64,000 nt of DNA from a virus (IMGVR_UViG_3300023235_000008:62001-126000); one strand, 5' to 3'; numbered from the stretch's first letter, positions 1 through 64,000 are shown. The notes: generated from the letters alone by a model not told the origin. Numbers and translations are program-made.

Positions 1-639
1 GATAGTGACATTCGTTTTAGCAAACTTCCCGGCAAAACAATCGGGACATATAATAAGTCTTCCCGTAATATTATCATCCAATATTCTGCTAAGAAAACAC
101 AGGAAGTAATCTATACAATCATTCACGAATATGGGCATAAATTCTGGTATGAGTATATGACCGATAAACATCATACCCATATCAAAAATATGTTTGAAAA
201 GATTAAAGGCGTTGAAAAATATAGCAATATTCACCAAAGCACACGTGATGAGTATATGGCAGGTATTATTCCACAACTTAAAGTAGGTCAAGAAGTGCAT
301 TATCTTGGCAGGAAACGAACATATAAGAGCAACTCCCCGTTTACTATTACAGCCGTATCTTCTGAACAGCTAGTTCTTAATGCTTTACACGGCGGCACAT
401 TAACGGGAACACCAGCGTTTATTCTTGGTGGAAAATGGAAAATAGAAGGTGTTGATATGAGTCCACCGAAAACCACTGACTACATCAATAAATCAGATTG
501 GTTTCCGACTAGTTATTCTCAGAAAGATCACGAAGAATGGTTCTGTGAAATATTTTCATTCTATGTAAATAACTCATTGGATGGTAAACCAAAAGAATGG
601 ATGGAAGGTCTTTTGACCCTTGGAGCAAAAAATGCGTGA
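1..639 (+). CDS. HExxH zinc metallopeptidase-like protein, 5' end cut off
   Basis: The reading frame is open from the first base of the window, so the start lies outside. About 40 codons in, the protein reads TIIHEYGHKFWYEYM, which contains the HExxH zinc-binding and catalytic motif of zincin metallopeptidases. A later acidic stretch (HEEWFCEIFSFYV) may supply the third zinc ligand. The substrate is unknown; a role in virion maturation or host-protein cleavage is only a guess. Its stop overlaps the start of the next gene. Confidence 0.65.
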   Translation, partial: DSDIRFSKLPGKTIGTYNKSSRNIIIQYSAKKTQEVIYTIIHEYGHKFWYEYMTDKHHTHIKNMFEKIKGVEKYSNIHQSTRDEYMAGIIPQLKVGQEVHYLGRKRTYKSNSPFTITAVSSEQLVLNALHGGTLTGTPAFILGGKWKIEGVDMSPPKTTDYINKSDWFPTSYSQKDHEEWFCEIFSFYVNNSLDGKPKEWMEGLLTLGAKNA

Positions 640-2326
640 TATATTGAATAAAATAAAACTACTTGAAAATATTCTTATTGAATACTACGACTACAATAAT
701 GAAGTATTGATGAAACGAATGAACCGAGATAACTCATTCGGTATGTATAAAGATAAGATTGGCGAAGAAGGTGAAAACTGGACCGATTGGCTTGCTGAAC
801 AAGACCCAACGCAGAATAAAAAATACGTAAACTGGATGATTACCAGATACCTTAAAGGTGGTATTCAACGCCTCGAAGATATCCCATCAAAAATCACACC
901 AGCATTAACAATCTATGCTAAACTAGCTGTAAAGAAAAAGCTAAATCCAGAACACCGTGATATCAATCGATTTAAAAACTTAGATCAATTCGTTGACGCA
1001 GTTGCTTCCTATACCGAAACAGTAGCGTCGGACGTTCTTTCCAGTAAGAAGGAAAAGAAGGTTAGTATTGAACAGGAAATGTATGCCAGCGGTGATGCTG
1101 AACTTGTATTCAACGACAAAGAATATAAGATAATTATTCCACATTCGCATAAGGCAAGTTGCTATTTCGGTAAAAATACAAAATGGTGCACGACTGCGGC
1201 TGACAATGATAGTTATCACAACCAGTATAGCGCACAGGGACCAATGTATATCATTTTACATAAACCAACGAATTCAAGATGGCAATTCCATTTTGAATCA
1301 AAGCAATATATGGATGAACAGGATCATCAAATTCAGTTGGGAACCTTCTTCGAAGAACATCCAACAATCTTTGATGTATTTCAAGAACGTGATCTATTGC
1401 CACCAAGTTTTACTATTATTCGAGATATACGTAAAGAGGGCGGTGTTACGAAAGACAACCTTAATGTTCTTTACGATGCGCTACGTGATGAAGGTGTCGC
1501 ACCGCATAATTTTCAACAGATGGATAAATCAAGCACTGATACTCGTCAAGATATTATGATTGAAGATTTCAGTGATGTTGCTGATTTTGCAAATGATAAA
1601 CTTAATAGCGATCACCCGGTTCACACATTGATCAATATTATCGAAGACCCAGATATGCTGGGTGAACTAACTGATTTTGAACCAACCGATATTCCCGATG
1701 ATTATTATGCCAAAATGATTGAATTATTGGAACCATATTATCAGGACAAAATCTTTCAGGCGGCGGGTAATACAGACGACCCACAACGTGCATTTTGGAG
1801 ACTTGAAAGAGAAGGACATCGATACTATAATCTTATGATTGATTCTTTTGAAAAAGCATTCAAAATCGGCGAGGGAAGCCAAGATGAGATTATTAAAAAT
1901 CTAAAAGAACGTGCTGTTAAATATATACAATATACTGCTTTTAATCCATCCTCACTTCAAGTGAGGATTGTTAACTATGACAGTGAAATCCAACTTATTG
2001 TATCCGTTGACACGTTATTGGATGCACTTGAAGCAAGTGGGTCTGATTACGATGATGAGTTTGAAGGAAGGATTTACGACATCATTATGTTGGGTTGGGG
2101 ATATCAAGAAGAAGGTTACGATTATAGAGAAATGTTTGGTTCATATTCCAGTGAGCAACTTATCAATGATGAAGATGGGCAGGATAAATATCTTGAAACA
2201 TTAACTAATCAAGCAAGTGTTGATATGGCAAAAGCCCTTGATTATTTTGAGCGTGAGTTTAAAATGACCGAATCCAAAAAAACGGACAAACTCCTTCAAG
2301 ACATCACACGTTTATCCAAGATTTAA
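632..2326 (+). CDS. Large phage protein with KNTxWCTT motif (paralog A)
   Basis: I do not recognise the function. The 564-residue protein has a conserved first half with WLAEQDPTQNKKYVNWM, YLKGGIQRLEDIP, SCYFGKNTKWCTTA and RWQFHFESKQYMDEQD, then a divergent acidic second half. The first-half motifs recur almost unchanged in the gene at 50827-52458, so the two are paralogs. ATG at 632 is chosen because GGAG lies 7 bases upstream and it overlaps the previous stop; an in-frame TTG at 620 is a weaker start. A virion or injected protein is possible because the paralog has a late-type promoter. Confidence 0.8.
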   Translation: MRDILNKIKLLENILIEYYDYNNEVLMKRMNRDNSFGMYKDKIGEEGENWTDWLAEQDPTQNKKYVNWMITRYLKGGIQRLEDIPSKITPALTIYAKLAVKKKLNPEHRDINRFKNLDQFVDAVASYTETVASDVLSSKKEKKVSIEQEMYASGDAELVFNDKEYKIIIPHSHKASCYFGKNTKWCTTAADNDSYHNQYSAQGPMYIILHKPTNSRWQFHFESKQYMDEQDHQIQLGTFFEEHPTIFDVFQERDLLPPSFTIIRDIRKEGGVTKDNLNVLYDALRDEGVAPHNFQQMDKSSTDTRQDIMIEDFSDVADFANDKLNSDHPVHTLINIIEDPDMLGELTDFEPTDIPDDYYAKMIELLEPYYQDKIFQAAGNTDDPQRAFWRLEREGHRYYNLMIDSFEKAFKIGEGSQDEIIKNLKERAVKYIQYTAFNPSSLQVRIVNYDSEIQLIVSVDTLLDALEASGSDYDDEFEGRIYDIIMLGWGYQEEGYDYREMFGSYSSEQLINDEDGQDKYLETLTNQASVDMAKALDYFEREFKMTESKKTDKLLQDITRLSKI

Positions 2327-2327
2327 G

Positions 2328-2356
2328 TTGACTTGACTCCGCCAGTGTAGTATACT
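2328..2356 (+). promoter_or_regulatory. Sigma70-type promoter
   Basis: TTGACT and TATACT are separated by 17 bases, directly after the stop of the preceding gene and before the small-gene run starting at 2389. It looks like a host-sigma70 early promoter. Confidence 0.7.
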
Positions 2357-2388
2357 GGGTATTCAAAGCGTGGAATTTGGGAGTTAAT

Positions 2389-2598
2389 ATGGACAAACAA
2401 AAAGAACTCGACCATTATACTACCAAATTCGCAATGCATTCCGAAAGGGTGCGCCGTCTTGAAAAACTGCGTGAAACCGACCGTAGTTCATCCGCCAAGA
2501 AACGATTGGTTGATGAGAAAAAACTTAAACTTCACGCCAAAGAACGTATTGAACAACTAACGAAAGAACAAAATGGAACAAGTTATATTATACTTTGA
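2389..2598 (+). CDS. Small charged coiled-coil protein
   Basis: This 69-residue hypothetical protein is rich in Lys, Arg and Glu and probably helical. ATG at 2389 has GGGAG just upstream; an in-frame TTG at 2377 would put the start inside the ribosome binding site. It is the first gene after the promoter at 2328-2356 and overlaps the next gene by 26 bases. No function is recognised. Confidence 0.7.
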   Translation: MDKQKELDHYTTKFAMHSERVRRLEKLRETDRSSSAKKRLVDEKKLKLHAKERIEQLTKEQNGTSYIIL

Positions 2599-2878
2599 GC
2601 CAAACCCCGGCGTGTGTGTAAATCATACCCCTATGTTCAAACACTATGTTATGAACTGGCTAAGTGACCATCCCGTTGAGTTTGGCGGCTACATCGCAAT
2701 GAATGCACTTGCCAAAAAACATGACTCTAAGGAGCCTGTGTATCAGGTCATCTGTAATGACGCATATTATTTTGATGATCTATTGGAATACGTCAAGTAT
2801 GAACCACTAGAAGGCTATACTATCCACGTATATGCCAAAGAAGTAAATGAAAATCTAAGGAAAATAAATGAACATTGA
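2573..2878 (+). CDS. Hypothetical protein
   Basis: A 101-residue protein of unknown function, starting inside the previous gene and overlapping the next by 11 bases. This close packing suggests translational coupling within an early operon that leads into the MazG-like gene. Confidence 0.75.
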   Translation: MEQVILYFEPNPGVCVNHTPMFKHYVMNWLSDHPVEFGGYIAMNALAKKHDSKEPVYQVICNDAYYFDDLLEYVKYEPLEGYTIHVYAKEVNENLRKINEH

Positions 2879-3275
2879 TTTAAACAAATACAAAGACTTC
2901 GTAGATGAAGTCACTAGCGACGAAAGCAGCGATGCTGCCAAAATGATTAACACCATTCTCCGCCTACAAGCAGAATCTGGTGTAAAAATGTCAAACCTTC
3001 TTACGGCTGGTATTGGTATGTCAAGCGAAGGAGGTGAGTTCAACGAAATCATCAAGAAATGTATCTTCCAAGGCAAACCTATGGATGAAGATACCATATA
3101 TCACATGAAGCGAGAGCTAGGTGATGTCATTTGGTATTGGATGCAAGCGTGTATCGCATTGGGCGAAGACCCTAACGACATCATTAATATGAATGTAGAA
3201 AAACTTCAAGCACGGTATCCCGGCGGCGAGTTTAACCCATATTACAGTGAAAATCGCAAAGAGGGTGATATATAG
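2868..3275 (+). CDS. MazG-like nucleotide pyrophosphohydrolase
   Basis: This family hydrolyses NTPs or dNTPs to NMPs and pyrophosphate; in phages it is thought to adjust nucleotide pools or stress signals. The 135-residue protein carries the all-alpha NTP-PPase pattern: SSEGGEFNEIIKKC (first metal-binding acidic helix), MKRELGDVIWYW (ExxD helix), then the typical NVEKLQARYPGG ending. The length fits a single-domain enzyme. Its exact substrate (dUTP, dCTP or another) cannot be told from the sequence. Confidence 0.8.
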   Translation: MNIDLNKYKDFVDEVTSDESSDAAKMINTILRLQAESGVKMSNLLTAGIGMSSEGGEFNEIIKKCIFQGKPMDEDTIYHMKRELGDVIWYWMQACIALGEDPNDIINMNVEKLQARYPGGEFNPYYSENRKEGDI

Positions 3276-3276
3276 G

Positions 3277-3284
3277 CATAAATA
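3277..3284 (+). promoter_or_regulatory. Late-type promoter motif CATAAATA
   Basis: It matches the T4 late promoter core (TATAAATA) at 7 of 8 bases. It lies only 4 bases before the ATG at 3289, so a transcript starting from it would have almost no leader. Confidence 0.5.
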
Positions 3285-3288
3285 CAGT

Positions 3289-3531
3289 ATGTCACATCCA
3301 CTAGTAAACAAACTAACCGATTTGAGCGACGAAGAACTTACTATGAAGCTTGGTGAGTTACATAGCAAATATGCGTATGCTTCACGTGCAAATCCCTATT
3401 TAGCATCACAAATCTATGCCCTTATTGACGACTACAATGCAGAAATGTTGCAGCGTCAAGCCGAACACGATAAAGAAATCGAAGAAGCATTGGGCACTGA
3501 TTTCTTTTCGGATAATGTTAACATTAAATGA
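3289..3531 (+). CDS. Hypothetical T4-like phage protein
   Basis: An 80-residue protein starting MSHPLVNKLTDLSDEELT, probably helical. Short proteins of this type are common in marine T4-like phages, but the role is unknown. ATG at 3289 is preferred over an upstream in-frame GTG-type start because it follows the late-type motif at 3277. It overlaps the next gene by 4 bases. Confidence 0.75.
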   Translation: MSHPLVNKLTDLSDEELTMKLGELHSKYAYASRANPYLASQIYALIDDYNAEMLQRQAEHDKEIEEALGTDFFSDNVNIK

Positions 3532-4169
3532 CCAACATCATATGGAAGACTGATTTTCTAACAACATTGGCGTTAGAAGATGAACTCATACCTAATGGAT
3601 ACTCTTTAAAGATTGAACTTATTCCCAACACAAAACACGTTGAGGAACAGGCTATCGCATTAGAACGATTACGTGTATTTTGCGAAACTATTGTAAGCGG
3701 GAGTATTCTTAGTAGTTTTGAAAACAAAAACTTAGAAAAGCTGATGGAAACCTACGTAACAAACGTGATGTTTCTACCAGATGATCCATACGATCAGTTG
3801 TTTACGATCATACTTCATAGTAAACTATCGGCTATTCTTGAACAACGATGCTTTATTACGAATATGTCACTGTCCAGCACTATGGGAAACCTTGAATACG
3901 TATTCGATTCAGAAACATTCGAATATCCTGATATTCTTACTGAAGATATTTTACCGGGCAAGTGTGCTTGGTGGGGTAGACCCGACATATCCACGATGGA
4001 TATAATCATTGAAAAAGACGATGAACTATCAATCCATGACCAAGAGTTTAACTGGGAACATATTGGATTGACGTGGGACGGTGATAAAGAAAAAGAAGGC
4101 AAGATTATCGACGTAAAGAAGTTTAGACCAAAGATTGTAGAAGGAAAACCAAATGATACCGATGATTAA
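3528..4169 (+). CDS. Hypothetical protein
   Basis: A 213-residue soluble protein with an ATGA overlap to the previous stop. There is no motif I can name; the C-terminal part is acidic (FRPKIVEGKPNDTDD). Its position between two small late-type genes suggests a late function, but that is inference only. Confidence 0.75.
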   Translation: MTNIIWKTDFLTTLALEDELIPNGYSLKIELIPNTKHVEEQAIALERLRVFCETIVSGSILSSFENKNLEKLMETYVTNVMFLPDDPYDQLFTIILHSKLSAILEQRCFITNMSLSSTMGNLEYVFDSETFEYPDILTEDILPGKCAWWGRPDISTMDIIIEKDDELSIHDQEFNWEHIGLTWDGDKEKEGKIIDVKKFRPKIVEGKPNDTDD

Positions 4170-4350
4170 AATGCATAACGGTATGGGTATTAATAGTGTT
4201 TTTTGGGTAGATGAAAAAGACTACGATAAACACGTCCGCAATAGTTGTATTAATGCTACCTTATTTTATAGACAGCAAGAAGCCAAATATGCTATACTTA
4301 GAAGAGAACTAGAAAAAGAGTTAGTAGAACATAATGTTGACAGATTGTAA
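4153..4350 (+). CDS. Hypothetical small protein
   Basis: A 65-residue protein with a charged helical C-terminus (RRELEKELVEHNVD). ATG at 4153 has AGGA 8 bases upstream; ATG at 4162 is possible. It overlaps both neighbours. Confidence 0.65.
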   Translation: MIPMIKMHNGMGINSVFWVDEKDYDKHVRNSCINATLFYRQQEAKYAILRRELEKELVEHNVDRL

Positions 4351-4843
4351 CGGTTTTGTATATTTTGACGAAGAAGATTTACTAAACGAGCTATACAAGA
4401 ATCCAGACTTAGACTTATCATTGTTTCAAACGGTTGATACGGTTATGTATCATTCATACCGTACGGCAGCAGAGGCACATTTTGAAGAGCCGTTATTGCA
4501 GCTTGGATCGTTAGAAGGCACCGAAAGTCACGATGATATAAATCGTCGTTGGCGAATGCCAGAAGAATATAAAGATATGGATATCGCCGAATGGGTATTG
4601 GGTCAATGTAAAACCGATGCCGAACTGCAACGATGTGCAGAAGAACTATTACTATTTCAAGAACGTGATATGTTTGGGTTATTACAATACCTAAAATATT
4701 TCGTAGATACGATGCGAAAAAATAAAATAGTATGGGGGGTTGGTCGTGGGTCAAGTGTAGCCAGTTACGTGTTATACTTAATCGGAACCCACAAAATCGA
4801 CAGCCTCTTTTACGAACTAGATATTAAGGAGTTTTTAAGATAA
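4334..4843 (+). CDS. Orphan DNA polymerase III alpha fragment (nucleotidyltransferase motif)
   Basis: The C-terminal half reads WGVGRGSSVASYVLYLIG, the GRGS signature of bacterial replicative polymerase (DnaE/PolC) palm domains, followed by HKIDSLFYEL and EFLR. At 169 residues it is far too short to be a polymerase (over 1000 residues). Stand-alone fragments of this kind occur in marine T4-like phages, with unknown use. Possible roles are a binding mimic of the host polymerase or a reused nucleotide-binding fold. Confidence 0.7.
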   Translation: MLTDCNGFVYFDEEDLLNELYKNPDLDLSLFQTVDTVMYHSYRTAAEAHFEEPLLQLGSLEGTESHDDINRRWRMPEEYKDMDIAEWVLGQCKTDAELQRCAEELLLFQERDMFGLLQYLKYFVDTMRKNKIVWGVGRGSSVASYVLYLIGTHKIDSLFYELDIKEFLR

Positions 4844-5118
4844 TGGGAAAAGAGTATAGAACAGCACAAGGCAAGGCATTAGATATGCAAAGCTTTGTAT
4901 TAAAAAACGAGAAAGTCCGAGCAGTTGGTAATGTCAGTGTGAATGCACGGGGCGATGAAATCGATTCGTCGGGTAATATTACTCGCACTCGTGATGAGAT
5001 TATGAAACAACATTACAAGAATACCGATAAATCGCAGACACCAAATCAGTTGACACCTGATGAAGATGTTGCTGCGCCAGCAGAAGAAGTAAAGGAAACG
5101 CCAAATGCCAGTGAATAA
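4843..5118 (+). CDS. Hypothetical T4-like phage protein
   Basis: A 91-residue protein starting MGKEYRTAQGKALDMQSF with a disordered acidic tail. Its TAATG start overlaps the previous stop. It lies next to the co-chaperonin, and such proteins are seen beside structural genes in marine T4-like phages. Function unknown. Confidence 0.7.
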   Translation: MGKEYRTAQGKALDMQSFVLKNEKVRAVGNVSVNARGDEIDSSGNITRTRDEIMKQHYKNTDKSQTPNQLTPDEDVAAPAEEVKETPNASE

Positions 5119-5473
5119 CACTATTGTACGTGGAACAATCACCCCGATTAAAAAGAATATCCTAATCTATGATATGAACTTTGGCGAACGCACTACTAAA
5201 GCTGGTCTTATTTTGATGGGCGATGATGGTAAGCAGCGTGGTATTCGTCCACGTTGGGGCAAGGTTTTAGCCGTTGGTCCAGAACAAGATTCTGTTGAGC
5301 CGGGACAATGGGTATTAGTAGCGCACGGGCGATGGTCACGTGGTATTCAGTATGAAGTTGATGGCAATATGCAAGAAGTTCGTATGGCAGACCCAGATGA
5401 TATTCTTGGTGTGCAAGACGATGTGCCCGATGATGCTTACGTTGCAAGCACCGATACGGCTACTGCGTATTAA
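5105..5473 (+). CDS. GroES-like co-chaperonin (gp31-type)
   Basis: This is likely the phage co-chaperonin that caps host GroEL to fold the major capsid protein, as gp31 does in T4. The 122-residue sequence has the 10-kDa chaperonin beta-barrel layout: ITPIKKNILIYDM at the N-terminus, a mobile-loop region ERTTKAGLILMGDDGK (compare the GroES loop), then WGKVLAVGPEQDSVEPGQWV, close to the GroES pattern GKVLAVGxG...Vk.GD.V. It ends facing the convergent minus-strand gene with a 4-base overlap. Confidence 0.75.
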   Translation: MPVNNTIVRGTITPIKKNILIYDMNFGERTTKAGLILMGDDGKQRGIRPRWGKVLAVGPEQDSVEPGQWVLVAHGRWSRGIQYEVDGNMQEVRMADPDDILGVQDDVPDDAYVASTDTATAY

Positions 5474-6153
5474 AACTTAGGGCGGCGACCGTTATAGTTT
5501 TGTTGGATTTGTGCGAAGTCTTCATCGAAGTCCATAAGTTCAGTTTGGGTCCACTTTAATAGTTGTGACATATACTTTTTAAGTGTATCGGCAACACCTT
5601 CGTGAACGATACTTTCTTTCTTCATTTTGGGCTGTGTAATAGCACCGATCTTTCCCTTTTTGACTTTCTTTTCAAGCTTAGTATGTTTTTCTTTTAGTTT
5701 CAAAACTACTGGAATAAGGTCTTTGTCAAGAAGTTGAATAAGTTCACCCATAAACTTCTCGGTATCTAACACTTCTTCTTCGGTCGTCGATGCTTCTACA
5801 TCCTTGCCCATTTGAACAGTAAGGGATACTGTTTCAATAACACGGGTCAAAGCAGCATCTTCGGCGGCAAATAATAAGTCAAAGATAGGACGCATTTCTT
5901 CTTCTTTAACAAGTTCACGGCGTTTGGTGAACTCTTTGGTGGCACGATCCAGAACAAGATAACGCTTCGATAGTTTAGTTAGCTTTTCAGAAGTTGTGCC
6001 TTTTACCATTGCAGTAACTTTGGTGATATCACCAATGACTTTATCTGCTTTTGATTTACCCTCTTCTTTATAATCTATACTGGGGTCACGGGTGCCCGCT
6101 TCTTCGATATCATTGAAGCCTTCAAGCAGTGTTCTAAAGTCGTTAACTCTCAT
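5470..6153 (-). CDS. Hypothetical helical late protein
   Basis: A 227-residue, strongly helical, charged protein (long Glu/Lys stretches) without recognisable domains. It is the only minus-strand gene in the first 10 kb. Its leader, containing a late-type GATAAATA motif and an AGGAG ribosome binding site, is present twice in tandem (6158-6220). A virion or scaffold role would fit the composition and late promoter but is not shown. Confidence 0.75.
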   Translation of the reverse strand: MRVNDFRTLLEGFNDIEEAGTRDPSIDYKEEGKSKADKVIGDITKVTAMVKGTTSEKLTKLSKRYLVLDRATKEFTKRRELVKEEEMRPIFDLLFAAEDAALTRVIETVSLTVQMGKDVEASTTEEEVLDTEKFMGELIQLLDKDLIPVVLKLKEKHTKLEKKVKKGKIGAITQPKMKKESIVHEGVADTLKKYMSQLLKWTQTELMDFDEDFAQIQQNYNGRRPKF

Positions 6154-6157
6154 TTGG

Positions 6158-6220
6158 TAAATCTCCTGTTATGGTATTTATCTTATATAAGATAAATCTC
6201 CTGTTATGGTATTTATCTTA
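6158..6220 (-). repeat. Tandem duplication of a late promoter/RBS leader
   Basis: A 28-base unit occurs at 6158-6185 and again, without change, at 6193-6220 (period 35). Read on the minus strand each copy holds GATAAATA (6175-6182 and 6210-6217) followed by AGGAG. Only the gene-proximal copy has a start codon at the right distance. Confidence 0.8.
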
Positions 6221-6249
6221 TTGACAATAGTTTTAATATATCGTATAAT
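6221..6249 (+). promoter_or_regulatory. Consensus sigma70-type promoter for gp44
   Basis: TTGACA and TATAAT are both perfect, with 17 bases between them, 27 bases before the clamp-loader start. It is back-to-back with the duplicated late leader of the minus-strand gene. Confidence 0.8.
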
Positions 6250-6276
6250 AATGTACACACTTAATAGAGGTAATAA

Positions 6277-7191
6277 ATGCTCTGGACGGAAAAATACAGA
6301 CCGAAAACCGTAGACGACTATGTGTTTCACGGTGACGAACAAAAAGCACAAGTAAACGAATGGATTAAGAAAGGGGATATTCCACATATCCTATTCCACG
6401 GTCCACCGGGTACTGGCAAAACCACATTGGCAAAAGTTCTTATCAACGAACTAGATATTGATGAGTATGACGTAATGATGCTCAATGGTTCAAAAGAAGG
6501 TCGTAAAATCGATGAGTTCAATGCCAAACTTGATGGCTTTACACAAACGATGCCATTCGGTAACTTCAAGATTGTATTGATTGATGAGGCTGATTACCTA
6601 AACCTACATTCAGTCCAACCATCCCTACGAACCCCGATGGTTGAAAATACAAGTTGTCGTTTCATTCTGACGTGTAACTACGTGCACAAGATTATGCCAG
6701 CGATTCAAGATCGTTGTCAGGTTTTTAAGATTGAAAAACAAGATCATACCGAGTTTACCGCACGTGTTGCCGAAGTGTTAATCAATGAAGAAGTAGACTT
6801 TGACATTGACTTACTTGACAACTACGTAAAGGCAACGTATCCAAGTTTGCGTAAAGCATTGAACTTGGTCCAACAAAATACGATTGATGGCAAGTTGAAG
6901 ATTCCGACAGTTAGCGAAACAACGGTAGACATCAAGTTGGCGTTTGTTGAGTTGGTTAAGGATTCACGTTATCGTGAGGCAGTTAAGCTATTGTCGGATA
7001 ACATTCGCCAAGACGAGATTGAAGATATGTTCGTATGGTTTTATAACAACGTTAACCTGTTTGCTGAAACCGATGAACAATACTTTCGTGCAAACAAGAT
7101 TATTCGTGATGCTATCGTGGCTATTCCGAGTATCGCACACCCAGACATTCACGTTACCGCTACGGCTGGTGACTTATTAGGAATCAAATAA
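6277..7191 (+). CDS. 44: Clamp loader large subunit (gp44-type AAA+ ATPase)
   Basis: It loads the sliding clamp onto primer-template DNA using ATP. The 304-residue protein starts LWTEKYRPKTVDDYV, the usual opening of RFC/gp44 proteins. Walker A GPPGTGKT is at residues 42-49 and Walker B IVLIDEAD near 99-106; ENTSCRFILTCN near 125 is the sensor/arginine-finger region (SRC motif). Its length matches T4 gp44 (319). The partner clamp is encoded at 43685-44413. No gp62-like small subunit could be recognised next to it. Confidence 0.93.
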   Translation: MLWTEKYRPKTVDDYVFHGDEQKAQVNEWIKKGDIPHILFHGPPGTGKTTLAKVLINELDIDEYDVMMLNGSKEGRKIDEFNAKLDGFTQTMPFGNFKIVLIDEADYLNLHSVQPSLRTPMVENTSCRFILTCNYVHKIMPAIQDRCQVFKIEKQDHTEFTARVAEVLINEEVDFDIDLLDNYVKATYPSLRKALNLVQQNTIDGKLKIPTVSETTVDIKLAFVELVKDSRYREAVKLLSDNIRQDEIEDMFVWFYNNVNLFAETDEQYFRANKIIRDAIVAIPSIAHPDIHVTATAGDLLGIK

Positions 7192-7201
7192 AGGAAATAA
7201 A

Positions 7202-7525
7202 ATGGCTAGAGTAAAAAACAGACACATCGTTGCATATTACGCATTAAAACCACGCAAAGGCGTTCCAACCCACATCAAAGGTTGGATGAATGATGATCGT
7301 AATATTCAGTGGGACGAAACAATGAAAATGACTGACGGTTTACGTAAACGTGACGAACTGGAAGCACAGGTTATTCTCGATGTTGACGAAAAACGGATCG
7401 TTAAAAACTGGAAAGCTAATGACGGTGAAAATGATTACGACAAGTTATACGACTACTATGCTCAAAACTACGAACACTATATCAATGATTATTTGCGGTT
7501 ATCTGATAAACAACGCTTGACATAA
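7202..7525 (+). CDS. Hypothetical protein downstream of gp44
   Basis: A 107-residue charged protein with AAGGA 7 bases before its ATG. It occupies the place where T4 carries clamp-loader small subunit gp62 (187 residues), but it is much shorter and I see no similarity, so I do not assign that role. Confidence 0.7.
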   Translation: MARVKNRHIVAYYALKPRKGVPTHIKGWMNDDRNIQWDETMKMTDGLRKRDELEAQVILDVDEKRIVKNWKANDGENDYDKLYDYYAQNYEHYINDYLRLSDKQRLT

Positions 7526-7566
7526 CCTTGCGTTATACTACAGTTAAATCATAACGGAGCAATACA

Positions 7567-8334
7567 ATGAAAAAGCAGCCTTTACCACTTCGTGAAGTTT
7601 TAGCAGTAGCTGTCGCAGCAAGCGATGTTAACTCTTTTGAAAAGTTGGGATACGTTAAAGCAGCGTATCCAGTAAACCGCCGTATTTTTGATGGCACAGT
7701 TCAAACAGTAGCAGTGCCCGAAGGATATGACGGGGTGTATGATGGCGAACCATATGTATTCGCAAATAAAGACATCGTGAAAGAGTTTTTCGGACACAAA
7801 TCAGTTACGTACTGGAATAGCGAAAAGCATCATATTCCAAAACTTAATGTAACCGAAGAAACGTATGCCAAGGCTGACGAGATTATCAAGCACTTTCAGA
7901 AACTGATGTTCAGTGCACTCGGTGGTCAGTTAAATGATTACACGCAGTTGATTTATGATATCATTGATTCTGGCGAAGTTACGCCACGAAATATGGGTAT
8001 CGTCGCATCAATGCCTAGTTCATTTGAACGTGATGCTGTCAATAAGAAGCACCAAGAAGAAATCGACGAACTTGCACATACAAGTGAATATATCGGCGTG
8101 GTCGGTGACAAGATTGAGGTTGATATTAAAATCATCACCAGCAAGTTCATTGAGAAGTTTGGTTGCTATGTTTATAATGCTTCGACGGGCGAGAATGCTG
8201 TTACTTTCTGGTCGCAGAAGGCACCCGAAGTGTTCGGCGAAACATGTCGTATTAAGGGTAAAGTAAAGCGCACTAAGGTTAGCGATTACACCCGTGCCAA
8301 AGAAACAGAACTAAACTACGTCAAGGTGGTATAG
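7567..8334 (+). CDS. Hypothetical protein
   Basis: A 255-residue soluble protein with a GGAG ribosome binding site. Its C-terminal part (CRIKGKVKRTKVSDYTRAKE) resembles the last strands of an OB fold, which could mean nucleic-acid binding, but this is a weak reading. It lies between gp44 and a nucleotidase in the early region. A TATACT hexamer lies upstream at 7534-7539, but the nearest TTGACA is only 11 bases away. Confidence 0.7.
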   Translation: MKKQPLPLREVLAVAVAASDVNSFEKLGYVKAAYPVNRRIFDGTVQTVAVPEGYDGVYDGEPYVFANKDIVKEFFGHKSVTYWNSEKHHIPKLNVTEETYAKADEIIKHFQKLMFSALGGQLNDYTQLIYDIIDSGEVTPRNMGIVASMPSSFERDAVNKKHQEEIDELAHTSEYIGVVGDKIEVDIKIITSKFIEKFGCYVYNASTGENAVTFWSQKAPEVFGETCRIKGKVKRTKVSDYTRAKETELNYVKVV

Positions 8335-8348
8335 TAGGTCATTTTAGC

Positions 8349-8377
8349 TTGACAAACACCGCTGCATTTGGTAGTAC
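8349..8377 (+). promoter_or_regulatory. Sigma70-type promoter
   Basis: TTGACA is followed after 17 bases by TAGTAC, a weaker -10, upstream of the HAD nucleotidase gene. Confidence 0.5.
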
Positions 8378-8407
8378 ATAGTAATGAGAAACAAGGAAAA
8401 AAACAAT

Positions 8408-8989
8408 ATGAACAAAACGATTTTGTGCGACTGTGATGGAGTTGTCGCAGACTGGGTTGGCGGCTTTGAAGAGTGGCTGAAAGAAACTCATGATCGTGAA
8501 CTTGAGCCAGAGTCAGAAGGTGTTTATAAAGTTGAATACCGTATTCCCGGCGTGACAAGCGTTGAAGGCGCTGCATTCGTTGAAGAGTTCAATCGTTCTG
8601 ATTACATTGGTCGCCTAGCACCATTTCGTGACGCACAAGAGTATGTTGCGAAGTTGCATAGCGAAGGCTTTGTGTTCCACGTAATCACCGCCATTGAAGA
8701 TACTCCTGAGATTTACGAGCGTCGGTTGAAGAATCTGACTGACCTGTATGGTTCAGCGATTAGTAAGCTGACATTGGTTGGTGATATACCAAACAAGATT
8801 CATCACTTGACCAAATACCGTGACACTGGACGTTTCTGGATTGAAGATTCAATCGGCAATGCAAAAGACGGTCACGAGTTGGGTCTAGAAACTATCTTGG
8901 TTAAGCACGGACACAGTGTAAACTTCACACACGACGACATTCACCCAATCGAAACGTGGGCAGAAATCTACGAAATCATTTCAGAGTAA
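8408..8989 (+). CDS. HAD-family 5'(3')-deoxyribonucleotidase-like protein
   Basis: Proteins of this group remove phosphate from nucleoside monophosphates. The N-terminus CDCDGVVADW holds the DxDGV motif (nucleophile D8, acid D10) of the NT5C-type HAD superfamily. Later segments HVITAIEDTPE (motif II, S/T) and WIEDSIGNAK (motif IV acidic residues) complete the pattern over 193 residues. ATG at 8408 is chosen because AAGGA lies upstream; an earlier ATG at 8384 is possible. It fits with the phage's other nucleotide genes. Confidence 0.75.
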   Translation: MNKTILCDCDGVVADWVGGFEEWLKETHDRELEPESEGVYKVEYRIPGVTSVEGAAFVEEFNRSDYIGRLAPFRDAQEYVAKLHSEGFVFHVITAIEDTPEIYERRLKNLTDLYGSAISKLTLVGDIPNKIHHLTKYRDTGRFWIEDSIGNAKDGHELGLETILVKHGHSVNFTHDDIHPIETWAEIYEIISE

Positions 8990-9001
8990 GGAACATCACA
9001 C

Positions 9002-9130
9002 GTAAGCAAAGAAACCTTCCGTGAATATCAAGAAGAGTATGGCGGAACCCCGTGCTTTGATAGGAATGGTAACTATGCAGGATTTATGCCCGAACCGTTT
9101 GATAACACCGAACATCAAAATAATGATTGA
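9002..9130 (+). CDS. Small ORF without a standard start codon
   Basis: A 43-codon frame (SKETFREYQEEYGGTPCF...) follows AAGGA at normal spacing, but the codon in the start position is GTA. The amino-acid composition looks like a genuine protein, and the stop overlaps the -35 box of the next promoter. Either the start was mutated from ATG or GTG, or the frame is not translated. Confidence 0.35.
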   Translation, partial: VSKETFREYQEEYGGTPCFDRNGNYAGFMPEPFDNTEHQNND

Positions 9131-9154
9131 CAACGCCGACAATCCTGCTATACT
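9127..9154 (+). promoter_or_regulatory. Sigma70-type promoter
   Basis: TTGACA and TATACT are spaced by 16 bases, 36 bases before the ATG at 9191. Confidence 0.75.
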
Positions 9155-9190
9155 CCAAAAGTAAGTTGATTCAAACGGAGAGATTGAAAA

Positions 9191-9610
9191 ATGACCATCA
9201 AGACATTTAATCGTGGTAACCTAAACGCAGTTCGCAGTGACGTTATGGCAGCACTTGCTGAAGTTGGCGAAAAGCACGGCGTAGCATTTGACCTTGGCAA
9301 CATTCGCTTTGAAGATAAAGCATTCCGTGTCACAATGAACGCTAGTGTAACCGCAGTTCCCGACGAAAAAGAACAGTTTTGGGAAGCAATGTCCCAAAAC
9401 GCCGATGAAGCCGAACTGATTCGTGAAACTGCTTTTACGAACGTTCTGCCAGCATCGCTTCGTGGCCGACAGTTTGAAATCGGTGGTCGTATCTTTACAC
9501 TAGTCGGTGTTAAGAAATCCCGCTACAAGTATCCATTCTCAGGCGTCGGTCAACAAGGCGGTCGTTACAAGTTTACTGTTGATCAAGTCGTGAACGGCTT
9601 GATTGCTTAA
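9191..9610 (+). CDS. Hypothetical early phage protein
   Basis: A 139-residue protein (MTIKTFNRGNLNAVRSDV...) with GGAGAG upstream and its own strong promoter. The second half (GGRIFTLVGVKKSRYKYPF) looks beta-rich and basic. Function unknown. Confidence 0.75.
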   Translation: MTIKTFNRGNLNAVRSDVMAALAEVGEKHGVAFDLGNIRFEDKAFRVTMNASVTAVPDEKEQFWEAMSQNADEAELIRETAFTNVLPASLRGRQFEIGGRIFTLVGVKKSRYKYPFSGVGQQGGRYKFTVDQVVNGLIA

Positions 9611-9632
9611 CCCAATAAACGGAGATATTAAA

Positions 9633-9962
9633 ATGACTAAAGCACTCGTTGATGCACATTACGCAGCCAAGTTCGAAGCCGCCAAAGCGTCCAAAGAAGT
9701 TTATGACAAAACGGGCGATGCCTTTTATTGTGGTTTTGCTTGGGTATCAGTCAAACTTGATGGTCGCAACCGTAAGACTGCCGCAGCACTGGTTAAGATG
9801 GGTTTTCGCAAAAGCGTGTATCCCAAGCGGTATGATCTATGGAATCCCGGCGGACTTAATGTCCAAAATGTTGACATCAAAGAAGTTGGCGCAAAAGCAT
9901 ACGCTGCTAAGTTTGGCGAACTAACGGGACTTGATGTTTATGCTGATTCACGACTAGATTAA
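9633..9962 (+). CDS. Hypothetical early phage protein
   Basis: A 109-residue protein (MTKALVDAHYAAKFEAAKAS...) with GGAGATATTAAA before its ATG. It is transcribed with the preceding gene, and the pair ends before the terminator at 10091. Function unknown. Confidence 0.75.
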   Translation: MTKALVDAHYAAKFEAAKASKEVYDKTGDAFYCGFAWVSVKLDGRNRKTAAALVKMGFRKSVYPKRYDLWNPGGLNVQNVDIKEVGAKAYAAKFGELTGLDVYADSRLD

Positions 9963-10090
9963 GAATACCCGAACCTTACCCTTTTAGAAAATGGTTTACA
10001 CGAAGTCACATAAAAGATAACTTGCTATAGGTCAAAATCCACAAGTAAGGTCGGGCGTTGTTTGTATGGTGGGAAAGTTATCAATCGTGA

Positions 10091-10122
10091 AAAACCCCGG
10101 TTTGTTATGACCGGGGTTTTTG
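10091..10122. terminator. Bidirectional intrinsic terminator
   Basis: A 10-bp stem (AAAACCCCGG / CCGGGGTTTT) around a 10-base loop, with A and T runs on both sides. It lies between convergent transcription units: the early genes ending at 9962 and phoH on the minus strand. Confidence 0.85.
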
Positions 10123-10131
10123 CTATCGGAA

Positions 10132-10848
10132 TCAATCGTCGTTATAAATCCGCAATACTTCTCGTACTGCTTCACTTCGTTGTACGTCTGTTTTATCAAA
10201 CGATGAATGTGAAATAACATCAGACGAACGCTGTTGCATAAGTCCAATAAACTCAACCAAGCCGTTTTTTCTAATAATATCGGTTTGTGCCAAGTCGCCC
10301 GTTAGGACAAGTTTACTGTTTTCTCCAATGCGTGTTAGTAGCATTTTCATCTGGTTTTCAGTGGTATTTTGAACTTCGTCAGCGATGATGTATGAATTTC
10401 GAAATGTTCGTCCTCGCATCATAGCCAATGGTGAAATCTCAATGACATTTTCATTAACGTATGTTTCAATGCTTTTGGCAGAGTAATATTCTTCCAATAC
10501 ATCAAAAATAGGTCGTGTCCAAGGTGCCATCTTTGCATTTAGGTCACCCGGCAAGAAGCCATGTTTTTCGTCGTCAACGCCAACTGCTGGTCGTGTCACA
10601 ACGATCTTTTCTACTTTTCCTTCTTTGAACGCTTTAATCGCCGCCATCACAGCCAACAGGGTTTTACCTGTTCCAGCTGGTCCAGTAGCGAACACAATCA
10701 ATTTATCTTCATTTAGAAGATTGTCAATGTATTCTTCTTGATTCAGTGAACGTGGAATCATTTGAACGGATTGTTTCTTTTGAACGAATTCATTGAATTG
10801 AATGGTGTTGTCTTTTGGTGCTTTTTGTGCGCGTTTTCTTCTTGACAT
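10132..10848 (-). CDS. phoH: PhoH-like P-loop ATPase
   Basis: A 238-residue protein with FATGPAGTGKTLLA (Walker A, residues 53-66), VVTRPAVGVDDEKHGFLPG and YIIADEVQN (Walker B), the diagnostic PhoH order, with LTGDLAQTD near the end. PhoH proteins are frequent in marine phages; the biochemical role (RNA helicase/ribonuclease-linked ATPase) is not settled. The gene stands alone on the minus strand between two plus-strand blocks. Confidence 0.9.
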   Translation of the reverse strand: MSRRKRAQKAPKDNTIQFNEFVQKKQSVQMIPRSLNQEEYIDNLLNEDKLIVFATGPAGTGKTLLAVMAAIKAFKEGKVEKIVVTRPAVGVDDEKHGFLPGDLNAKMAPWTRPIFDVLEEYYSAKSIETYVNENVIEISPLAMMRGRTFRNSYIIADEVQNTTENQMKMLLTRIGENSKLVLTGDLAQTDIIRKNGLVEFIGLMQQRSSDVISHSSFDKTDVQRSEAVREVLRIYNDD

Positions 10849-11002
10849 ATGTTTTCTTCTCCATTGTTATATGGTGACCCAGAAGGTAAACACTATGTGC
10901 TTTTATTGCGAAACCTCGTTTACCTTGGCTCACAATATTATTTACTTTAAAAAAATGTTTTAGAAGTAGGTATATTATAAATTTATATAAAAGATAAAAG
11001 GG

Positions 11003-11518
11003 CTATCTTTTCCATTCACAATACAATCTTTTTCCGTCTTGCTGAAAATCAACAACGTCATACCCAAATAATGCCGCAAAATGACGCAATAAATCTTCAC
11101 TCCATTCAAACACTTGTATGCCTTTGAAATCATCGTTTCCGTGATCGTGTTGTCCGGGATTGCAACGCCAGAAGATTCGGGCGGAGGTACTACATAATGC
11201 GTCGTCTACACATTTTATCTGATTTCGAATATCGGAATATGTACCGAAGTTTATGCTGCCGAGACAAAAAGCCACATCGAAATATTCTTTTGGCTTGAAA
11301 TCTTCAATAGCCACCACTTCATCAGCACCCACATCCGTGATATCTATGCCATACACATCTAGTTTTCCTTTAAATGGGTTGGTGCCGCAGCCAACATCCA
11401 ATACACGTTCGTGTCCAATCTTGTCAAGCAATGCCCAACCTGAATGCTCATATTGATCCAATGTCCTATCACGCTGTAACCACGTTGTTGAAAAATATTT
11501 TTTAAGTAATGTATGCAT
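11003..11518 (-). CDS. Class I SAM-dependent methyltransferase
   Basis: Motif I is RVLDVGCGTNPF, followed by VYGIDIT (acidic residue binding the ribose) and a later FDVAFCLGSINF strand; the total of 171 residues is typical of a minimal Methyltransf_11 fold. The substrate is unknown. The gene diverges from the sulfotransferase-like gene through a palindrome with a TATAAATA motif facing each way; its ATG overlaps that element. Confidence 0.75.
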   Translation of the reverse strand: MHTLLKKYFSTTWLQRDRTLDQYEHSGWALLDKIGHERVLDVGCGTNPFKGKLDVYGIDITDVGADEVVAIEDFKPKEYFDVAFCLGSINFGTYSDIRNQIKCVDDALCSTSARIFWRCNPGQHDHGNDDFKGIQVFEWSEDLLRHFAALFGYDVVDFQQDGKRLYCEWKR

Positions 11519-11532
11519 ATAAATATTTATAT
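11517..11532. promoter_or_regulatory. Palindromic divergent late promoter
   Basis: ATATAAATATTTATAT is a perfect 16-base palindrome. It holds TATAAATA, the T4 late promoter core, on the plus strand (11518-11525) and on the minus strand (11524-11531). The downstream start codons are about 5 bases from each copy. Confidence 0.7.
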
Positions 11533-12070
11533 GATTTCATTATTACCAGAAAAAATCTTCTATACAGGTGCGCCGGGAAGCAAGTGGAGCGGTGTTGCCC
11601 AGAAGTTCGAGCAGAATCACGGATTTGATACATCGGACAGAACGCCATATAGGCAATACAGCCACGGCAAGTTCAGTGGTCATATAGGTGCATATTTCGG
11701 CACAGGTATGGAGTTTCCAGCCCTTGTAGATGATTGGATTTTAAAGAAGCCGTATTCGGACGAAGGTATTCCATTATTGAAGTCACACGAATGGGTATAT
11801 AAACTACCAGAGATTCAGCGAGTATTCCCCGATGATTGGATTGTCTTTGTGTGGCGAGATTCAGAACAATGTTTTGATTGGTGGAAACAAGCGGGTGGAT
11901 GGAATATTACATATCCGAACTACGATTGGTACGTTAACGACAAACTTATGTATGCACGTATCGAAGAACAGAATCAACTTATGCTGGATTTTGCGGCATT
12001 ACATAATCTAGCGTGGCATCAACAATCTCCAAAAACCGATGATGTATGGGTGGCAGTGTATAAGCCGTGA
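11531..12070 (+). CDS. Sulfotransferase-like P-loop protein
   Basis: The N-terminus KIFYTGAPGSKWSGVAQ resembles the PAPS-binding loop of sulfotransferases, and WIVFVWRDSEQCFDWW resembles the 3'-phosphate-binding R-D-S segment. The 179-residue length is shorter than most cellular enzymes but similar to phage versions. If active it would move a sulfate group onto a glycan or small molecule. ATG at 11531 follows TATAAATA; an upstream ATG at 11513 lies inside the divergent gene's start. Confidence 0.5.
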   Translation: MISLLPEKIFYTGAPGSKWSGVAQKFEQNHGFDTSDRTPYRQYSHGKFSGHIGAYFGTGMEFPALVDDWILKKPYSDEGIPLLKSHEWVYKLPEIQRVFPDDWIVFVWRDSEQCFDWWKQAGGWNITYPNYDWYVNDKLMYARIEEQNQLMLDFAALHNLAWHQQSPKTDDVWVAVYKP

Positions 12071-13491
12071 TTATAGCAGCAGCATTAATAGCGGGTATTC
12101 TTTATGGATTTATAGTTGGTATCGTTCCAGCAGCGGGTGCGACCACAGGATTGGTTGCATTGTATGCAGTAATGCCGTTCTTATTGGCTGACCCATATGC
12201 GGGCGTGGTATTCTTAATGGCGGTGGTAGCGGCCTCAACAACCGCCGATAGTTTCACCAGTATCTTATTGGGTATTCCCGGTGCCAATAGTTCAGCAGCC
12301 ACGATGGTTGACGGATTTCCATTAGCACAACAGGGTCGGGCAAGTTATGCCATTTCTGCCGCCGTCACCACATCTACGGTCAACGGATTATTTTGGGGTT
12401 CTATCGTGTTCCTGTTACTTCCTATATACAGTCAAGTCATATTAATCTTTGGTATACCAGAACTATGGGCGTTCACTGTATTGGCATTGGCGACAGTGGG
12501 GTTTCTTTCAACAGACAAGCCACTATTGAGTATAATCGCCATTGGTGCTGGTATCTTCCTTGGATTAGTAGGGGTTGACCCAGCTACCAATGACCCCCGT
12601 TTCACAATGGGATGGTTCTATTTACAAGATGGTATCCAGTTGATTCCAGTGGTGGCAGGATTATTTGCGGTTCCCGAGTTGCTTGAAGGTTTTAAGAAAC
12701 GCCGTGCCACCACAACGGTTGCAAAACGTGAAACTATTGAAGGAATGAAGGCAGTATGGGATAACAAATGGTTATCGATGCGTGGTGGATTTATAGGTGC
12801 GCTTGTTGGATTATTGCCGGGTCTTGGCGGATCGGTCAGTGATTGGTTATCGTATTCACAGGCTGTTGCAAGTAACCCAAATGAAGAGTTTGGTAACGGC
12901 AACATCAAAGGCGTGATTGGACCTGAAGGCTCTAATAATGCACAAAAAGCTACCAGTATGATTCCGACTGTATTGTTCGGTATTCCCGGTGCACCATTCG
13001 CAGCGGTTCTAATGGGATTGTTTGCGTATCTTGGCATAGAGTTGGGTTCACCTGACCTTATGAATGACACACAGTTTTTTCAAAGTATGAGTATCGGTTT
13101 TCTTGCCGCCACCCTAATCGTTGGTATCATTTCATTAATATTCGTTAATACCGTATGCAAAATCACGAGTATTCCATACATATACTATTTTCCGTTGTTA
13201 TTGGTAATGATAGTATGGGCGTGTATGCAATACACGGGTGGATGGGAAGATTTTGCGGTGTTGGCATTCTTTAGTTTTTTTGGAGTGGGTATGAAAAGAT
13301 ATAAATATTCACGACCGGCGTTGTTGGTTGCATTTATTCTAGCAAGCAAAGTAGAAGCATTATCGATACAACTTACAACCCTATACGATTTCACTACCCT
13401 CATAGAAAGACCGCTGTTCTTGATTTTAATGGTTATAATCATTGCGGTGTTCGCATTTAGTTTCAAGAAAGGAAAAATCAAATATGCGTAA
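12067..13491 (+). CDS. tctA: TctA-family tripartite tricarboxylate transporter membrane subunit
   Basis: The large membrane subunit of TTT transporters, which import citrate-like carboxylates with a periplasmic binding protein. The 474-residue protein is made of about 12 hydrophobic segments. Family signatures are the N-terminal GIVPAAGATTGL loop, ILLGIPGANSSAATMVDGFP and the repeated half-site VLFGIPGAPFAAVLMGLF, plus LLPGLGGSVSDW. It starts with GTG overlapping the previous stop and runs into tctC by 8 bases. No 4-segment TctB is seen. A phage-borne transporter would act in the host inner membrane during infection. Confidence 0.88.
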   Translation: MIIAAALIAGILYGFIVGIVPAAGATTGLVALYAVMPFLLADPYAGVVFLMAVVAASTTADSFTSILLGIPGANSSAATMVDGFPLAQQGRASYAISAAVTTSTVNGLFWGSIVFLLLPIYSQVILIFGIPELWAFTVLALATVGFLSTDKPLLSIIAIGAGIFLGLVGVDPATNDPRFTMGWFYLQDGIQLIPVVAGLFAVPELLEGFKKRRATTTVAKRETIEGMKAVWDNKWLSMRGGFIGALVGLLPGLGGSVSDWLSYSQAVASNPNEEFGNGNIKGVIGPEGSNNAQKATSMIPTVLFGIPGAPFAAVLMGLFAYLGIELGSPDLMNDTQFFQSMSIGFLAATLIVGIISLIFVNTVCKITSIPYIYYFPLLLVMIVWACMQYTGGWEDFAVLAFFSFFGVGMKRYKYSRPALLVAFILASKVEALSIQLTTLYDFTTLIERPLFLILMVIIIAVFAFSFKKGKIKYA

Positions 13492-14524
13492 ATTTTTAGT
13501 AGCCTTATTTTTGGTGTTGGCTACACCAGTATCCGCCGATATCACATTCGTTGTGCCACAGAAACCCGGTGGCGGAACAAGTGTTTGGGCACAGATTGTT
13601 GCTACTGAACTTGAAAAGAAACTTGGCGAAAAGATTGTTATTCGCCACATTCCCGGTGCAAGAGACATTCCCGGCTTTAATAAGTTTCATAATGAGTTGC
13701 AGCACGATGATAATATGGTGATGATTTCACACGGCGGTAATGCTGTTAGTTTTCTACAAGAAGAAGTAGATTATAACTATGCTGATTATGATAGCATTGG
13801 TTCAATGAACTTGAATATTTTAGTAGCCAAGAGAGCGGATGCATCTGGCAAGATTAGATTCGCCGCAGGTTCTGGTATGGTTCCAGAAGCATTGGCTATG
13901 TCTATTTTGTTATGCGATGATGGCAAAGCACAAACATATGCATATTATGCTAAGTGTTTCAGTGACAATGTGGTATGGGTTAAAGGAATGAGTGGCGGCG
14001 AACGCAGACTAGCATTCCGCAGAGGCGAACTAACCGCAACTCGTGAAAATCCAGCAGCATTCAAGAAGCACGTTAATCCGATGATTGAATCGGGTGAAGC
14101 ATCATATTGGTTTGACCACGGTGTATTAGATACTGAATCGGGTAAACACACTACCGATCCAAACACTGGCAATACCAAAATAACTGCATTATCGTTAGAT
14201 ACACAATCAAGTGATTTTTATGCAGCATATAATCTAGTTACAAGCTTCCGTGATGGTTTACAGAAGGCATTGTGGGTGCGTAAGGGCAATCCTAATACTG
14301 AAAGATTGCGTCAGGCATTGACAGAAATGGCTAATGATCCAGAATCAGTAAAGATTATCCAATCTAAAGTTGGTGTATACGAATGGAAGATTGGCGAAGT
14401 GGGAAATGCACATCGTGACCGTATTATGAGCTTTGTAACAGAATCATCGTTGCGGGCATTGGTTAGATTTAATAGTGAAGTGCTTGGTTTAAGTAGTGTG
14501 TATAAGAAAGAACTTGTTGATTAA
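13484..14524 (+). CDS. tctC: TctC-type periplasmic solute-binding protein
   Basis: The N-terminus MRKFLVALFLVLATPVSA is a clear signal peptide. The mature protein opens ITFVVPQKPGGGTSVWAQ, the conserved Bug/TctC start (I..VVP..PGGG.D..A), and continues EKLGEKIVIRHIPGA. The 346 residues are close to the family length (about 320-330). It would deliver substrate to TctA. The preferred ATG at 13484 has AGGA upstream and overlaps the tctA stop, so the two are translationally coupled. Confidence 0.85.
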   Translation: MRKFLVALFLVLATPVSADITFVVPQKPGGGTSVWAQIVATELEKKLGEKIVIRHIPGARDIPGFNKFHNELQHDDNMVMISHGGNAVSFLQEEVDYNYADYDSIGSMNLNILVAKRADASGKIRFAAGSGMVPEALAMSILLCDDGKAQTYAYYAKCFSDNVVWVKGMSGGERRLAFRRGELTATRENPAAFKKHVNPMIESGEASYWFDHGVLDTESGKHTTDPNTGNTKITALSLDTQSSDFYAAYNLVTSFRDGLQKALWVRKGNPNTERLRQALTEMANDPESVKIIQSKVGVYEWKIGEVGNAHRDRIMSFVTESSLRALVRFNSEVLGLSSVYKKELVD

Positions 14525-14682
14525 TGATACACGTTAGCTCACCGATTGGGGGATTAGACACCGATATTTTTGGGATGGTGGACTTCATTGTATCACACTT
14601 GATCTTTATCGTGAAGGTGAAATGGAAGATTATTTTCCCGAAAGAAAGTATTGAAAAGCATAAATACTTAAAACGAGGGTGA
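14524..14682 (+). CDS. Small hydrophobic ORF after tctC
   Basis: A 52-residue frame beginning at TAATG on the tctC stop; it has one hydrophobic segment (MVDFIVSHLIFIVKV) and a basic tail. Too small for TctB. The overlap suggests coupling, but it could also be non-coding. Confidence 0.35.
   Translation: MIHVSSPIGGLDTDIFGMVDFIVSHLIFIVKVKWKIIFPKESIEKHKYLKRG
14659..14666 (+). promoter_or_regulatory. Late-type promoter motif CATAAATA
   Basis: It lies 23 bases before the ATG at 14690, leaving room for a leader with a ribosome binding site (GAGGGTGATC). It opens the late block that leads into lysis genes. Confidence 0.6.
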
Positions 14683-14689
14683 TCACCAA

Positions 14690-15229
14690 ATGGATTTAAA
14701 AAATGTAGTTGACAATACCCGAAATCTTTATATGACAGATAGTATACTGTCATCATTACTTGATTTCGAACGTGTTCTAGATAGTGTGGATATATATGCA
14801 TTCAAGCATTGGATTAAGGGCGAGCTAGTAGCTGGACCAGAAGTTGAGAAGTATTGGGTTACTTGTCAGTTTATGTATCCATACAAACTAATGCCCGATC
14901 CAGCCGCTTCAAGACGTTTGCTTGATTATAACTGCAAAGTGCATTTCCAAAAAACAGAGCTACAAACACCAGTTAAGGTAGAAACACCCGACGACTTTAA
15001 ACCCGGTACACAACTACCAAAACAACGCAGTGTGCCTATATGGTTGGTAACTATTCGTATGCCTAAAGACTTGATTGGCGATATTCGTCAAGGATTTATT
15101 GAGATTGAAGGTCAGAATATTAATATGGAAGATATCGATCAGGCTATGGAAGAAGATTTGGACGAAGAAGGTGCAGCAGAAGGCGGTATCGAAGATGCAG
15201 CCGACGAAGAATTAGGATTAGAGTTTTAA
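14690..15229 (+). CDS. Conserved late T4-like phage protein
   Basis: A 179-residue protein with an ordered first 130 residues and a very acidic tail (DIDQAMEEDLDEEGAAEGG). No named domain. The late-type promoter, and coupling to the next gene and the lysozyme, suggest a virion or assembly protein. Confidence 0.75.
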   Translation: MDLKNVVDNTRNLYMTDSILSSLLDFERVLDSVDIYAFKHWIKGELVAGPEVEKYWVTCQFMYPYKLMPDPAASRRLLDYNCKVHFQKTELQTPVKVETPDDFKPGTQLPKQRSVPIWLVTIRMPKDLIGDIRQGFIEIEGQNINMEDIDQAMEEDLDEEGAAEGGIEDAADEELGLEF

Positions 15230-15846
15230 TGTATAGTTTTATCAATAAACCACTTAACGAAGGGTTAAAAGAACAGGAGCTACGTGATCTTATCCATGAT
15301 GAAATTCACATTGATGAGTTTCAAGCCAAAATGGGCGATGATGATCAGATTATTGTAGTTAGCTTCAAGGTAAAATATCGAGCAGCAGCAGCTGATCTAG
15401 AAAGCTTTCTTGAAAAAGGATATGACATCGTATTGGATGCAGAAGCTGGTAAAGCCGAGTTCCAAGATGGTTGGTATTTGGTATTTGTAGAGTTTGAACG
15501 CAGACTTACATTCCCAGAGCAACTTATGCTTATCCTTAAAGAATTAAAAAATATCAGTAACGTGGATAAATGGAAATTTCGTTATGGCGCATCACGTAAG
15601 CGTAATGTTCCAGAATGGGAGTTAACAGTTAATAACTTGAAACGCATTGTTCCGATGAGTCCACAAAAATATCGTGAAATACACACACAAGAAGAAGAAG
15701 AAACACTTGCGTTAGAAAGTATGTTAACAAACAGTAATATTAAGCGAACACCGTATAAGGATTTGACGAAAGAACAATACGAAATGCGTATGTCCGCAGG
15801 GCTTGCTGTAAATGGATTTAAGATTTTAGATAGGGGTAGACGATGA
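15229..15846 (+). CDS. Conserved late T4-like phage protein
   Basis: A 205-residue protein with mixed alpha/beta character and no motif I can name. TAATG coupling to the preceding gene and 4-base overlap with the lysozyme gene make it part of the same late unit. Confidence 0.75.
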   Translation: MYSFINKPLNEGLKEQELRDLIHDEIHIDEFQAKMGDDDQIIVVSFKVKYRAAAADLESFLEKGYDIVLDAEAGKAEFQDGWYLVFVEFERRLTFPEQLMLILKELKNISNVDKWKFRYGASRKRNVPEWELTVNNLKRIVPMSPQKYREIHTQEEEETLALESMLTNSNIKRTPYKDLTKEQYEMRMSAGLAVNGFKILDRGRR

Positions 15847-16523
15847 GTTTTTTCAGTTGGTTAAAAAATATATTTAAGACCGAGCAGAAAAGCGAACTTG
15901 AAGTTAACCGCAGTAAGGCACAAAAGAAAAAAGAAAAGGCAGTCGCCGTTCGTGAAAAACAACGCCAAAAAGCAATAACCCAACAAGAAGCCGATGAAAA
16001 AGCAGAGAAACAGGCAACCGTAGACGCAACGAAAGCATCTGCCGATATCGCTAAAGAACGCAAACAAACAATATCTACAGAAGACTTTATTGTTAAACTA
16101 CGTAGCGACTTAGAGCGTGACGAAGGTATTAAATATGAAATATATCTTGACCATCTTGGATATCCTACGTTCGGGATTGGTCACTTAGTTAAACCCAGTG
16201 ATCCAGAATACGGAAAACCAGTTGGCACACCAGTATCAAAAGAACGTTGCTACGACGCATTCAGAGAAGATATCCAAATATCCATCAATGATTGTCGCCA
16301 ACTATTCGCAGATTGGGATAACCTACCCGAAGAAGTTAGACTTATCACTGCAAATATGGCGTTTAATATGGGTAGAAATCGTTTGGGTAAGTTCCAACGA
16401 ACCATTGCTTTCATTGATAACGCAAAATGGATTAAAGCAGCAGATGAAATGGTTAACTCACGTTGGTATCGACAAGTAACCAATCGTGCAGAACGACTCG
16501 TAAAACGTATGCGAACCGTTTAA
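15843..16523 (+). CDS. T4-type lysozyme (GH24) with charged N-terminal extension
   Basis: It cleaves the peptidoglycan glycan strand. Residues 81-226 align with T4 gpE: LERDEGIKYEIYLDHLGYPT gives the catalytic triad E94, D103 and T109, followed by FGIGHLV, later NMAFNMG and SRWYRQVTNRAERL at the C-terminus. Residues 1-80 are a hydrophobic start (MSFFSWLKNIF) plus a Lys/Glu/Ala-rich coiled coil not found in gpE; it might anchor or delay release. It is the first gene of a lysis cassette. Confidence 0.9.
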   Translation: MSFFSWLKNIFKTEQKSELEVNRSKAQKKKEKAVAVREKQRQKAITQQEADEKAEKQATVDATKASADIAKERKQTISTEDFIVKLRSDLERDEGIKYEIYLDHLGYPTFGIGHLVKPSDPEYGKPVGTPVSKERCYDAFREDIQISINDCRQLFADWDNLPEEVRLITANMAFNMGRNRLGKFQRTIAFIDNAKWIKAADEMVNSRWYRQVTNRAERLVKRMRTV

Positions 16524-16570
16524 CTAAGATAAATAATATACATATTAACTAAGATAAATAATATACATAT
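16521..16570 (+). repeat. Perfect tandem duplication of a late promoter
   Basis: A 25-base unit (16521-16545) is repeated immediately (16546-16570) with no mismatch. Each copy carries GATAAATA (16528-16535 and 16553-16560). It lies upstream of the holin gene, after the lysozyme stop. Confidence 0.85.
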
Positions 16571-16589
16571 ATAACTAGGAGTTATCAAA

Positions 16590-16961
16590 ATGGAAACATC
16601 AGTAATCGATCTAAGTCCAGTTCTAACCATCCTACTACAATGCCTCGGCGGTGTTGTTCTAGCAGTTGGTAGTTGGGCATTATACAAAGTTCAGCAGAAG
16701 TTTGGACTAGAAAACGAAGACAAAATTCGTGAAGTAGTTATGGGCGCTATTGAGCGTGGCGTTACTTACGGCAAGCACAAAGCCGAAGAAGAACTTAAAG
16801 ATGCCGATTGGGCTAAAGTTGAAACAAAGAATGCATTGGTCGCTCACGCAGCATCATACGTTCTTACTAAGGTTCCTGACGCTGTTAAGAAGTTCAAGTT
16901 GTCTGAAGATCAGGTAAAAGAGTTGGTTCTTACTAAACTCGACGTGCCAGCTAAGAAGTAA
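16590..16961 (+). CDS. Holin (LL-H-like)
   Basis: A 123-residue protein with one N-terminal membrane segment (VLTILLQCLGGVVLAVGSWA, residues about 9-28), then a helical charged domain typical of the Holin_LLH group. Holins open the inner membrane at lysis time. Its position directly after the lysozyme, before spanin-like genes, supports the role. AGGAG lies 8 bases before the ATG, and two tandem late promoter copies precede it. Confidence 0.7.
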   Translation: METSVIDLSPVLTILLQCLGGVVLAVGSWALYKVQQKFGLENEDKIREVVMGAIERGVTYGKHKAEEELKDADWAKVETKNALVAHAASYVLTKVPDAVKKFKLSEDQVKELVLTKLDVPAKK

Positions 16962-17200
16962 TGAACTTTTTAGCGAGCCTTGCTGGAAAACTATTTGACA
17001 GCCTTGTTGGTGGTGTTATCAAAGCTTGGGAATCAAGCAAGCGTGATGCTACTAATATTGAAAAAGGCGCAGATAAAGTAATAAAGGAGCAACTTAAAGA
17101 TGAAGTTGAACGAGCTAAAGAAGCTGGCGATATTGAGGACGATGTTCGTCGTCAGTCTGATGATGATCTCCTTGACAGCTTGCGTAACCGTAAAGGTTGA
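16961..17200 (+). CDS. Inner spanin-like protein (Rz analogue)
   Basis: A 79-residue protein with a mildly hydrophobic N-terminus (NFLASLAGKLFDSLVGGVIK) and a coiled-coil body ending DDDLLDSLRNR, as in Rz-like proteins of alphaproteobacterial phages. The outer spanin gene begins inside it in another frame, the classical Rz/Rz1 arrangement. The membrane anchor is weak, so confidence is moderate. Confidence 0.55.
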   Translation: MNFLASLAGKLFDSLVGGVIKAWESSKRDATNIEKGADKVIKEQLKDEVERAKEAGDIEDDVRRQSDDDLLDSLRNRKG

Positions 17201-17372
17201 CGGAATTGTTTCGAATGGTTGCGTGTGGACAGACCCAATCAACCTATCCGAAGCAACTATTACAGCCTTAGAACCGGGTCTTCGTAAAGGCGACCGCAAC
17301 ATAAGGTTAGACCTTGAAGCGATAGACGCACATAACAAAAAATATGATGCGAACTGTCCATCAGAAAAATAA
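17100..17372 (+). CDS. Outer spanin-like lipoprotein (Rz1 analogue), overlapping the inner spanin
   Basis: A hydrophobic segment ends in the lipobox SLTAC, so Cys would be lipidated and anchored to the outer membrane. The short mature part (CVTVKVDG...CVW.DPINLS...AIDAHNKKYDANC) matches the pattern of Rz1-type proteins with paired cysteines and a HN..Y...C tail. 101 bases overlap the inner spanin gene in a different frame. Start may be 17100 or the ATG at 17142. Confidence 0.65.
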   Translation: MKLNELKKLAILRTMFVVSLMMISLTACVTVKVDGIVSNGCVWTDPINLSEATITALEPGLRKGDRNIRLDLEAIDAHNKKYDANCPSEK

Positions 17373-17374
17373 CT

Positions 17375-17402
17375 AAAAGGGGGTGGACAAGCCTCCTTTT
17401 TT
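17375..17402 (+). terminator. Intrinsic terminator after the lysis cassette
   Basis: A 9-bp stem (AAAAGGGGG / CCTCCTTTT, one G-T pair) with an 8-base loop and six T's. The promoter for the next gene starts inside its loop. Confidence 0.7.
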
Positions 17403-17412
17403 ATTGTATAAT
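17384..17412 (+). promoter_or_regulatory. Sigma70-type promoter inside a terminator
   Basis: TGGACA and TATAAT are spaced by 17 bases. The -10 ends 6 bases before the ATG at 17419, so transcription would begin at or very near the start codon. Confidence 0.6.
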
Positions 17413-17418
17413 ACTCCA

Positions 17419-17616
17419 ATGAATAAAAAGCTATTTTGGCCAGCTATGGCACGTGAAGAAACCCCCGACGATGTTAGGCGTGGGTGCATGACTTGTGTGC
17501 ATAATGCCTATTACCCAGCAGCTTGCAACCACCCAGATGTAACCCATGCGGGTATGAGTGTCTTGAGAATGATCGTATATTCTGGAAATGGCACAATGAA
17601 ACAGATGGGTAAATAG
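17419..17616 (+). CDS. Small Cys-rich protein, probably leaderless
   Basis: A 65-residue protein with CMTCVHNAYYPAACNHPD, a C..C...C.H pattern that could bind zinc. No ribosome binding site precedes the ATG; TATAAT ends 6 bases away, so the mRNA would be leaderless. It heads the DnaJ-ClpA operon. Function unknown. Confidence 0.6.
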   Translation: MNKKLFWPAMAREETPDDVRRGCMTCVHNAYYPAACNHPDVTHAGMSVLRMIVYSGNGTMKQMGK

Positions 17617-17619
17617 AAT

Positions 17620-18462
17620 ATGGACTATTATCAAGTTCTCGGGGTAGAAAAAAACGCTTCGGACAATACAATCAAACAAGCATACAAGACACTGGCTAAA
17701 AAGCATCATCCAGACTTGGGCGGTGATGAAAATCAGTTCAAACAAATCAGCGAAGCGTATGACACATTAAAGAACCCTGAGACACGACAGGCATATGATG
17801 CACGTTCACAGTTTGGTGGACGCCAACAAAACCGATTTGAAGAGTTCAGAAGTGGTAGAGGAATGGAAGATATTCTACGCCAAATGGAAGAACAAATGGC
17901 AGCAAGAGGCGGCGGGTTTCGTCCACGTCAAACAAAAAACCATAATCTGAACATTACACTAAATGTAACACTTGACGAACTTATAATGAATGAAACCGAT
18001 GTATCTGTTGAAAAGCATTTAAGCATCAGAATGAGTAATGGTGAACGTGAACTTGTAAAAGTCAACATTCCGCCTTATATTCAACATGGCGAAACACTTC
18101 ATATCGCTGGTCTTGGAGATAATGCCAATCCATCATTGACAAGGGGTGACTTGTATGTTACTATAATGCTTAGTCCTCATAAAACCTTTGAAAAGAAAGG
18201 GTTGGACTTGGTTTCTACTATGGTTATCGATAGTCTTGACGCCATTCTTGGGTGTGAAGAAATAATACAGACATTATCAGGAAAGAACTTGAAAGTGAAA
18301 ATCCCAGCAGGGACAGACAATGGACAAGTTCTGAATCTAAGAGATGAAGGTCTTCGTTTCCGAGAAAAGAAGGGAAGTATCTTTATCCAAGTGAGCGTTA
18401 AGACACCAAAAAATCTAACCCCTAAACAACTTGATTTTATCAAGAAAGCAAAATCGGAGTAA
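17620..18462 (+). CDS. DnaJ/CbpA-type co-chaperone
   Basis: Residues 1-60 are a J domain (YYQVLGVEKNASDNTIKQAY...) with the HPD tripeptide at 30-32 that activates DnaK. A Gly/Phe-Arg linker (about 68-100) and the two-barrel DnaJ C-terminal domain (about 107-270) follow; the zinc finger is absent, as in CbpA. At 280 residues it is a normal CbpA length. It lies 3 bases upstream of clpA, suggesting joint handling of substrates with the host DnaK and the phage Clp machine. Confidence 0.88.
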   Translation: MDYYQVLGVEKNASDNTIKQAYKTLAKKHHPDLGGDENQFKQISEAYDTLKNPETRQAYDARSQFGGRQQNRFEEFRSGRGMEDILRQMEEQMAARGGGFRPRQTKNHNLNITLNVTLDELIMNETDVSVEKHLSIRMSNGERELVKVNIPPYIQHGETLHIAGLGDNANPSLTRGDLYVTIMLSPHKTFEKKGLDLVSTMVIDSLDAILGCEEIIQTLSGKNLKVKIPAGTDNGQVLNLRDEGLRFREKKGSIFIQVSVKTPKNLTPKQLDFIKKAKSE

Positions 18463-18465
18463 ACA

Positions 18466-20766
18466 ATGTTAGAAGAAAATCCAGATATCAACAAGATCAT
18501 TGATGCATCACAAGACTATGCAGCAAAACTAAAGCATCAATATGTTACACTTGAACACCTTTTGTTCGGGTTGATCAAAGACCGAGAGTTTTCAACCATT
18601 CTTGCAGAAGTCAAGGTTGACGTTGAAGGACTTCGTGATGAGTTAGTAACTTATATGCGGGATCGTCCAGAACTTATCAGTCGGCATACAGGCACACCAA
18701 AGCGAACACATGCCCTTGAGCGTGTATTTAACCGTGCCTATACACAAGTGTTGTTCAGTGGTCGAAGCCGTATGGATAGCATTGACCTATATTTGAGCAT
18801 CCTTGCCGAAACCAACTCACACGCCGCATATTATCTTCTTAAATATCTTCCTTCTAAAGACGATATCATGGAAATGTATCAGCCCAAGGACAAAAAGGGC
18901 GCAACAAATAAATCTAAAAAAATGAACGAAACCCAAGCGCAAGAGTTGCTTGAAGAATACTGTAGCAATCTTAACGAGATGGCAGATAACGGAAAGATTG
19001 ATCCCGTTATTGGACGTGATGCCGAACTTGATGATATTGCACAAGTTCTTGCAAGACGCACAAAGTCAAACGTGCTAATGGTCGGTGATCCCGGCGTTGG
19101 TAAGACTGCGATTGCAGAAGGATTGGCATTGAAAATCAACGAAGGCAAAGTGCCTGACTATCTTGTAGGATGGGCGGTGTGGAACCTTGATGTTGGGTCA
19201 TTGCTTGCAGGTTGTAAGTTCCGTGGTGAGTTTGAAGAGAAAATCAAAGAAACCATTGAAGCACTTGAAGCACGTGGCAAGTCAATCTTGTTTATCGACG
19301 AAGCGCACACGATGCGTGGTGCTGGCAATGCTGGCACTGGCGGCGGTCCAGATTTCGCCAATATGCTGAAGCCAGCACTTGGTCGTGGCGGAATCAAGGT
19401 TATTGCATCAACAACATGGGATGAATATACCACATCATTCGAAAAAGACCGTGCTATGATGCGGCGTTTCTATCGTTTGACCGTTGATGAACCAACGCCA
19501 GAAGTTGCCAAGGATATTGTTGCGGCGATTTCGGTATATATTCGTGAACATCATGGCGCAAAGGCTATCAAAAAGGATGCCATCGAAGCGGCGGTTGATT
19601 ATTCCGTTCGTTATCAAGCCGATAAGAAACTTCCCGACAAAGCGATTGATTTGATTGATGCGGCTTGTGCAAAGCAACGGTTGCTTGGTAATAAGAACTT
19701 CGTAATCAAGAAAGTTGATGTATTGACGGAGTTAGCCCGTGCAACGGGTGTTCCAATGAATACAATGGACGATAAAGAAAAGTCCGAGAACTTGCAAAAT
19801 ATTGAAATCAATATCAAAACCAATGTGTTCGGTCAAGATGATTCAGTTGATAAAGTTCTTGATAAAATCTTCGTGGCAAAGGCTGGATTGAAATCACACG
19901 ACAAGCCGATTGGTTCCTTTATGTTTATGGGTCCAACGGGTGTGGGTAAAACCGAGTTGGCGAAACAGCTGTCACGTGAACTTGCAATGAAACTGTTGCG
20001 ATATGATATGAGTGAATATCAAGAGAAACACGCCATTGCACGTTTCGTTGGTGCCCCTGCGGGTTACGTAGGTCACGACGATACACCGGGTCTTTTGATT
20101 AAAGACATCAAAGAAAATCCTAACGCTATCATTCTTTTTGACGAAGTTGAAAAGGCGCACCCTGATGTTCTAAACATCTTGTTGCAAATGATGGACGAAG
20201 GTTATGTCACCAGTGCCAAAGGTCAACGAGCAGATGCACGTAACTGTGTTATCATTTTGACATCAAACTTGGGTGCTGCGGCAAACGAGAAAAACAACAT
20301 CGGCTTCGGATTATCCGGTGCAGCGTTGCAGAAATCAGGTGAAGAAGATAAAGAGTATGAAGCATACTTTGCACCAGAATTCCGTAACCGTGTCGATGCT
20401 GTATGTAAATTCGGCAAGTTATCTAAAATGGCGATGAAAAAGATTGTCAATAAGTTCATGAATGATGTTAATGAACTTCTTAGTGAACGTGATATGAAAA
20501 TTCGTACCACGGATGAACTTGTAGAATACCTTGTAGATAGTGGCTTTGATCCAAAGACGGGTGCACGTCCATTGGCACGTATCATCGATCAAGAAATCAA
20601 AGTCCCGCTTGCCAAGAAGATGCTGTTCGAAAAACTTGACAAAGGTAGCATTATTGTGGTAAACTATAAGGATAAAGAGGTCACATTTGACTTCACAAAT
20701 CCCCTTCCAATTGAAAATTTAGAAAAAGAGGCCATTAATGACCAAGGTATTATCGAAATCGATTAA
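18466..20766 (+). CDS. clpA: ClpA-type AAA+ unfoldase
   Basis: A two-ring Hsp100 unfoldase of 766 residues, the length of bacterial ClpA. Layout: Clp N-domain (1-135), AAA1 with Walker A GDPGVGKT (207-214) and Walker B ILFIDEA (274-280), AAA2 with GPTGVGKT (489-496) and IILFDEVE (555-562), then the D2-small domain. There is no ClpB middle coiled coil. NNIGFGLS (611-618) matches the ClpP-docking loop ([IL]G[FL]), and a ClpP gene lies 1 kb downstream, so a complete phage protease is likely. Confidence 0.92.
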   Translation: MLEENPDINKIIDASQDYAAKLKHQYVTLEHLLFGLIKDREFSTILAEVKVDVEGLRDELVTYMRDRPELISRHTGTPKRTHALERVFNRAYTQVLFSGRSRMDSIDLYLSILAETNSHAAYYLLKYLPSKDDIMEMYQPKDKKGATNKSKKMNETQAQELLEEYCSNLNEMADNGKIDPVIGRDAELDDIAQVLARRTKSNVLMVGDPGVGKTAIAEGLALKINEGKVPDYLVGWAVWNLDVGSLLAGCKFRGEFEEKIKETIEALEARGKSILFIDEAHTMRGAGNAGTGGGPDFANMLKPALGRGGIKVIASTTWDEYTTSFEKDRAMMRRFYRLTVDEPTPEVAKDIVAAISVYIREHHGAKAIKKDAIEAAVDYSVRYQADKKLPDKAIDLIDAACAKQRLLGNKNFVIKKVDVLTELARATGVPMNTMDDKEKSENLQNIEINIKTNVFGQDDSVDKVLDKIFVAKAGLKSHDKPIGSFMFMGPTGVGKTELAKQLSRELAMKLLRYDMSEYQEKHAIARFVGAPAGYVGHDDTPGLLIKDIKENPNAIILFDEVEKAHPDVLNILLQMMDEGYVTSAKGQRADARNCVIILTSNLGAAANEKNNIGFGLSGAALQKSGEEDKEYEAYFAPEFRNRVDAVCKFGKLSKMAMKKIVNKFMNDVNELLSERDMKIRTTDELVEYLVDSGFDPKTGARPLARIIDQEIKVPLAKKMLFEKLDKGSIIVVNYKDKEVTFDFTNPLPIENLEKEAINDQGIIEID

Positions 20767-21466
20767 GAAAACATTGGACGATATCAATACTGTTAAAATC
20801 GTAGATTCACACAAGTATAGTGTGTCAGAACACGGAAAAATGTGGTTTAGTAAATTCAATACCCGTATTTCATTTCGTATTGATTCAGAATATGTTATCG
20901 ACGGGCGGCGTAGATACGGAACATATGACCATCTTGTGCATGAAGTCAAAACAATTGCTAGAGATATCTACACAACAGATGGTTGTAGATTCCGAGATGA
21001 TTATATCAGTATCAGCCTATTTGTAATACAGGGCGACGATAAACTTGAGTTACTGCTGGAAACGGTCAAGACATGGGCTGATAACTACGCAAAGAAAAAC
21101 CGTGGATACAAGCCGATTACTATCAATGATATTTCTCATACGATGGTAGAAGATCAACATCAAAGTGTGGTTATTCGCAAAGACACACTACCACATGGTG
21201 GCTATCGCTATAAGATGTATCTTTCTACCGACAGGGCAATGGACCGAGCAGACGATTTGGTGCGTCTTATTAAAACGGACGGGTATTTAACTAGCGACTA
21301 TACCATGGATAGATTATCATCCTCATCAGGGTATTTTTTTTATAATTCACAGCCATTCGTGTGGGCAAAAACCAAAAAAGATATGTTTGCAATGTCACTC
21401 GCAATGGGTGACGTAATTAAAAAAGTGGAGGAATATAGGTTAGAAAATGAAGACAACATTAGTTAA
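20738..21466 (+). CDS. Hypothetical protein between clpA and clpP
   Basis: A 242-residue protein starting inside the last 29 bases of clpA. No known domain. An adaptor or substrate-selecting role for the Clp machine is conceivable from position only. Confidence 0.7.
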   Translation: MTKVLSKSIKKTLDDINTVKIVDSHKYSVSEHGKMWFSKFNTRISFRIDSEYVIDGRRRYGTYDHLVHEVKTIARDIYTTDGCRFRDDYISISLFVIQGDDKLELLLETVKTWADNYAKKNRGYKPITINDISHTMVEDQHQSVVIRKDTLPHGGYRYKMYLSTDRAMDRADDLVRLIKTDGYLTSDYTMDRLSSSSGYFFYNSQPFVWAKTKKDMFAMSLAMGDVIKKVEEYRLENEDNIS

Positions 21467-21773
21467 TAAATTTCGTGAGCTTGGTATTATTCAATACGAA
21501 ACAAAAGTTCATGCCACCGTTAATGCCAAAGGTATCGGATACGAGAAGGTTAGAATCAATAAAGAACTAGTCCTTCAACGAGTAGAAGACGCCGGGTGTT
21601 CCGGTATTAGCCCCCGTGATCCACATATTACCTATACTATTACGTATGGAGATATTCACAGGATTGACGGAATGAATATAGAACGATTAGCACAATCGTA
21701 TGATTTAAATATTGATGGCACACCACGTGCTGTCGGACTCAAACCGGGAAGGAAACCCAAAACAGATGTCTGA
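21447..21773 (+). CDS. Hypothetical protein upstream of clpP
   Basis: A 108-residue protein overlapping both neighbours (20 bases with the gene before, 8 with clpP). The C-terminus is basic (GLKPGRKPKTDV). Function unknown. Confidence 0.7.
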   Translation: MKTTLVNKFRELGIIQYETKVHATVNAKGIGYEKVRINKELVLQRVEDAGCSGISPRDPHITYTITYGDIHRIDGMNIERLAQSYDLNIDGTPRAVGLKPGRKPKTDV

Positions 21774-22320
21774 AGATAATAAAAATGAAAAGAAGTCACT
21801 AAACGATAACGGTATGTATCTTTTTATGACCGAAGTTACACAAGCGTCACTTAAACCAGTCATCGAATGGATTATTGAAGAAAATCTTCAAGCCAAGAAA
21901 AAGAAATATATCACACTTATTGTCAATTCACCCGGCGGCGACGTAAATGCTTGTTTTGCATTGATTGATACAATGAAGGGTTCTTCTATCCCTGTCCGCA
22001 CAGTCGGCATTGGCATGATCGCAAGTTGTGGCTTACTTATGTTCATGGCTGGTGAAAAAGGTCACCGTACTCTTACACCGAATACGTCTATCTTGTCACA
22101 TCAATATAGCGGGGGATCACGTGGTAAGGAACACGAACTATTTTCAGTAACAAAAGAGTTTAATCTTACAAGCAGACGATTATTAGATCATTACACTAAG
22201 TGCACTGGTTTATCAGAAAAGAAAGTTCGCAAGAAGTTGTTACCAGAATCCGATGTATGGCTTGATGCCGAAGAAGCATTGGCGCTTGGTATTTGCGACA
22301 AAATAAAGGAAACATATTAA
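21766..22320 (+). CDS. clpP: ClpP-like serine peptidase
   Basis: The proteolytic partner of ClpA. ITLIVNSPGGDVNACFALID gives the oxyanion region; GIGMIASCGLLMF holds the catalytic Ser87, ILSHQYSGG the catalytic His112, and PESDVWLDAEEA the Asp near 163. The 184 residues match ClpP. ATG at 21766 is chosen (AAGGA upstream, overlap with the previous stop). All three catalytic residues are present, so it should be active. Confidence 0.88.
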   Translation: MSEDNKNEKKSLNDNGMYLFMTEVTQASLKPVIEWIIEENLQAKKKKYITLIVNSPGGDVNACFALIDTMKGSSIPVRTVGIGMIASCGLLMFMAGEKGHRTLTPNTSILSHQYSGGSRGKEHELFSVTKEFNLTSRRLLDHYTKCTGLSEKKVRKKLLPESDVWLDAEEALALGICDKIKETY

Positions 22321-22724
22321 TGGTTAAAAAGAGTAAAAAAGACAGTGTAACCGCTGGCAATAAGGAAACCTTCGAAGAAACAAAGAAGCGTATTGAAACG
22401 TTGGGGCGTATCGAGCAGATCAAAGACAAAGAACTTGATATTCTTAAAGAAGGAAATGATGGTGAACTAAAGGATTATGAGCCAGACTTTATGCTTGTAT
22501 TCCGTGAAAAGGATGGCACGTGGTATTATGGCTCATCACGTATCCTTGATAACGATAACCACCAAATGAATGGTATGAAGGTTTACGAGGTCAAAGACTT
22601 TGACCGTACATTGGAAGACCTACGTGCCCGTCAAAAGTTTGACATTAGTTTACCGAATATGATTATTTGGAAAGACTATGATAACCAAGACGAGTTGGTT
22701 GGTTGGGCTGATCCGTACGCATAA
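22320..22724 (+). CDS. Hypothetical protein
   Basis: A 134-residue charged protein coupled by TAATG to both clpP upstream and DHFR downstream. The middle (DFMLVFREKDGTWYYGSSRI) looks beta-rich. Function unknown. Confidence 0.7.
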   Translation: MVKKSKKDSVTAGNKETFEETKKRIETLGRIEQIKDKELDILKEGNDGELKDYEPDFMLVFREKDGTWYYGSSRILDNDNHQMNGMKVYEVKDFDRTLEDLRARQKFDISLPNMIIWKDYDNQDELVGWADPYA

Positions 22725-23257
22725 TGATTTCAGCAATCTTAGCCATTGATGAAAACGGGGCTATCGGTAACAAAGGTGCGTTACCGTGGCCCCGTAGTGA
22801 TCACGATATGAAATGGTTTCGCAACCTAACTAAAAATAACAATGTCGTTATGGGGCGAAAGACGTGGGATAGTTTGCCGAGCAAACCCCTGCCGAACCGT
22901 TTAAGTCTGATCGTTTCTAAAACTCTAACACAGCGTGATATTGGACGCAATGAAGCCTATGCGATGGTATTGGGGGATGATTGGAAAAATTTTGTTATTA
23001 ATCTACATCTACGCAACCAACTATCCATCCCGCCTGTTACATGTGACACGTTTATCATAGGCGGGGCTGAAATATATAGACAAACGTTTGATATATGTGA
23101 TAAAATATACCTAACGACATTTAAAGGTGTATTTGAAGCCGATACATATATTACCCATGATCTTGGTCTTCATATTGGTAACTTTGAATGCATTCAGCGA
23201 ATCGAACATCCAGAATGTAAAATGGAAGCGTGGGAACGTATACCAGATTATGAGTAG
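22724..23257 (+). CDS. frd: Dihydrofolate reductase
   Basis: It regenerates tetrahydrofolate for thymidylate synthesis using NADPH. MISAILAIDENGAIGNKGALP is the family start; W22 and D28 (in DHDMKWF) match the substrate-binding acid; VVMGRKTWDSL and TFIIGGAEIYRQ are the two NADPH-binding motifs. 177 residues is normal. It works with the thymidylate synthase encoded 1.2 kb downstream. Confidence 0.93.
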   Translation: MISAILAIDENGAIGNKGALPWPRSDHDMKWFRNLTKNNNVVMGRKTWDSLPSKPLPNRLSLIVSKTLTQRDIGRNEAYAMVLGDDWKNFVINLHLRNQLSIPPVTCDTFIIGGAEIYRQTFDICDKIYLTTFKGVFEADTYITHDLGLHIGNFECIQRIEHPECKMEAWERIPDYE

Positions 23258-23843
23258 AGAAAGTTTTGACGATACTTGGCTAACAGAAATGCCAGAGAAT
23301 ATAGGCGATTTTGAACTGTTTGATATGTTGGAATACCATATCAAAGATCGCCTAAAACATACCAGTAAAGTATCATTGGGCGATAATTGGTTCAAGATGG
23401 GTAATGAAGTGGTATCCTATTGGTATGAAAAAAATGGTGAAATATTATTAGCAGCAGAATTTGATGTGAAGCCACAATCATATGTTGTCAATTCGGTAGG
23501 AAAAAAATACAAGGGATCAATGCCCTATGCATCTGACCTATACAACCGTGTGTTGAAAGATACTCACAAATCTATTAGAATTATGAGTGATGTTCAATTA
23601 TCCAATGAGGGGTTTAGTATCTGGGAGAGATTGATAGATCAGGGACATTCAATATCCGTGTATAATAAAAACGAACCGGGTAGGTCATTTAAGATTTTAA
23701 ATAAAAATGATCTAAAAAAATATCATCAAGCGGATACAGATTTCCGTAAATATCAATTTATTATTTCGGAAAGCTCATATATAAACGAAACTGCTGCGGT
23801 ATTCGGCACCCGGCGTATGCGTGAATTAACTGGAAGAATATGA
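23250..23843 (+). CDS. Hypothetical conserved phage protein
   Basis: A 197-residue protein (MSRESFDDTWLTEMPENIGD...) overlapping DHFR by 8 bases. The ORF stays open further upstream, but the ATG at 23250 gives the natural start. The segment NEVVSYWYEKNGEILLAAEF looks like a beta sheet of a small domain shared by many phages. Function unknown. Confidence 0.75.
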   Translation: MSRESFDDTWLTEMPENIGDFELFDMLEYHIKDRLKHTSKVSLGDNWFKMGNEVVSYWYEKNGEILLAAEFDVKPQSYVVNSVGKKYKGSMPYASDLYNRVLKDTHKSIRIMSDVQLSNEGFSIWERLIDQGHSISVYNKNEPGRSFKILNKNDLKKYHQADTDFRKYQFIISESSYINETAAVFGTRRMRELTGRI

Positions 23844-23879
23844 ATGTGATTGGTATCCATATGTGTTCAAATGTAGCAA

Positions 23880-24203
23880 ATGCAAACAGACTTATATGTA
23901 CGGATGGTCATAATGTCACTGTTTGAAATCTGTCCATTATGTTGGCGTGTACTAGGAATAGTGAACATAGACGAGCATCACTTGATTCCTAAAACTTTCA
24001 AGGGTAAAGCAAAAGAACCATTACATAAAATATGTCACAGAAAGATACACGCAACCTTTACTGAACGAGAGTTACTAAAACATTATCATACTTGGGAAAG
24101 ACTTAGGGAACATGAGCAAATCCAGACTTTCGTGAAGTGGGTCCAAAAGAAAGACCCCAGCTACTATGACGGAAGCAAAGATTCAAACCGGAGAAGAAGA
24201 TGA
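23880..24203 (+). CDS. HNH endonuclease-like protein
   Basis: CPLC near the N-terminus and EHHLIPKTFKGK...LHKICHRKIHATFTERELL give the HNH-type metal and catalytic residues (two Cys for a structural zinc, H-H, then C-H..H). The C-terminal KHYHTWERLREHEQIQTFVKW is typical of this small family. It may cut DNA as a homing nuclease or help packaging; it sits just upstream of thymidylate synthase, which itself carries an endonuclease-like insertion. ATG at 23913 (MSLFEICPLC) is an alternative start. Confidence 0.7.
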   Translation: MQTDLYVRMVIMSLFEICPLCWRVLGIVNIDEHHLIPKTFKGKAKEPLHKICHRKIHATFTERELLKHYHTWERLREHEQIQTFVKWVQKKDPSYYDGSKDSNRRRR

Positions 24204-24204
24204 C

Positions 24205-24501
24205 ATGAAAATATTACCACGCTATAGAACAGATCAATGGACAAGAGGGGAAGATTTCCCCAACGAGCCGTTTGTGTTTGATGTGCGTAATTGGGACATC
24301 GCTCATACTATGTACCGAATGTTGATGACACCTAAGTTACAACAGGATCGCAATGTAGTCGCAGTATCCTTGCGTGGTATTCCAACCGCTAACGAACTTC
24401 GCTGGTGTGAAAGAGCCGCCAGAAAAGGTAACTTCAGAATAATATGGCTTAGTACAAAAATGAAAGAAACATCAGATGCAGAACTACCTAACAACACTTA
24501 A
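24205..24501 (+). CDS. Hypothetical protein, paralog 1 ([11 protein letters not shown] motif)
   Basis: A 98-residue protein nearly identical in layout to the one at 46087-46374: [23 protein letters not shown], later [13 protein letters not shown]. It overlaps the thymidylate synthase start by 26 bases. Function unknown; the two copies show an internal duplication. Confidence 0.75.
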
Positions 24502-26128
24502 ACACATCATGGACAACGGCGTAGATCGTGGCGATAGAACGGGCACAGGCACACGCTCTGTATTCGCTCACCAGATGCGATTTGATTTGTCAGAAGGCTT
24601 TCCAGCCGTTACAACCAAGAAGCTGGCGTTCAAAGCTGTAAAGAGTGAACTGCTATGGTTCCTAGAAGGGTCTGGTGATGAAAGACGATTAGCTGAAATC
24701 AATGGCACTGAACGCACAATCTGGACTGCTAACGCTGAAGCTGACTATTGGAAACCCAAAGCAAAGTTCGAAGGCGACCTCCAAAAAGTATATGGCTACC
24801 AATGGCGAAAATGGTCAAAATATGATTCTTGGCGAGATTCTGTAACTCTAATAGAACAGGGCACTAAAATTGGTGACGATCAACCATTTTCCTTGGATTT
24901 TGATTTAGAACAAGTAGATTACACAGGTGGTGATGATTTTGTAGGAAAGATTTTTGATACAAATCAATCAGGGCAAATAAAAATTCTTAAAAAACTTGAT
25001 GTGAGAAATGGCAATTCGTATTACCGAGTTCAATTTTTAGAAGGTATCAACACCATCATAGACTGCTCTCGTCCTAACATTCGTTCAAAAACTGTAAAGA
25101 ACCCATATGCCATGACTGCGGCTGAAGGTGCTGGGTGTTATGGAGTAGTCGATAAACGATCAAAATATTTAACATCAGCATATAATATGTGGCTCAATAT
25201 GATGGAGCGGTGTCATGGTGAAAATACTGAGAAGACACTATTTTATAAACAACAAGGTATTTATGTGGATTCTAAGTGGAGATGTTTTAGTAATTTTTAC
25301 AGAGATATTCATGGTTTGGTTGGATTTGACAAATGGGTTATTAACCATTCAAAATATGAATTAGATAAAGATTATTTTGGTAATAAATTTTATGGAATAG
25401 AATCAACTATATTTCTACCTATGTGGTATAATCAATATATTTTACCTAAACATAATAATGATTTGATTATTGCGACCAATAAGAAATCTAATGAAGAATT
25501 CAAATTCACAACACCATCCTTGTTCTATAAACAAAAAGATATTAAAGATACTGATATGGTAAATAGAGCATTCCGTGAACAAAACGGCAATTCTATAAAT
25601 TGGTCATTTAGCAAAAAATCACCGCCAATCGGATATAAATGGAGACAGCAATTTTTTGTAGATCAAATCGCTGATGTCATTGAAAGCATTAAGAATGACC
25701 CTGACAGCCGTAGACATATCGTTACAGCGTATAATCCGGGAGAACTTCAAGATATGGCTCTACCACCGTGTCATATGATCTTTCAATTCTATGTGGCTAA
25801 TGGCAAACTATCATGCCATATGAACCAGCGTTCTTGTGACCTTTTTTTAGGCGTTCCATTCAATATCGCCAGTTATGCTTTACTTACACATATGATTGCT
25901 CAAGTATGCGGGCTTGATGTAGGTGAACTAATCCTGACATTAGGCGATGCTCACATTTATAGCAATCACTTCGATCAAGTCAATGAACAGCTATCACGAG
26001 AACCACAGGATTTACCAACGCTATGGTTGAACCCTGATATTAAAGATATTGATAGTTTCACAATGGATGATATCAAGCTTGAGAACTACAATCCACAGGA
26101 CACTATAAAAGCAAAGATGGCAGTGTGA
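24476..26128 (+). CDS. td: Thymidylate synthase with large in-frame endonuclease-like insertion
   Basis: It makes dTMP from dUMP. Residues 1-113 and about 391-550 form a complete Thy[45 protein letters not shown], catalytic Cys432 in [12 protein letters not shown], and [18 protein letters not shown]. Together they are about 273 residues, the normal size. Residues 114-390 (24815-25645) are extra and stay in frame without stops. This part resembles a phage homing-endonuclease family: an AP2-like half ([14 protein letters not shown]...V.F) and a Y..W..M..RC...F..F...ELDKD..GNK.Y half. GYQWRK before and GYKWRQ after the insertion look like a duplicated target. The insertion is visibly more AT-rich than the flanks. 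Confidence 0.88.
24815..25645 (+). mobile_element. In-frame endonuclease-like insertion in thymidylate synthase
   Basis: About 277 codons with no stop, lacking intein splice residues (no Cys/Ser at the start, no HN-C/S at the end) and lacking the P/Q/R/S elements of a group I intron. It falls in the variable loop between the W of [10 protein letters not shown] and the DQI helix. Whether it stays in the protein, is bypassed in translation or is removed from RNA cannot be told. Confidence 0.65.
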
Positions 26129-26388
26129 CCACCAAAGAAAAACAAGATTTTTGGAACGCATTAAGTGAACCGCAACCGATATCCGATGTATTTCTGGAAC
26201 TTGACCAACTGATATGTGATAAGAATATCAATCCCCATTATCATATGGATATGTGTAATTCAATGGTAGATTATATCAGGAATAAACACAATATCACGGT
26301 GACGATTGAAGAAACGTATGAACCAGAGCGGGATAAAAAACTTATCAGAATCAATTACAATGGATATTGGTATGAACGACGATATTAG
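26125..26388 (+). CDS. Hypothetical protein
   Basis: An 87-residue protein starting with GTG overlapping the thymidylate synthase stop (GTGA). No recognised domain. Confidence 0.65.
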
Positions 26389-26689
26389 TAAAGAAGATTT
26401 CATAGGAGTGTTATCCACCGATATTGGACAGTTTAAGCGCCATAAAATAATAAAAGAAATATGGGTGATTATACAGAGATATCCGAATGTACTGGAAAAT
26501 CCACACACACGCACAACACTAGAAAAAAATCTGGTTGATTATTATGGAATGAAAAATGTTACGTGCTATAGAGATTTTGAGGCACAAGGATACGTATTGA
26601 CATTTCAATGGGATTCACATCATATACCTTATTCTAAATTATGGATAAGCGAATATATAAATGATTATGAAATAAGTGATATACAATGA
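26372..26689 (+). CDS. Hypothetical protein
   Basis: A 105-residue protein with ATG inside the end of the previous gene. The longer in-frame extension upstream is unlikely. Function unknown. Confidence 0.7.
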   Translation: MNDDISKEDFIGVLSTDIGQFKRHKIIKEIWVIIQRYPNVLENPHTRTTLEKNLVDYYGMKNVTCYRDFEAQGYVLTFQWDSHHIPYSKLWISEYINDYEISDIQ

Positions 26690-26868
26690 ACTATAATAAC
26701 AAACAATTTACAACAGCATTGATGGAATGCGAAGTAGATTTATTGCGTAAGCTATTAGTCATAGGTGTGGCGGGTATGCCCCCTGCTTCGTTGCATGAAT
26801 GGGCACTTGAGTATCTGTCCGAAGAGGAATTCGAAGATTTTTATTTAACATTCTTTGCCAGCAAATGA
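26686..26868 (+). CDS. Hypothetical small protein
   Basis: A 60-residue protein with ATGA coupling to the previous gene; helical, with an acidic C-terminal part (LSEEEFEDFYLTFF). Function unknown. Confidence 0.65.
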   Translation: MNYNNKQFTTALMECEVDLLRKLLVIGVAGMPPASLHEWALEYLSEEEFEDFYLTFFASK

Positions 26869-26874
26869 TAAATA
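26867..26874 (+). promoter_or_regulatory. Late-type promoter motif GATAAATA
   Basis: It overlaps the preceding stop and is 22 bases before the ATG at 26897, with AAGGAG between them. It marks the start of the long late block 26.9-36.7 kb. Confidence 0.65.
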
Positions 26875-26896
26875 CTATATTAAGGAGAGTTATCAG

Positions 26897-27064
26897 ATGG
26901 CTAAAATGAATGAAGAAATGGTTGTGATTAAAGTATCAGAACTAATTAAAGACGATGCTAACGCATCAGCAATTCTGACAGACGATATGCTAGAAGGCGT
27001 AGAAGCTGTAGTTCAAGAACTAGTAGGCGAAGGCAAACTAGTAGAAATCATTAAGGAAGTTTAA
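26897..27064 (+). CDS. Small acidic late protein
   Basis: A 55-residue acidic helical protein (MAKMNEEMVVIKVSELIKDD...) with a strong AAGGAG and a late-type promoter. ATG at 26897 is preferred over in-frame upstream starts inside the promoter. TAATG couples it to the next gene. Confidence 0.7.
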   Translation: MAKMNEEMVVIKVSELIKDDANASAILTDDMLEGVEAVVQELVGEGKLVEIIKEV

Positions 27065-27435
27065 TGCCCGCAACATCACTAACCCTAATCCCGTCAATTT
27101 CACAGGGAACACCAAATGAAAACTTGAACTATGATGGTTCAAGTGCGTCGTTCCAAACCGATAAGGTTAAAGGCGATGGATATTATGGGTATGATGGAAT
27201 CCATACCGTGGCTTACTTTCCGAACCTATTTATTGGCACTATTAAAATGCAAGGTTCATTGGCAACAACGCCAACATCGACTGATTGGTTTGATATAGAT
27301 GGCACAACAATGACCAATGCGGTTGCTGGTTCAGTCGCCGTTACATACAACTTCACTGGAAACTTTGTTTATCTTAGAGCGGCTGTTTCTGGATTTTCTG
27401 AAGGAAGTATAACGAAAGTACAACTGAACTATTAA
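27064..27435 (+). CDS. Probable virion structural protein
   Basis: A 123-residue Ser/Thr/Gly-rich beta protein (GDGYYGYDGIHTVAYFPNLFIG and VTYNFTGNFVYLRAAVSGFS). Similar small beta proteins are common among T4-like structural genes. The exact part of the virion is not known. Confidence 0.55.
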   Translation: MPATSLTLIPSISQGTPNENLNYDGSSASFQTDKVKGDGYYGYDGIHTVAYFPNLFIGTIKMQGSLATTPTSTDWFDIDGTTMTNAVAGSVAVTYNFTGNFVYLRAAVSGFSEGSITKVQLNY

Positions 27436-28652
27436 TGATAAATTTCGTTTATGACTTTAAAAACGAACAAACCTATCTCCCAAATCTTGTAAAAGATACC
27501 ACCCTTGTACCTAAATCAACCGAGTGGTATGATCTAGCACTAAAAACCCCATTCTCACAAGAAAACCGTCTAGTAAAATATATGCGATTGGATAATGCTC
27601 CGCATCGTGAAATGCTATCGACCGAATTGCCATTAGACCAAATCGGGCATTATATGGTAAATCTAAATTTCTTCGATATCGACATAGACTACTTTGAATT
27701 GATGGAAAAAAGATCAAGGAAGATGTTACGCAACAAACGCCTCGTATTTGTATTCTATTATAGTGAAGGCGATTGGCTTGATGACGGCATTGCCGACCAT
27801 ATAAATGATCTTTGTATTAGGCATAATATAAGCCGTGAGTATGTAAAATTTGTTTGTGCCAACGCATTAGCACCGACATATGGGAACTCATTTGTGTACT
27901 TTCCCGACGACGAGTTATATTATCGTTATCTACATATACATAAAAAAGATTATGTAACCGAAGTCAATATGCAGCCACGCAGTAAGAAGTTTACATTCTT
28001 GAATAGAATAGACAAACCGTGGCGCAAAGCGTTTGCTGCATCATTATGGCAACACGGTCTGCAAAATGACAGTTATTTTAGTTACCAAGATAAACAATAT
28101 ACAACCAGCCACGATCCTTTTGATATTCGTGACGATGATCCTATGGAATGGTGTGATTACTGGAATGACGTGGACAGACTGGTTGCACAGTTTGATTTAT
28201 ACACGCCGTTATCGTGCGATGATATGACCGATGATGAACACAACAATCATAGCATCATTCATAAACCTTTCTTCGATGACGCATATTGGAATTTTGTTAC
28301 CGAGACACACTATACCGACGATACTATTTTTCTGACAGAAAAGACATTTAAATGTATATTAAACCTACAGCCGTTTGTGATTATTGGTAATCCCGGCAGT
28401 TTAATGGTTTTACATGATTTAGGATACAAGACATTCGACGACTATATATTCGAAGATTATGATAGTGTAGAAAATGGTGAAAAGCGGATGCATAGTTGTT
28501 TTACCGAGTGTTATAAACTGGCTACATATGATGATAATGCACATCGTAAGGTTATGCGTGAATTGAAGCCGTTACTTGAATACAATCAACGAGTTTTTCT
28601 TGCATCGAAATTGGGGCGTATAAATACCTTAGTTAAAGAATTACAGGTATAA
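27435..28652 (+). CDS. Glycosyltransferase-like protein
   Basis: A 405-residue protein. The C-terminal region FVTETHYTDDTIFLTEKTFK, LNLQPFVIIGNPGSLMVLHD and LGYKTFDDYI matches the donor-binding end of exostosin/GT10-like glycosyltransferases found in phages (ETH...TEK..K....QPF...G). It could glycosylate virion proteins or host glycans. TAATG coupled to the preceding gene. Confidence 0.6.
   Translation: MINFVYDFKNEQTYLPNLVKDTTLVPKSTEWYDLALKTPFSQENRLVKYMRLDNAPHREMLSTELPLDQIGHYMVNLNFFDIDIDYFELMEKRSRKMLRNKRLVFVFYYSEGDWLDDGIADHINDLCIRHNISREYVKFVCANALAPTYGNSFVYFPDDELYYRYLHIHKKDYVTEVNMQPRSKKFTFLNRIDKPWRKAFAASLWQHGLQNDSYFSYQDKQYTTSHDPFDIRDDDPMEWCDYWNDVDRLVAQFDLYTPLSCDDMTDDEHNNHSIIHKPFFDDAYWNFVTETHYTDDTIFLTEKTFKCILNLQPFVIIGNPGSLMVLHDLGYKTFDDYIFEDYDSVENGEKRMHSCFTECYKLATYDDNAHRKVMRELKPLLEYNQRVFLASKLGRINTLVKELQV
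28619..28626 (+). promoter_or_regulatory. Late-type promoter motif TATAAATA
   Basis: A perfect T4 late core inside the last codons of the glycosyltransferase-like gene, 30 bases before the ATG at 28657. Confidence 0.5.
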
Positions 28653-28656
28653 ATTT

Positions 28657-29088
28657 ATGGAAAAACTAAGTTTTGCGATTACGCTGGCGTCCACTGGTAC
28701 GCCGTATGCACTAGTACACATTAACGATAGATTGATAGATGATTCGATTATCCACGAAGAGAAGATTATCACATTTGAAGTAGAATGCGGCGAAGAAAAC
28801 AAATTAAATATTGAGTTGGGTAATAAGAAAGAATCCGATGTTGTTCTTGATGACGAGGGTAATGTAATCAAAGATCAACTATTGCATATTAAAAAAATAG
28901 AAATAGATGAGATTGATATCACCAATCTTTGTCGGTTTAAATCCAAATATATTCCGTCAGATAGATGGTATGCTGAAAATCATCCCGATACACCCGTATT
29001 ACGCAATCATATGGACCTTGGATGGAATGGCGTATGGTTTATCGAGTTTAATACACCATTTTATATATTTTTGCTAGAAAATATGTAA
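28657..29088 (+). CDS. Hypothetical beta-rich late protein
   Basis: A 143-residue protein that looks like a beta sandwich; its opening resembles the smaller protein at 32868-33143 (INDRL... / VNDEL... and similar strand pattern). It could be a carbohydrate-binding-type decoration module, but this is inference. Confidence 0.65.
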   Translation: MEKLSFAITLASTGTPYALVHINDRLIDDSIIHEEKIITFEVECGEENKLNIELGNKKESDVVLDDEGNVIKDQLLHIKKIEIDEIDITNLCRFKSKYIPSDRWYAENHPDTPVLRNHMDLGWNGVWFIEFNTPFYIFLLENM

Positions 29089-29100
29089 TACGCTAATAGT

Positions 29101-29108
29101 GATAAATA
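29101..29108 (+). promoter_or_regulatory. Late-type promoter motif GATAAATA
   Basis: It is 20 bases before the ATG at 29129, with AGGA between them. Confidence 0.6.
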
Positions 29109-29128
29109 CATTAAATAGGATTTTCATT

Positions 29129-29476
29129 ATGTTTTTAACAGATATTAGCGCACCCGAACACGAAACACTAATTAAAGAATGCAACGAACTACTCGAAGGC
29201 ATTAAACTAGGCGGTCCCGACATTAAGGATCAGCCACGTTCATCGTCACCACCAGATGAAATGAGATTTTCACGCCGCGGCAGAGCTATCTATCCCGGCA
29301 AAACTGGAATCGTGCAAAGTGCTAGCGAATATATCCAACGTGCCAGCGAAATCCTTGATAAAATGAACAATCCTTCTATCAAGCAAGGGCATTTCGAAGC
29401 AGAAGTGTATGACAAGGTTATCACACAGTTACGTGCTATTCGTGACAAACTAGCAACATATAAGGCACAAGCATAA
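29129..29476 (+). CDS. Hypothetical late protein
   Basis: A 115-residue helical protein (MFLTDISAPEHETLIKECNE...). It has a late-type promoter and AGGA, and is coupled by TAATG to the giant gene downstream. Function unknown. Confidence 0.7.
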   Translation: MFLTDISAPEHETLIKECNELLEGIKLGGPDIKDQPRSSSPPDEMRFSRRGRAIYPGKTGIVQSASEYIQRASEILDKMNNPSIKQGHFEAEVYDKVITQLRAIRDKLATYKAQA

Positions 29477-32400
29477 TGAGTTATCTAACCGAAGTAACAA
29501 TGTCGGATTTACAAGGATTGGATCAAGCACTTGATCGTCTTTGGTCTAAACTAGGCATCGATGTAGTATTCACAAAACACTTCGCTGACCGTTTTAACCG
29601 TCCTGAACATAAATCAAAGCCAGTAACACAAAAAGAAGTATATGATTTATTCGTAAAAATTCAAAGCAAACACGGCAACAAGATAAAGCATCTTGGTACT
29701 GATATGGAAGCAGTTATGACTGATCTATCAAATGATTTGAATGTTCCTTTCGTTATCCTTGACAATCCACGACACGACCGCAACCCTGATGCACCTCGTT
29801 TTCAGTTGGTTACCAAAACGATGATGAAGAAGAAAGCATTCAAGCCAACTGGTATCATTAAAAAACAGTTCAAAGTTGAAAATAAGAATCTATCTGAAAA
29901 GAAAAAAGAAGATAAAAAAGGCGGTAACGACGAAATCAACCTATCTAACTTTGACCCGAGCATCTATCCATTTATCAAAAAAGCATTATATCGCTTTCCT
30001 ACCGCACATAATGAGATTGAGGCATTGGCTAAACTTGTTCAAGCCTTAGATTCAAAAGTAGGTGATGGTGCCAAGGAGATGGGCGATATTGAAACCGATT
30101 TAGGCAGTAATGATGATATCACTATGTCAAACCAACGTATTCTTACAGATATTTTGGATAGACTCGAATCGCTGGAACAAACCGTACACACAGAGCAACC
30201 TATTACGACAGAAGGATATGGTTTTGTACACGAAGTTGCAATGAATACCATTACTAAAGGTAAGTTCAATGATTCACTGGTATTGACACTAAATGCCGCC
30301 GAATTTGCGGAGAGTGTTGAAGAAGAAAATATGGAACTCATCGGCAAGGTAGCCAGCTTAAATATTGAGTTTTGGTTATGTGAAGAAATTGAAGAAGTCC
30401 AAATATTTCAACGTGGCGACGATGACAGTCGCACACAAAAAGGTATGCTTAGTTATTGGAAGACAGACGCAGGTTATACTATGGCGGATATGTCAATCCA
30501 CGAGAGTATCCAAGGATACAACGTTGGTTTCCGTTTGTATACGTGGTTGATGAAAAGCCTTGGTTGGACGATTATATCCGATGAAACGCAATCTGAAGGT
30601 GCCATCAAACTATGGAAAAAGATTGTTGCACATCCTAACGTGGTTGCGTGGGGTGAGATTAGTGGCTACAGTGACGGACCAATGCCACTGCATTATGACG
30701 CAGAAGACGATGAGATTGAAGGACCATTGGACACACACCAACCACACTACAATGATTCATTCAGCAAAGAAAAGGAAGACCAATCCGAAAAGTTAAGAAA
30801 GGCTTGGACGGACGGTAAGTTATCCGATGACCGGTATCACAAAGCGATGGCAAAACTTGGCACAGAGTATGCAGATGATATTGAAGGCGAGGCACTTTCG
30901 GGTGATTTGCTTATCTATGCTATGTGGGGTGATAAAAAAACAAACGAATCATTTAGTTTAAAGAAAGCGATTGCTTTAAAAGAATTAAAAATCATTAAAC
31001 CGACAGATACCCGTTGGGATATTCCACGTAACAAAATGCCACAAGTAAGCAGCGATGATATGCCAGAGCTAGTTAAATGGCTCGAAGATCGTGGCGTTTC
31101 ATTCCGTAACAAAAGCGTCGATACCAAATCATTGAAACCCACACAAGGTGAGTTTGATGACGAAAAGATTGAAAAAAGTATTAAGCGTGGTATTTCAACA
31201 AAGCCATTATTGGTAAGTGCTGACAACTATATTGCTGACGGACATCATCGTTGGTTAGCAGCATACAACGTCGGTCAACCTATTAACATCACACAGACAA
31301 GCATCGACATCGAAGAATTGATGGGCTATCTACGCAAGTTTCCGAAGACATTCTACAAAGAACTTGAAGAAGGCGTAGGACGTATTACTGATTACAACAC
31401 TACCGACGATGTTGGTAAGGATGAGACACGAGTGCAGGGAAAAAAGTTCGGATTTGACGTTGACAGTGATGGCTACCCGCCATTGTTAAGTGGTGGGAAT
31501 CGTCGTCGCAAGTTATCGTCAAAAGAGAACACCGAAGCAGCATACAACCTTGGTATTGCAGAAGGATACGATTTCCTGAATGATGAAACCAAGATAAACG
31601 AAAGCCCAGTGTCTAAGTATTGGATTCATCCAGCCAGCAAGAAGATTATTGAGCTAGCCAGCGAAGGTGAACATCATACACAGGATGCTTTATTAAAACC
31701 ACAAAAATATGGTGTGAGCTTTAAAGAGCTTGGCGATAATTACACGCCTACCAGTAAGTATTATGATATTCCCGTTGCTATGATTATGTATGCAAATGGT
31801 TGGGTGCGTTTCAGTTCTGAAAGTGGTAACGGATACTTCACTAGCGACGATAATATGAAGCTAGCAAAAGCATTAGCACTTATTACTGACAATAACATTC
31901 ATATCAAAGTTGCTACTATGGAAAATGAAGCAACAGGGAAGAATGTTAACCTTGATACAAACGCTGCAATGCGTGAATTCAAGAGAACAGGTAAAAAACC
32001 AGTGTCCAAGATGGCAGCATTCCGTGAAAGTCAGTTGAAAGATGATGAAACTTTGGAACTACCTGACATCGACGTTGGCGACGAACTTATGGTTGGGAAG
32101 TTCAAGAACCGCAAGGCTACTGTCAAAGGCTTTAAGAAAGACAAACACCAGCAGCCGATAGCGAAAACCGATAAAGGCGACCAGCAAATATTCAAAGGTC
32201 GTGTAAAGAAATTAATGCCCGAGACACAGTTGAATGAAATTGAAAGTCCAGTCAAAACTGTTATTCTATATAAGTTGTTTAAAACTGATGCCAGCGGAAA
32301 GATTTATCCACTGTATATCGATGCTAAAACACCTGTTCCAGTAGGTAAATGGTTACCAGCAAAAATCGGCGAAATGACACCTACCGGCGGTAAAGTGAAA

Positions 32401-32871
32401 TCTTCACTTGGACCATTGGCTATGCGCCCCGGTTGGCACGGTGGTAATCTACCTATAGCAACACACATTGGCGGAAAGAGTGGCGGCGCTTCGCAAACAA
32501 AACCAGATTATCGTCTTGAAAACCAAGTATGGGCAGAAGTATTATTTGCGAATGATGTAGATTGGCAGGATGAGGCTAACAAAAGAGCAGATCGTAATAA
32601 AAAGGGCGATATTGTTCCAAGAACTGCCCACATCACCGATCAGGTTCCGCAGGGCGGTCATTACAGATACAAAACCAATGCCAATATGACAGGGGAATGG
32701 CTAATCGGTGGTGAAATGAAAGTTGTCAAGGTTTTATCCCACGAAGAAGTTTTAGCCATTAACTCCGCTGCCGGTGTTGCAGATTTGCCACGATTTGACG
32801 AATTGCCTATGGAAAAACAAAATCAGATTACTGCACGTATTGAAGCCAAAAGAGCAAAGACCGCTAAATGA
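29476..32871 (+). CDS. Giant multidomain late protein with ParB-like domain
   Basis: At 1131 residues this is the longest gene here. It looks like a string of small domains, as in the large polyvalent proteins that some phages inject: an N-terminal domain (FTKHFADRFNRPEHKSKPVT), a charged linker, a middle domain, a ParB/Srx-like nuclease fold with the hallmark NYIADGHHRWLAA near residues 585-597, and a C-terminal domain (ENQVWAEVLFANDVDWQDEA, VPQGGHYRYKTNANMTGEW). No single function can be assigned. Late promoter upstream fits a virion-packaged protein. Confidence 0.7.
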   Translation: MSYLTEVTMSDLQGLDQALDRLWSKLGIDVVFTKHFADRFNRPEHKSKPVTQKEVYDLFVKIQSKHGNKIKHLGTDMEAVMTDLSNDLNVPFVILDNPRHDRNPDAPRFQLVTKTMMKKKAFKPTGIIKKQFKVENKNLSEKKKEDKKGGNDEINLSNFDPSIYPFIKKALYRFPTAHNEIEALAKLVQALDSKVGDGAKEMGDIETDLGSNDDITMSNQRILTDILDRLESLEQTVHTEQPITTEGYGFVHEVAMNTITKGKFNDSLVLTLNAAEFAESVEEENMELIGKVASLNIEFWLCEEIEEVQIFQRGDDDSRTQKGMLSYWKTDAGYTMADMSIHESIQGYNVGFRLYTWLMKSLGWTIISDETQSEGAIKLWKKIVAHPNVVAWGEISGYSDGPMPLHYDAEDDEIEGPLDTHQPHYNDSFSKEKEDQSEKLRKAWTDGKLSDDRYHKAMAKLGTEYADDIEGEALSGDLLIYAMWGDKKTNESFSLKKAIALKELKIIKPTDTRWDIPRNKMPQVSSDDMPELVKWLEDRGVSFRNKSVDTKSLKPTQGEFDDEKIEKSIKRGISTKPLLVSADNYIADGHHRWLAAYNVGQPINITQTSIDIEELMGYLRKFPKTFYKELEEGVGRITDYNTTDDVGKDETRVQGKKFGFDVDSDGYPPLLSGGNRRRKLSSKENTEAAYNLGIAEGYDFLNDETKINESPVSKYWIHPASKKIIELASEGEHHTQDALLKPQKYGVSFKELGDNYTPTSKYYDIPVAMIMYANGWVRFSSESGNGYFTSDDNMKLAKALALITDNNIHIKVATMENEATGKNVNLDTNAAMREFKRTGKKPVSKMAAFRESQLKDDETLELPDIDVGDELMVGKFKNRKATVKGFKKDKHQQPIAKTDKGDQQIFKGRVKKLMPETQLNEIESPVKTVILYKLFKTDASGKIYPLYIDAKTPVPVGKWLPAKIGEMTPTGGKVKSSLGPLAMRPGWHGGNLPIATHIGGKSGGASQTKPDYRLENQVWAEVLFANDVDWQDEANKRADRNKKGDIVPRTAHITDQVPQGGHYRYKTNANMTGEWLIGGEMKVVKVLSHEEVLAINSAAGVADLPRFDELPMEKQNQITARIEAKRAKTAK

Positions 32872-33143
32872 TTAAACTAGAGATTGATTTATATGCGGAT
32901 ATTCAACGTGATAGTATTCCATATCGGATATATGTTAACGACGAACTAATGACAGAACGAGACTATGTGTGGGATAATAAAGAACAATATATAACTGAAG
33001 TGGTGCCGTTATTTCTTGGCGAAGGTGTGCATACTATTAACGTCGAGAATTTATATCCAAAGAATGGTTCACTAAAGATAAATACGATAAGGGTTGATGG
33101 TAAAACCACTACCTTATTCAACGGACGGGAGTTTAAGCTATGA
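32868..33143 (+). CDS. Hypothetical small beta-rich protein
   Basis: A 91-residue beta-rich protein overlapping both neighbours by 4 bases. Its strand pattern resembles the start of the protein at 28657-29088. Possible decoration protein. Confidence 0.65.
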   Translation: MIKLEIDLYADIQRDSIPYRIYVNDELMTERDYVWDNKEQYITEVVPLFLGEGVHTINVENLYPKNGSLKINTIRVDGKTTTLFNGREFKL

Positions 33144-33562
33144 AGATCAAGGATATTATGGAAATGACAAGTAGTGGAAGTGTAGCTTCCGTTGCAATGC
33201 CATTGGGTAAAACTAATCGTCGTGGTGACCAAGGCGTTTATCGCAAAAAAACCGACGAAGCATATCCTGATAACTTTAGTGGGATACCATCCGACAACGA
33301 GCCAAGCGAACGTGAAAAAAATGAAGTACATAGCGAACTAGTATATCTTGCAAAACAAGGTGTTAGAGAGTTTATGAAAATGGGTCGCCTTTCAACTGAG
33401 CTTGATCCAAGAAATGCACAAGAGTTTAAAGCAGCCGTTGAACATATCGTTGATAATAACGTATACGCTGAAATGAACTCCCGTTACGAAGGTTGGTATG
33501 AATGGGAAGAAATGGAACATGTTGTTGAAAAGATTCTTGTAAAGGCAATGAAAAATGGATAA
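33140..33562 (+). CDS. Hypothetical late protein with SSGSVA...PLG motif
   Basis: A 140-residue protein. Near the N-terminus TSSGSVASVAMPLGKTNRRG resembles a short motif found at the start of several phage virion-associated proteins; it may be a packaging or cleavage signal. The rest is helical. Overlaps the next gene by 8 bases. Confidence 0.65.
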   Translation: MKIKDIMEMTSSGSVASVAMPLGKTNRRGDQGVYRKKTDEAYPDNFSGIPSDNEPSEREKNEVHSELVYLAKQGVREFMKMGRLSTELDPRNAQEFKAAVEHIVDNNVYAEMNSRYEGWYEWEEMEHVVEKILVKAMKNG

Positions 33563-35411
33563 TAGTTTTAGAAGTCTTGTAGAAAATATTCAACGATTAG
33601 ATGAAAATGCACCCGCCGATCAAGTCAAGGGTAAAGAAAAAGCTAAGAAGTCAAAGAACGGCGAACATCCTTTCAAGGATCGTTTGGTCGGAGAAGGATG
33701 GAATGATGAAGTTGAAGCTGGCGGGCATGACGAGTTTATGTTTGATGGTGAACTTGTAACAGTTGTTGGCGGTCCAAAAATGTTTGGTGACGAAAAAGGA
33801 CTACAAATATATTCAAAGAGAGATAACGACACACGTTGGGTTAATATCAAAGTGTTGAAGAAAAGTGTTGAAGAAGATTATGGATTCCTATCGCAGTATG
33901 TAGCAGAAGACGAGTTAGAAGAAGATATTGTTACACAAATGAAACGTGAAATGGGCGACTATATGAAGACAGCAGAATCTGACGAAGATGCCAAACCAAA
34001 GCAATTCAATCGTGGTATCAAAGGTCAATCACGTGATGTTCAAAAGAAAGGCACTAAGAAAGTGACCGATCCCGATGGACCACTATTTGATGATGTTGAT
34101 GAAGGTTTATCCGCAAGTCAAAACCGTGATCGCCTTATGAAAATAATGAAAAAGAATGCACCGAACGCATTTAAAAAGCCTAAAGAAGAGCCTAAAAAGA
34201 AAACAGAATCTAAAGGGCGACCATCCCCATCTATGCGTAAAAAATCAAGAGATTTTGGCAATGATAGACCGTCACCTAAAACTAATCACATTAAAATGAC
34301 AATGCCAGACCAAAACGGGGCGTATATCGGGAAAGATAAATGGGTTTCGCCAGAAGAAGTTGACGAATACCTTAATAAAGGATGGAAGAGATACGATAGT
34401 GTCCAAACATCAAAATGGGAAAAAACCACAGAAAATGATGATCCATGCTGGGATTCACATAAGCAAATAGGAATGAAGAAAAAGAACGGCAAAAAAGTTC
34501 CTAACTGTGTTCCAGAGTCCGAAGAAGAAGCTGATGCCCAACTAGATAGCCCACAAGATGTAATGGGTGGCAAAACACCAACAGCAAAAGAGATTGCTGA
34601 AAAGCATGGCGTTGATATTACTTCAATCGTTAAGCAGTTGGTTAAAGGTCGTAAGATTGAAAAAGAACACACAGATGATGCAAAAGTAGCAGACGAGATT
34701 GCCCGTGACCACCTAGCTGAACTACCAGATTATTATGATCGTTTAGATAAGATGGAAGAAGGCGAGGGAATCGATGAAGCAAAACAGGCAGTTGCTGGTG
34801 GAAAAGTGCAAAAGTATATAACAGGATTCGGACTTACACTAAAAGGTGAGAAATATGATGAAGTTGATTTTGAACTTCAAAATATTGATAACAATTCTGG
34901 AATGGTTACACTCAAAGTTCTTCCTCGCAACGGACATCCATCAAATGATTTACACGGCGAACAAATAAAAGTTCCTTTCAAATTAATGAGAAGAGGTCCA
35001 TTTATGGCAACCGATGTTACCAAGAATACGATGGGCGAAGGTATTATGGATAAAGCCAAAGATATGATGGGGTGGGATGAAACTGATGCTGAAGCACGGG
35101 ATAGCAAAAACACTGACAGTGCATATAAGAAGCGCCGTGGTCAAAAAGCAAAACACCGTGAACTGAAACCAGACGAAAAAATGGGTGCATTAATGGACAG
35201 CGATGATCACGAAATATCAATGGCACATTCGCAACTATCCGCCATTATTGAACACGCACAGGAACTTGAAAAACTCATTATGAAGCTAGACGACGATGAT
35301 AACCTACAATCATGGGTTCAATCCAAGTTGACAACAGCAAATGATTACTTGTCGAAAGTATATCATCATATGGAACACAAAACCGAGCATCCTTCCGAGG
35401 ACGACAAATAA
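33555..35411 (+). CDS. Large multidomain virion-type protein
   Basis: A 618-residue hydrophilic protein made of separable modules: DDPCWDSHKQIGMKKKNGKK...NCVPE (a short motif seen in many marine phage proteins, residues about 295-322); HGVDITSIVKQLVKGRKIEKEH...ADEIARDHLAELPDYY (resembling DUF5661); and a C-terminal helical bundle starting DDHEISMAHSQLSAIIEHAQ. Highly charged linkers join them. It probably sits inside the head or is injected. Confidence 0.65.
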   Translation: MDNSFRSLVENIQRLDENAPADQVKGKEKAKKSKNGEHPFKDRLVGEGWNDEVEAGGHDEFMFDGELVTVVGGPKMFGDEKGLQIYSKRDNDTRWVNIKVLKKSVEEDYGFLSQYVAEDELEEDIVTQMKREMGDYMKTAESDEDAKPKQFNRGIKGQSRDVQKKGTKKVTDPDGPLFDDVDEGLSASQNRDRLMKIMKKNAPNAFKKPKEEPKKKTESKGRPSPSMRKKSRDFGNDRPSPKTNHIKMTMPDQNGAYIGKDKWVSPEEVDEYLNKGWKRYDSVQTSKWEKTTENDDPCWDSHKQIGMKKKNGKKVPNCVPESEEEADAQLDSPQDVMGGKTPTAKEIAEKHGVDITSIVKQLVKGRKIEKEHTDDAKVADEIARDHLAELPDYYDRLDKMEEGEGIDEAKQAVAGGKVQKYITGFGLTLKGEKYDEVDFELQNIDNNSGMVTLKVLPRNGHPSNDLHGEQIKVPFKLMRRGPFMATDVTKNTMGEGIMDKAKDMMGWDETDAEARDSKNTDSAYKKRRGQKAKHRELKPDEKMGALMDSDDHEISMAHSQLSAIIEHAQELEKLIMKLDDDDNLQSWVQSKLTTANDYLSKVYHHMEHKTEHPSEDDK

Positions 35412-35412
35412 G

Positions 35413-35441
35413 TTGACTTTAACCTACGTTTAATATATAGT
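35413..35441 (+). promoter_or_regulatory. Sigma70-type promoter
   Basis: TTGACT and TATAGT are spaced by 17 bases. The -10 ends 9 bases before the ATG at 35451, giving a very short or no leader. Confidence 0.65.
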
Positions 35442-35450
35442 GGATAGATT

Positions 35451-36506
35451 ATGAGATTAAATGAAATAGCAAACCCAAACTTAGCGCCGGGAATGGCATA
35501 CTGGATTTCACCACGTGGTGAGATATTGGATATTGCTGGTCAAATGCATATTCAGACAGTTATTGAACGTCCTGAGAAGTTCGGGCTAACCAAGGAATAT
35601 ATTGATAAACTTTACGCCGACTTTGATGAGCCTATGGGCACTGAGGGCAAAGCACGTGAACAAATCATTTTGGCACTTGTCAAAAGGGGGTGGATTAGAA
35701 CTCGATTATATCGCAAACAGTATTTCTGGGCAATGAATATCAATCGTATGACTAACGTTACGTATGATAATATAATTAAATGGGCAAAGTATCATACCGA
35801 ACGTACCGATATCGGCAAACAGGCTGGTAACTTCGCTGATGTTAAACTTTCTAAGGGCGATGAAGCAGAAACAAAAGATATCGGTCAACTTATCAAGATT
35901 GCAGATGGTCAGCTAAAAGAAGCATTTATCATTGAAGACGATGGCGGTGAACTTATTACGTTAAGTGTGGTTGAATCAGTTCATGACATGATTGGCGAAT
36001 CGTCACTTGGTCGTATTTTCCAGCATCTTGATAACCCAAATCGTCCCGTAGCGTTTATTACTGCGTTCCGTGGCGGACAGGAAAATCGTCACGAAAATCT
36101 ACGCCGTAACCGCCAACTTGCTGGACAAGTAAAGAAAGCCGGGTATGGATATACGTTTATCGACGGCGGCTGGATTGAAAATCAAGGCACACCCGAAGAA
36201 CAAAAAGTTGAAGAAGATACCGTATTCATCGTCGGAAACGAGAATGATAGTGGTAATCTTAAAGGTCTTGTTAAGAAACTTATGGTACAGTATGATCAAG
36301 ATGGTGTTCTATTCAAACCCGCTGGTGGCAATGAAGTTCATTTGTTATTGAATAGCGGCGAGAACATCAACCTTGGAAAGTTCACGATGGGTACTGCCGA
36401 AGAAGGATATTCACGTATCCGTGGGCGGGAATTCCATTTTGAAAGCACAAGGGAACCACGTAAGAACTGGATTTCCAACATTGCAGCAGCAAAAGGTGTA
36501 AAATGA
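35451..36506 (+). CDS. Hypothetical protein with DUF3293-like C-terminal region
   Basis: A 351-residue protein. The region FITAFRGGQENRHENLRRNR...GYGYTFIDGGWIENQ...EEDTVFIVGN resembles the DUF3293 layout (NR..N...L...L...G...G.W......E..F.V). The N-terminal region starts MRLNEIANPNLAPGMAYWIS. Function unknown, but it belongs with the multidomain late proteins upstream although it has its own sigma70-type promoter. Confidence 0.6.
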   Translation: MRLNEIANPNLAPGMAYWISPRGEILDIAGQMHIQTVIERPEKFGLTKEYIDKLYADFDEPMGTEGKAREQIILALVKRGWIRTRLYRKQYFWAMNINRMTNVTYDNIIKWAKYHTERTDIGKQAGNFADVKLSKGDEAETKDIGQLIKIADGQLKEAFIIEDDGGELITLSVVESVHDMIGESSLGRIFQHLDNPNRPVAFITAFRGGQENRHENLRRNRQLAGQVKKAGYGYTFIDGGWIENQGTPEEQKVEEDTVFIVGNENDSGNLKGLVKKLMVQYDQDGVLFKPAGGNEVHLLLNSGENINLGKFTMGTAEEGYSRIRGREFHFESTREPRKNWISNIAAAKGVK

Positions 36507-36709
36507 AAATATTACCATCAAGTGTTAACATTAACCTTGACAGCCGTGGTGCGGCGATGGCTTATGAAAATCGTAGTCGTAGTGCAATGGCACGTGAATA
36601 TGAATTGGCAAGCATAGAAAAACGCCAATCATATGATGAAACCTACGGTCCAACAGACGTAAGTTCCATCAATGTGACTCGTGGTTTAAAAATTAATATC
36701 TTAGTTTAA
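36503..36709 (+). CDS. Hypothetical small protein
   Basis: A 68-residue protein coupled by ATGA. Its stop overlaps by 4 bases the stop of a minus-strand gene. Function unknown. Confidence 0.65.
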   Translation: MKILPSSVNINLDSRGAAMAYENRSRSAMAREYELASIEKRQSYDETYGPTDVSSINVTRGLKINILV

Positions 36710-37020
36710 TTGTTAGGTATATTCTCTACCATTGCTAGTACCCGCTCATACGCTTGAATACGTGTGGGTGCAGGGAATATTTCACCTTGTGCTGCTTCAA
36801 GCATATCAATCAACTGCTTTGTCGGAAGGCTTTGATAGAATAGCTCTTTTTCACGGCGTTCTTCCGCACGTGCTTCACGGCGTTCCTGTTGTTTTTCATA
36901 CTCAGACTTTTGTTCTTTTTCTTCTTCAGTCTGCGTAACTTCCTCGACAACTTGTGTTACTTTGGGTAATTGTCCGTTGTCCGTGGACAAAGGACGCCCC
37001 GTAATTGTTAGATCATCCAT
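36706..37020 (-). CDS. Coiled-coil protein downstream of flagellin
   Basis: A 104-residue protein with a long Glu/Arg-rich coiled coil in the middle (YEKQQERREARAEERREKEL). It has its own AGGAG and lies 3' of the flagellin gene on the same strand, separated by a terminator. It may be a flagellin-linked accessory gene, but I cannot match it to a known chaperone. Confidence 0.65.
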   Translation of the reverse strand: MDDLTITGRPLSTDNGQLPKVTQVVEEVTQTEEEKEQKSEYEKQQERREARAEERREKELFYQSLPTKQLIDMLEAAQGEIFPAPTRIQAYERVLAMVENIPNN

Positions 37021-37030
37021 TTTTATCTCC

Positions 37031-37060
37031 TAAAAAATAGTGGGGGAATTTCACCCCCAC
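37031..37060 (-). terminator. Intrinsic terminator after flagellin
   Basis: Hairpin GTGGGGG / CCCCCAC with a 7-base loop (37040-37060), followed on the minus strand by TATTTTTT. Confidence 0.8.
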
Positions 37061-37070
37061 CCATTATCCC

Positions 37071-37903
37071 TTATCTAAAAAGACTAAGGATTGCTTGTTC
37101 AGATTGAACAGCAAGACTCAACGAGTTGTTAGCTAGTGCTTGGCGTGTCTGAAGAGCTAGCAAGTTAGCTGATTCTTCGTTTAGGTCTGCGTTGACCAAG
37201 TTACCAGCGCCTTCTTTGAGGCTGTTAATCATATTAGCTGTGAACTCTTCACGTGACTGAATCAACGCTGCATTTGTACCAAGCGTCTTAGCTGATGTAC
37301 GAACAGTTGACAATGCTGCATCAATCTTTGCGATATCAACATCAATGGCGGTCGTACCAGTTGCTATGGTGGCGTTTTCCCAATCACCAGCGTCGGTTAC
37401 TGCAAGACCAACTTGATCAGAAGCAATACCCGCAACCGTCAATGTTGTTGTGGTTTCGTTTAGCTTCACGGTCAAGCTATCTGGCGTAGCTTTCAGTAGT
37501 CCAACACCATTGAATGTAGCGTCTGCACTGGTGTTGTTGATCTGGTCAAGAATACCATCATATTGTGCTGAGAATGTAGTACGTTCTGCCACGCTTGAAG
37601 ATGCTTTAGCAGATTCAGCAACAGCTTTTGCTTGCTTTAGCAGACCTTCAATGGACTCTAGAGCATCAGTAGCTGTTTGTACAGTAACGATGTTGTTTGC
37701 TAGGTTTTCTTTTACCGTCAATAGATCGGATGCCGACTGCTTAAACCACGTGCAATAAAGAATGATGATGGATTATCAATAACATTGTTGACTTTCTTTC
37801 CTGACGAAAGGCGTCCTTGTGTCATTTCTAAGAGGTTAGTTGTATTTTGTAGTGAGTTTAGGTTACTGCGAATACTCGCAGATAGAGTTACTTCGTTTGA
37901 CAT
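37071..37903 (-). pseudogene. Flagellin split by a single-base frameshift
   Basis: The 5' part (37903 to about 37742) encodes a typical flagellin start: LSASIRSNLNSLQNTTNLLE, TQGRLSSGKKVNNVIDNPSS, FFIARGL. The 3' part encodes QSASDLLTVKENLANNIVTV, ALESIEGLLKQAKAVAESAK and the conserved end EESANLLALQTRQALANNSL...ILSLF. Joined, they make a normal short flagellin of about 275 residues. The frame breaks at 37740-37745: one extra A (TTAAAG instead of TTAAG) would restore ARGLKQSASDLL. Upstream is AAGGAG and, at 37984-37991, a late-type GATAAATA. A flagellin gene is unusual in a phage; it resembles alphaproteobacterial (Rhodospirillales-like) flagellins. Confidence 0.85.
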
Positions 37904-37983
37904 TTATATTCTCCTTCTGGATATATGTCTATGTGGCGCTTTCCATTCTTGGAGAGCGTAATGAAACATTCTTGCTTCATTTA

Positions 37984-37991
37984 TATTTATC
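37984..37991 (-). promoter_or_regulatory. Late-type promoter motif GATAAATA for flagellin
   Basis: On the minus strand, about 80 bases before the flagellin ATG. A sigma70-like TATAAT lies just beside it. Confidence 0.5.
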
Positions 37992-38043
37992 ATTATACGT
38001 GATAAGTATATATTTGTCTATATCTTTTTTTAAAAGAAATATA

Positions 38044-38072
38044 TTGATACAGGGTGCATATGCTGCTATAAT
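38044..38072 (+). promoter_or_regulatory. Sigma70-type promoter
   Basis: TTGATA and TATAAT are spaced by 17 bases, 23 bases before the ATG at 38096, with AAGGAG in the leader. Confidence 0.75.
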
Positions 38073-38095
38073 GGGTAATCATTTAAGGAGATAAT

Positions 38096-38359
38096 ATGAC
38101 TGCTAATAACCGAGTGTTCTCGTCGGAAGAAACAACTAAACTAGACCATCTTATGCGTGAAGGTGTACAAACCCTGCAAGAAGTAGAAGATTTAACAGAA
38201 GGTCTAAACGATACCGTTAAGGCTATCGCTGAAGAACTACAAATCAAACCAGCCGTTTTAAAGAAAGCGATTAAAACCGCACAAAAAGATGATTTCCAAA
38301 ACAAATCGGAAGATCACGACTTGCTCGAAACTATATTGGCTTCAGTAAAACGCATTTAA
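38096..38359 (+). CDS. Small helical protein, possibly DsbA-like DNA-binding protein
   Basis: An 87-residue protein: long first helix (LMREGVQTLQEVEDLTEGLN), then AIAEELQIKPAVLKKAIKTA, reminiscent of a small helix-turn-helix end. This layout recalls the T4-type dsDNA-binding protein DsbA that aids late promoters, but the match is from memory and uncertain. It leads the operon that includes DNA polymerase. Confidence 0.5.
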   Translation: MTANNRVFSSEETTKLDHLMREGVQTLQEVEDLTEGLNDTVKAIAEELQIKPAVLKKAIKTAQKDDFQNKSEDHDLLETILASVKRI

Positions 38360-38637
38360 TGATTAAAAATATATGGGCGTTTTGGGTAGAAACGTGGCAC
38401 GACAATAAGCCATTGTTTTGGTGTGAAGCCGTTGCCACAATAGTAAGCGTTATTGCCAGTTTCTTACTGGCGTTTCTAACCCCAACACCACCATTGCTAA
38501 TCATCTTTATCTGCTATCTTGTGGGTAGTGTGCTATTAATGGCAGCAATGTATATGAGAAAAAGCTCGTGGATGTTTGTTCTTATGGGATGGTATTCCTT
38601 AATGAACATCGTGGGCTTATTGAATGCAGCATTTTAG
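38359..38637 (+). CDS. Small membrane protein
   Basis: A 92-residue protein with about three membrane segments (AVATIVSVIASFLLAFL, LLIIFICYLVGSVLLMAAM, WMFVLMGWYSLMNIVGLL). TAATG coupled to the previous gene. Function unknown. Confidence 0.7.
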   Translation: MIKNIWAFWVETWHDNKPLFWCEAVATIVSVIASFLLAFLTPTPPLLIIFICYLVGSVLLMAAMYMRKSSWMFVLMGWYSLMNIVGLLNAAF

Positions 38638-38646
38638 GAGTGAATA

Positions 38647-40290
38647 TTGAGTTACGTTGACGCAATCTACGATAAACGAAATAACGTTGTTAAGGTAGTT
38701 GAAAGACTGAATGGTAAACGAATAGTAACCGAACATCCGTGTAAATGGACGTTTTATTATGACGATCCAGCTGGAAAGTATAATACTATTTTTCGTAATC
38801 CTGTTTCCAAATTCGAATCTGATAGTAAAAAGGAATTTCATCGTGAGTTGAAAAGTCGTAGTCAGACACGTGTATGGGAAAGTGATATAAATATTGTTAA
38901 TAAGACACTTGAACGTCACTATATTGGGCAGATGTCGCCCAAGCTAAACGTGTGCTTCTTCGATATTGAGGTTGACTTTTCGCCTACGCTTGGTTTTGCG
39001 CCACCCGATGACCCGTTCAATAAAGTAACGGCTATCTCATTATATTGTTCGTGGATGGATGAAATGGTTACGTTAGCTATTCCACCAAATACACTGACGC
39101 TTGAAGAAGCCGAGGCAATGATGGATTTCCCCAACACATACCTATTCAGTAACGAAGGGGATATGATTGAAACGTTCCTTGACTTAATCCAAGAAGCCGA
39201 TGTGCTTACGGGTTGGAACAGTGAAGGCTACGATATTCCGTATATGGTTAACCGAACGGCACGGGTTCTTAGTAAGAATGACACACGCCGTTTCTGTTTA
39301 CTTGACCAACTCCCAAAAGAACGTGAATACGAAAAATATGGCAAGATGCAAAAGACGTATGATTTACGTGGACGTATTCACTTGGATAGCCTATCATTGT
39401 ATCAGCAATATACCTATCACGAAATGCATTCGTATTCGTTGGATACCATTTCTGAATATGAACTAGGTGCCCGTAAAATCCAATACGCAGGATCGCTAGA
39501 TAAGTTATACAATGACGACTTTTATAAGTTCATTGAATACAACCGTCAGGATACTTTGCTATTAAAGCAACTTGATGATAAGCTACAGTTTATTGATCTA
39601 TGCAATGAAATCGCACACGATAATACAGTGCTTATTGCGGCAGCTATGGGTGCCGTTGGTGTTACTGACCAAGCCCTTATCAACTATGCGCATTCACTTG
39701 ATATGGTTGTGCCTAATAAGGTTCATTATGGCGACGACGAAGATCACCGTGCGGCTGGTGCTTATGTGGCGCATCCGAAGAAAGGCACACATAAATGGGT
39801 AGGTGCTATCGATATTAACTCACTATATCCATCGGCTATTCGTGCATTGAATATGAGTCCCGAGACATTTGTAGCACAGTTATTGCCTACACATACACGT
39901 CCGCTTATTGAAAAACGAATGGCTGAAGGCAAGTCGTTTGCAGGAGCATGGGAAGGGTTATTTGGTACACTTGAATATTCCTTTATGGATGATAAAGATG
40001 ATACCACACCACTCAAAGTACAATGGGCAGATGGCAAGCAAACCACACATACTGGCAAGGAAATTAACGATATTATTTTCCATGGTGGTGAAAAATGGGT
40101 AGTAAGCGGTAACGGCACAGTATTTGAGTATAATAAGCAAGGCATCATTCCCGGCATACTTGAAAAATGGTACGCAGAACGCCAAGAACTACAAGCCAAG
40201 AAGAAGGCAGCGGCGGTTATTGATGATTCTACCATAGAAGTACCTAATGATATTATGTCTAAACTTGGAAAGGATTTGATAGACGACTAA
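38647..40290 (+). CDS. 43A: DNA polymerase (gp43-type) N-terminal piece: exonuclease and palm motif A
   Basis: First of three cistrons for the replicative family B polymerase. The 547 residues carry Exo I (CFFDIEVDF, D106/E108), Exo II (LTGWNSEGYDIPYM), Exo III (YNRQDTLLL) and palm motif A (AIDINSLYPSAIRALN). It starts with TTG after AGGAG. It ends at DIMSKLGKDLIDD, before the fingers motif B that is found in the next piece. It must assemble with, or be otherwise joined to, the other two products. Confidence 0.88.
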   Translation: MSYVDAIYDKRNNVVKVVERLNGKRIVTEHPCKWTFYYDDPAGKYNTIFRNPVSKFESDSKKEFHRELKSRSQTRVWESDINIVNKTLERHYIGQMSPKLNVCFFDIEVDFSPTLGFAPPDDPFNKVTAISLYCSWMDEMVTLAIPPNTLTLEEAEAMMDFPNTYLFSNEGDMIETFLDLIQEADVLTGWNSEGYDIPYMVNRTARVLSKNDTRRFCLLDQLPKEREYEKYGKMQKTYDLRGRIHLDSLSLYQQYTYHEMHSYSLDTISEYELGARKIQYAGSLDKLYNDDFYKFIEYNRQDTLLLKQLDDKLQFIDLCNEIAHDNTVLIAAAMGAVGVTDQALINYAHSLDMVVPNKVHYGDDEDHRAAGAYVAHPKKGTHKWVGAIDINSLYPSAIRALNMSPETFVAQLLPTHTRPLIEKRMAEGKSFAGAWEGLFGTLEYSFMDDKDDTTPLKVQWADGKQTTHTGKEINDIIFHGGEKWVVSGNGTVFEYNKQGIIPGILEKWYAERQELQAKKKAAAVIDDSTIEVPNDIMSKLGKDLIDD

Positions 40291-40312
40291 TCTCGTCTTT
40301 TGTCCTAAATAA

Positions 40313-40669
40313 ACCAAACAATATGAGTTTCTAAAAGAGAATGAAGTTGAAAGTCACCATTACCGTTATGACGGGCATTCTGTTAAAAATATAAAGTGCT
40401 ATAAGTATAAAGATTATATTGCTATTGGCGGCAAAAATATGATATCATTATTACAAGAGAATCAAATAGATATTCCAAGAAAATACGTGGATGATATAGA
40501 AATGTCTTTTCCTAAACCTCATCACAATATGCGTGAAGATAGGAAAAACTTTTTCGGTGAATATCACGGGAAATGCCTAAAAGATTTAGGTGTTGCCAAA
40601 TATAAACTCACAGAGATAGGAGAATTGAATGGATTTAGTCTCTACAATCCAAGACCTCATCAGCAATAA
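40313..40669 (+). pseudogene. Unidentified ORF in the gap between polymerase pieces
   Basis: About 118 codons are open in one frame (YEFLKENEVESHHYRYDG...KYVDDIEMSFPKPHHNMRED...LYNPRPHQQ) with no good start codon before the ATG at 40439. It separates the first and second polymerase pieces and overlaps the start of the second. It probably represents an inserted element or its remains; I cannot assign it to a nuclease family. The sequence GGATTT occurs at both edges. Confidence 0.45.
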
Positions 40670-41582
40670 CGAAACTGAAAAGTTAGAACAAGTGATGAGA
40701 GAAAACGATTTGGTTGTAAGAAACGGCAAGATTGAAAACAAAGATAGGGGTGCAGTAGCATTCCGGGATAAGCGGCAGTTGGTCAAAAAGATCAACTTGA
40801 ATTCGTAAATATTGCGACTTTATATAGTAATATATAATGAAAAACTCCTCTAACTGCGGGGAACTCTCACCGAGACAATCCGCAGCCAAGCCCGTAAGGG
40901 AAGGTTCAACGACTATGCGAAAGCAGTAGTATCAAGTGATACGAAACGGGGAGCAACCTTCAAGGTTGGTGATATAGTCTAATCTGTATGGCGACATACA
41001 GCAGTTCATGAGAGAACGCACATAAACTAACGACTTATGTGGAATATAAATGTGTATGGTGCTGTATTGAATAAGCATTGTCGTTTCTACGTCTTTGATA
41101 TCGGACAGTCAACCACACTAACTGGTCGGTGTATTGCAAAGCATATGTCAGCATACGTGAATCAATCACTGGCGGGTGAATACGATCATACTGGAAAAAG
41201 TATTGTGTATGGCGACACAGACTCAGAATTTGCCGAAACCATACACAAGACCAATTGGGGTGAGCTTACCGTAGAAGAATTGTTCAACCGAGGGCAGCGT
41301 TATTGGAATGATGCCAAGGATGATACAAAGGAATATAGTGCTAACGATGATTTGAAGGTTCTTTCGTATAACCCGGAAGAAGGCAAAGCGTATTACGGGC
41401 ACATCAATTATATCTACAGGCATAAGGTATCTAAAGAACAATGGGAAATTGAGGATCAATATGGTAATACCATTCGTGTAACTGGCGATCACTCAGTTAT
41501 GGTTGAGAGAGATGGCGTATTGATGGAAATAAAACCACGAGATATATTGAAGGATGATTTACTTATTACTACTACTGAATAA
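40629..41582 (+). CDS. 43B: DNA polymerase middle piece (motifs B and C) with intron and N-terminal intein half
   Basis: Second polymerase cistron. Its ATG has TAGGAG 7 bases upstream. Exon 1 (40629-40806) ends with AFRDKRQLVKKINLNS; after removal of the group I intron (40807-41052), exon 2 continues LYGAVLNKHCRFY, giving NSLYGAVLN, the standard motif B. Motif C YGDTD follows and is then interrupted by an intein half beginning Ser (codon 41223-41225). Without splicing, exon 1 stops at TAA right after the splice site. Confidence 0.85.
40807..41052 (+). mobile_element. Group I intron in the DNA polymerase gene
   Basis: A 246-base intron without an ORF. The exon ends in T and the intron in G, as required. 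Removal restores AAT TCG TTG TAT GGT (N S L Y G). The 5' exon end TCGT can pair with GCGA at 40814-40817 as P1 with the U-G pair at the splice site. P4: CTGCGG (40854-40859) with CCGCAG (40881-40886). P7: GACTAT (40911-40916) with ATAGTC (40974-40979). P9: CTGTATG-GCGA-CATACAG (40984-41001). Confidence 0.88.
41223..41582 (+). other. N-terminal half of a split intein (DNA polymerase motif C site)
   Basis: The intein starts with Ser directly after YGDTD, a known polymerase intein site. Block A is SEFAETIHKTNWGELTVEEL; block B is IRVTGDHSVMVERDGVLMEI, the TxxH splicing motif. The frame stops after LLITTTE (119 residues), with no linker to the C-terminal half, which is in a separate reading frame start at 41691. 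Confidence 0.85.
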
Positions 41583-41584
41583 GG

Positions 41585-41701
41585 TCTTCATCATATGCTA
41601 CCAATAATGGATACGAGGTATTTGTTATCTGGGAAAATGATTGGTATCACGACCAATATACTATTATACAACGAGTAAAGGAATGGTGGAATGGAAGTTA
41701 A
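41585..41701 (+). pseudogene. C-terminal relic of a homing endonuclease inside the split intein
   Basis: A 38-codon fragment reading NNGYEVFVIWENDWYHDQYT...QRVKEWW. GYxVxxIWExDW is the typical end of Vsr-like/EDxHD or related homing endonucleases that sit between split-intein halves in T4-like phages. The rest of the gene is gone, and the intein C-half start lies inside its last codons. Confidence 0.6.
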
Positions 41702-42680
41702 AAAAGCTAAAGTAAAATCTGTCAAACAGTTAGACAACTTTGATGATGAATATGTCTATGACATAGGCATGAAGAATGAAGAGCATCCATGGTTCTTCGG
41801 CAACAACATTCTCGTTCATAACAGCGTGTATTTTTCAATGTGGCCAGTTATCGAAGATGCGGTTAATAATGGTGAAATGGAATGGTCGAAAAAAATCTGC
41901 ACCGAAGTATACGATCAGGTGTCGGAAGCCGTAAATGAATCGTTTCCTCCGTTTATGAAGAAAGCATTTAACTGTCCGCAACATATGGGCGAAATCATTG
42001 AAGGTGGCCGAGAACTTATCGCAACAAAAGGATTGTTCATAAAGAAGAAGCGGTATGGTCTTATGATTTATGACGACGAAGGAACACGCCGTGATGTTGA
42101 TGGCAAAGAGGGCAAAGTCAAAGCTATGGGCTTGGACTTGAAGCGTTCGGATACGCCGGGGTATATGCAAGAATTTCTTATGGAAATCCTTATCGATGTG
42201 TTAACAGACAAAGAAGAAGATGAAATCATTGGTAAGATTTTTGACTTCAAAAAAGAGTTTGTAGAACGTCCGCCTTGGGAAAAAGGTACGCCAAAACGTG
42301 TGAACAACCTTACCAAGTACACCAAGATGTATGAAAATAAGGGCATGAAAGGCGTAATGATTCCCGGTCACGTATCGGCAGCTATTCATTGGAATAAGTT
42401 AAAAAAGTTCTATTCTGATAACTATTCAATGGATATTCAAGACGGTCAAAAGACTATTGTGTGTAAGTTAAAGAATAATCCGCTTGGATATACGAGCATC
42501 GGGTATCCGATTGATGAACCACATATTCCAGACTGGTTTAAGGATTTGCCGTTTGATAACGAGTTAATGCTTGCAACTATTGTGGATCAAAAAATTAAAA
42601 ACTTGCTTGGTGTTATGAAGTGGGATTTGGATACTAAAACAGACGTTACTTCGACTTTTAATACACTATTTGATGTATAG
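41691..42680 (+). CDS. 43C: DNA polymerase C-terminal piece with C-terminal intein half
   Basis: Third polymerase cistron, 329 residues. Residues 1-44 (41691-41822) are the intein C-half: EYVYDIGMKNEEHPWFFGNN (block F) and ILVHN at the splice junction. The extein resumes with SVYFSMWPVIE, completing motif C (YGDTD-SVYFS), then the thumb (KAMGLDLKRSDTPGYMQEFL) and the clamp-binding C-terminus (VTSTFNTLFDV). Ribosome binding site AAGGA lies 10 bases upstream. Confidence 0.88.
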   Translation: MEVKKAKVKSVKQLDNFDDEYVYDIGMKNEEHPWFFGNNILVHNSVYFSMWPVIEDAVNNGEMEWSKKICTEVYDQVSEAVNESFPPFMKKAFNCPQHMGEIIEGGRELIATKGLFIKKKRYGLMIYDDEGTRRDVDGKEGKVKAMGLDLKRSDTPGYMQEFLMEILIDVLTDKEEDEIIGKIFDFKKEFVERPPWEKGTPKRVNNLTKYTKMYENKGMKGVMIPGHVSAAIHWNKLKKFYSDNYSMDIQDGQKTIVCKLKNNPLGYTSIGYPIDEPHIPDWFKDLPFDNELMLATIVDQKIKNLLGVMKWDLDTKTDVTSTFNTLFDV

Positions 42681-42691
42681 TAATATACACA

Positions 42692-42699
42692 CATAAATA
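42692..42699 (+). promoter_or_regulatory. Late-type promoter motif CATAAATA
   Basis: It is 5 bases before the ATG at 42705, so the transcript would be essentially leaderless. Confidence 0.5.
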
Positions 42700-42704
42700 G
42701 GTAT

Positions 42705-43622
42705 ATGGATGCTAACAAATATTGGGATTTAGTTAAGAAATACGATGAATTTAAACGGATTGACTATGCACCGTTATCGGAAACGTTGAGTAGTTATTCC
42801 AGTATCGCATCCACTATTCGAAATGGTGAAGATTTAGCCAAAGACTTACTTGAAATGCAACATATCATTGGTCGCAGAACAGTAAAAAAATTAGATAAGA
42901 AATTTCAAGAAGAAATACGAAAATATGAGATAGAGTTTATTCAGCAAAGTTATCGTTATTATGATAGCGAAATGAAGTTTGACGACTATGCACATATCAA
43001 CCAATATTACACAGATTTGCATTTACCCGTTGCTGCAAAAGAAATAATAGAAGGAAAAATAAATCTTGCTATCAAATGGCAGTATCCCGGTATGGAATTA
43101 AGTCCCGGCATAAATCATTTTACGGATAAATTGGTGGGGCTTGATCCTTTGTATATCGTTGATAAGCATTCTGAGTCTCTTATTAATACGAAAAACAAGT
43201 TCAACGATGCGTATCAGCGACGATTGCGCACATATCACGCCCACGGCGACGTGGACTTTAGATCATTGCCAGTTGGGCAAATGGGTCTTATTTTTAGTTT
43301 TGGATTTTTCGAAAGATTGCCGCTTGATGTTATTAAAATATACTTAACCGAATTTAAAAAACTTCTTCGACCTGATGGACGAGTTATTATGAGCTATAAT
43401 AATTGTTTGCTGAAATCGAGTCTTGATAACACTATCTTTAAAAAATATAGATTATTCAATACACGTGATTACATTGAGCCTTTGGTTTATGGGCTAGGAT
43501 TTGATAATATTAGTACAACTGATATTGAACCAAATATATCCATATTGGAATTCACGCAGCCCGGAGAATTTTACACACAACGTGCTGGTCAAACTCTTGG
43601 AAATATCAAAAAAACATATTGA
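42705..43622 (+). CDS. SAM-dependent methyltransferase-like protein
   Basis: A 305-residue protein. The C-terminal half looks like a class I methyltransferase: LVGLDPLYIVDKHSESL (motif I/II region), QMGLIFSFGFFERLPLDVIK and LLRPDGRVIMSYNNC (post-motif LxPGG-like). Motif I is degenerate (no clear GxGxG), so activity is uncertain. The N-terminal 120 residues are helical and unassigned. Confidence 0.55.
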   Translation: MDANKYWDLVKKYDEFKRIDYAPLSETLSSYSSIASTIRNGEDLAKDLLEMQHIIGRRTVKKLDKKFQEEIRKYEIEFIQQSYRYYDSEMKFDDYAHINQYYTDLHLPVAAKEIIEGKINLAIKWQYPGMELSPGINHFTDKLVGLDPLYIVDKHSESLINTKNKFNDAYQRRLRTYHAHGDVDFRSLPVGQMGLIFSFGFFERLPLDVIKIYLTEFKKLLRPDGRVIMSYNNCLLKSSLDNTIFKKYRLFNTRDYIEPLVYGLGFDNISTTDIEPNISILEFTQPGEFYTQRAGQTLGNIKKTY

Positions 43623-43648
43623 TTTTACTATCCGCAGTTTGATATAAT
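43619..43648 (+). promoter_or_regulatory. Extended -10 sigma70-type promoter for gp45
   Basis: TTGATT and TATAAT are spaced by 18 bases; TG precedes the -10 by one base (extended -10). Confidence 0.65.
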
Positions 43649-43684
43649 ATATTATAAACAAATGACAAATTACATGGAGTTTAA

Positions 43685-44413
43685 ATGAAAGACGCATTAC
43701 TTGATATCGTCCAACATACAACTGGATTGGGTTTTATTGACCTAGTAAAAGTTGTTGGCGACGTAGACCAAACAGCAGTAAATGGAATGGCAGACGACCG
43801 TTCTGTAGTAGTTGAAGCAAAGTTCAATTCCCCAGTGACCGAGTTCAGTGGCACATTTGGGATGCCGAACCTAAAAAAGCTTCAAACACTTCTAAACATC
43901 CCGGTATATGCCGAAGATGCAAAGCTTGAGTTATCCACGCAGGATCGCAATGGCGAAAATGTTCCAGTTGGTATTCACTTCGAAAACTCTACTGGTGACT
44001 TCAAGAACGACTATCGTTTTATGACTATGGACGTTATTAACGAAAGGCTGAAGAGCGTAAAGTTCCGAGGCGCAAACTGGAACGTAGAGTTCAAACCCAG
44101 CGCAGCCGCTATCCAGCGGTTTAAATACCAAATCCAAGCAAACAGTGACGAAGAAAGCTTTATCGCTAAAACGGAAGACGGCGATCTTGTTTTCTATTTT
44201 GGCGACCACTCAACACACGCCGGTAACTTTGTATTCCAGCCAAGCATTGAAGGCAAATTAGCACGTGCTTGGAAATGGCCAGTGGCACAAACATTGGCTA
44301 TCCTAAATCTAAACGGCGACATCACCATGAAATTCAGCGATGATGGTGCCGCACAAATCACTGTTGATAGCGGCCTTGCTATTTATGAATACATCTTACC
44401 AGCTAAACAATAG
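43685..44413 (+). CDS. 45: Sliding clamp (gp45-type)
   Basis: The processivity ring for DNA polymerase and, in T4, a late-transcription activator. The 242-residue sequence has the T4-like clamp organisation: repeated beta-alpha-beta domains, with VVEAKFNSPVTEFSGTFGMP, LKSVKFRGANWNVEFKPS, VFYFGDHSTHAGNFVFQP and a beta ending ALSGLAIYEYIL-like (DSGLAIYEYILPAKQ). Strong GGAG site and its own promoter. Confidence 0.85.
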   Translation: MKDALLDIVQHTTGLGFIDLVKVVGDVDQTAVNGMADDRSVVVEAKFNSPVTEFSGTFGMPNLKKLQTLLNIPVYAEDAKLELSTQDRNGENVPVGIHFENSTGDFKNDYRFMTMDVINERLKSVKFRGANWNVEFKPSAAAIQRFKYQIQANSDEESFIAKTEDGDLVFYFGDHSTHAGNFVFQPSIEGKLARAWKWPVAQTLAILNLNGDITMKFSDDGAAQITVDSGLAIYEYILPAKQ

Positions 44414-44422
44414 GATATAAAA

Positions 44423-44638
44423 ATGAAAAACGAAGTAACTAAAATCTATAACGACCTCGACACATTCCGTGATTTCTGCCGAGAAGAAGGATTCGTCTTT
44501 CGAGAAGGTGATCTCTATAATCAAAAAACTTATTGGGGTCTTATGGATCGTCGTAATAATCGTGGATTGATTATTGACAACCAATGGGAAAAGGGTGCGA
44601 AGATTTTCCGTCGCCCCATTCATCACAGGAACAAATAA
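44423..44638 (+). CDS. Hypothetical small protein
   Basis: A 71-residue basic protein, 9 bases after gp45. No recognised domain. Confidence 0.65.
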   Translation: MKNEVTKIYNDLDTFRDFCREEGFVFREGDLYNQKTYWGLMDRRNNRGLIIDNQWEKGAKIFRRPIHHRNK

Positions 44639-44640
44639 AA

Positions 44641-44900
44641 TGGACCTAACTGCCCTCCCTTATACATACCATGCTCGGGTTGATAGTATCACCTATAGAC
44701 CATCGAGAACCGGACAACCGGGCGGCGCATTAAACGCCAACTGGTCTACCGTTGATGCCATCGCCATCGTGTGTGCTAAGGCCGGAAATCTCGGCCTGAA
44801 ATATGGTGAAGATTTCTGGTGGGAAGGGACAGGAAGTGATATACTCCACTTTCGTTTCAAAGATGAAAAATACATTATGATGTTAGGATTATCAATATGA
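44641..44900 (+). CDS. Hypothetical small protein
   Basis: An 86-residue protein. ATG at 44641 is taken as start since the upstream in-frame stretch overlaps the previous gene by 65 bases. Function unknown; overlaps the next gene by 4 bases. Confidence 0.65.
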
Positions 44901-45655
44901 AGATAATTGTTGCTAGTGGTGGGTTTGATCCTTTGCACAGTGGGCATATTGCTTACCTAAATGAAGCAAGCAAACTGGGAGATAAACTATTAGTCGGCGT
45001 AAACTCCGATCCATGGTTGGCGCGTAAAAAAGGACGGGCTTTTATGCCTTACGATGAACGTGCAGAAATTATTAACAATATTAAATCTGTTGATTTAGTA
45101 TATGGGTTTGACGATTCGGACGGTTCGGCATGTGAACTACTTCGTGATATTCAACAAGAGTATCCAAGTGATGAAATCATCTTTGCCAATGGCGGCGATA
45201 GAACATCCACAAACATTCCCGAGATGAACGTGCTTGGGGGTCGAATTAAATGTATATTCGGCGTCGGTGGCAATGATAAAAAGAACAGCAGTTCTACTAT
45301 TCTCAAAGGATGGGATAAACAATATAAAGATACCCGATGGGGATATTGGGAAGTTCTTGACAATGAGTTCACACAGGCCAAGATGAAGAAACTTGTTGTA
45401 AAGCCCGGTGGTTGTTTGTCTTATCAAAGACATCAACATCGCAACGAACATTGGTTTGTCGTTGATGGTAAGGGTAAGGTCATTACTAGAAAAGATATGA
45501 CAGAAACTATCAATAGATTGACGAGGTTTGATATGATTCAAATCCCGCAAATGTCTTGGCATCAACTTATCAACGATAGCCGAGATGAAGATTTGGTAAT
45601 CTACGAAATACAATACGGCGAAAAGTGCGTTGAAGAGGATATTGAAAGTGAATAA
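44897..45655 (+). CDS. Nucleotidyltransferase-cupin fusion (sugar-nucleotide enzyme)
   Basis: Two domains. Residues 1-135: a cytidylyltransferase-like fold with FDPLHSGHIAYL (HxGH, H14/H17) and an ending KNSSSTIL (ISSTxI-type motif), close to the adenylyltransferase half of HldE. Residues 140-252: a cupin resembling type II mannose-6-phosphate isomerase (RWGYWEVLDNEF, LSYQRHQHRNEHWFVVDGKG with metal-binding H/E/H). It may activate and isomerise a sugar for glycan synthesis, near GDP-mannose dehydratase. Confidence 0.75.
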   Translation: MKIIVASGGFDPLHSGHIAYLNEASKLGDKLLVGVNSDPWLARKKGRAFMPYDERAEIINNIKSVDLVYGFDDSDGSACELLRDIQQEYPSDEIIFANGGDRTSTNIPEMNVLGGRIKCIFGVGGNDKKNSSSTILKGWDKQYKDTRWGYWEVLDNEFTQAKMKKLVVKPGGCLSYQRHQHRNEHWFVVDGKGKVITRKDMTETINRLTRFDMIQIPQMSWHQLINDSRDEDLVIYEIQYGEKCVEEDIESE

Positions 45656-45659
45656 ACAA

Positions 45660-45992
45660 ATGAAACGAGTTATAATCGAAAGCCCATATGCGGCAGATAC
45701 CAAAGAAGGCATTGCTGCCAATGTGGCATATGCCCGAAAAGCAGTAAGAGATAGTCTAAATCGTGATGAAGCGCCTATTGCCAGTCACTTGCTTTACACT
45801 CAAGAAGGTATTTTGCGTGACGAGATTCCAGAAGAAAGAATGTGGGGCATAAATGCCGGACTAGCTTGGCGTGAAGCATCGTCAGGAACAGTAGTTTATC
45901 AAGATCGTGGTATCACATCAGGAATGCAATATGGCATTGATAAGGCCGAGGACTCCGGTAAGCCAGTAGAATACAGGAACATTGAAGAATGA
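45660..45992 (+). CDS. Nucleoside deoxyribosyltransferase-like (DUF4406/DUF7768-type) protein
   Basis: A 110-residue protein: VIIESPYAADTKEGIAANVA...ARKAVRDSLNRDEAPIASHL...YQDRGITSGMQYGIDKAEDS. The N...YAR.A...L..G.AP..SHL...D.GIS.GM..E..A layout is that of DUF4406/DUF7768, related to nucleoside deoxyribosyltransferases. It may recycle nucleosides. Coupled to the next gene by ATGA. Confidence 0.6.
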   Translation: MKRVIIESPYAADTKEGIAANVAYARKAVRDSLNRDEAPIASHLLYTQEGILRDEIPEERMWGINAGLAWREASSGTVVYQDRGITSGMQYGIDKAEDSGKPVEYRNIEE

Positions 45993-46090
45993 TTGCAGCA
46001 ATATTTTTAGCGATAATCACAACCGCAGTTGGTTGGTATGTTGTTAGGTTATTGAATAAGGTTGCCGAACGACTTGATAAAGAAGAATGA
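45989..46090 (+). CDS. Tiny single-span membrane protein
   Basis: A 33-residue frame, MIAAIFLAIITTAVGWYVVR followed by a charged tail. ATGA overlaps at both ends make translation likely. Confidence 0.55.
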   Translation: MIAAIFLAIITTAVGWYVVRLLNKVAERLDKEE

Positions 46091-46374
46091 CAGTTTTAAA
46101 GAGATATCGCACCACGGATTGGGTAAATGGTGCTGATTTTCCAGATGAACCATTCGTGTTTGATGTTCGCAACTGGGACATCGCGAACACAATGCAACAC
46201 ATGCTACTGACGCCCAAAATACAGAACTGTGAAAATCTAGTGGCCGTTACTCTTCGTTGTTTGCCTGTAATGGAAGAACTATATCGATGTGAGCGAGCGG
46301 CCCGCAAAGGAAACTTTCGCATACTCTGGATGAAATCCAAACTACAAGAAACATCTATGGAGAACATAAAATGA
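46087..46374 (+). CDS. Hypothetical protein, paralog 2 ([11 protein letters not shown] motif)
   Basis: A 95-residue protein closely related to the one at 24205-24501: [16 protein letters not shown] and [15 protein letters not shown] are shared almost unchanged. Function unknown. Confidence 0.75.
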   Translation: MTVLKRYRTTDWVNGADFPDEPFVFDVRNWDIANTMQHMLLTPKIQNCENLVAVTLRCLPVMEELYRCERAARKGNFRILWMKSKLQETSMENIK

Positions 46375-46547
46375 AAACACTAGAAGAGGCAGCAATCGCC
46401 TTATATATGGCTGGACGATGGGAACTCCCACACGATAGACTTGATCCCACTAAAAATGATATTGATCAAGCAAAGTTATGGGAAGATTTACGCGATGCAC
46501 TGGACCTTCCAGAAGGTACGGCAACGGATGCGGGAGTTGGTAAATGA
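46371..46547 (+). CDS. Hypothetical small protein
   Basis: A 58-residue protein (MKTLEEAAIALYMAGRWELP...) coupled by ATGA to the paralog upstream. A 24-codon ORF (46544-46618) follows it before GDP-mannose dehydratase. Confidence 0.6.
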   Translation: MKTLEEAAIALYMAGRWELPHDRLDPTKNDIDQAKLWEDLRDALDLPEGTATDAGVGK

Positions 46548-46599
46548 CGAAAGAAAAGATATTTATTGAATTGATGGAAGCACAAATAAAGGATTATAA

Positions 46600-47631
46600 A
46601 TGGCAAAAACTGCCCTGATAACAGGATGCACTGGACAAGACGGATCATATTTAGCAGAATTATTGCTCGCCAAAGGGTACATGGTTCACGGTATTCGTCG
46701 CCGTTCAGCGACTGACAACACAAACAATATTAAACATATACTGGGTCACGAGCGATTGAATCTTCATTACGCTGATCTTACCGATGCAGCAGCGATCTTG
46801 GGTGTTTTAAAAGCAACTCGCCCAGATGAAATCTATAATCTTGCCGCACAATCGCATGTACGTGTATCGTTTGATATTCCAGTACAGACCTGCGATATCA
46901 ATGCCCTTGGAACAATGCGCATCCTCGAAGGTATGCGACACCTGAATATGTTTGAGACAACACGATTCTATCAGGCATCAACCTCAGAACTCTATGGTGA
47001 AGTGAAGGCTGTTCCGCAAGATGAGAACACACCATTCCATCCTCGCTCACCATATGGTGTATCAAAGTTGTATGCATATTGGGCAGTAAAAAACTACAAA
47101 GAATCATACAATCTATTTGGATGTAATGGAATTTTATTCAATCACGAAAGCCCGAGGCGAGGTGATGATTTTGTAACAAAGAAGATTACCAATCACGTAT
47201 GCGCTTACAGGGATGTCATTTTGAACCCAGAAAATACAAATGTAACAATGGATGTATTAGAACTTGGTAATATTGATGCGAAGCGTGACTGGGGGCATGC
47301 CAAGGATTATGTTGAAGGTATGTGGCGAATGCTGCAACAAGATAAACCCGATGATTATGTTCTGGCTACGGGCGAAACAAAAACAGTCCGTGAACTTGTA
47401 GAAGTTGCATTCAGTCACAAAGATATGGATATTAATTGGGAAGGCGAAGGCGTAAAGGAAGTTGGATTCAGCAACGACGGCGAAGTTCTTGTAAGAATCA
47501 ATCCTGAGTTCTATCGCCCTGCCGAAGTTGATTTACTTATCGGTGACCCTACAAAGGCTGAAACCGTTCTTGGGTGGAAGCGTCAATATGATTTTGAAGC
47601 ATTAGTAAAGGATATGATGAATGGCTATTAA
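46600..47631 (+). CDS. gmd: GDP-mannose 4,6-dehydratase
   Basis: It converts GDP-mannose to GDP-4-keto-6-deoxymannose, the first step to GDP-fucose or related sugars. NADP-binding [14 protein letters not shown] (residues 9-22), RRRS, ADLTD, AAQSHV, catalytic STSELYG and Y152/K156 ([12 protein letters not shown]), FNHESPRRG and [14 protein letters not shown] are all present; 343 residues is near the usual length. It may help remodel host or virion glycans with the nucleotidyltransferase-cupin. Confidence 0.93.
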
Positions 47632-47998
47632 AAATAAATCAGATTATTGGGGCACTCGTGGACTGGGCACTGCGGCGAGCGATTGGACAAATACTTACAC
47701 AACAACTAGTAGTAATGCTTACTCAGGCACCATTACAATAGATAATATTCAACCAAGCGACAAGACCGCAATGATTAACGGTGACTTGGATGTAACGGGC
47801 GATATTAAAGTAGATGGTGAAAAACTATCTGACAAACTATCACGCATTGAACACGAACTAAGCCTACCGGACGTGATTAAGGATCATCCAGAACGCAGAC
47901 GTAAACATGCCACACTGCAAAAAATCTACGATGAATATATGCGTGAAGAAGAAAAACTTAAAATGTGGGAACGGTTAAAAGGCGAACGTGACGATTAA
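47621..47998 (+). CDS. Hypothetical late-type protein with coiled-coil tail
   Basis: A 125-residue protein. [20 protein letters not shown] and [20 protein letters not shown] are seen in small T4-like proteins linked to tail or structure genes; the tail is a charged coiled coil. Overlaps gmd by 11 bases. Confidence 0.6.
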
Positions 47999-48448
47999 GT
48001 GTCAATGACGATTATATCATCGCCCTTGGACATAGTAGTATAACCGTCTTCACTTTTTACATCCCAGTTAGAATCATCTGAATGGGATGTTCCGCCAATG
48101 ATGCCAAGATTTCCATCTGATAGTTTTTCAACCACACTAGGGTCAAATCGCATTGTGCCCGATGTTTCAGTTCACCATCACTGATGAACTAACTGCTAAT
48201 TAACGATACTTAGCGAAGTATCTGACTTTAGATGCTACGTATGTTGATGGCACATGTGCGTGACTATCTAGAAGCTATTGGATTAGTTTCATCATCATTC
48301 AACTCATATACACGATCATCGTCATTCGTGTCAATCGTTCAACAGTAACCCGAACGTCTTCATATAACCGATTACGCCAGATGAACCTATTGCCCCGATT
48401 ACACCAGAGCCAGAAGTCATCGTTTTAGGTGATTTAGAAAGGGTTGAT
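47995..48448 (-). pseudogene. Decayed coding stretch
   Basis: A 454-base stretch with no intact gene over 60 codons. On the minus strand, 47995-48153 gives a 52-codon open frame (MRFDPSVVEKLSDGNLGIIG...), and another minus frame gives DDDRVYELNDDETNPIAS. On the plus strand a short ITPDEPIAPITPEPEV stretch stands next to a stop. These pieces look like parts of one or more broken genes. Confidence 0.5.
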
Positions 48449-49217
48449 TTAAAATGAAAAATTGTCGTGCAGTTGATTTAAGATTGTAGTGAATTCACCA
48501 GTTTCAATGATAGTCACGGTTGGCACATTGTCTGATTCTGGTGCAATGTCTTGTGCAGTAGTAGGGATTTCTTCAACACCTGCATCGGTAGTAAAATCAT
48601 TTAATGCCTCGATATCTTCGTCCAACACTTGCATCGATTCTTCTAAGTATGATAATGCTTTGCCGTAAGCATCTACTATTTGTGCATCTGTGAAAACAAC
48701 CATATTACCAATATCATCCGTATTAACAATAACAGTATTATTCTTTTGATTAATAACAAGCAACTCGCCGCTTACTGCCTCAACGATAATCTCGCCGACG
48801 AACCCGCCAGCTTCTTCCATAAGGGAAACTTGTGTTCCATTATCATCAACGATTATACCGATTTGTGTTCCTCGAATACCGATAGTGGCAACAGGCGTGG
48901 TTAGTGTCATAGCATCAGGGTCTGTTTTTGCGATAGAGCCACTAACATGTAGCAATGCCTGTCAAAACCGACAAGCCCATAGAACCTTCCTGTGTCGCAG
49001 GGTCATAAATCATTTCGTCAATAACCATTGCGCCATCACTACCCATAGCAAATGCACTACCATCTTCGAAAATCATTGAAATATTACCAGACGATCCTGT
49101 ATTGATTTCGTCACCTTGAAAAATATTGTCGCCTTCTGATAATAGTATTTGCGTACCGTCAGCCTTTGTGACGGTTACATTACCTTCTAGAATATCTACT
49201 TTACCTATTGCTTTCAT
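48449..49217 (-). pseudogene. FecR-domain protein split by a frameshift
   Basis: The first part (49217 to about 48957) reads IGKVDILEGNVTVTKADGTQ, SEGDNIFQGDEI, ISMIFEDGSAFAMGSDG; the second reads HVSGSIAKTDPDAMTLTTPV, ATIGIRGTQIGI. Together they make a FecR-like domain, as at the start of retained adhesin-type or sensory proteins. The frame changes near 48950-48958; dropping one base there would join LSVLTG to LLHVSG. It has AGGAG and a late-type CATAAATA on the minus strand (49237-49244). No signal peptide or membrane segment is seen. Confidence 0.7.
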
Positions 49218-49236
49218 TTTTGTTTGACTCCTACTG

Positions 49237-49244
49237 TATTTATG
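49237..49244 (-). promoter_or_regulatory. Late-type promoter motif CATAAATA for the FecR-like gene
   Basis: Read on the minus strand it lies 19 bases before the ATG, with AGGAG between them. Confidence 0.55.
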
Positions 49245-49259
49245 TGTATGATAATCGTT

Positions 49260-49634
49260 ATGAATGAAAAACAAGGGTTTTGGAAATCATTGAATTGGGA
49301 TGATGCGGTATTTAATGACGCATTAAACAATAGTATGTTTGATTATGATGATCCATTTCTTTCAGTCACCCGTAACGTGACTAGCACCGAAGAAGACTTG
49401 ACAGGGGAAATCAACGATATATTTGTATTTTCGGGTTTGCCAAAAACAGTAGTAGATATAGATATTGACGAATATATAGACGACTATCATGAAGAATATG
49501 ACTACGAAATTTGCATTACAATGAATAAAGCTTCCATTAAAGAAATGTATTTTACGCATCCGAGTAACAATATTACCGAGTTTATCAAGGAACTTGAACA
49601 CATGGTTCGGAAGGCATTCGATAATATCACTTGA
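49260..49634 (+). CDS. Hypothetical acidic protein
   Basis: A 124-residue acidic protein (VVDIDIDEYIDDYHEEYDYE in the middle). ATG at 49260 or an in-frame ATG at 49248 could start it. Function unknown; divergent from the FecR-like gene. Confidence 0.65.
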   Translation: MNEKQGFWKSLNWDDAVFNDALNNSMFDYDDPFLSVTRNVTSTEEDLTGEINDIFVFSGLPKTVVDIDIDEYIDDYHEEYDYEICITMNKASIKEMYFTHPSNNITEFIKELEHMVRKAFDNIT

Positions 49635-49657
49635 CATTGTTTGTCATTTCGTATAAT
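49631..49657 (+). promoter_or_regulatory. Sigma70-type promoter, short spacer
   Basis: TTGACA and TATAAT are perfect but only 15 bases apart. Confidence 0.6.
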
Positions 49658-49693
49658 ATCTATTTGTAAGTTGATGAAACAGGAGTTACCAAA

Positions 49694-50041
49694 ATGAAGT
49701 TCAAGCTTTTTCAGATTCAGTTGACCGACGCAGAAGTTGCAAAAATCAATGCCGCTGGCGATCACAGTGCTGTTCCAAAGCAAGCAGCACGCATGGCACT
49801 TATGTTTGGTGATCATACAGTATCAGCCGCAGCCACAGCAATCGCCAAAGGGTTTTACACCCACGTTTCAAATATTACAGCCAATGATTTAGACGGCGTT
49901 TTTGAAGTTGGTAACATCGGTCCAGAAGAAAACATCGAGCGTTTTGGTCCAATGAGCAGCGTAAGCGTTGGCGATTTAATCGAAGACGAAGACGGAAATC
50001 GAGTCGTAGTAGCATCATTTGGTTTTAAAGAGGTAGCATAA
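49694..50041 (+). CDS. Hypothetical early protein
   Basis: A 115-residue protein (MKFKLFQIQLTDAEVAKINA...) with AGGAG. The mid-part IGPEENIERFGPMSSVSVGD suggests a small beta domain shared by several phages. Function unknown. TAATG coupled to the next gene. Confidence 0.75.
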   Translation: MKFKLFQIQLTDAEVAKINAAGDHSAVPKQAARMALMFGDHTVSAAATAIAKGFYTHVSNITANDLDGVFEVGNIGPEENIERFGPMSSVSVGDLIEDEDGNRVVVASFGFKEVA

Positions 50042-50256
50042 TGACATTCCAAGAATTGAGAGCAGAGTTCAGTCGGCTGGACAATATAGGTGTTCCCCGA
50101 TATGTCATTCGTGCCAAGACAGGATCGGGCGGGACACTCACGCTGTTTACTTATCGTGGTTCACCAGAAGATGGTATTGCAAAAGCCAAAAGTGAAGCAG
50201 CCGCATTCGGTCAAACCGACCTTTACGATTTCACTGCGGAGAAAGCCAGTGCGTGA
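50041..50256 (+). CDS. Hypothetical small protein
   Basis: A 71-residue protein with a small alpha/beta pattern. Stop overlaps the GTG of the next gene. Confidence 0.65.
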   Translation: MTFQELRAEFSRLDNIGVPRYVIRAKTGSGGTLTLFTYRGSPEDGIAKAKSEAAAFGQTDLYDFTAEKASA

Positions 50257-50416
50257 TCCAGAACGTATTACTGAAGTTCTTGAAGAACTCGAACGAGTGT
50301 GGCGCAAGAACCCTGACTGGCGATTAGGTCAAGTTATTGGCAACGTCATCCGTCCAAGCAATGATCCGTTTTATATCGAAGACGACAAAATGCTCGCAAG
50401 GCTTAAAAAGTTATGA
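50249..50416 (+). CDS. DUF1040-like protein
   Basis: A 55-residue protein starting with GTG: RDPERITEVLEELERVWRKN, PDWRLGQVIGN, DPFYIEDDKMLARL. This RDPxRI...W...PD.RLGQ...DPFY.ED pattern is the DUF1040 family, of unknown role, common in Gram-positive bacteria and phages. Confidence 0.65.
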   Translation: MRDPERITEVLEELERVWRKNPDWRLGQVIGNVIRPSNDPFYIEDDKMLARLKKL

Positions 50417-50733
50417 AAGAACAATACACACTGGTTGAGCATTCTGGACTTAGCGGTGCGGTAGAATGGATAGGCATTACCGCCAACGAAGCTACTCGTG
50501 TTGAAAAAGCGGGAGGGATTATGTTCGAAACATACCACGCCGCAGAAACCGCCGAATACGCTGCCAACTATCCAGACGATGATGAAATGGATGGTTTTTC
50601 CTTATATCCGACAGCCAAAGGAACATTTTCAACTAAGAAGTTGCGAGGTTTGCGAATCTATATTCCACGTGAACCTACCAAGGAAGAGTTTTGGGGGCAA
50701 ATGAACGGAACTCGAAAGAAAGCAGTTCTATAA
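50413..50733 (+). CDS. Hypothetical protein
   Basis: A 106-residue protein coupled by ATGA to the DUF1040-like gene; it ends the early unit just before a strong terminator. Function unknown. Confidence 0.7.
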   Translation: MKEQYTLVEHSGLSGAVEWIGITANEATRVEKAGGIMFETYHAAETAEYAANYPDDDEMDGFSLYPTAKGTFSTKKLRGLRIYIPREPTKEEFWGQMNGTRKKAVL

Positions 50734-50781
50734 GGGGTGGTCACCAAATAGACCCACGTGGTGTCACGGTTAGCCCACACG

Positions 50782-50814
50782 AAACCCCGACATATGTCGG
50801 GGTTTTTGTTTTTT
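50782..50814 (+). terminator. Strong intrinsic terminator
   Basis: A 24-base perfect palindrome (AAACCCCGACAT/ATGTCGGGGTTT, 50782-50805) followed by T-rich sequence. It separates early genes from the late-type gene at 50827. Confidence 0.9.
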
Positions 50815-50822
50815 GATAAATA
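50815..50822 (+). promoter_or_regulatory. Late-type promoter motif GATAAATA
   Basis: It is 4 bases before the ATG at 50827; a transcript would be leaderless. Confidence 0.55.
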
Positions 50823-50826
50823 ACAT

Positions 50827-52458
50827 ATGAGAGCAAAACAGTTTTTAACCGAATATTATAACTATGATATTGAAAAGATGCAAAGCCGTCTTCTTCAAGA
50901 TAATTCTGCCGAACATTACGCAGACGAGTTTAGCAACTATTATAACTTTGCTAACCAATTGCCCGAATGGCTATCCCAATATGACCCAACACAGAATAAC
51001 AAGTACGTGAACTGGATGCTGGTAAAGTATCTCAAAGGCGGTATTCAACGTCTAGAAGATATTCCAGCAAAGATCGCCGATGCATTGGAATTATATTCTC
51101 GCTTGGCATTGAAAAAGAAGCTTGAGCCATTACATCGTGACATCAACCGTTTCAAAGGAACGAATGATTTACTTGATGTGTATGATTTTTACAAAGAGAA
51201 ATATGCTGATCAAGAGGATGATATTTCGGCGTCTAAGCAAGATAAAGCTAAGAGCATTGAACAGGAAATGATTGACAATAAGGAAGTTCATATTCTTCAT
51301 AACGATGCTGAATACAAAGTAGTCATTCCAGTTACCCATCGTGCAAGTTGTTACTTTGGTAAGAATACTCGTTGGTGTACCACTTCTGAAAACTCACCAA
51401 TGTATCACGATATGTATTCCAAAGATGGTCCGTTGGTTGTTATTCTACACAAACCATCTAACTCACGCTGGCAGTTCCACTATCCAACAAAACAGTATAT
51501 GGATGAACAAGACAGTCAAATAAACCTACAAGACTTCTTTGTAGAACACCCAAAAATGGTGAAACTGTTTATGAAGATGGGTCAAAAAGATGAAAGCGGT
51601 ATGGTTGAATCTCTTGGTGATGGGTTAGTATTGTTATTCGGCTCAGTGGTTGCAAGAGAAACAGGTGAATTAGTTAATTTATCTGATCTAAGTGATATAG
51701 CACCAGAAGCATTGCCAAAAATTATCAATGCGAAGATTGCCGAAACAGGCTACGACATCTTAGATATTCGTGATGGTAATGTTATTATTAATAAATGGAA
51801 AGATATTACTGAGTTTGCAAGTGAGTTGCAAGATATTACGGGTGAATGGCACGGCAGAGATAACCCTTCAATTTTTTGGGGATTGAAGGAGCTTGAAGAA
51901 CCGGAAATGGCTGATTTCCACGATTCAGACGTGGATGGTTTCTTTGCCTACCATACAAATCCTAAACTTGATAAAGTTATGGAAAAAGCAATGAAAGCTG
52001 AGTTAGATAATCTTGGTGTAGAATATGAAGAAGATGAATCTAATTCTGGTCTATATGATATTCTCCAATCAGAAGCAAGTTGGGATAGTGAAGTATTCTT
52101 GGCAATTAATAATGGTATCCGTTATGGGGAAGAGACTGGTCGCTATAAGGAACTATCATCAGATGTATGGAGTGCTATTGATGAAGTTGCTACGTCATAC
52201 GGTGGTCACGTTATATTCTATGGTGGCCAACCAGCATTTGACACCGAAGTATTCCTTGTTGCGCCATTGAACGACTTTATGCAAGAAATGAATTCTGAAT
52301 ATTTTGAAGAAAACTTGGGATACAGTGGATGGCTCAATGAAGAATTCCTTGAACGTGGCGCTGGTTTTGTCGAACAACCAAGATATGGATGGTCTGGTTT
52401 TGATGAAGACTCTGCCAATCAGCATATTATGTCAGAACTTGGAGCCTACGCAAAATAA
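50827..52458 (+). CDS. Large phage protein with KNTxWCTT motif (paralog B)
   Basis: A 543-residue paralog of the protein at 632-2326: WLSQYDPTQNNKYVNWMLVK, YLKGGIQRLEDIPAKI, SCYFGKNTRWCTTSENS and RWQFHYPTKQYMDEQDS are shared; the second halves diverge. It has a late-type motif 4 bases before its ATG and no ribosome binding site, so it may be leaderless. Function unknown; both copies start with a short helix (here RAKQFLTEYYNYD) like many virion-injected proteins. Confidence 0.8.
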   Translation: MRAKQFLTEYYNYDIEKMQSRLLQDNSAEHYADEFSNYYNFANQLPEWLSQYDPTQNNKYVNWMLVKYLKGGIQRLEDIPAKIADALELYSRLALKKKLEPLHRDINRFKGTNDLLDVYDFYKEKYADQEDDISASKQDKAKSIEQEMIDNKEVHILHNDAEYKVVIPVTHRASCYFGKNTRWCTTSENSPMYHDMYSKDGPLVVILHKPSNSRWQFHYPTKQYMDEQDSQINLQDFFVEHPKMVKLFMKMGQKDESGMVESLGDGLVLLFGSVVARETGELVNLSDLSDIAPEALPKIINAKIAETGYDILDIRDGNVIINKWKDITEFASELQDITGEWHGRDNPSIFWGLKELEEPEMADFHDSDVDGFFAYHTNPKLDKVMEKAMKAELDNLGVEYEEDESNSGLYDILQSEASWDSEVFLAINNGIRYGEETGRYKELSSDVWSAIDEVATSYGGHVIFYGGQPAFDTEVFLVAPLNDFMQEMNSEYFEENLGYSGWLNEEFLERGAGFVEQPRYGWSGFDEDSANQHIMSELGAYAK

Positions 52459-52460
52459 AC

Positions 52461-52489
52461 TTGACATAACCCCCCTACTAGCGTATAAT
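52461..52489 (+). promoter_or_regulatory. Consensus sigma70-type promoter
   Basis: TTGACA and TATAAT, both perfect, with a 17-base spacer; 28 bases before the ATG at 52518. Confidence 0.85.
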
Positions 52490-52517
52490 ATAATGATATA
52501 TACCTATAGGAGTTAAT

Positions 52518-52799
52518 ATGCCACGACACTTTATTGTTGAAGTAAACCAAGATAATATCCGCATTGACGAAATGACCGAAGAAGGCAAGTATATTGATAC
52601 TTACCACAATACGGACGTAACTCGATTCATTGCACAAAATAACGTACAATCAAAATCTACAAAAACCAAACCACGTACAAAGTTTAAAAAACTAGATATC
52701 ACTATATCAGATGAAGCTATCCTTGAAACATACTTGCTGGTGGTAGAACAACACACAGATGGTACAGTAACCGATATTCATTATGACACTGAAATTTGA
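52518..52799 (+). CDS. Hypothetical early protein
   Basis: A 93-residue protein with AGGAG. Its middle is basic (SKSTKTKPRTKFKKLD). Function unknown. Confidence 0.7.
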   Translation: MPRHFIVEVNQDNIRIDEMTEEGKYIDTYHNTDVTRFIAQNNVQSKSTKTKPRTKFKKLDITISDEAILETYLLVVEQHTDGTVTDIHYDTEI

Positions 52800-52899
52800 A
52801 CTGATTGATTTTGCAAAAGCCAAGGCTCGTATCCTGCGTGAACGTGCCATTAAGCGTAGCAAGAATATAGTCGCATTTCCAAAGAAGCCAAAGAAATGA
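52783..52899 (+). CDS. Tiny basic protein
   Basis: A 38-residue basic frame (MTLKFELIDFAKAKARILRE...) starting inside the previous gene; composition suggests a nucleic-acid or protein-binding peptide. Confidence 0.5.
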   Translation: MTLKFELIDFAKAKARILRERAIKRSKNIVAFPKKPKK

Positions 52900-52924
52900 T
52901 TAAACAAATGAAAAAGGAATTGTT

Positions 52925-53233
52925 ATGATTACGTTAAAAGCATACCTGATGGCGCTAAGTAGAATTGTATCCGCTGAATTTTTTATGTTTTTCGGATTAG
53001 TATTAATGATAGTCGCACTTGGGTTGGAAGCCATTGGGCACGATTTGTATATGTTGTGGGTGGTATGGATATCCGTGGCGTTTCTGTCAGGATCAGCTCT
53101 ACACTTTTTATTTCAGGAAATTATAAACCCGATAAAAGTAAAATGGCAGCTGGCGGCTGAAAAAATACGCACGGAACTCATTGAAGATGAAAAGTACGGC
53201 GGCAAGAAGAAGCACAATTTTGGGAAACAATAA
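52925..53233 (+). CDS. Small membrane protein
   Basis: A 102-residue protein with two membrane segments (FFMFFGLVLMIVALGLEAIG, YMLWVVWISVAFLSGSALHF) and a charged tail. Function unknown. Confidence 0.65.
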   Translation: MITLKAYLMALSRIVSAEFFMFFGLVLMIVALGLEAIGHDLYMLWVVWISVAFLSGSALHFLFQEIINPIKVKWQLAAEKIRTELIEDEKYGGKKKHNFGKQ

Positions 53234-53245
53234 AGGATCAAGAAA

Positions 53246-53389
53246 ATGATTAAACGTATATGGTTAGCATTGCTCGGCAATAAGTTCGCCCGTGCACGTC
53301 TGTTTAGCAGTAAACGACACACACCACATATTCCACCATCCGCTGTCGATGATGAAACTGTTGATAAATTACGAAAGGCTGGATTGTGA
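53246..53389 (+). CDS. Small basic protein
   Basis: A 47-residue frame (MIKRIWLALLGNKFARARLF...) with GGATCAAGAAA before it. A hydrophobic N-terminus and basic body are seen. Function unknown. Confidence 0.5.
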   Translation: MIKRIWLALLGNKFARARLFSSKRHTPHIPPSAVDDETVDKLRKAGL

Positions 53390-53391
53390 TA

Positions 53392-53420
53392 TTGCTATTT
53401 GCCCGAACTAATGCTATAAT
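53392..53420 (+). promoter_or_regulatory. Sigma70-type promoter
   Basis: TTGCTA and TATAAT are spaced by 17 bases. Confidence 0.65.
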
Positions 53421-53453
53421 GGTATATTAAAACAAATGAAAATGGAGAATACA

Positions 53454-53645
53454 ATGAAACTAAGCGATAAATTAAACAAAGTAGACGAACAGTTCACAAT
53501 CAATATGTACGATAATGGCTTCATGGTTGAAGTATGTGGTCGTGATAACGCTGATGAATGGACAAGCGCAAAGATTATGTGTAACACCGAAGATGAAGTT
53601 GTTGCACTCGTCAAAGAAGCCTGTTCAATGGGACGAACCACCTAA
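53454..53645 (+). CDS. Hypothetical small protein
   Basis: A 63-residue protein (MKLSDKLNKVDEQFTINMYD...). ATG at 53454 has GGAG upstream; the earlier in-frame ATG lacks this. Function unknown. Confidence 0.65.
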   Translation: MKLSDKLNKVDEQFTINMYDNGFMVEVCGRDNADEWTSAKIMCNTEDEVVALVKEACSMGRTT

Positions 53646-54278
53646 ATGGAACCCACCGAAGTTCTCAAGATATGGAACTACAAAGCTGGATATCAAGTCA
53701 GAACAGAAATACACGATGGTTCAGCATATGGATGCAGTGATACGATGATGAGAGTAGCATACTCCACCGATGGCGCTTATATCGGGGATTCTGTTTCAGC
53801 ATATCGAAAAGCTAAACGATTTGGTATCCAGCAATGGGAAAAATCTGCCGACGATCATAATGTATGTAGTATTGGCTTTAGCCCACGTGACCAAAAATGG
53901 TATGGATGGTCACATAGAGCTATTTACGGTTTCGGCATTGGTTCGGATTGTAAAAAAGGTGACTGTGGGTATATCCCCGAAGATGGTGAAGATTATCTTG
54001 ATGAAATGATTGCGTGGTGGACTGACGAATACTGCGAAAAAATATGGGGCGAACACGGAACACACCAACAGGAATACTACGACTATATTGAAGTCCCTTG
54101 CTCAAAAAAAGGTATGGGAGCGTATGCGCCTGATCCAGAATCAAAAACTCTTGGTGAAATAGAACACGGCGTATGGGTGCATTCATTATACAACGATAAA
54201 GTGCCAAACGAAAAACTACGTGGGACAACAAAAAGTAATTTTTCACCGTATCCAGATTTTGGCAAAGGTGATCAGTAG
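53646..54278 (+). CDS. Hypothetical conserved phage protein
   Basis: A 210-residue, Cys/Trp-rich protein with HNVCSIGFSPRDQKWYGWSH and later DCGYIPEDGEDYLDEMIAWW, motifs shared with several large phages. It begins one base after the previous stop. Function unknown. Confidence 0.7.
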   Translation: MEPTEVLKIWNYKAGYQVRTEIHDGSAYGCSDTMMRVAYSTDGAYIGDSVSAYRKAKRFGIQQWEKSADDHNVCSIGFSPRDQKWYGWSHRAIYGFGIGSDCKKGDCGYIPEDGEDYLDEMIAWWTDEYCEKIWGEHGTHQQEYYDYIEVPCSKKGMGAYAPDPESKTLGEIEHGVWVHSLYNDKVPNEKLRGTTKSNFSPYPDFGKGDQ

Positions 54279-54697
54279 TGCCTCTTTTTGATGATACTAA
54301 GGATGAATATAAGTTGCTGTTTGGTTGGGTTCTGAATACGCACGGAGTTACACGTACAGTAATACTTACGAAAAAGTATGCTATCAAATTACCTGCTTTA
54401 CACTACGGTTGGAAAAACACACTGTGGGGTCTTCTAGCTAACATGCAGGAAGCCTCATTCTCTAGTCTTGTAAAAGAAAGTGAAGGCAAGTTATGCCCTG
54501 TGTTATTCAATATTCCGGGGGGCTGGATGACCATTCAACCCCGATGCGAGCCTATGGAATTTCAGGAGTTCCTTGAATTTTACTCCGAGTTAAAAAATTG
54601 GAAACAGCTAGACAATTTCGATATACCCTGTGAAGACAAACATGATAGTTTCGGTAGACTAAACGGAAAAATTGTTTGTTTTGACTACGGCACTTAA
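54278..54697 (+). CDS. Hypothetical protein, possible kinase-fold relic
   Basis: A 139-residue protein starting with GTG. VILTKKYAIKLPA resembles the beta-3 lysine strand and CFDYGT the DFG-type end of a protein-kinase-like fold, but the catalytic loop is missing, so activity is unlikely. This reading is tentative. Confidence 0.5.
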   Translation: MPLFDDTKDEYKLLFGWVLNTHGVTRTVILTKKYAIKLPALHYGWKNTLWGLLANMQEASFSSLVKESEGKLCPVLFNIPGGWMTIQPRCEPMEFQEFLEFYSELKNWKQLDNFDIPCEDKHDSFGRLNGKIVCFDYGT

Positions 54698-54710
54698 CCG
54701 GAGAAATACT

Positions 54711-55125
54711 GTGGCAACTAATACCCTTAAGCGAGAAGCTGTTACCCCACGTAGCCCTATTTGGTATAGTGTACAGGAACTCTTGCACAACCATTTAGGT
54801 AATCAACCAAACCTACGTCCTCATACGTTGATACGAAATATCGACAATTTGGATAGTCTCGATTCCCTTGAAATACCCCTTGGCAATCGAAGCTGAGTAC
54901 GGTATAAACGTCAGTGACGATGAATTTGAAAGCTGCTCCACGCTCGAAGATTTAGTAGGTCACCAACGGCACAGGATTTTGCCCGTTTATTGTGAACGCC
55001 GTCGTTTAATATCCTTGGTTTTACTTATCTTATGTCTATATGTTATTTATGTTTTTTATGTTTTTATTGACATTTGGTTAAAAAACCTGTATAATAAAGC
55101 TATAAACAATAACAATTGGAGTTAA
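54711..55125 (+). pseudogene. Acyl carrier protein-like gene with a frameshift
   Basis: The first frame (GTG 54711, GGAG upstream) gives VQELLHNHLGNQPNLRPHTL then DNLDSLDSLEIP; the second frame continues LAIEAEYGINVSDDEFESCS TLEDLV. Joined, DSLDSLEI...LAIEAEYG matches the ACP phosphopantetheine site (DSL, Ser attached) and following helix. The shift is at CCCC (54876-54879): one C too many. The second frame then adds a hydrophobic stretch (LISLVLLILCLYVIYVFYVF) before its stop at 55125. Confidence 0.7.
55067..55095 (+). promoter_or_regulatory. Consensus sigma70-type promoter
   Basis: TTGACA and TATAAT, both perfect, with a 17-base spacer, 32 bases before the dCMP deaminase start. Confidence 0.85.
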
Positions 55126-55126
55126 T

Positions 55127-55684
55127 ATGACAAATAATGTAGAACGGCCAGACTGGTCGAGGTACTATATTTCGATGTGCTACTTGGCTGCGTCAAGATC
55201 AACAGACGAATCAACACACGCTGGCGCAGTTATTGTCCGTCCTGATAATAGTGTCGTGTCTACAGGATACAACGGACCTATTCGTGGAATGGACATAGAT
55301 GACGTTCCCCAAACTCGCCCAGAGAAGTATTTCTATATGGAACACGGCGAGAGGAACGCTATATACAACGCTGCAAAGAATCAAGGCGGTCTGGATGGAT
55401 GTAGGCTTTACGTGAACTTCCTGCCGTGTGCTGACTGCGCAAGGGCCATCGTACAAGCTGGCATCACAGAAGTTATTGTTCACGTAGAAGGTCAAGCAGC
55501 ATTTGAAGAAGCTAATGGAAACACTGGTGGTGAATGGGATGCTTCACAGCAAGCTACGATGAAGATTTTTGAAACAACGGATGGATATGGTCCTACAAAA
55601 ATAATATCAAGTATCCTTCGTTGGTGGTCTGGTGAACTTCATACACCAACAGGATTTTTCAGAGGAAAGGAGTTTAACTTATGA
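55127..55684 (+). CDS. cd: dCMP deaminase
   Basis: It converts dCMP to dUMP, the substrate of thymidylate synthase. Zinc ligands and catalytic Glu are in MEHGERNAIY (H73, E75) and LPCADCARAIV (C101, C104); STHAGAVIVRPDN is the family start. 185 residues match T4 gp cd. GGAG precedes the ATG. Confidence 0.92.
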   Translation: MTNNVERPDWSRYYISMCYLAASRSTDESTHAGAVIVRPDNSVVSTGYNGPIRGMDIDDVPQTRPEKYFYMEHGERNAIYNAAKNQGGLDGCRLYVNFLPCADCARAIVQAGITEVIVHVEGQAAFEEANGNTGGEWDASQQATMKIFETTDGYGPTKIISSILRWWSGELHTPTGFFRGKEFNL

Positions 55685-55932
55685 ACAAGTTAGATGATTA
55701 TATTTCAGATGCTATCAGTGATTTCTTGTATTACGACAGGGAAGAAGATGAAGACCTACCTGCTGGGGAAATTGAGCGCATGATTGAAGATGGCGAAGTA
55801 ACAGTGGATCAAATTACTGAAATGTTCAAAAAACATTTAGAAGAAGGATTAGGTTCGTTCACTGGCAATGAATGCTCTTTTGAAATCACGTATATGACCA
55901 ACCGCAATACGCTATGTCCAGTGTGGCATTAA
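55681..55932 (+). CDS. Hypothetical acidic small protein
   Basis: An 83-residue acidic helical protein, ATGA coupled to dCMP deaminase. Function unknown. Confidence 0.65.
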   Translation: MNKLDDYISDAISDFLYYDREEDEDLPAGEIERMIEDGEVTVDQITEMFKKHLEEGLGSFTGNECSFEITYMTNRNTLCPVWH

Positions 55933-55975
55933 GCCAAGATCACGTTGTATTGAGTATTAGAAAAAAGGATTAAAA

Positions 55976-56314
55976 ATGTTCGGACTATTTAAAAAGAAAA
56001 AGGTTGACCCGTCCAAATCAGAAAAAGAAATCGCCACCGAAAAAGGCGAAATATATTTCAAAGTATTACAGTTTGATTTTGAGCCAGAAAATCCATCCGA
56101 AGGTTCATTTGAACTCGATTGGAATATCTTTGCTGTTCAGAAACTGCGTGAAATGGGATACCCCGGTCAAAGCGACGAAGACGTTATCGATAACTATTTC
56201 ACATACGTTTGTCGCAATATTGCGTTACAACAGTATGAAAATGAAATGGGCGATCCGTCAAATCGTTTACCAAAACGTGTTGACTTGGGCGATGGGCGAG
56301 CCGAGTATAAATGA
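55976..56314 (+). CDS. Hypothetical protein
   Basis: A 112-residue protein with basic N-terminus (MFGLFKKKKVDPSKSEKE). Function unknown; overlaps the SGNH-like gene by 4 bases. Confidence 0.7.
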   Translation: MFGLFKKKKVDPSKSEKEIATEKGEIYFKVLQFDFEPENPSEGSFELDWNIFAVQKLREMGYPGQSDEDVIDNYFTYVCRNIALQQYENEMGDPSNRLPKRVDLGDGRAEYK

Positions 56315-57000
56315 TTCTCGTAACAAACGGCGATAGTCATACGGCTGGTGCAGAACTATACGATGATTATTGTTTTGCTAATGATGATCCAGACTATGTA
56401 GTGTTTGGTCGAAAACCACACCCATCATGTTTAATGAAGTCGTTCGGTGAAAAGATTGCCAATATGCACGACATTGAACACGTATCATTCGCCGAGTCAG
56501 CATCGTCAAATCAACGCATAATTCGCACAACGCCATGGAAGTATCTATCGGAGCAACCATCATTTTTATTAGTTGGTTGGTCAACGTGGGAACGTGAAGA
56601 ATGGGAGTTAGGCGAGGAATATTATCAGCTTACTGCATCAGGAGCTGATGATGTTCCCGAAGGATATAAAGAACGATACAAGGATTGGGTTCGGGCACAA
56701 ACACCTGAAATGATTCAAAATAAAATGTATGATTGGAATGACCGAATCTACCAATTTCATCTGCGTCTAAAAGACGAGAAGATTAAGCATTTATTCTTTA
56801 ACGCTATCAACCCGCTCGAAGTAGGTGATTACGAACACGATTTTGGTGACAGCTATTTCCACCCATATGAAAAACAATACACGATGTGTCAGTATCTAAA
56901 AAATAGCAAACATAACCCAAATAAAAACAACCATTATAACGAAATAGCACACGCCGATTGGGCGAACGTGTTGTATGAAAAAATAAGATTTAAATTATAA
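56311..57000 (+). CDS. SGNH-hydrolase-like (DUF6071-type) protein
   Basis: A 229-residue protein starting ILVTNGDSHTAGAELYDDY: the GDSH block resembles the nucleophile block of SGNH esterases, and later NKNNHYNEIAHADWANVLYE may contain the catalytic D..H. Phage members (DUF6071-like) are common but uncharacterised. If active it could remove acetyl groups from glycans. Confidence 0.55.
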   Translation: MILVTNGDSHTAGAELYDDYCFANDDPDYVVFGRKPHPSCLMKSFGEKIANMHDIEHVSFAESASSNQRIIRTTPWKYLSEQPSFLLVGWSTWEREEWELGEEYYQLTASGADDVPEGYKERYKDWVRAQTPEMIQNKMYDWNDRIYQFHLRLKDEKIKHLFFNAINPLEVGDYEHDFGDSYFHPYEKQYTMCQYLKNSKHNPNKNNHYNEIAHADWANVLYEKIRFKL

Positions 57001-57004
57001 AATA

Positions 57005-57033
57005 TTGACATCAATAACTATATGATGTAAAGT
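57005..57033 (+). promoter_or_regulatory. Sigma70-type promoter
   Basis: TTGACA followed after 17 bases by TAAAGT, 23 bases before the TTG start at 57057. Confidence 0.55.
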
Positions 57034-57056
57034 AGTATATAAAAGGATTACACACA

Positions 57057-58124
57057 TTGGCAAAATATCTATTAGTTGATACACTGAATACTTTCTATCG
57101 GGCGCGCCATATGGCACCTCGCCGCTCAGATGCTTGGACAAAGATTGGCTTTGCACTGCACATCACTCTAAGCATCGTCAATAAATCGTTCCAGAAGGAA
57201 GGTGCGGATCACGTTGTTTTCTGCACCGAAGGGCGTAGTTGGCGTAAAGAAGTATACGAACCATATAAAAAGAATCGTCAGGTATTACGTGACAAGAAAA
57301 CCGTTGCCGAAACCGAAGAAGATGAAGAATTCTTTGAAGCATACAAAGAGTTTCTTGATTACATTCGAGAGAAATCCAACTGCACCTTATTGCATTGTGA
57401 TATCGCAGAAGCCGACGACTTGATTGCACGATGGATCGCACAGCACCCAGATGATGAAAACGTCATTTTGAGTAGTGATAGTGACTTCGTTCAGTTAATC
57501 AATCCCAACACACACATCTATAACGGCATCAACAACCACTTGATTACTACCGAGGGTTATTTTGACGATAACGGACATCGTGTGAAGCAAACTATAAAAG
57601 CACGTGATGCTGGTGGCAATCTTATCAAAGAAGAAAAGATGGTTGGCGGCAAGATGAAAAAAGTTCAGGTTATGACCAAAGAAGAGAAACCTGCACCTGA
57701 TGTAAAATGGGCGTTATTTGAAAAATGTATGCGTGGCGATACAAGCGATAACATTTTCAGTGCATATCCCGGTGTTCGCACAAAGGGTAGTTCTAAAAGC
57801 ATCGGTCTTGAAGAAGCATTTGCCGATATGGATAACCGTGGTTTTAAGTGGAATAATATGATGTTGCAACGTTGGACAGATCACAATGATGTAGAACATC
57901 GAGTGCTTGACGACTACAACCGCAACGTAGAGTTGGTCGATCTTACGGCGCAACCGGAAAGCATCAAAGAATACATTGATGAAAGCATTGCATCACAACT
58001 ACAAGCAAAGAATGTACCACACGCTGGTCGGGAGTTTCTTCGTTTCTGTGGTAAATATGATTTGAATAAACTTGCCGATTTTACGAAACAATATACACAA
58101 TGGCTTGGAAAGAATTACGAATAA
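57057..58124 (+). CDS. rnh: 5'-3' exonuclease / RNase H (FEN-type)
   Basis: It removes RNA primers during lagging-strand synthesis (T4 RNase H counterpart). LLVDTLNTFYRAR (first Asp), VVFCTEGRSWRKEVYEPYKK NR (metal-binding and substrate arch), CDIAEADDLIARWI and ILSSDSDFVQLI give the typical acidic cluster; KCMRGDTSDNIFSAYPGV is the H3TH region. The start is TTG with AAGGA 10 bases upstream; 355 residues is slightly longer than T4 RNase H (305). Confidence 0.85.
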   Translation: MAKYLLVDTLNTFYRARHMAPRRSDAWTKIGFALHITLSIVNKSFQKEGADHVVFCTEGRSWRKEVYEPYKKNRQVLRDKKTVAETEEDEEFFEAYKEFLDYIREKSNCTLLHCDIAEADDLIARWIAQHPDDENVILSSDSDFVQLINPNTHIYNGINNHLITTEGYFDDNGHRVKQTIKARDAGGNLIKEEKMVGGKMKKVQVMTKEEKPAPDVKWALFEKCMRGDTSDNIFSAYPGVRTKGSSKSIGLEEAFADMDNRGFKWNNMMLQRWTDHNDVEHRVLDDYNRNVELVDLTAQPESIKEYIDESIASQLQAKNVPHAGREFLRFCGKYDLNKLADFTKQYTQWLGKNYE

Positions 58125-58137
58125 TATTGCAATTGTC

Positions 58138-58145
58138 GATAAATA
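58138..58145 (+). promoter_or_regulatory. Late-type promoter motif GATAAATA
   Basis: It is 40 bases before the release-factor ATG, with GGGGAG in the leader. Confidence 0.5.
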
Positions 58146-58185
58146 GGTATATAATGTGTATTAATATTAACAGGGGAGAAAAGTA

Positions 58186-58884
58186 ATGAAGAAAATTATA
58201 GAAATACGCTCCGCAGAAGGTGGGGCAGATAGCCAAATGTTTGTTGGCGATTTAGCCAACGCATACCAGAAATATTTCAATCGTGTAGGTTGAAGTAATC
58301 GCATCGTTCGGGAAAGACCCAGTGATGCGGGGTACTACGAAATTGCCATTGAAGTTGAAGGCAAAAATCTCCAAAAATTAGAAAATGAAACAGGTGGACA
58401 TCGTATTCAACGAGTTCCACCAACGGAAAAGCGTGGGCGGGTTCATACCTCTACGGTAACTGTTGCTGTTCTTGATACTAATGTTAAAACTGATTCGAAG
58501 TATGATTTACTTGACGAACAACATTTCTACGTTGAGTGGTTTAGTGGAACTGGGGCTGGTGGTCAACATAGAAATAAAACTCAAAATAGTTGCAGACTAT
58601 ATCATTTGCCTACAGGATTGGTTGAAAGCCGACAAGGTAGGAAGCGTGATAATAACTTAAAGGATGCCAAGTCAGCATTACTCGAAATATTAAAGAATGC
58701 GAAAAATGGACAAATACAATCCACCAATTCATCTATTAGAAAATCGCAGTTAGGTGCTGGGTGTAGGGGGGATAAAACATTTACTATTAGATTTCAAGAT
58801 GATCAAGCCATTTGTCATGCCAATGGAAAAACAACTACATCCAAAAAGTATATGAAAGGGTTTATGGATGAGTTGTGGTCATAA
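58186..58884 (+). CDS. Class I peptide chain release factor with in-frame UGA codon
   Basis: A 233-codon frame from ATG 58186 (GGGGAG upstream) to TAA, interrupted at codon 36 (58291-58293) by TGA; both parts are in the same frame. It lacks the release-factor domain 1. EIRSAEGGADSQMFVGDL is the start of domain 2; GGHRIQRVPPTEKRG has the PxT motif (PPT, residues 78-80) of RF1-type specificity (UAA/UAG); FSGTGAGGQHRNKTQNS has the catalytic GGQ at 125-127. The TGA stands where RFs carry a conserved Trp (RGW-K.E; here VG-TGA-SNRI). No start codon follows soon after it, so a working product would require readthrough. Confidence 0.8.
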
Positions 58885-58946
58885 ATATATTGAGTTGTCA
58901 CGCACAAAAATGGTATAATATATAATAATAGTAAAAGGAAAAAAAT

Positions 58947-59399
58947 ATGATCAAAGCGACACCATTACTTAAAAACAAACTATGGGTATTAGAACAAGAC
59001 GGTCAAAAAATCGGTGCACTACAACTTTCTGAAGATGGATATACAGTCATTCGTGAAGAAAAGAAAGAAAAGTTCTTTACGCCCGAAGAGTTGGCACAGC
59101 ATTATGCTATCACATACGAAAAAGCAAGACCAAAAAGTAAGAAGCAAAAAGTCCTGTATGATTTTCCAACAAACACAACACCGCATAACGAACTATATGA
59201 TGTGCAGCACAGTGTTCCTATCTTTACAAAAGGTGAAAAGTCAAAGTCATTTTATTGTGCTGGTTATTTCATTGTTAACAGTATTGGTAACGTTTGGGAA
59301 AAGATTCATTGCCCAAAGCTATTGATAGTTCAGCGTTATCCCCACTTGGGTCCATTTAAGACCAAGGAAGAAATGAATGCAGCCTACAAAAATATCTAA
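58947..59399 (+). CDS. Hypothetical conserved T4-like protein
   Basis: A 150-residue protein (MIKATPLLKNKLWVLEQDGQ...) with repeated TATAAT-like sequences upstream and AAGGA. VLYDFPTNTTPHNELYDVQH and CPKLLIVQRYPHLGPFKT are shared by marine T4-like phages. Function unknown. Confidence 0.75.
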   Translation: MIKATPLLKNKLWVLEQDGQKIGALQLSEDGYTVIREEKKEKFFTPEELAQHYAITYEKARPKSKKQKVLYDFPTNTTPHNELYDVQHSVPIFTKGEKSKSFYCAGYFIVNSIGNVWEKIHCPKLLIVQRYPHLGPFKTKEEMNAAYKNI

Positions 59400-59565
59400 G
59401 AAAATATTTATCGAAGGATTAAGCGGAACGTTCGAAAAGAAATGCAGCAACTGTAAATGGGAATACCCCATGGGAAAATACGAAACTGGATGTAATCGCA
59501 AAAACAAATATAAAAATCATTGTAGTGTATCAGCACCAAATGCTTGGAAATGGAACGGAAAATGA
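59377..59565 (+). CDS. Small Cys-rich protein
   Basis: A 62-residue protein with CSNCKWEYPMGKYETGCNRK...HCSVS; four cysteines could bind zinc. Overlaps the previous gene by 23 bases. Function unknown. Confidence 0.6.
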   Translation: MQPTKISKKIFIEGLSGTFEKKCSNCKWEYPMGKYETGCNRKNKYKNHCSVSAPNAWKWNGK

Positions 59566-59789
59566 ATAAACCTAACCTTATAAATATTGATAGAATCAAA
59601 AAGAAAATCCGTAACCTTAATAAACCAAATATGACACTAACCGCCGCCGAACTAAAAGCAGTGGATGCTGATATTGACCAGTTAATGCAATATACCATCG
59701 AACTACAAACAAAGGTTATCGATTTGCAAAATAGTAAGCAAAATGTGTCACAGATTGAAATTGGTGGCGGAGACTTCTTCGGAAAATAA
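59562..59789 (+). CDS. Hypothetical helical small protein
   Basis: A 75-residue protein coupled by ATGA; the longer in-frame extension upstream is not needed. A coiled coil is likely (ELKAVDADIDQLMQYTIELQ). Function unknown. Confidence 0.65.
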   Translation: MNKPNLINIDRIKKKIRNLNKPNMTLTAAELKAVDADIDQLMQYTIELQTKVIDLQNSKQNVSQIEIGGGDFFGK

Positions 59790-59798
59790 TTTTTCTAG

Positions 59799-59806
59799 GA
59801 TAAATA
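59799..59806 (+). promoter_or_regulatory. Late-type promoter motif GATAAATA
   Basis: It is 30 bases before the ATG at 59837, with AGGA between them. Confidence 0.55.
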
Positions 59807-59836
59807 CATTATATATGTATATTACTAGGAATTTTA

Positions 59837-60130
59837 ATGGCACGACCTAAACCAAAAGTCCTTTCCGAGATTGCGGATAAGGAAGAATACAAAGTTGATC
59901 AAGTTCTCAGAAGCGAGGCTATCTGGGCTATTTTGTATCAAGGCAACCTGATCAATCTAAAATCATCTTCAATGACCAAGAATGGTCTTATCCACAAGTA
60001 TAAGAAAGTAAGTTTTTCTAACAGTGGACACGCTATTAATCTAGCCAAAAAATTAAACAAACAATTCAAATCAACTGAGTTTACAGTGGTTAAACTCACT
60101 GCTGGCGAAACAGTATATGACGAAGGATGA
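59837..60130 (+). CDS. Hypothetical basic protein
   Basis: A 97-residue basic protein (MARPKPKVLSEIADKEEYKV...). It has a late-type promoter and AGGA. Function unknown. Confidence 0.7.
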   Translation: MARPKPKVLSEIADKEEYKVDQVLRSEAIWAILYQGNLINLKSSSMTKNGLIHKYKKVSFSNSGHAINLAKKLNKQFKSTEFTVVKLTAGETVYDEG

Positions 60131-60473
60131 ATACAATAATGTATTTAAAGCCGCTTTGTCAGAAAACGGAAGCCAAGTCGATCCACACGATATATGGTTG
60201 AATCCACGCCGTGGACTAAGATTAACCCACTTTGGTTTTCACACTCTCAGAAATGACATAGGATTAGACCCAACATTCTTTGTTTTGGACGACGATTGGA
60301 GTCAAAACAAAATGATGCTCTCATTGGAAAAATATATGCCGAGTCCATACTTCTTGTTATCTTCATATCAAGAGGTAGCTATCTTTTCCGGTAAAGTTGC
60401 AATGTCAATCGGATTAATCGGGTCGGTTGAACAATACACAAAAAATATTGAAAATCATAAAAATAACCATTGA
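60117..60473 (+). CDS. Hypothetical conserved phage protein
   Basis: A 118-residue protein; DIWLNPRRGLRLTHFGFHTL and MPSPYFLLSSYQEVAIFSGK are conserved in appearance. Overlaps the previous gene by 14 bases. Function unknown. Confidence 0.7.
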   Translation: MTKDEYNNVFKAALSENGSQVDPHDIWLNPRRGLRLTHFGFHTLRNDIGLDPTFFVLDDDWSQNKMMLSLEKYMPSPYFLLSSYQEVAIFSGKVAMSIGLIGSVEQYTKNIENHKNNH

Positions 60474-60497
60474 CTATATCCTATAAGTAGGTATAAT
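60470..60497 (+). promoter_or_regulatory. Sigma70-type promoter
   Basis: TTGACT and TATAAT are spaced by 16 bases, 36 bases before the ATG at 60534. Confidence 0.75.
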
Positions 60498-60533
60498 CCT
60501 CTTAGAGTTAATCAACAGAGAGGAAATGCCCAA

Positions 60534-60860
60534 ATGAGTTTTGCCCCAAATTCCACTTACTTTGATATCGGCGATGGTTCAATCCTTGGCTATTTCATTG
60601 AAAAAGAAACAGGCAATCTTTTTGAGTTCTCTGAGAATCCTGACTTGGTTATGTTCCCGCTGGCACACGGCGGGCGCAACACTGATTATCCTCACATGGT
60701 ATGGGTTACCACGCCAGTTGAAGGTATTGACTGTGGATATCGCCAAGCCAAAGTTCTAAACACTGTTATTCACATTGTCACCGACGAACGAGCCGATGGT
60801 TCCGCAGTTGTTGAACGATGGGAAATAAAAAAATTGACGAAATACGAAAAAACCACTTGA
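60534..60860 (+). CDS. Hypothetical early protein
   Basis: A 108-residue protein with GAGAGGAAAT upstream and its own promoter. Function unknown. Confidence 0.7.
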   Translation: MSFAPNSTYFDIGDGSILGYFIEKETGNLFEFSENPDLVMFPLAHGGRNTDYPHMVWVTTPVEGIDCGYRQAKVLNTVIHIVTDERADGSAVVERWEIKKLTKYEKTT

Positions 60861-60885
60861 CTTAACCGAACGTTTCGGCTATAGT
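60857..60885 (+). promoter_or_regulatory. Sigma70-type promoter for the MoxR-like gene
   Basis: TTGACT and TATAGT are spaced by 17 bases. Confidence 0.75.
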
Positions 60886-60937
60886 CTGATTATTGAAACA
60901 CAGCAAATCAAACCAAACCTACACAGGAGTATATTAA

Positions 60938-62074
60938 ATGTCCGCTGTTGAAGCACGAAGTGTTACCCTCGCTCAAGCCGAGCGTCTTGTTAAAAAAGCT
61001 TTCACGTCTAAGCGTCGTGGTAAAGCTGCACCAAAAGTCCCTATGCTTTGGGGTCAGCCCGGTGTTGGTAAATCCGAACTTATTGAAGGTATCGCCGCAA
61101 GCGGTGCGCTTGGTAACTGCAAAGTTATCGACATTCGCCTTCCACTGATGGAGCCTACCGATATTCGTGGTATTCCATACTTCCACCCAACTGAACAGAC
61201 AATGAAATGGGCACCTTCTGAAGAATTCCCTTCTGAAGAAACAGCCGCCGAATACGATCACATGATCTTGTTCTTGGACGAACTTTCCGCTGCCCCGCAG
61301 TCAGTTCAAGCCGCAGCATATCAGCTGATGTTGAACCGCCGTGTTGGTACATACGTCTTGCCTGATAACGTGTTCGTGGTCGCCGCTGGTAACCGTGAAG
61401 GCGATGGTTCAGTGTCCTACAAGATGCCACAGGCACTACGTAACCGTATGATGCACTTCGAAATCCGAGTTGACTTTAACTCTTGGTTCGATTGGGCGAT
61501 TGATGCGGGCATCAATGCCGAGGTTCTGGCTTACCTGTCCAATGCAAAAGGTGACTTGAACAAGTTCAACGCCCGTTCAGCAGAACGTGCATATGCAACC
61601 CCACGGTCTTGGACCTTCGTTTCCGACATTATGGAAGACGCTGGCGAGAGTTCTGAAGGTGACCTGATGGAACTTGTTGCGGGAACAGTTGGCGAAGGTA
61701 CGGCACAATCGTTCATCGCTTACCGTGCAATCGGTAAAGACTTGCCAACACCAGCAGATATCCTGTCTGGTAAAGCCACCGAACTCAAGAATAAAGAAGC
61801 GTCAGCTGCTTACTTCCTGATGTTCAACCTTTGCGAAGAACTTCGGGGTGTGTCTGAAGACAAATCAGTTAAAGCCAAAAAGTTCCACGAAATGGTAAAC
61901 AACGGTCTGGTGTTTATGATGAAGAACTTCACCAAGGATATGACCGTGATGGGTGCACGAACAATGTTGTTCACCTACAAACTCCCAATCAGCCCTGCCG
62001 TGTTGGACTGCTTTGACGAGTTGTATGAAAAGTTGGGCAAGTCAGTCGCCAAGGCGATGCGTCTGGAAAAGTAA
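60938..62074 (+). CDS. MoxR-type AAA+ ATPase
   Basis: A 378-residue AAA+ protein: Walker A WGQPGVGKS (38-46), Walker B ILFLDEL (110-116), sensor-1 FVVAAGNREGDG, and arginine-finger area MPQALRNRMMHFEI. Members work with a VWA partner to remodel protein complexes; no VWA gene is recognisable immediately downstream. A strong early promoter and AGGAG indicate high early expression, and codon and base use (more GC) differ slightly from the neighbours. Confidence 0.85.
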   Translation: MSAVEARSVTLAQAERLVKKAFTSKRRGKAAPKVPMLWGQPGVGKSELIEGIAASGALGNCKVIDIRLPLMEPTDIRGIPYFHPTEQTMKWAPSEEFPSEETAAEYDHMILFLDELSAAPQSVQAAAYQLMLNRRVGTYVLPDNVFVVAAGNREGDGSVSYKMPQALRNRMMHFEIRVDFNSWFDWAIDAGINAEVLAYLSNAKGDLNKFNARSAERAYATPRSWTFVSDIMEDAGESSEGDLMELVAGTVGEGTAQSFIAYRAIGKDLPTPADILSGKATELKNKEASAAYFLMFNLCEELRGVSEDKSVKAKKFHEMVNNGLVFMMKNFTKDMTVMGARTMLFTYKLPISPAVLDCFDELYEKLGKSVAKAMRLEK

Positions 62075-62088
62075 TCAACAGCGACAAA

Positions 62089-62120
62089 CTGGGGCGGGGG
62101 AAATCCCCCCGTCACTTTTT
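62089..62120 (+). terminator. Intrinsic terminator after the MoxR-like gene
   Basis: GC-rich hairpin CGGGGG / CCCCCG (62095-62111) followed by a T run at 62116-62120. Confidence 0.75.
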
Positions 62121-62137
62121 CAAATGGAACCTTGACA

Positions 62138-62254
62138 ATGAATGATAAACCTCTTAATATAAACGAACTGATTAATGGCTACGGTTTTATCGAACTTGAT
62201 ACCGATAGCTTTTGGAATACAACCGAAGAGGATGAAGACTATGAGCAAGACTAA
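62138..62254 (+). CDS. Small acidic protein
   Basis: A 38-residue acidic frame (MNDKPLNINELINGYGFIEL...) overlapping the next gene by 14 bases. Function unknown. Confidence 0.5.
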   Translation: MNDKPLNINELINGYGFIELDTDSFWNTTEEDEDYEQD

Positions 62255-62846
62255 ATCAACCGAAGAAGTTGCCGATGATATCCGCAACAAAGTCAAAGAT
62301 CACGTGACGCAAGCAACGCAATCAAATGACGAAGACGAGCGTGAGCCTCGTTTCAAAATCGCAATCACGGTATTAAATCCAGAAATGCTTCAAGAAGGTG
62401 CCGAAACGGAAATGACCCAAACCGCACCAGACGAAGAAGGTGTCAAAAGTCTTTTACAGTCACTGAATAGTTATCGTGCCCGTGGTATTGATATTGAAAC
62501 CGATATCGAAGATATGGAAGGCAATAAGTTTGAGCCTTGGGATTTTGGAATGCCAAAGCCAAGTGCATATCAGCGCCGTATCGCCAAAGCAATCGGCAAA
62601 GCAATGGATAACCCAAGCCGTGATACATTCGAAACCCTATGCGAGATTATGGCTTCTAAGCAGTGGCAGACGTGGGATATCATCGAGTCGCTAGACGAAG
62701 TGTTTGGTGAATGGAATGCCGATACTGGCACAATGGATAAGGCCGTTTATGATTTCAGCGACGAGAAAGTTGAAACGGCAATGACCAAAGACAAACTTTC
62801 CAAAGAAGAGTTCTTGGAAGGTCTTTCGCAGAAGGTGAACAACTAA
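62241..62846 (+). CDS. Hypothetical acidic protein downstream of MoxR-like gene
   Basis: A 201-residue acidic protein. ATG at 62241 is chosen; the open frame further upstream overlaps another small gene. EPWDFGMPKPSAYQRRIAKA is the only distinctive stretch. It could be the partner of the MoxR-type ATPase, from position only. Confidence 0.7.
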   Translation: MSKTKSTEEVADDIRNKVKDHVTQATQSNDEDEREPRFKIAITVLNPEMLQEGAETEMTQTAPDEEGVKSLLQSLNSYRARGIDIETDIEDMEGNKFEPWDFGMPKPSAYQRRIAKAIGKAMDNPSRDTFETLCEIMASKQWQTWDIIESLDEVFGEWNADTGTMDKAVYDFSDEKVETAMTKDKLSKEEFLEGLSQKVNN

Positions 62847-63043
62847 TGGCAAGTTCTATTATGTTACATTGGCAAGAACGACTTGACCGTGATTTGGTTG
62901 GTCGTGCTGAAGAGATTATGAACGATCTTGAACACGGCGTCATTGATGAAGACGAAGCATATGAAGAACTTATGTGCAACGAACTCACATGTGACGAAGC
63001 CGAAGACGCCGTTAATCAAGCTGTTTCTTGGAGGGATTCCTGA
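62846..63043 (+). CDS. Hypothetical small acidic protein
   Basis: A 65-residue acidic helical protein coupled by TAATG. Function unknown. Confidence 0.65.
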   Translation: MASSIMLHWQERLDRDLVGRAEEIMNDLEHGVIDEDEAYEELMCNELTCDEAEDAVNQAVSWRDS

Positions 63044-63363
63044 TGCGAGAGAATCGTCGTAAAGTAACAATCCGTGAAGATGCCACTGGCATTTACTTTA
63101 ACGCCATGGGAGTTACGTGGCGTCCTGATCCTTGGTTCAAAAAGGATAGTGCATTTTGCAATGAAGCAAGAGAGTTTCGGAAAAGCCATGGCGGTATAGT
63201 CGAAGGGTCATATACCCCTGACTATCCAAATACGGGCGACAAAATCTTTGCTGAACCCGATCCAGCCAAAGGCTCTTCGATGGTCGAAGTTCCAATATTG
63301 ATCAATGGTGATGAAGGTTATAGCACCAATAACTGGTCAGATGAAACACTAAAGGATATTTGA
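63043..63363 (+). CDS. Hypothetical protein
   Basis: A 106-residue protein (MRENRRKVTIREDATGIYFN...) coupled by TGATG. Function unknown. Confidence 0.7.
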   Translation: MRENRRKVTIREDATGIYFNAMGVTWRPDPWFKKDSAFCNEAREFRKSHGGIVEGSYTPDYPNTGDKIFAEPDPAKGSSMVEVPILINGDEGYSTNNWSDETLKDI

Positions 63364-63365
63364 AT

Positions 63366-63635
63366 ATGTTGATGCCGTATGAAGAGTTTGTCCAGTTGAT
63401 GGTGGACCGTGGCTTTGGCTACTCGTTTACCGATCACGATGGTAAACTACAGCTTGAGTTGGAATACCTGATGGTGTTGGCGCACGAAGATCACTACGAG
63501 TTATTCGTAACCCAAACCGCTGGTGACACCTATCTCATTAAAAAGTTGACGCAATCACTGAACGATATTGACGGTGTTGTAATTAACCAAACCCCTGCGG
63601 AACCTTTCACTCTTGAAGACGAATGGACTTTATGA
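63366..63635 (+). CDS. Hypothetical acidic protein
   Basis: An 89-residue protein (MLMPYEEFVQLMVDRGFGYS...). ATG 63366 preferred over TTG 63360. Stop overlaps the start of the next gene. Function unknown. Confidence 0.65.
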   Translation: MLMPYEEFVQLMVDRGFGYSFTDHDGKLQLELEYLMVLAHEDHYELFVTQTAGDTYLIKKLTQSLNDIDGVVINQTPAEPFTLEDEWTL

Positions 63636-63999
63636 TGGACTTATCACTTTTTGACGTTTACCTGATTATGCAAGCCGATACTTTCAATGAGGGTATCACT
63701 GTATTATTGGTAATATTTGCCGCAGGAACGGTTGGTTCATTAATGCTTATGGGATTAGCGTCGTTCGATACAGATAATCCAGTTAAAAACCCGTGGGGTA
63801 CGCGACCAGCGTGGTTGATTGCAGTGGGGGTTTTCATTCTATTGAATATTACCTTCCCATCAACCAAAACATCCAGATTTCCAAAGACCTTGCCAATAAC
63901 GAGAACGTGCAAGAAATCGGCGGACTTGCTAACGACGCCCTTAAAAAGCTTCTGAAAGAATACATTGAAGAAGATAAATCAAACGAAGGAAACAAATAA
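63632..63999 (+). pseudogene. Small membrane protein with a likely frameshift
   Basis: The first frame gives two membrane segments (GITVLLVIFAAGTVGSLMLM; WLIAVGVFILLNITF) and PSTKT; a second frame then gives IQISKDLANNENVQEIGGLA NDALKKLLKEY. PSTKT followed by an ...I..KIANNE.VQ.I... tail is the expected order in similar phage membrane proteins. One missing base near 63868-63872 would join the frames. Confidence 0.55.
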
Positions 64000-64000
64000 T

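What the first reader, a model, noticed from the sequence alone, without database searches (positions are those of the whole stretch)
38647..42680. Replicative DNA polymerase spread over three cistrons and several mobile elements
Motifs for exonuclease and motif A lie in piece one (38647-40290), motif B and C in piece two (40629-41582), and thumb in piece three (41691-42680). Pieces one and two are split by an unidentified insert; piece two holds a group I intron; pieces two and three are joined only through split intein halves. One polymerase therefore would need protein association, RNA splicing and protein trans-splicing. Each layer is read directly from motifs; the combination in one gene is unusual.
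Basis: partly seen in the sequence, partly recalled or inferred. Interest (0 to 1): 0.9.

Follow-up and report, generated by a model that had tools for sequence, protein, structure and literature searches.

The report
Phage DNA polymerase in three cistrons
A large bacterial virus carries its only detected family-B DNA polymerase gene in three separate pieces, one of them also interrupted by a self-splicing intron and two of them joined by a split intein; this is a real and striking arrangement, but the same combination is already annotated in a fish-pathogen phage (Aeromonas phage Aes508), so it is a new, distant example of a known kind.

Summary
A family-B (gp43-type) polymerase lies in three cistrons at 38647-40290, 40629-41582 and 41691-42680. 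All exonuclease and polymerase motifs are intact. A group I intron at 40807-41052 scores 105.8 bits, and its removal restores NSLYGA. A cysteine-free split intein sits exactly at motif C (YGDTD^SVYFS). The 230-kb record shows no other PolB. Two other assemblies carry the same arrangement at over 99.9% identity, so it is not an assembly error.

The 108 nt between the intein halves hold the C-terminal remnant of an EDxHD/VSR-like homing endonuclease. The insert between pieces one and two falls at the tip of the fingers domain. It holds a 106-codon orphan frame with no relative found.

The proposed mechanism is plausible: two-subunit association at the fingers, RNA splicing, then protein trans-splicing. 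None of it was tested experimentally.

The claim of an unusual combination needs correcting. Aeromonas phage Aes508 is annotated with the same three-cistron plan: 43A, 43B-1 with group I intron and N-intein, and 43B-2 with C-intein. What differs here is a distant jumbo-phage host, a different intron site, and no intact homing endonuclease left at this locus. Verdict: new member of a known kind.

The parts
38647..40290 (+). PolB piece one (547 aa): N-terminal domain, 3'-5' exonuclease, palm motif A, first half of fingers
   Evidence: Pfam DNA_pol_B_exo1 1.1e-21, DNA_pol_B 9e-11; PHROG 262 E=3e-114; TTG start with AGGAG 6 nt upstream
40281..40298 (+). Hairpin around the stop codon of piece one (6-bp stem, 6-nt loop, then TTTG); terminator-like, significance weak
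   Evidence: 1 found, 2.9 expected in shuffles; fold z = -2.45
40291..40628 (+). Insert between pieces one and two, with GGATTT at both edges (near 40273 and 40631), about 32% GC against 40% for the window, with a stop-free frame of 106 codons inside the insert (open frame about 40313-40669, runs into piece two in another frame); origin unknown, probably decayed ORF of a mobile element
   Evidence: 106 codons reached in 10 of 2000 shuffles; no Pfam hit, only weak PHROG hits; no relative in IMG/VR except the same phage, none in GTDB contigs, only E>=0.2 matches in phage records; AlphaFold pLDDT 48
40629..40806 (+). PolB piece two, exon 1: second half of fingers and start of motif B (ATG, Shine-Dalgarno AGGAG 6 nt upstream)
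   Evidence: aligns with uninterrupted relatives
40807..41052 (+). Group I intron, 246 nt, no endonuclease ORF, inserted in the Leu codon of NS-L-YG (motif B)
   Evidence: Rfam RF00028 105.8 bits; splice junction restores NSLYGA; only group I intron found in the record
41053..41222 (+). PolB piece two, exon 2: rest of motif B to motif C YGDTD
41223..41582 (+). N-half of split intein (119 aa, begins Ser1, no cysteine) with stop
   Evidence: Pfam Intein_splicing 4e-8; 43-49% identity to PA5oct and SCTP-2 inteins; 9HTH match
41582..41698 (+). C-terminal remnant of an EDxHD/VSR-like homing endonuclease between the intein halves; also carries the Shine-Dalgarno of piece three (AAGGA, 41678)
   Evidence: Best match to the endonuclease between the intein halves of Klebsiella phage KP13-7 (46% over 28 aa, 0 of 500 shuffles as good); Pfam MTES_1575 E=0.014
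41691..41822 (+). C-half of split intein (44 aa, ends His-Asn, no cysteine)
41823..42680 (+). PolB piece three extein: SVYFS after motif C, KKKRYG (42042), palm end and thumb
   Evidence: PHROG 1918 4e-50; 54% identity to PA5oct, 73% to L020

Best explanation
This is the sole detected replicative family-B polymerase of a jumbo phage, invaded three times by mobile elements that have since lost their endonucleases at this locus. (1) An insertion at the tip of the fingers split the gene into two independently translated cistrons. Their products most likely associate non-covalently, as 43A and 43B of Aeromonas phage 25 are reported to do. The cistron boundaries and ribosome-binding sites are shown here; the association is inferred. 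(2) A group I intron without its own endonuclease interrupts motif B and must be spliced from the mRNA. The intron fold and the clean junction are shown; splicing itself is inferred. (3) A cysteine-free split intein at YGDTD^S joins pieces two and three by trans-splicing. The halves, catalytic termini and restored junction are shown; splicing is inferred. The endonuclease that once sat between the halves has been deleted down to about its last 39 codons, which still hold the ribosome-binding site of piece three. The product would be a two-subunit polymerase: piece one plus the ligated two-three.
For: The three pieces are the only PolB matches in the 230-kb record. All exonuclease and polymerase motifs are intact over the pieces. 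Joined in order, the exteins align along RB69 gp43 and with uninterrupted relatives, 70% identical to L014/L020 over 881 residues. The intron is at 105.8 bits, with the junction restored exactly. Intein homology is seen at the same residue in PA5oct and MIJ3 and to the structure 9HTH of the Aes123 PolB1 intein, a split intein shown to trans-splice. The endonuclease remnant matches the endonuclease in the same position in KP13-7. The fingers-tip split recurs in Atu_ph07 and in Aes508. The architecture is identical in three assemblies. The precedent Aes508 has all three layers.
Against: No RNA or protein data exist for this phage. The insert between pieces one and two has no identified relative, so its mobile-element origin is inferred. 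The IMG/VR record may be incomplete, so another polymerase cannot be wholly excluded. The closest relatives (L014, L020) have short fingers tips, so the local history of the fingers extension is unclear.
Confidence: 0.82

Rival explanations
1. The locus is a decayed pseudogene: the polymerase was broken by mobile elements and the phage replicates with another polymerase or that of the host.
For: The endonucleases at the locus are decayed, a nearby flagellin-like gene is frameshifted, and the record may be incomplete.
Against: All catalytic motifs are intact, each piece has a start codon with a Shine-Dalgarno site, the intron and intein junctions are exact, no stop or frameshift lies within the polymerase pieces, and three assemblies agree. 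No other PolB was found; other polymerase families were not searched for.
Confidence: 0.07
2. Pieces one and two are not separate subunits: the roughly 340-nt insert is bypassed by the ribosome (like T4 gene 60) or removed as an unrecognised intron, giving one chain through KDL-VSTIQDL.
For: GGATTT occurs at both edges of the insert, the stop codon of piece one lies in the loop of a hairpin, and joining GATTT to AGTC would give the continuous reading found in unsplit relatives.
Against: Piece two has its own ATG with a well-spaced AGGAG. No intron family matched even with permissive thresholds. T4 gene 60 bypasses about 50 nt, far shorter (own knowledge). The same fingers split occurs as two plain cistrons in Atu_ph07 and with an endonuclease gene in Aes508.
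Confidence: 0.06
3. The three-cistron gene is an assembly or binning artefact.
For: The sequence is metagenomic.
Against: Two other IMG/VR contigs from separate metagenomes carry the same arrangement at 99.98-99.99% identity over 10-15 kb, and the elements are known polymerase parasites at matching sites.
Confidence: 0.02

Closest known systems
Gene 43 of Aeromonas phage Aes508 (NC_019543) and relatives Aes123, Aes144, Aes509, Aes512, Aes516, Aes517, AS-gz
   Same: In Aes508 (inspected) three polymerase cistrons: 43A split at the fingers tip, 43B-1 with a group I intron in motif B and N-intein, 43B-2 with C-intein at YxDTD^S; VSR-like endonuclease between intein halves. The relatives were seen only as intein hits in PolB genes.
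   Different: Aes508 is a T4-type Straboviridae phage with intact endonucleases (GIY-YIG-like and VSR-like) in both gaps; its intron lies about 4 codons further downstream (YGA-L-GN, inferred junction); intein 29% identical. Here both gaps hold only remnants.
Gene 43A/43B of Aeromonas phages 25 and 44RR (Petrov, Ratnayaka and Karam 2010, as cited in PMC2988022 and PMC2993671)
   Same: Polymerase split in two cistrons by a mobile insertion or untranslated spacer; phage 25 also has an endonuclease-less group I intron in 43B; 43A and 43B co-purify with polymerase activity.
   Different: The passages read describe no intein for phage 25.
Split-intein PolB of jumbo phages PA5oct and MIJ3
   Same: Split intein at the identical YGDTD^S position, 43% identical N-half, 54% identical piece-three match.
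   Different: Fingers not split, no group I intron, full-length homing endonuclease between the halves.
Tenacibaculum phage PTm1 split polymerase
   Same: Three cistrons with fingers-region split and split intein, VSR endonuclease between intein halves.
   Different: No group I intron in motif B; very distant polymerase.
Agrobacterium phage Atu_ph07 polymerase
   Same: Split into two cistrons at the same fingers-tip position.
   Different: Only 18 nt between cistrons, no intron, no intein.
Aes123 PolB1 (CL/CLm) and LCGC14 cysteine-less split inteins (PMC11923092, PMC12707363)
   Same: Ser1/Ser+1 class, no catalytic cysteine; best solved-structure match of the intein here is 9HTH.
   Different: Low identity; activity of this intein not known.

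Membership tests
Family B (gp43-type) DNA polymerase | Exo I-III and palm motifs A, B, C plus KxY, in order | tested here: met
   All present over the three pieces; Pfam and PHROG matches; alignment with RB69 gp43
Family B (gp43-type) DNA polymerase | Polymerase activity of the assembled protein | not testable with these tools
   Needs expression and assay
Group I intron | Conserved catalytic core and secondary structure | tested here: met
   RF00028 full-length match 1-253, 105.8 bits against cut-off 50
Group I intron | U.G pair at 5' splice site and terminal G of the intron, exons joined in frame | tested here: met
   Exon UCGU pairs with GCGA; intron ends G at 41052; NSLYGA restored
Group I intron | Self-splicing | not testable with these tools
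   In vitro splicing or RT-PCR needed
Split intein (class 1) | Nucleophile at position 1, block B TxxH, C-terminal HN and nucleophile +1 | tested here: met
   Ser1 at 41223, TGDH, ILVHN, Ser+1 at 41823; Pfam Intein_splicing 53.6 bits with halves read together
Split intein (class 1) | Halves encoded in separate genes and spliced in trans | tested here: inconclusive
   Separate ORFs with own start sites shown; trans-splicing not testable here
Fractured gene (split intein plus endonuclease between halves, Dassa type) | Endonuclease gene between the intein halves | tested here: not met
   Only about the last 39 codons remain; a decayed derivative
Split gp43 of Aes508 type | Split at fingers tip plus group I intron in motif B plus split intein at motif C in one polymerase | tested here: met
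   All three found at corresponding positions, intron site about 4 codons apart
Split gp43 of Aes508 type | Common descent of the three interruptions | tested here: inconclusive
   The closest relatives found, L014/L020, are uninterrupted and the intron site differs, which points to separate acquisition; no tree of the elements was built

The most novel reading that the evidence does not exclude
The same triple interruption (fingers-tip split, motif B intron, motif C split intein) arose separately in a jumbo phage and in Aeromonas T4-type phages, and here persists after the endonucleases at the locus were lost, so that it is now a fixed, immobile and possibly regulated assembly pathway of an essential replication enzyme rather than an active selfish element.
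Probability: 0.15. Interest if true: 0.7.

Novelty: new member of a known kind. Interest (0 to 1): 0.45.

Why it matters
It shows that an essential replication enzyme can carry a subunit split, an RNA intron and a split intein at once, in a phage far from the one annotated precedent, and keep them after the locus has lost its homing endonucleases. That bears on whether such elements are only selfish or become fixed parts of gene expression. It also adds a naturally cysteine-free split intein, a class described as rare and wanted for protein engineering (PMC12707363), in a polymerase suited to testing ordered assembly of a three-piece enzyme.

Tried and rejected
Identification of the 40291-40628 insert: no Pfam hit; weak PHROG hits (best phrog_4210, E=0.003, over part of a 1304-aa polymerase profile; treated as chance); tblastn in phage records gave only E>=0.2. 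IMG/VR returned only the same phage, GTDB contigs nothing; no second copy in the genome. Similarity to six endonuclease-like proteins of related loci was no better than shuffles. AlphaFold of its frame gave mean pLDDT 48, too low for a fold search, so none was run. An unrecognised intron in the insert: none at permissive Rfam threshold. Assembly artefact: rejected. Second polymerase: only family B was searched, none found in the held record. Dassa et al. 2009 (fractured genes) was not held and could not be read.

Full report
What is there. The window is bases 62001-126000 of a 230,059-base virus record whose polymerase is most like those of jumbo phages such as Pseudomonas phage PA5oct and Agrobacterium phage Atu_ph07. 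Piece one (38647-40290) carries the exonuclease motifs FDIEV, GWNSEGYD and YNRQDT and palm motif A DINSLYPS. Piece two (40629-41582) carries motif B and motif C. Piece three (41691-42680) carries the KKKRYG motif, the rest of the palm and the thumb. Each piece has a start codon with a Shine-Dalgarno sequence: AGGAG 6 nt before TTG 38647, AGGAG 6 nt before ATG 40629, AAGGA 8 nt before ATG 41691. A search of the whole record for the family finds only these three pieces.

Intron. The only Rfam match in the window at gathering level is a full-length group I intron, 105.8 bits; it is also the only one found in the record. Without splicing, the frame meets a stop right after the NS codons at the junction. 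Exact removal of 40807-41052 satisfies the U.G and terminal-G rules and restores KKINLNSLYGAVLN, the sequence seen in uninterrupted relatives. The intron has no endonuclease frame.

Intein. Piece two ends in an intein N-half of 119 residues starting with Ser and containing TGDH. Piece three begins with a 44-residue C-half ending ILVHN before Ser+1. Neither half holds a cysteine. With stops read through, the two halves score 53.6 bits against the Pfam intein model, over its cut-off. The insertion point is YGDTD^SVYFS, the same as in PA5oct and MIJ3, while KP13-7, SCTP-2 and L111 carry inteins two residues upstream (YGD^TD). The closest solved relative is 9HTH, the Aes123 PolB1 intein.

What separates the cistrons. 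Between the intein halves, one frame reads RSSSYATNNGYEVFVIWENDWYHDQYTIIQRVKEWWNGS. It matches the C-terminus of the endonuclease located between the intein halves of Klebsiella phage KP13-7 (46% over 28 residues; no shuffle of 500 as good) and, more weakly, those of PTm1 and Aes508. It is best read as a deletion remnant, and the part kept includes the ribosome-binding site of piece three. Between pieces one and two lie 338 nt of lower GC content (about 32%) with GGATTT at both edges and a 106-codon stop-free frame, reached in only 10 of 2000 dinucleotide shuffles, so probably once coding. No relative was found anywhere except the same phage, so calling it a mobile-element remnant is inference. 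The split falls at the tip of the fingers: in the alignment to RB69 gp43, piece one ends beyond the KWYAERQELQAKK helix (RB69 about 489) and piece two resumes before NSLYGA. Phosso, PBECO4 and PA5oct have an unsplit extension here, the nearest relatives L014/L020 have none, and Atu_ph07 is split in the same place with an 18-nt spacer.

Reality and rarity. Contigs from two other metagenomes have the same sequence at 99.98-99.99% identity. Of 90 related IMG/VR loci examined, 79 encode an uninterrupted polymerase over the stretch held, 8 are truncated, and the only 3 with interruptions are copies of this phage; one truncated locus, L111, shows an intein at the other motif C site. Loci were selected on piece one or piece three, L012 and L032 are the same contig, and in the larger scan only the best 80 of 597 relatives were kept, so these are not frequencies.

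How it most likely works. Piece one and the ligated product of pieces two and three form a two-subunit polymerase meeting at the fingers. Piece two needs RNA splicing before translation through motif C, and the chain is continuous past motif C only after trans-splicing of pieces two and three. Non-covalent assembly is inferred from phage 25, where 43A and 43B co-purify and have activity (PMC2988022). Trans-splicing is inferred from the homologous Aes123 PolB1 intein, which does splice in trans (PMC11923092). None of these steps was shown for this phage.

What is known. Aeromonas phage Aes508 is annotated with all three layers in one polymerase: gp43A, an endonuclease, gp43B-1 'N-terminal fragment including group I intron and N-intein', a second ORF with a VSR-like domain, and gp43B-2 with the C-intein. 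I checked its sequence: the split is at the fingers tip, the intron is in motif B with an inferred junction about four codons downstream of the one here, and the intein is at YIDTD^S. Phage 25 has the split and an endonuclease-less intron (PMC2993671). MIJ3 was published with a split polymerase B and split intein (PMC6892783). Hence the combination is precedented. What is new is its presence in a very different phage, a different intron site, the loss of the endonucleases at this locus, and a new cysteine-free split intein.

Verdict. Observation confirmed, mechanism plausible and untested, novelty limited to a new member of a known kind; interest 0.45. The phage as a whole is rich in such elements: it also has a split intein with an intact endonuclease-like ORF in a UDP-glucose/GDP-mannose dehydrogenase gene and an intein in its portal protein gene, both outside the window.

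Noticed in passing
Outside the window: L120 1457-3919 (G000:C1 about 28956-31418): A second split intein in the same phage, in a UDP-glucose/GDP-mannose dehydrogenase gene (N-half before, C-half ending IVIHN^CHPRDN, rebuilding GMGDGGA-CHPRDN), with a 271-aa endonuclease-like ORF between the halves.
   Followed up: partly
Outside the window: L121 1135-4077 (G000:C1 about 220634-223576): A contiguous intein of roughly 400 aa inside the T4-type portal protein (Portal_T4 E=9e-92; Intein_splicing E=7e-8).
   Followed up: partly
window 37071-37903, - strand: A flagellin-like gene (Flagellin_N and Flagellin_C matches) in two overlapping frames, as if frameshifted near 37727; the same in contig L013. 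A flagellin homologue in a phage is odd.
   Followed up: partly
window 24476-26128, + strand: Thymidylate synthase ORF of 550 aa with about 260 extra residues in frame in the middle; the insert has no significant Pfam match (best E=0.058) and no obvious intein ends.
   Followed up: partly
window 12067-14524, + strand: A tripartite tricarboxylate transporter TctA gene (E=6e-95) followed by an ORF starting like a secreted protein: cellular-type metabolic genes in a phage.
   Followed up: no
L111 1943-4090: Another polymerase of the same group with an intein at the YGD^TD site, cut off by the contig end.
   Followed up: no
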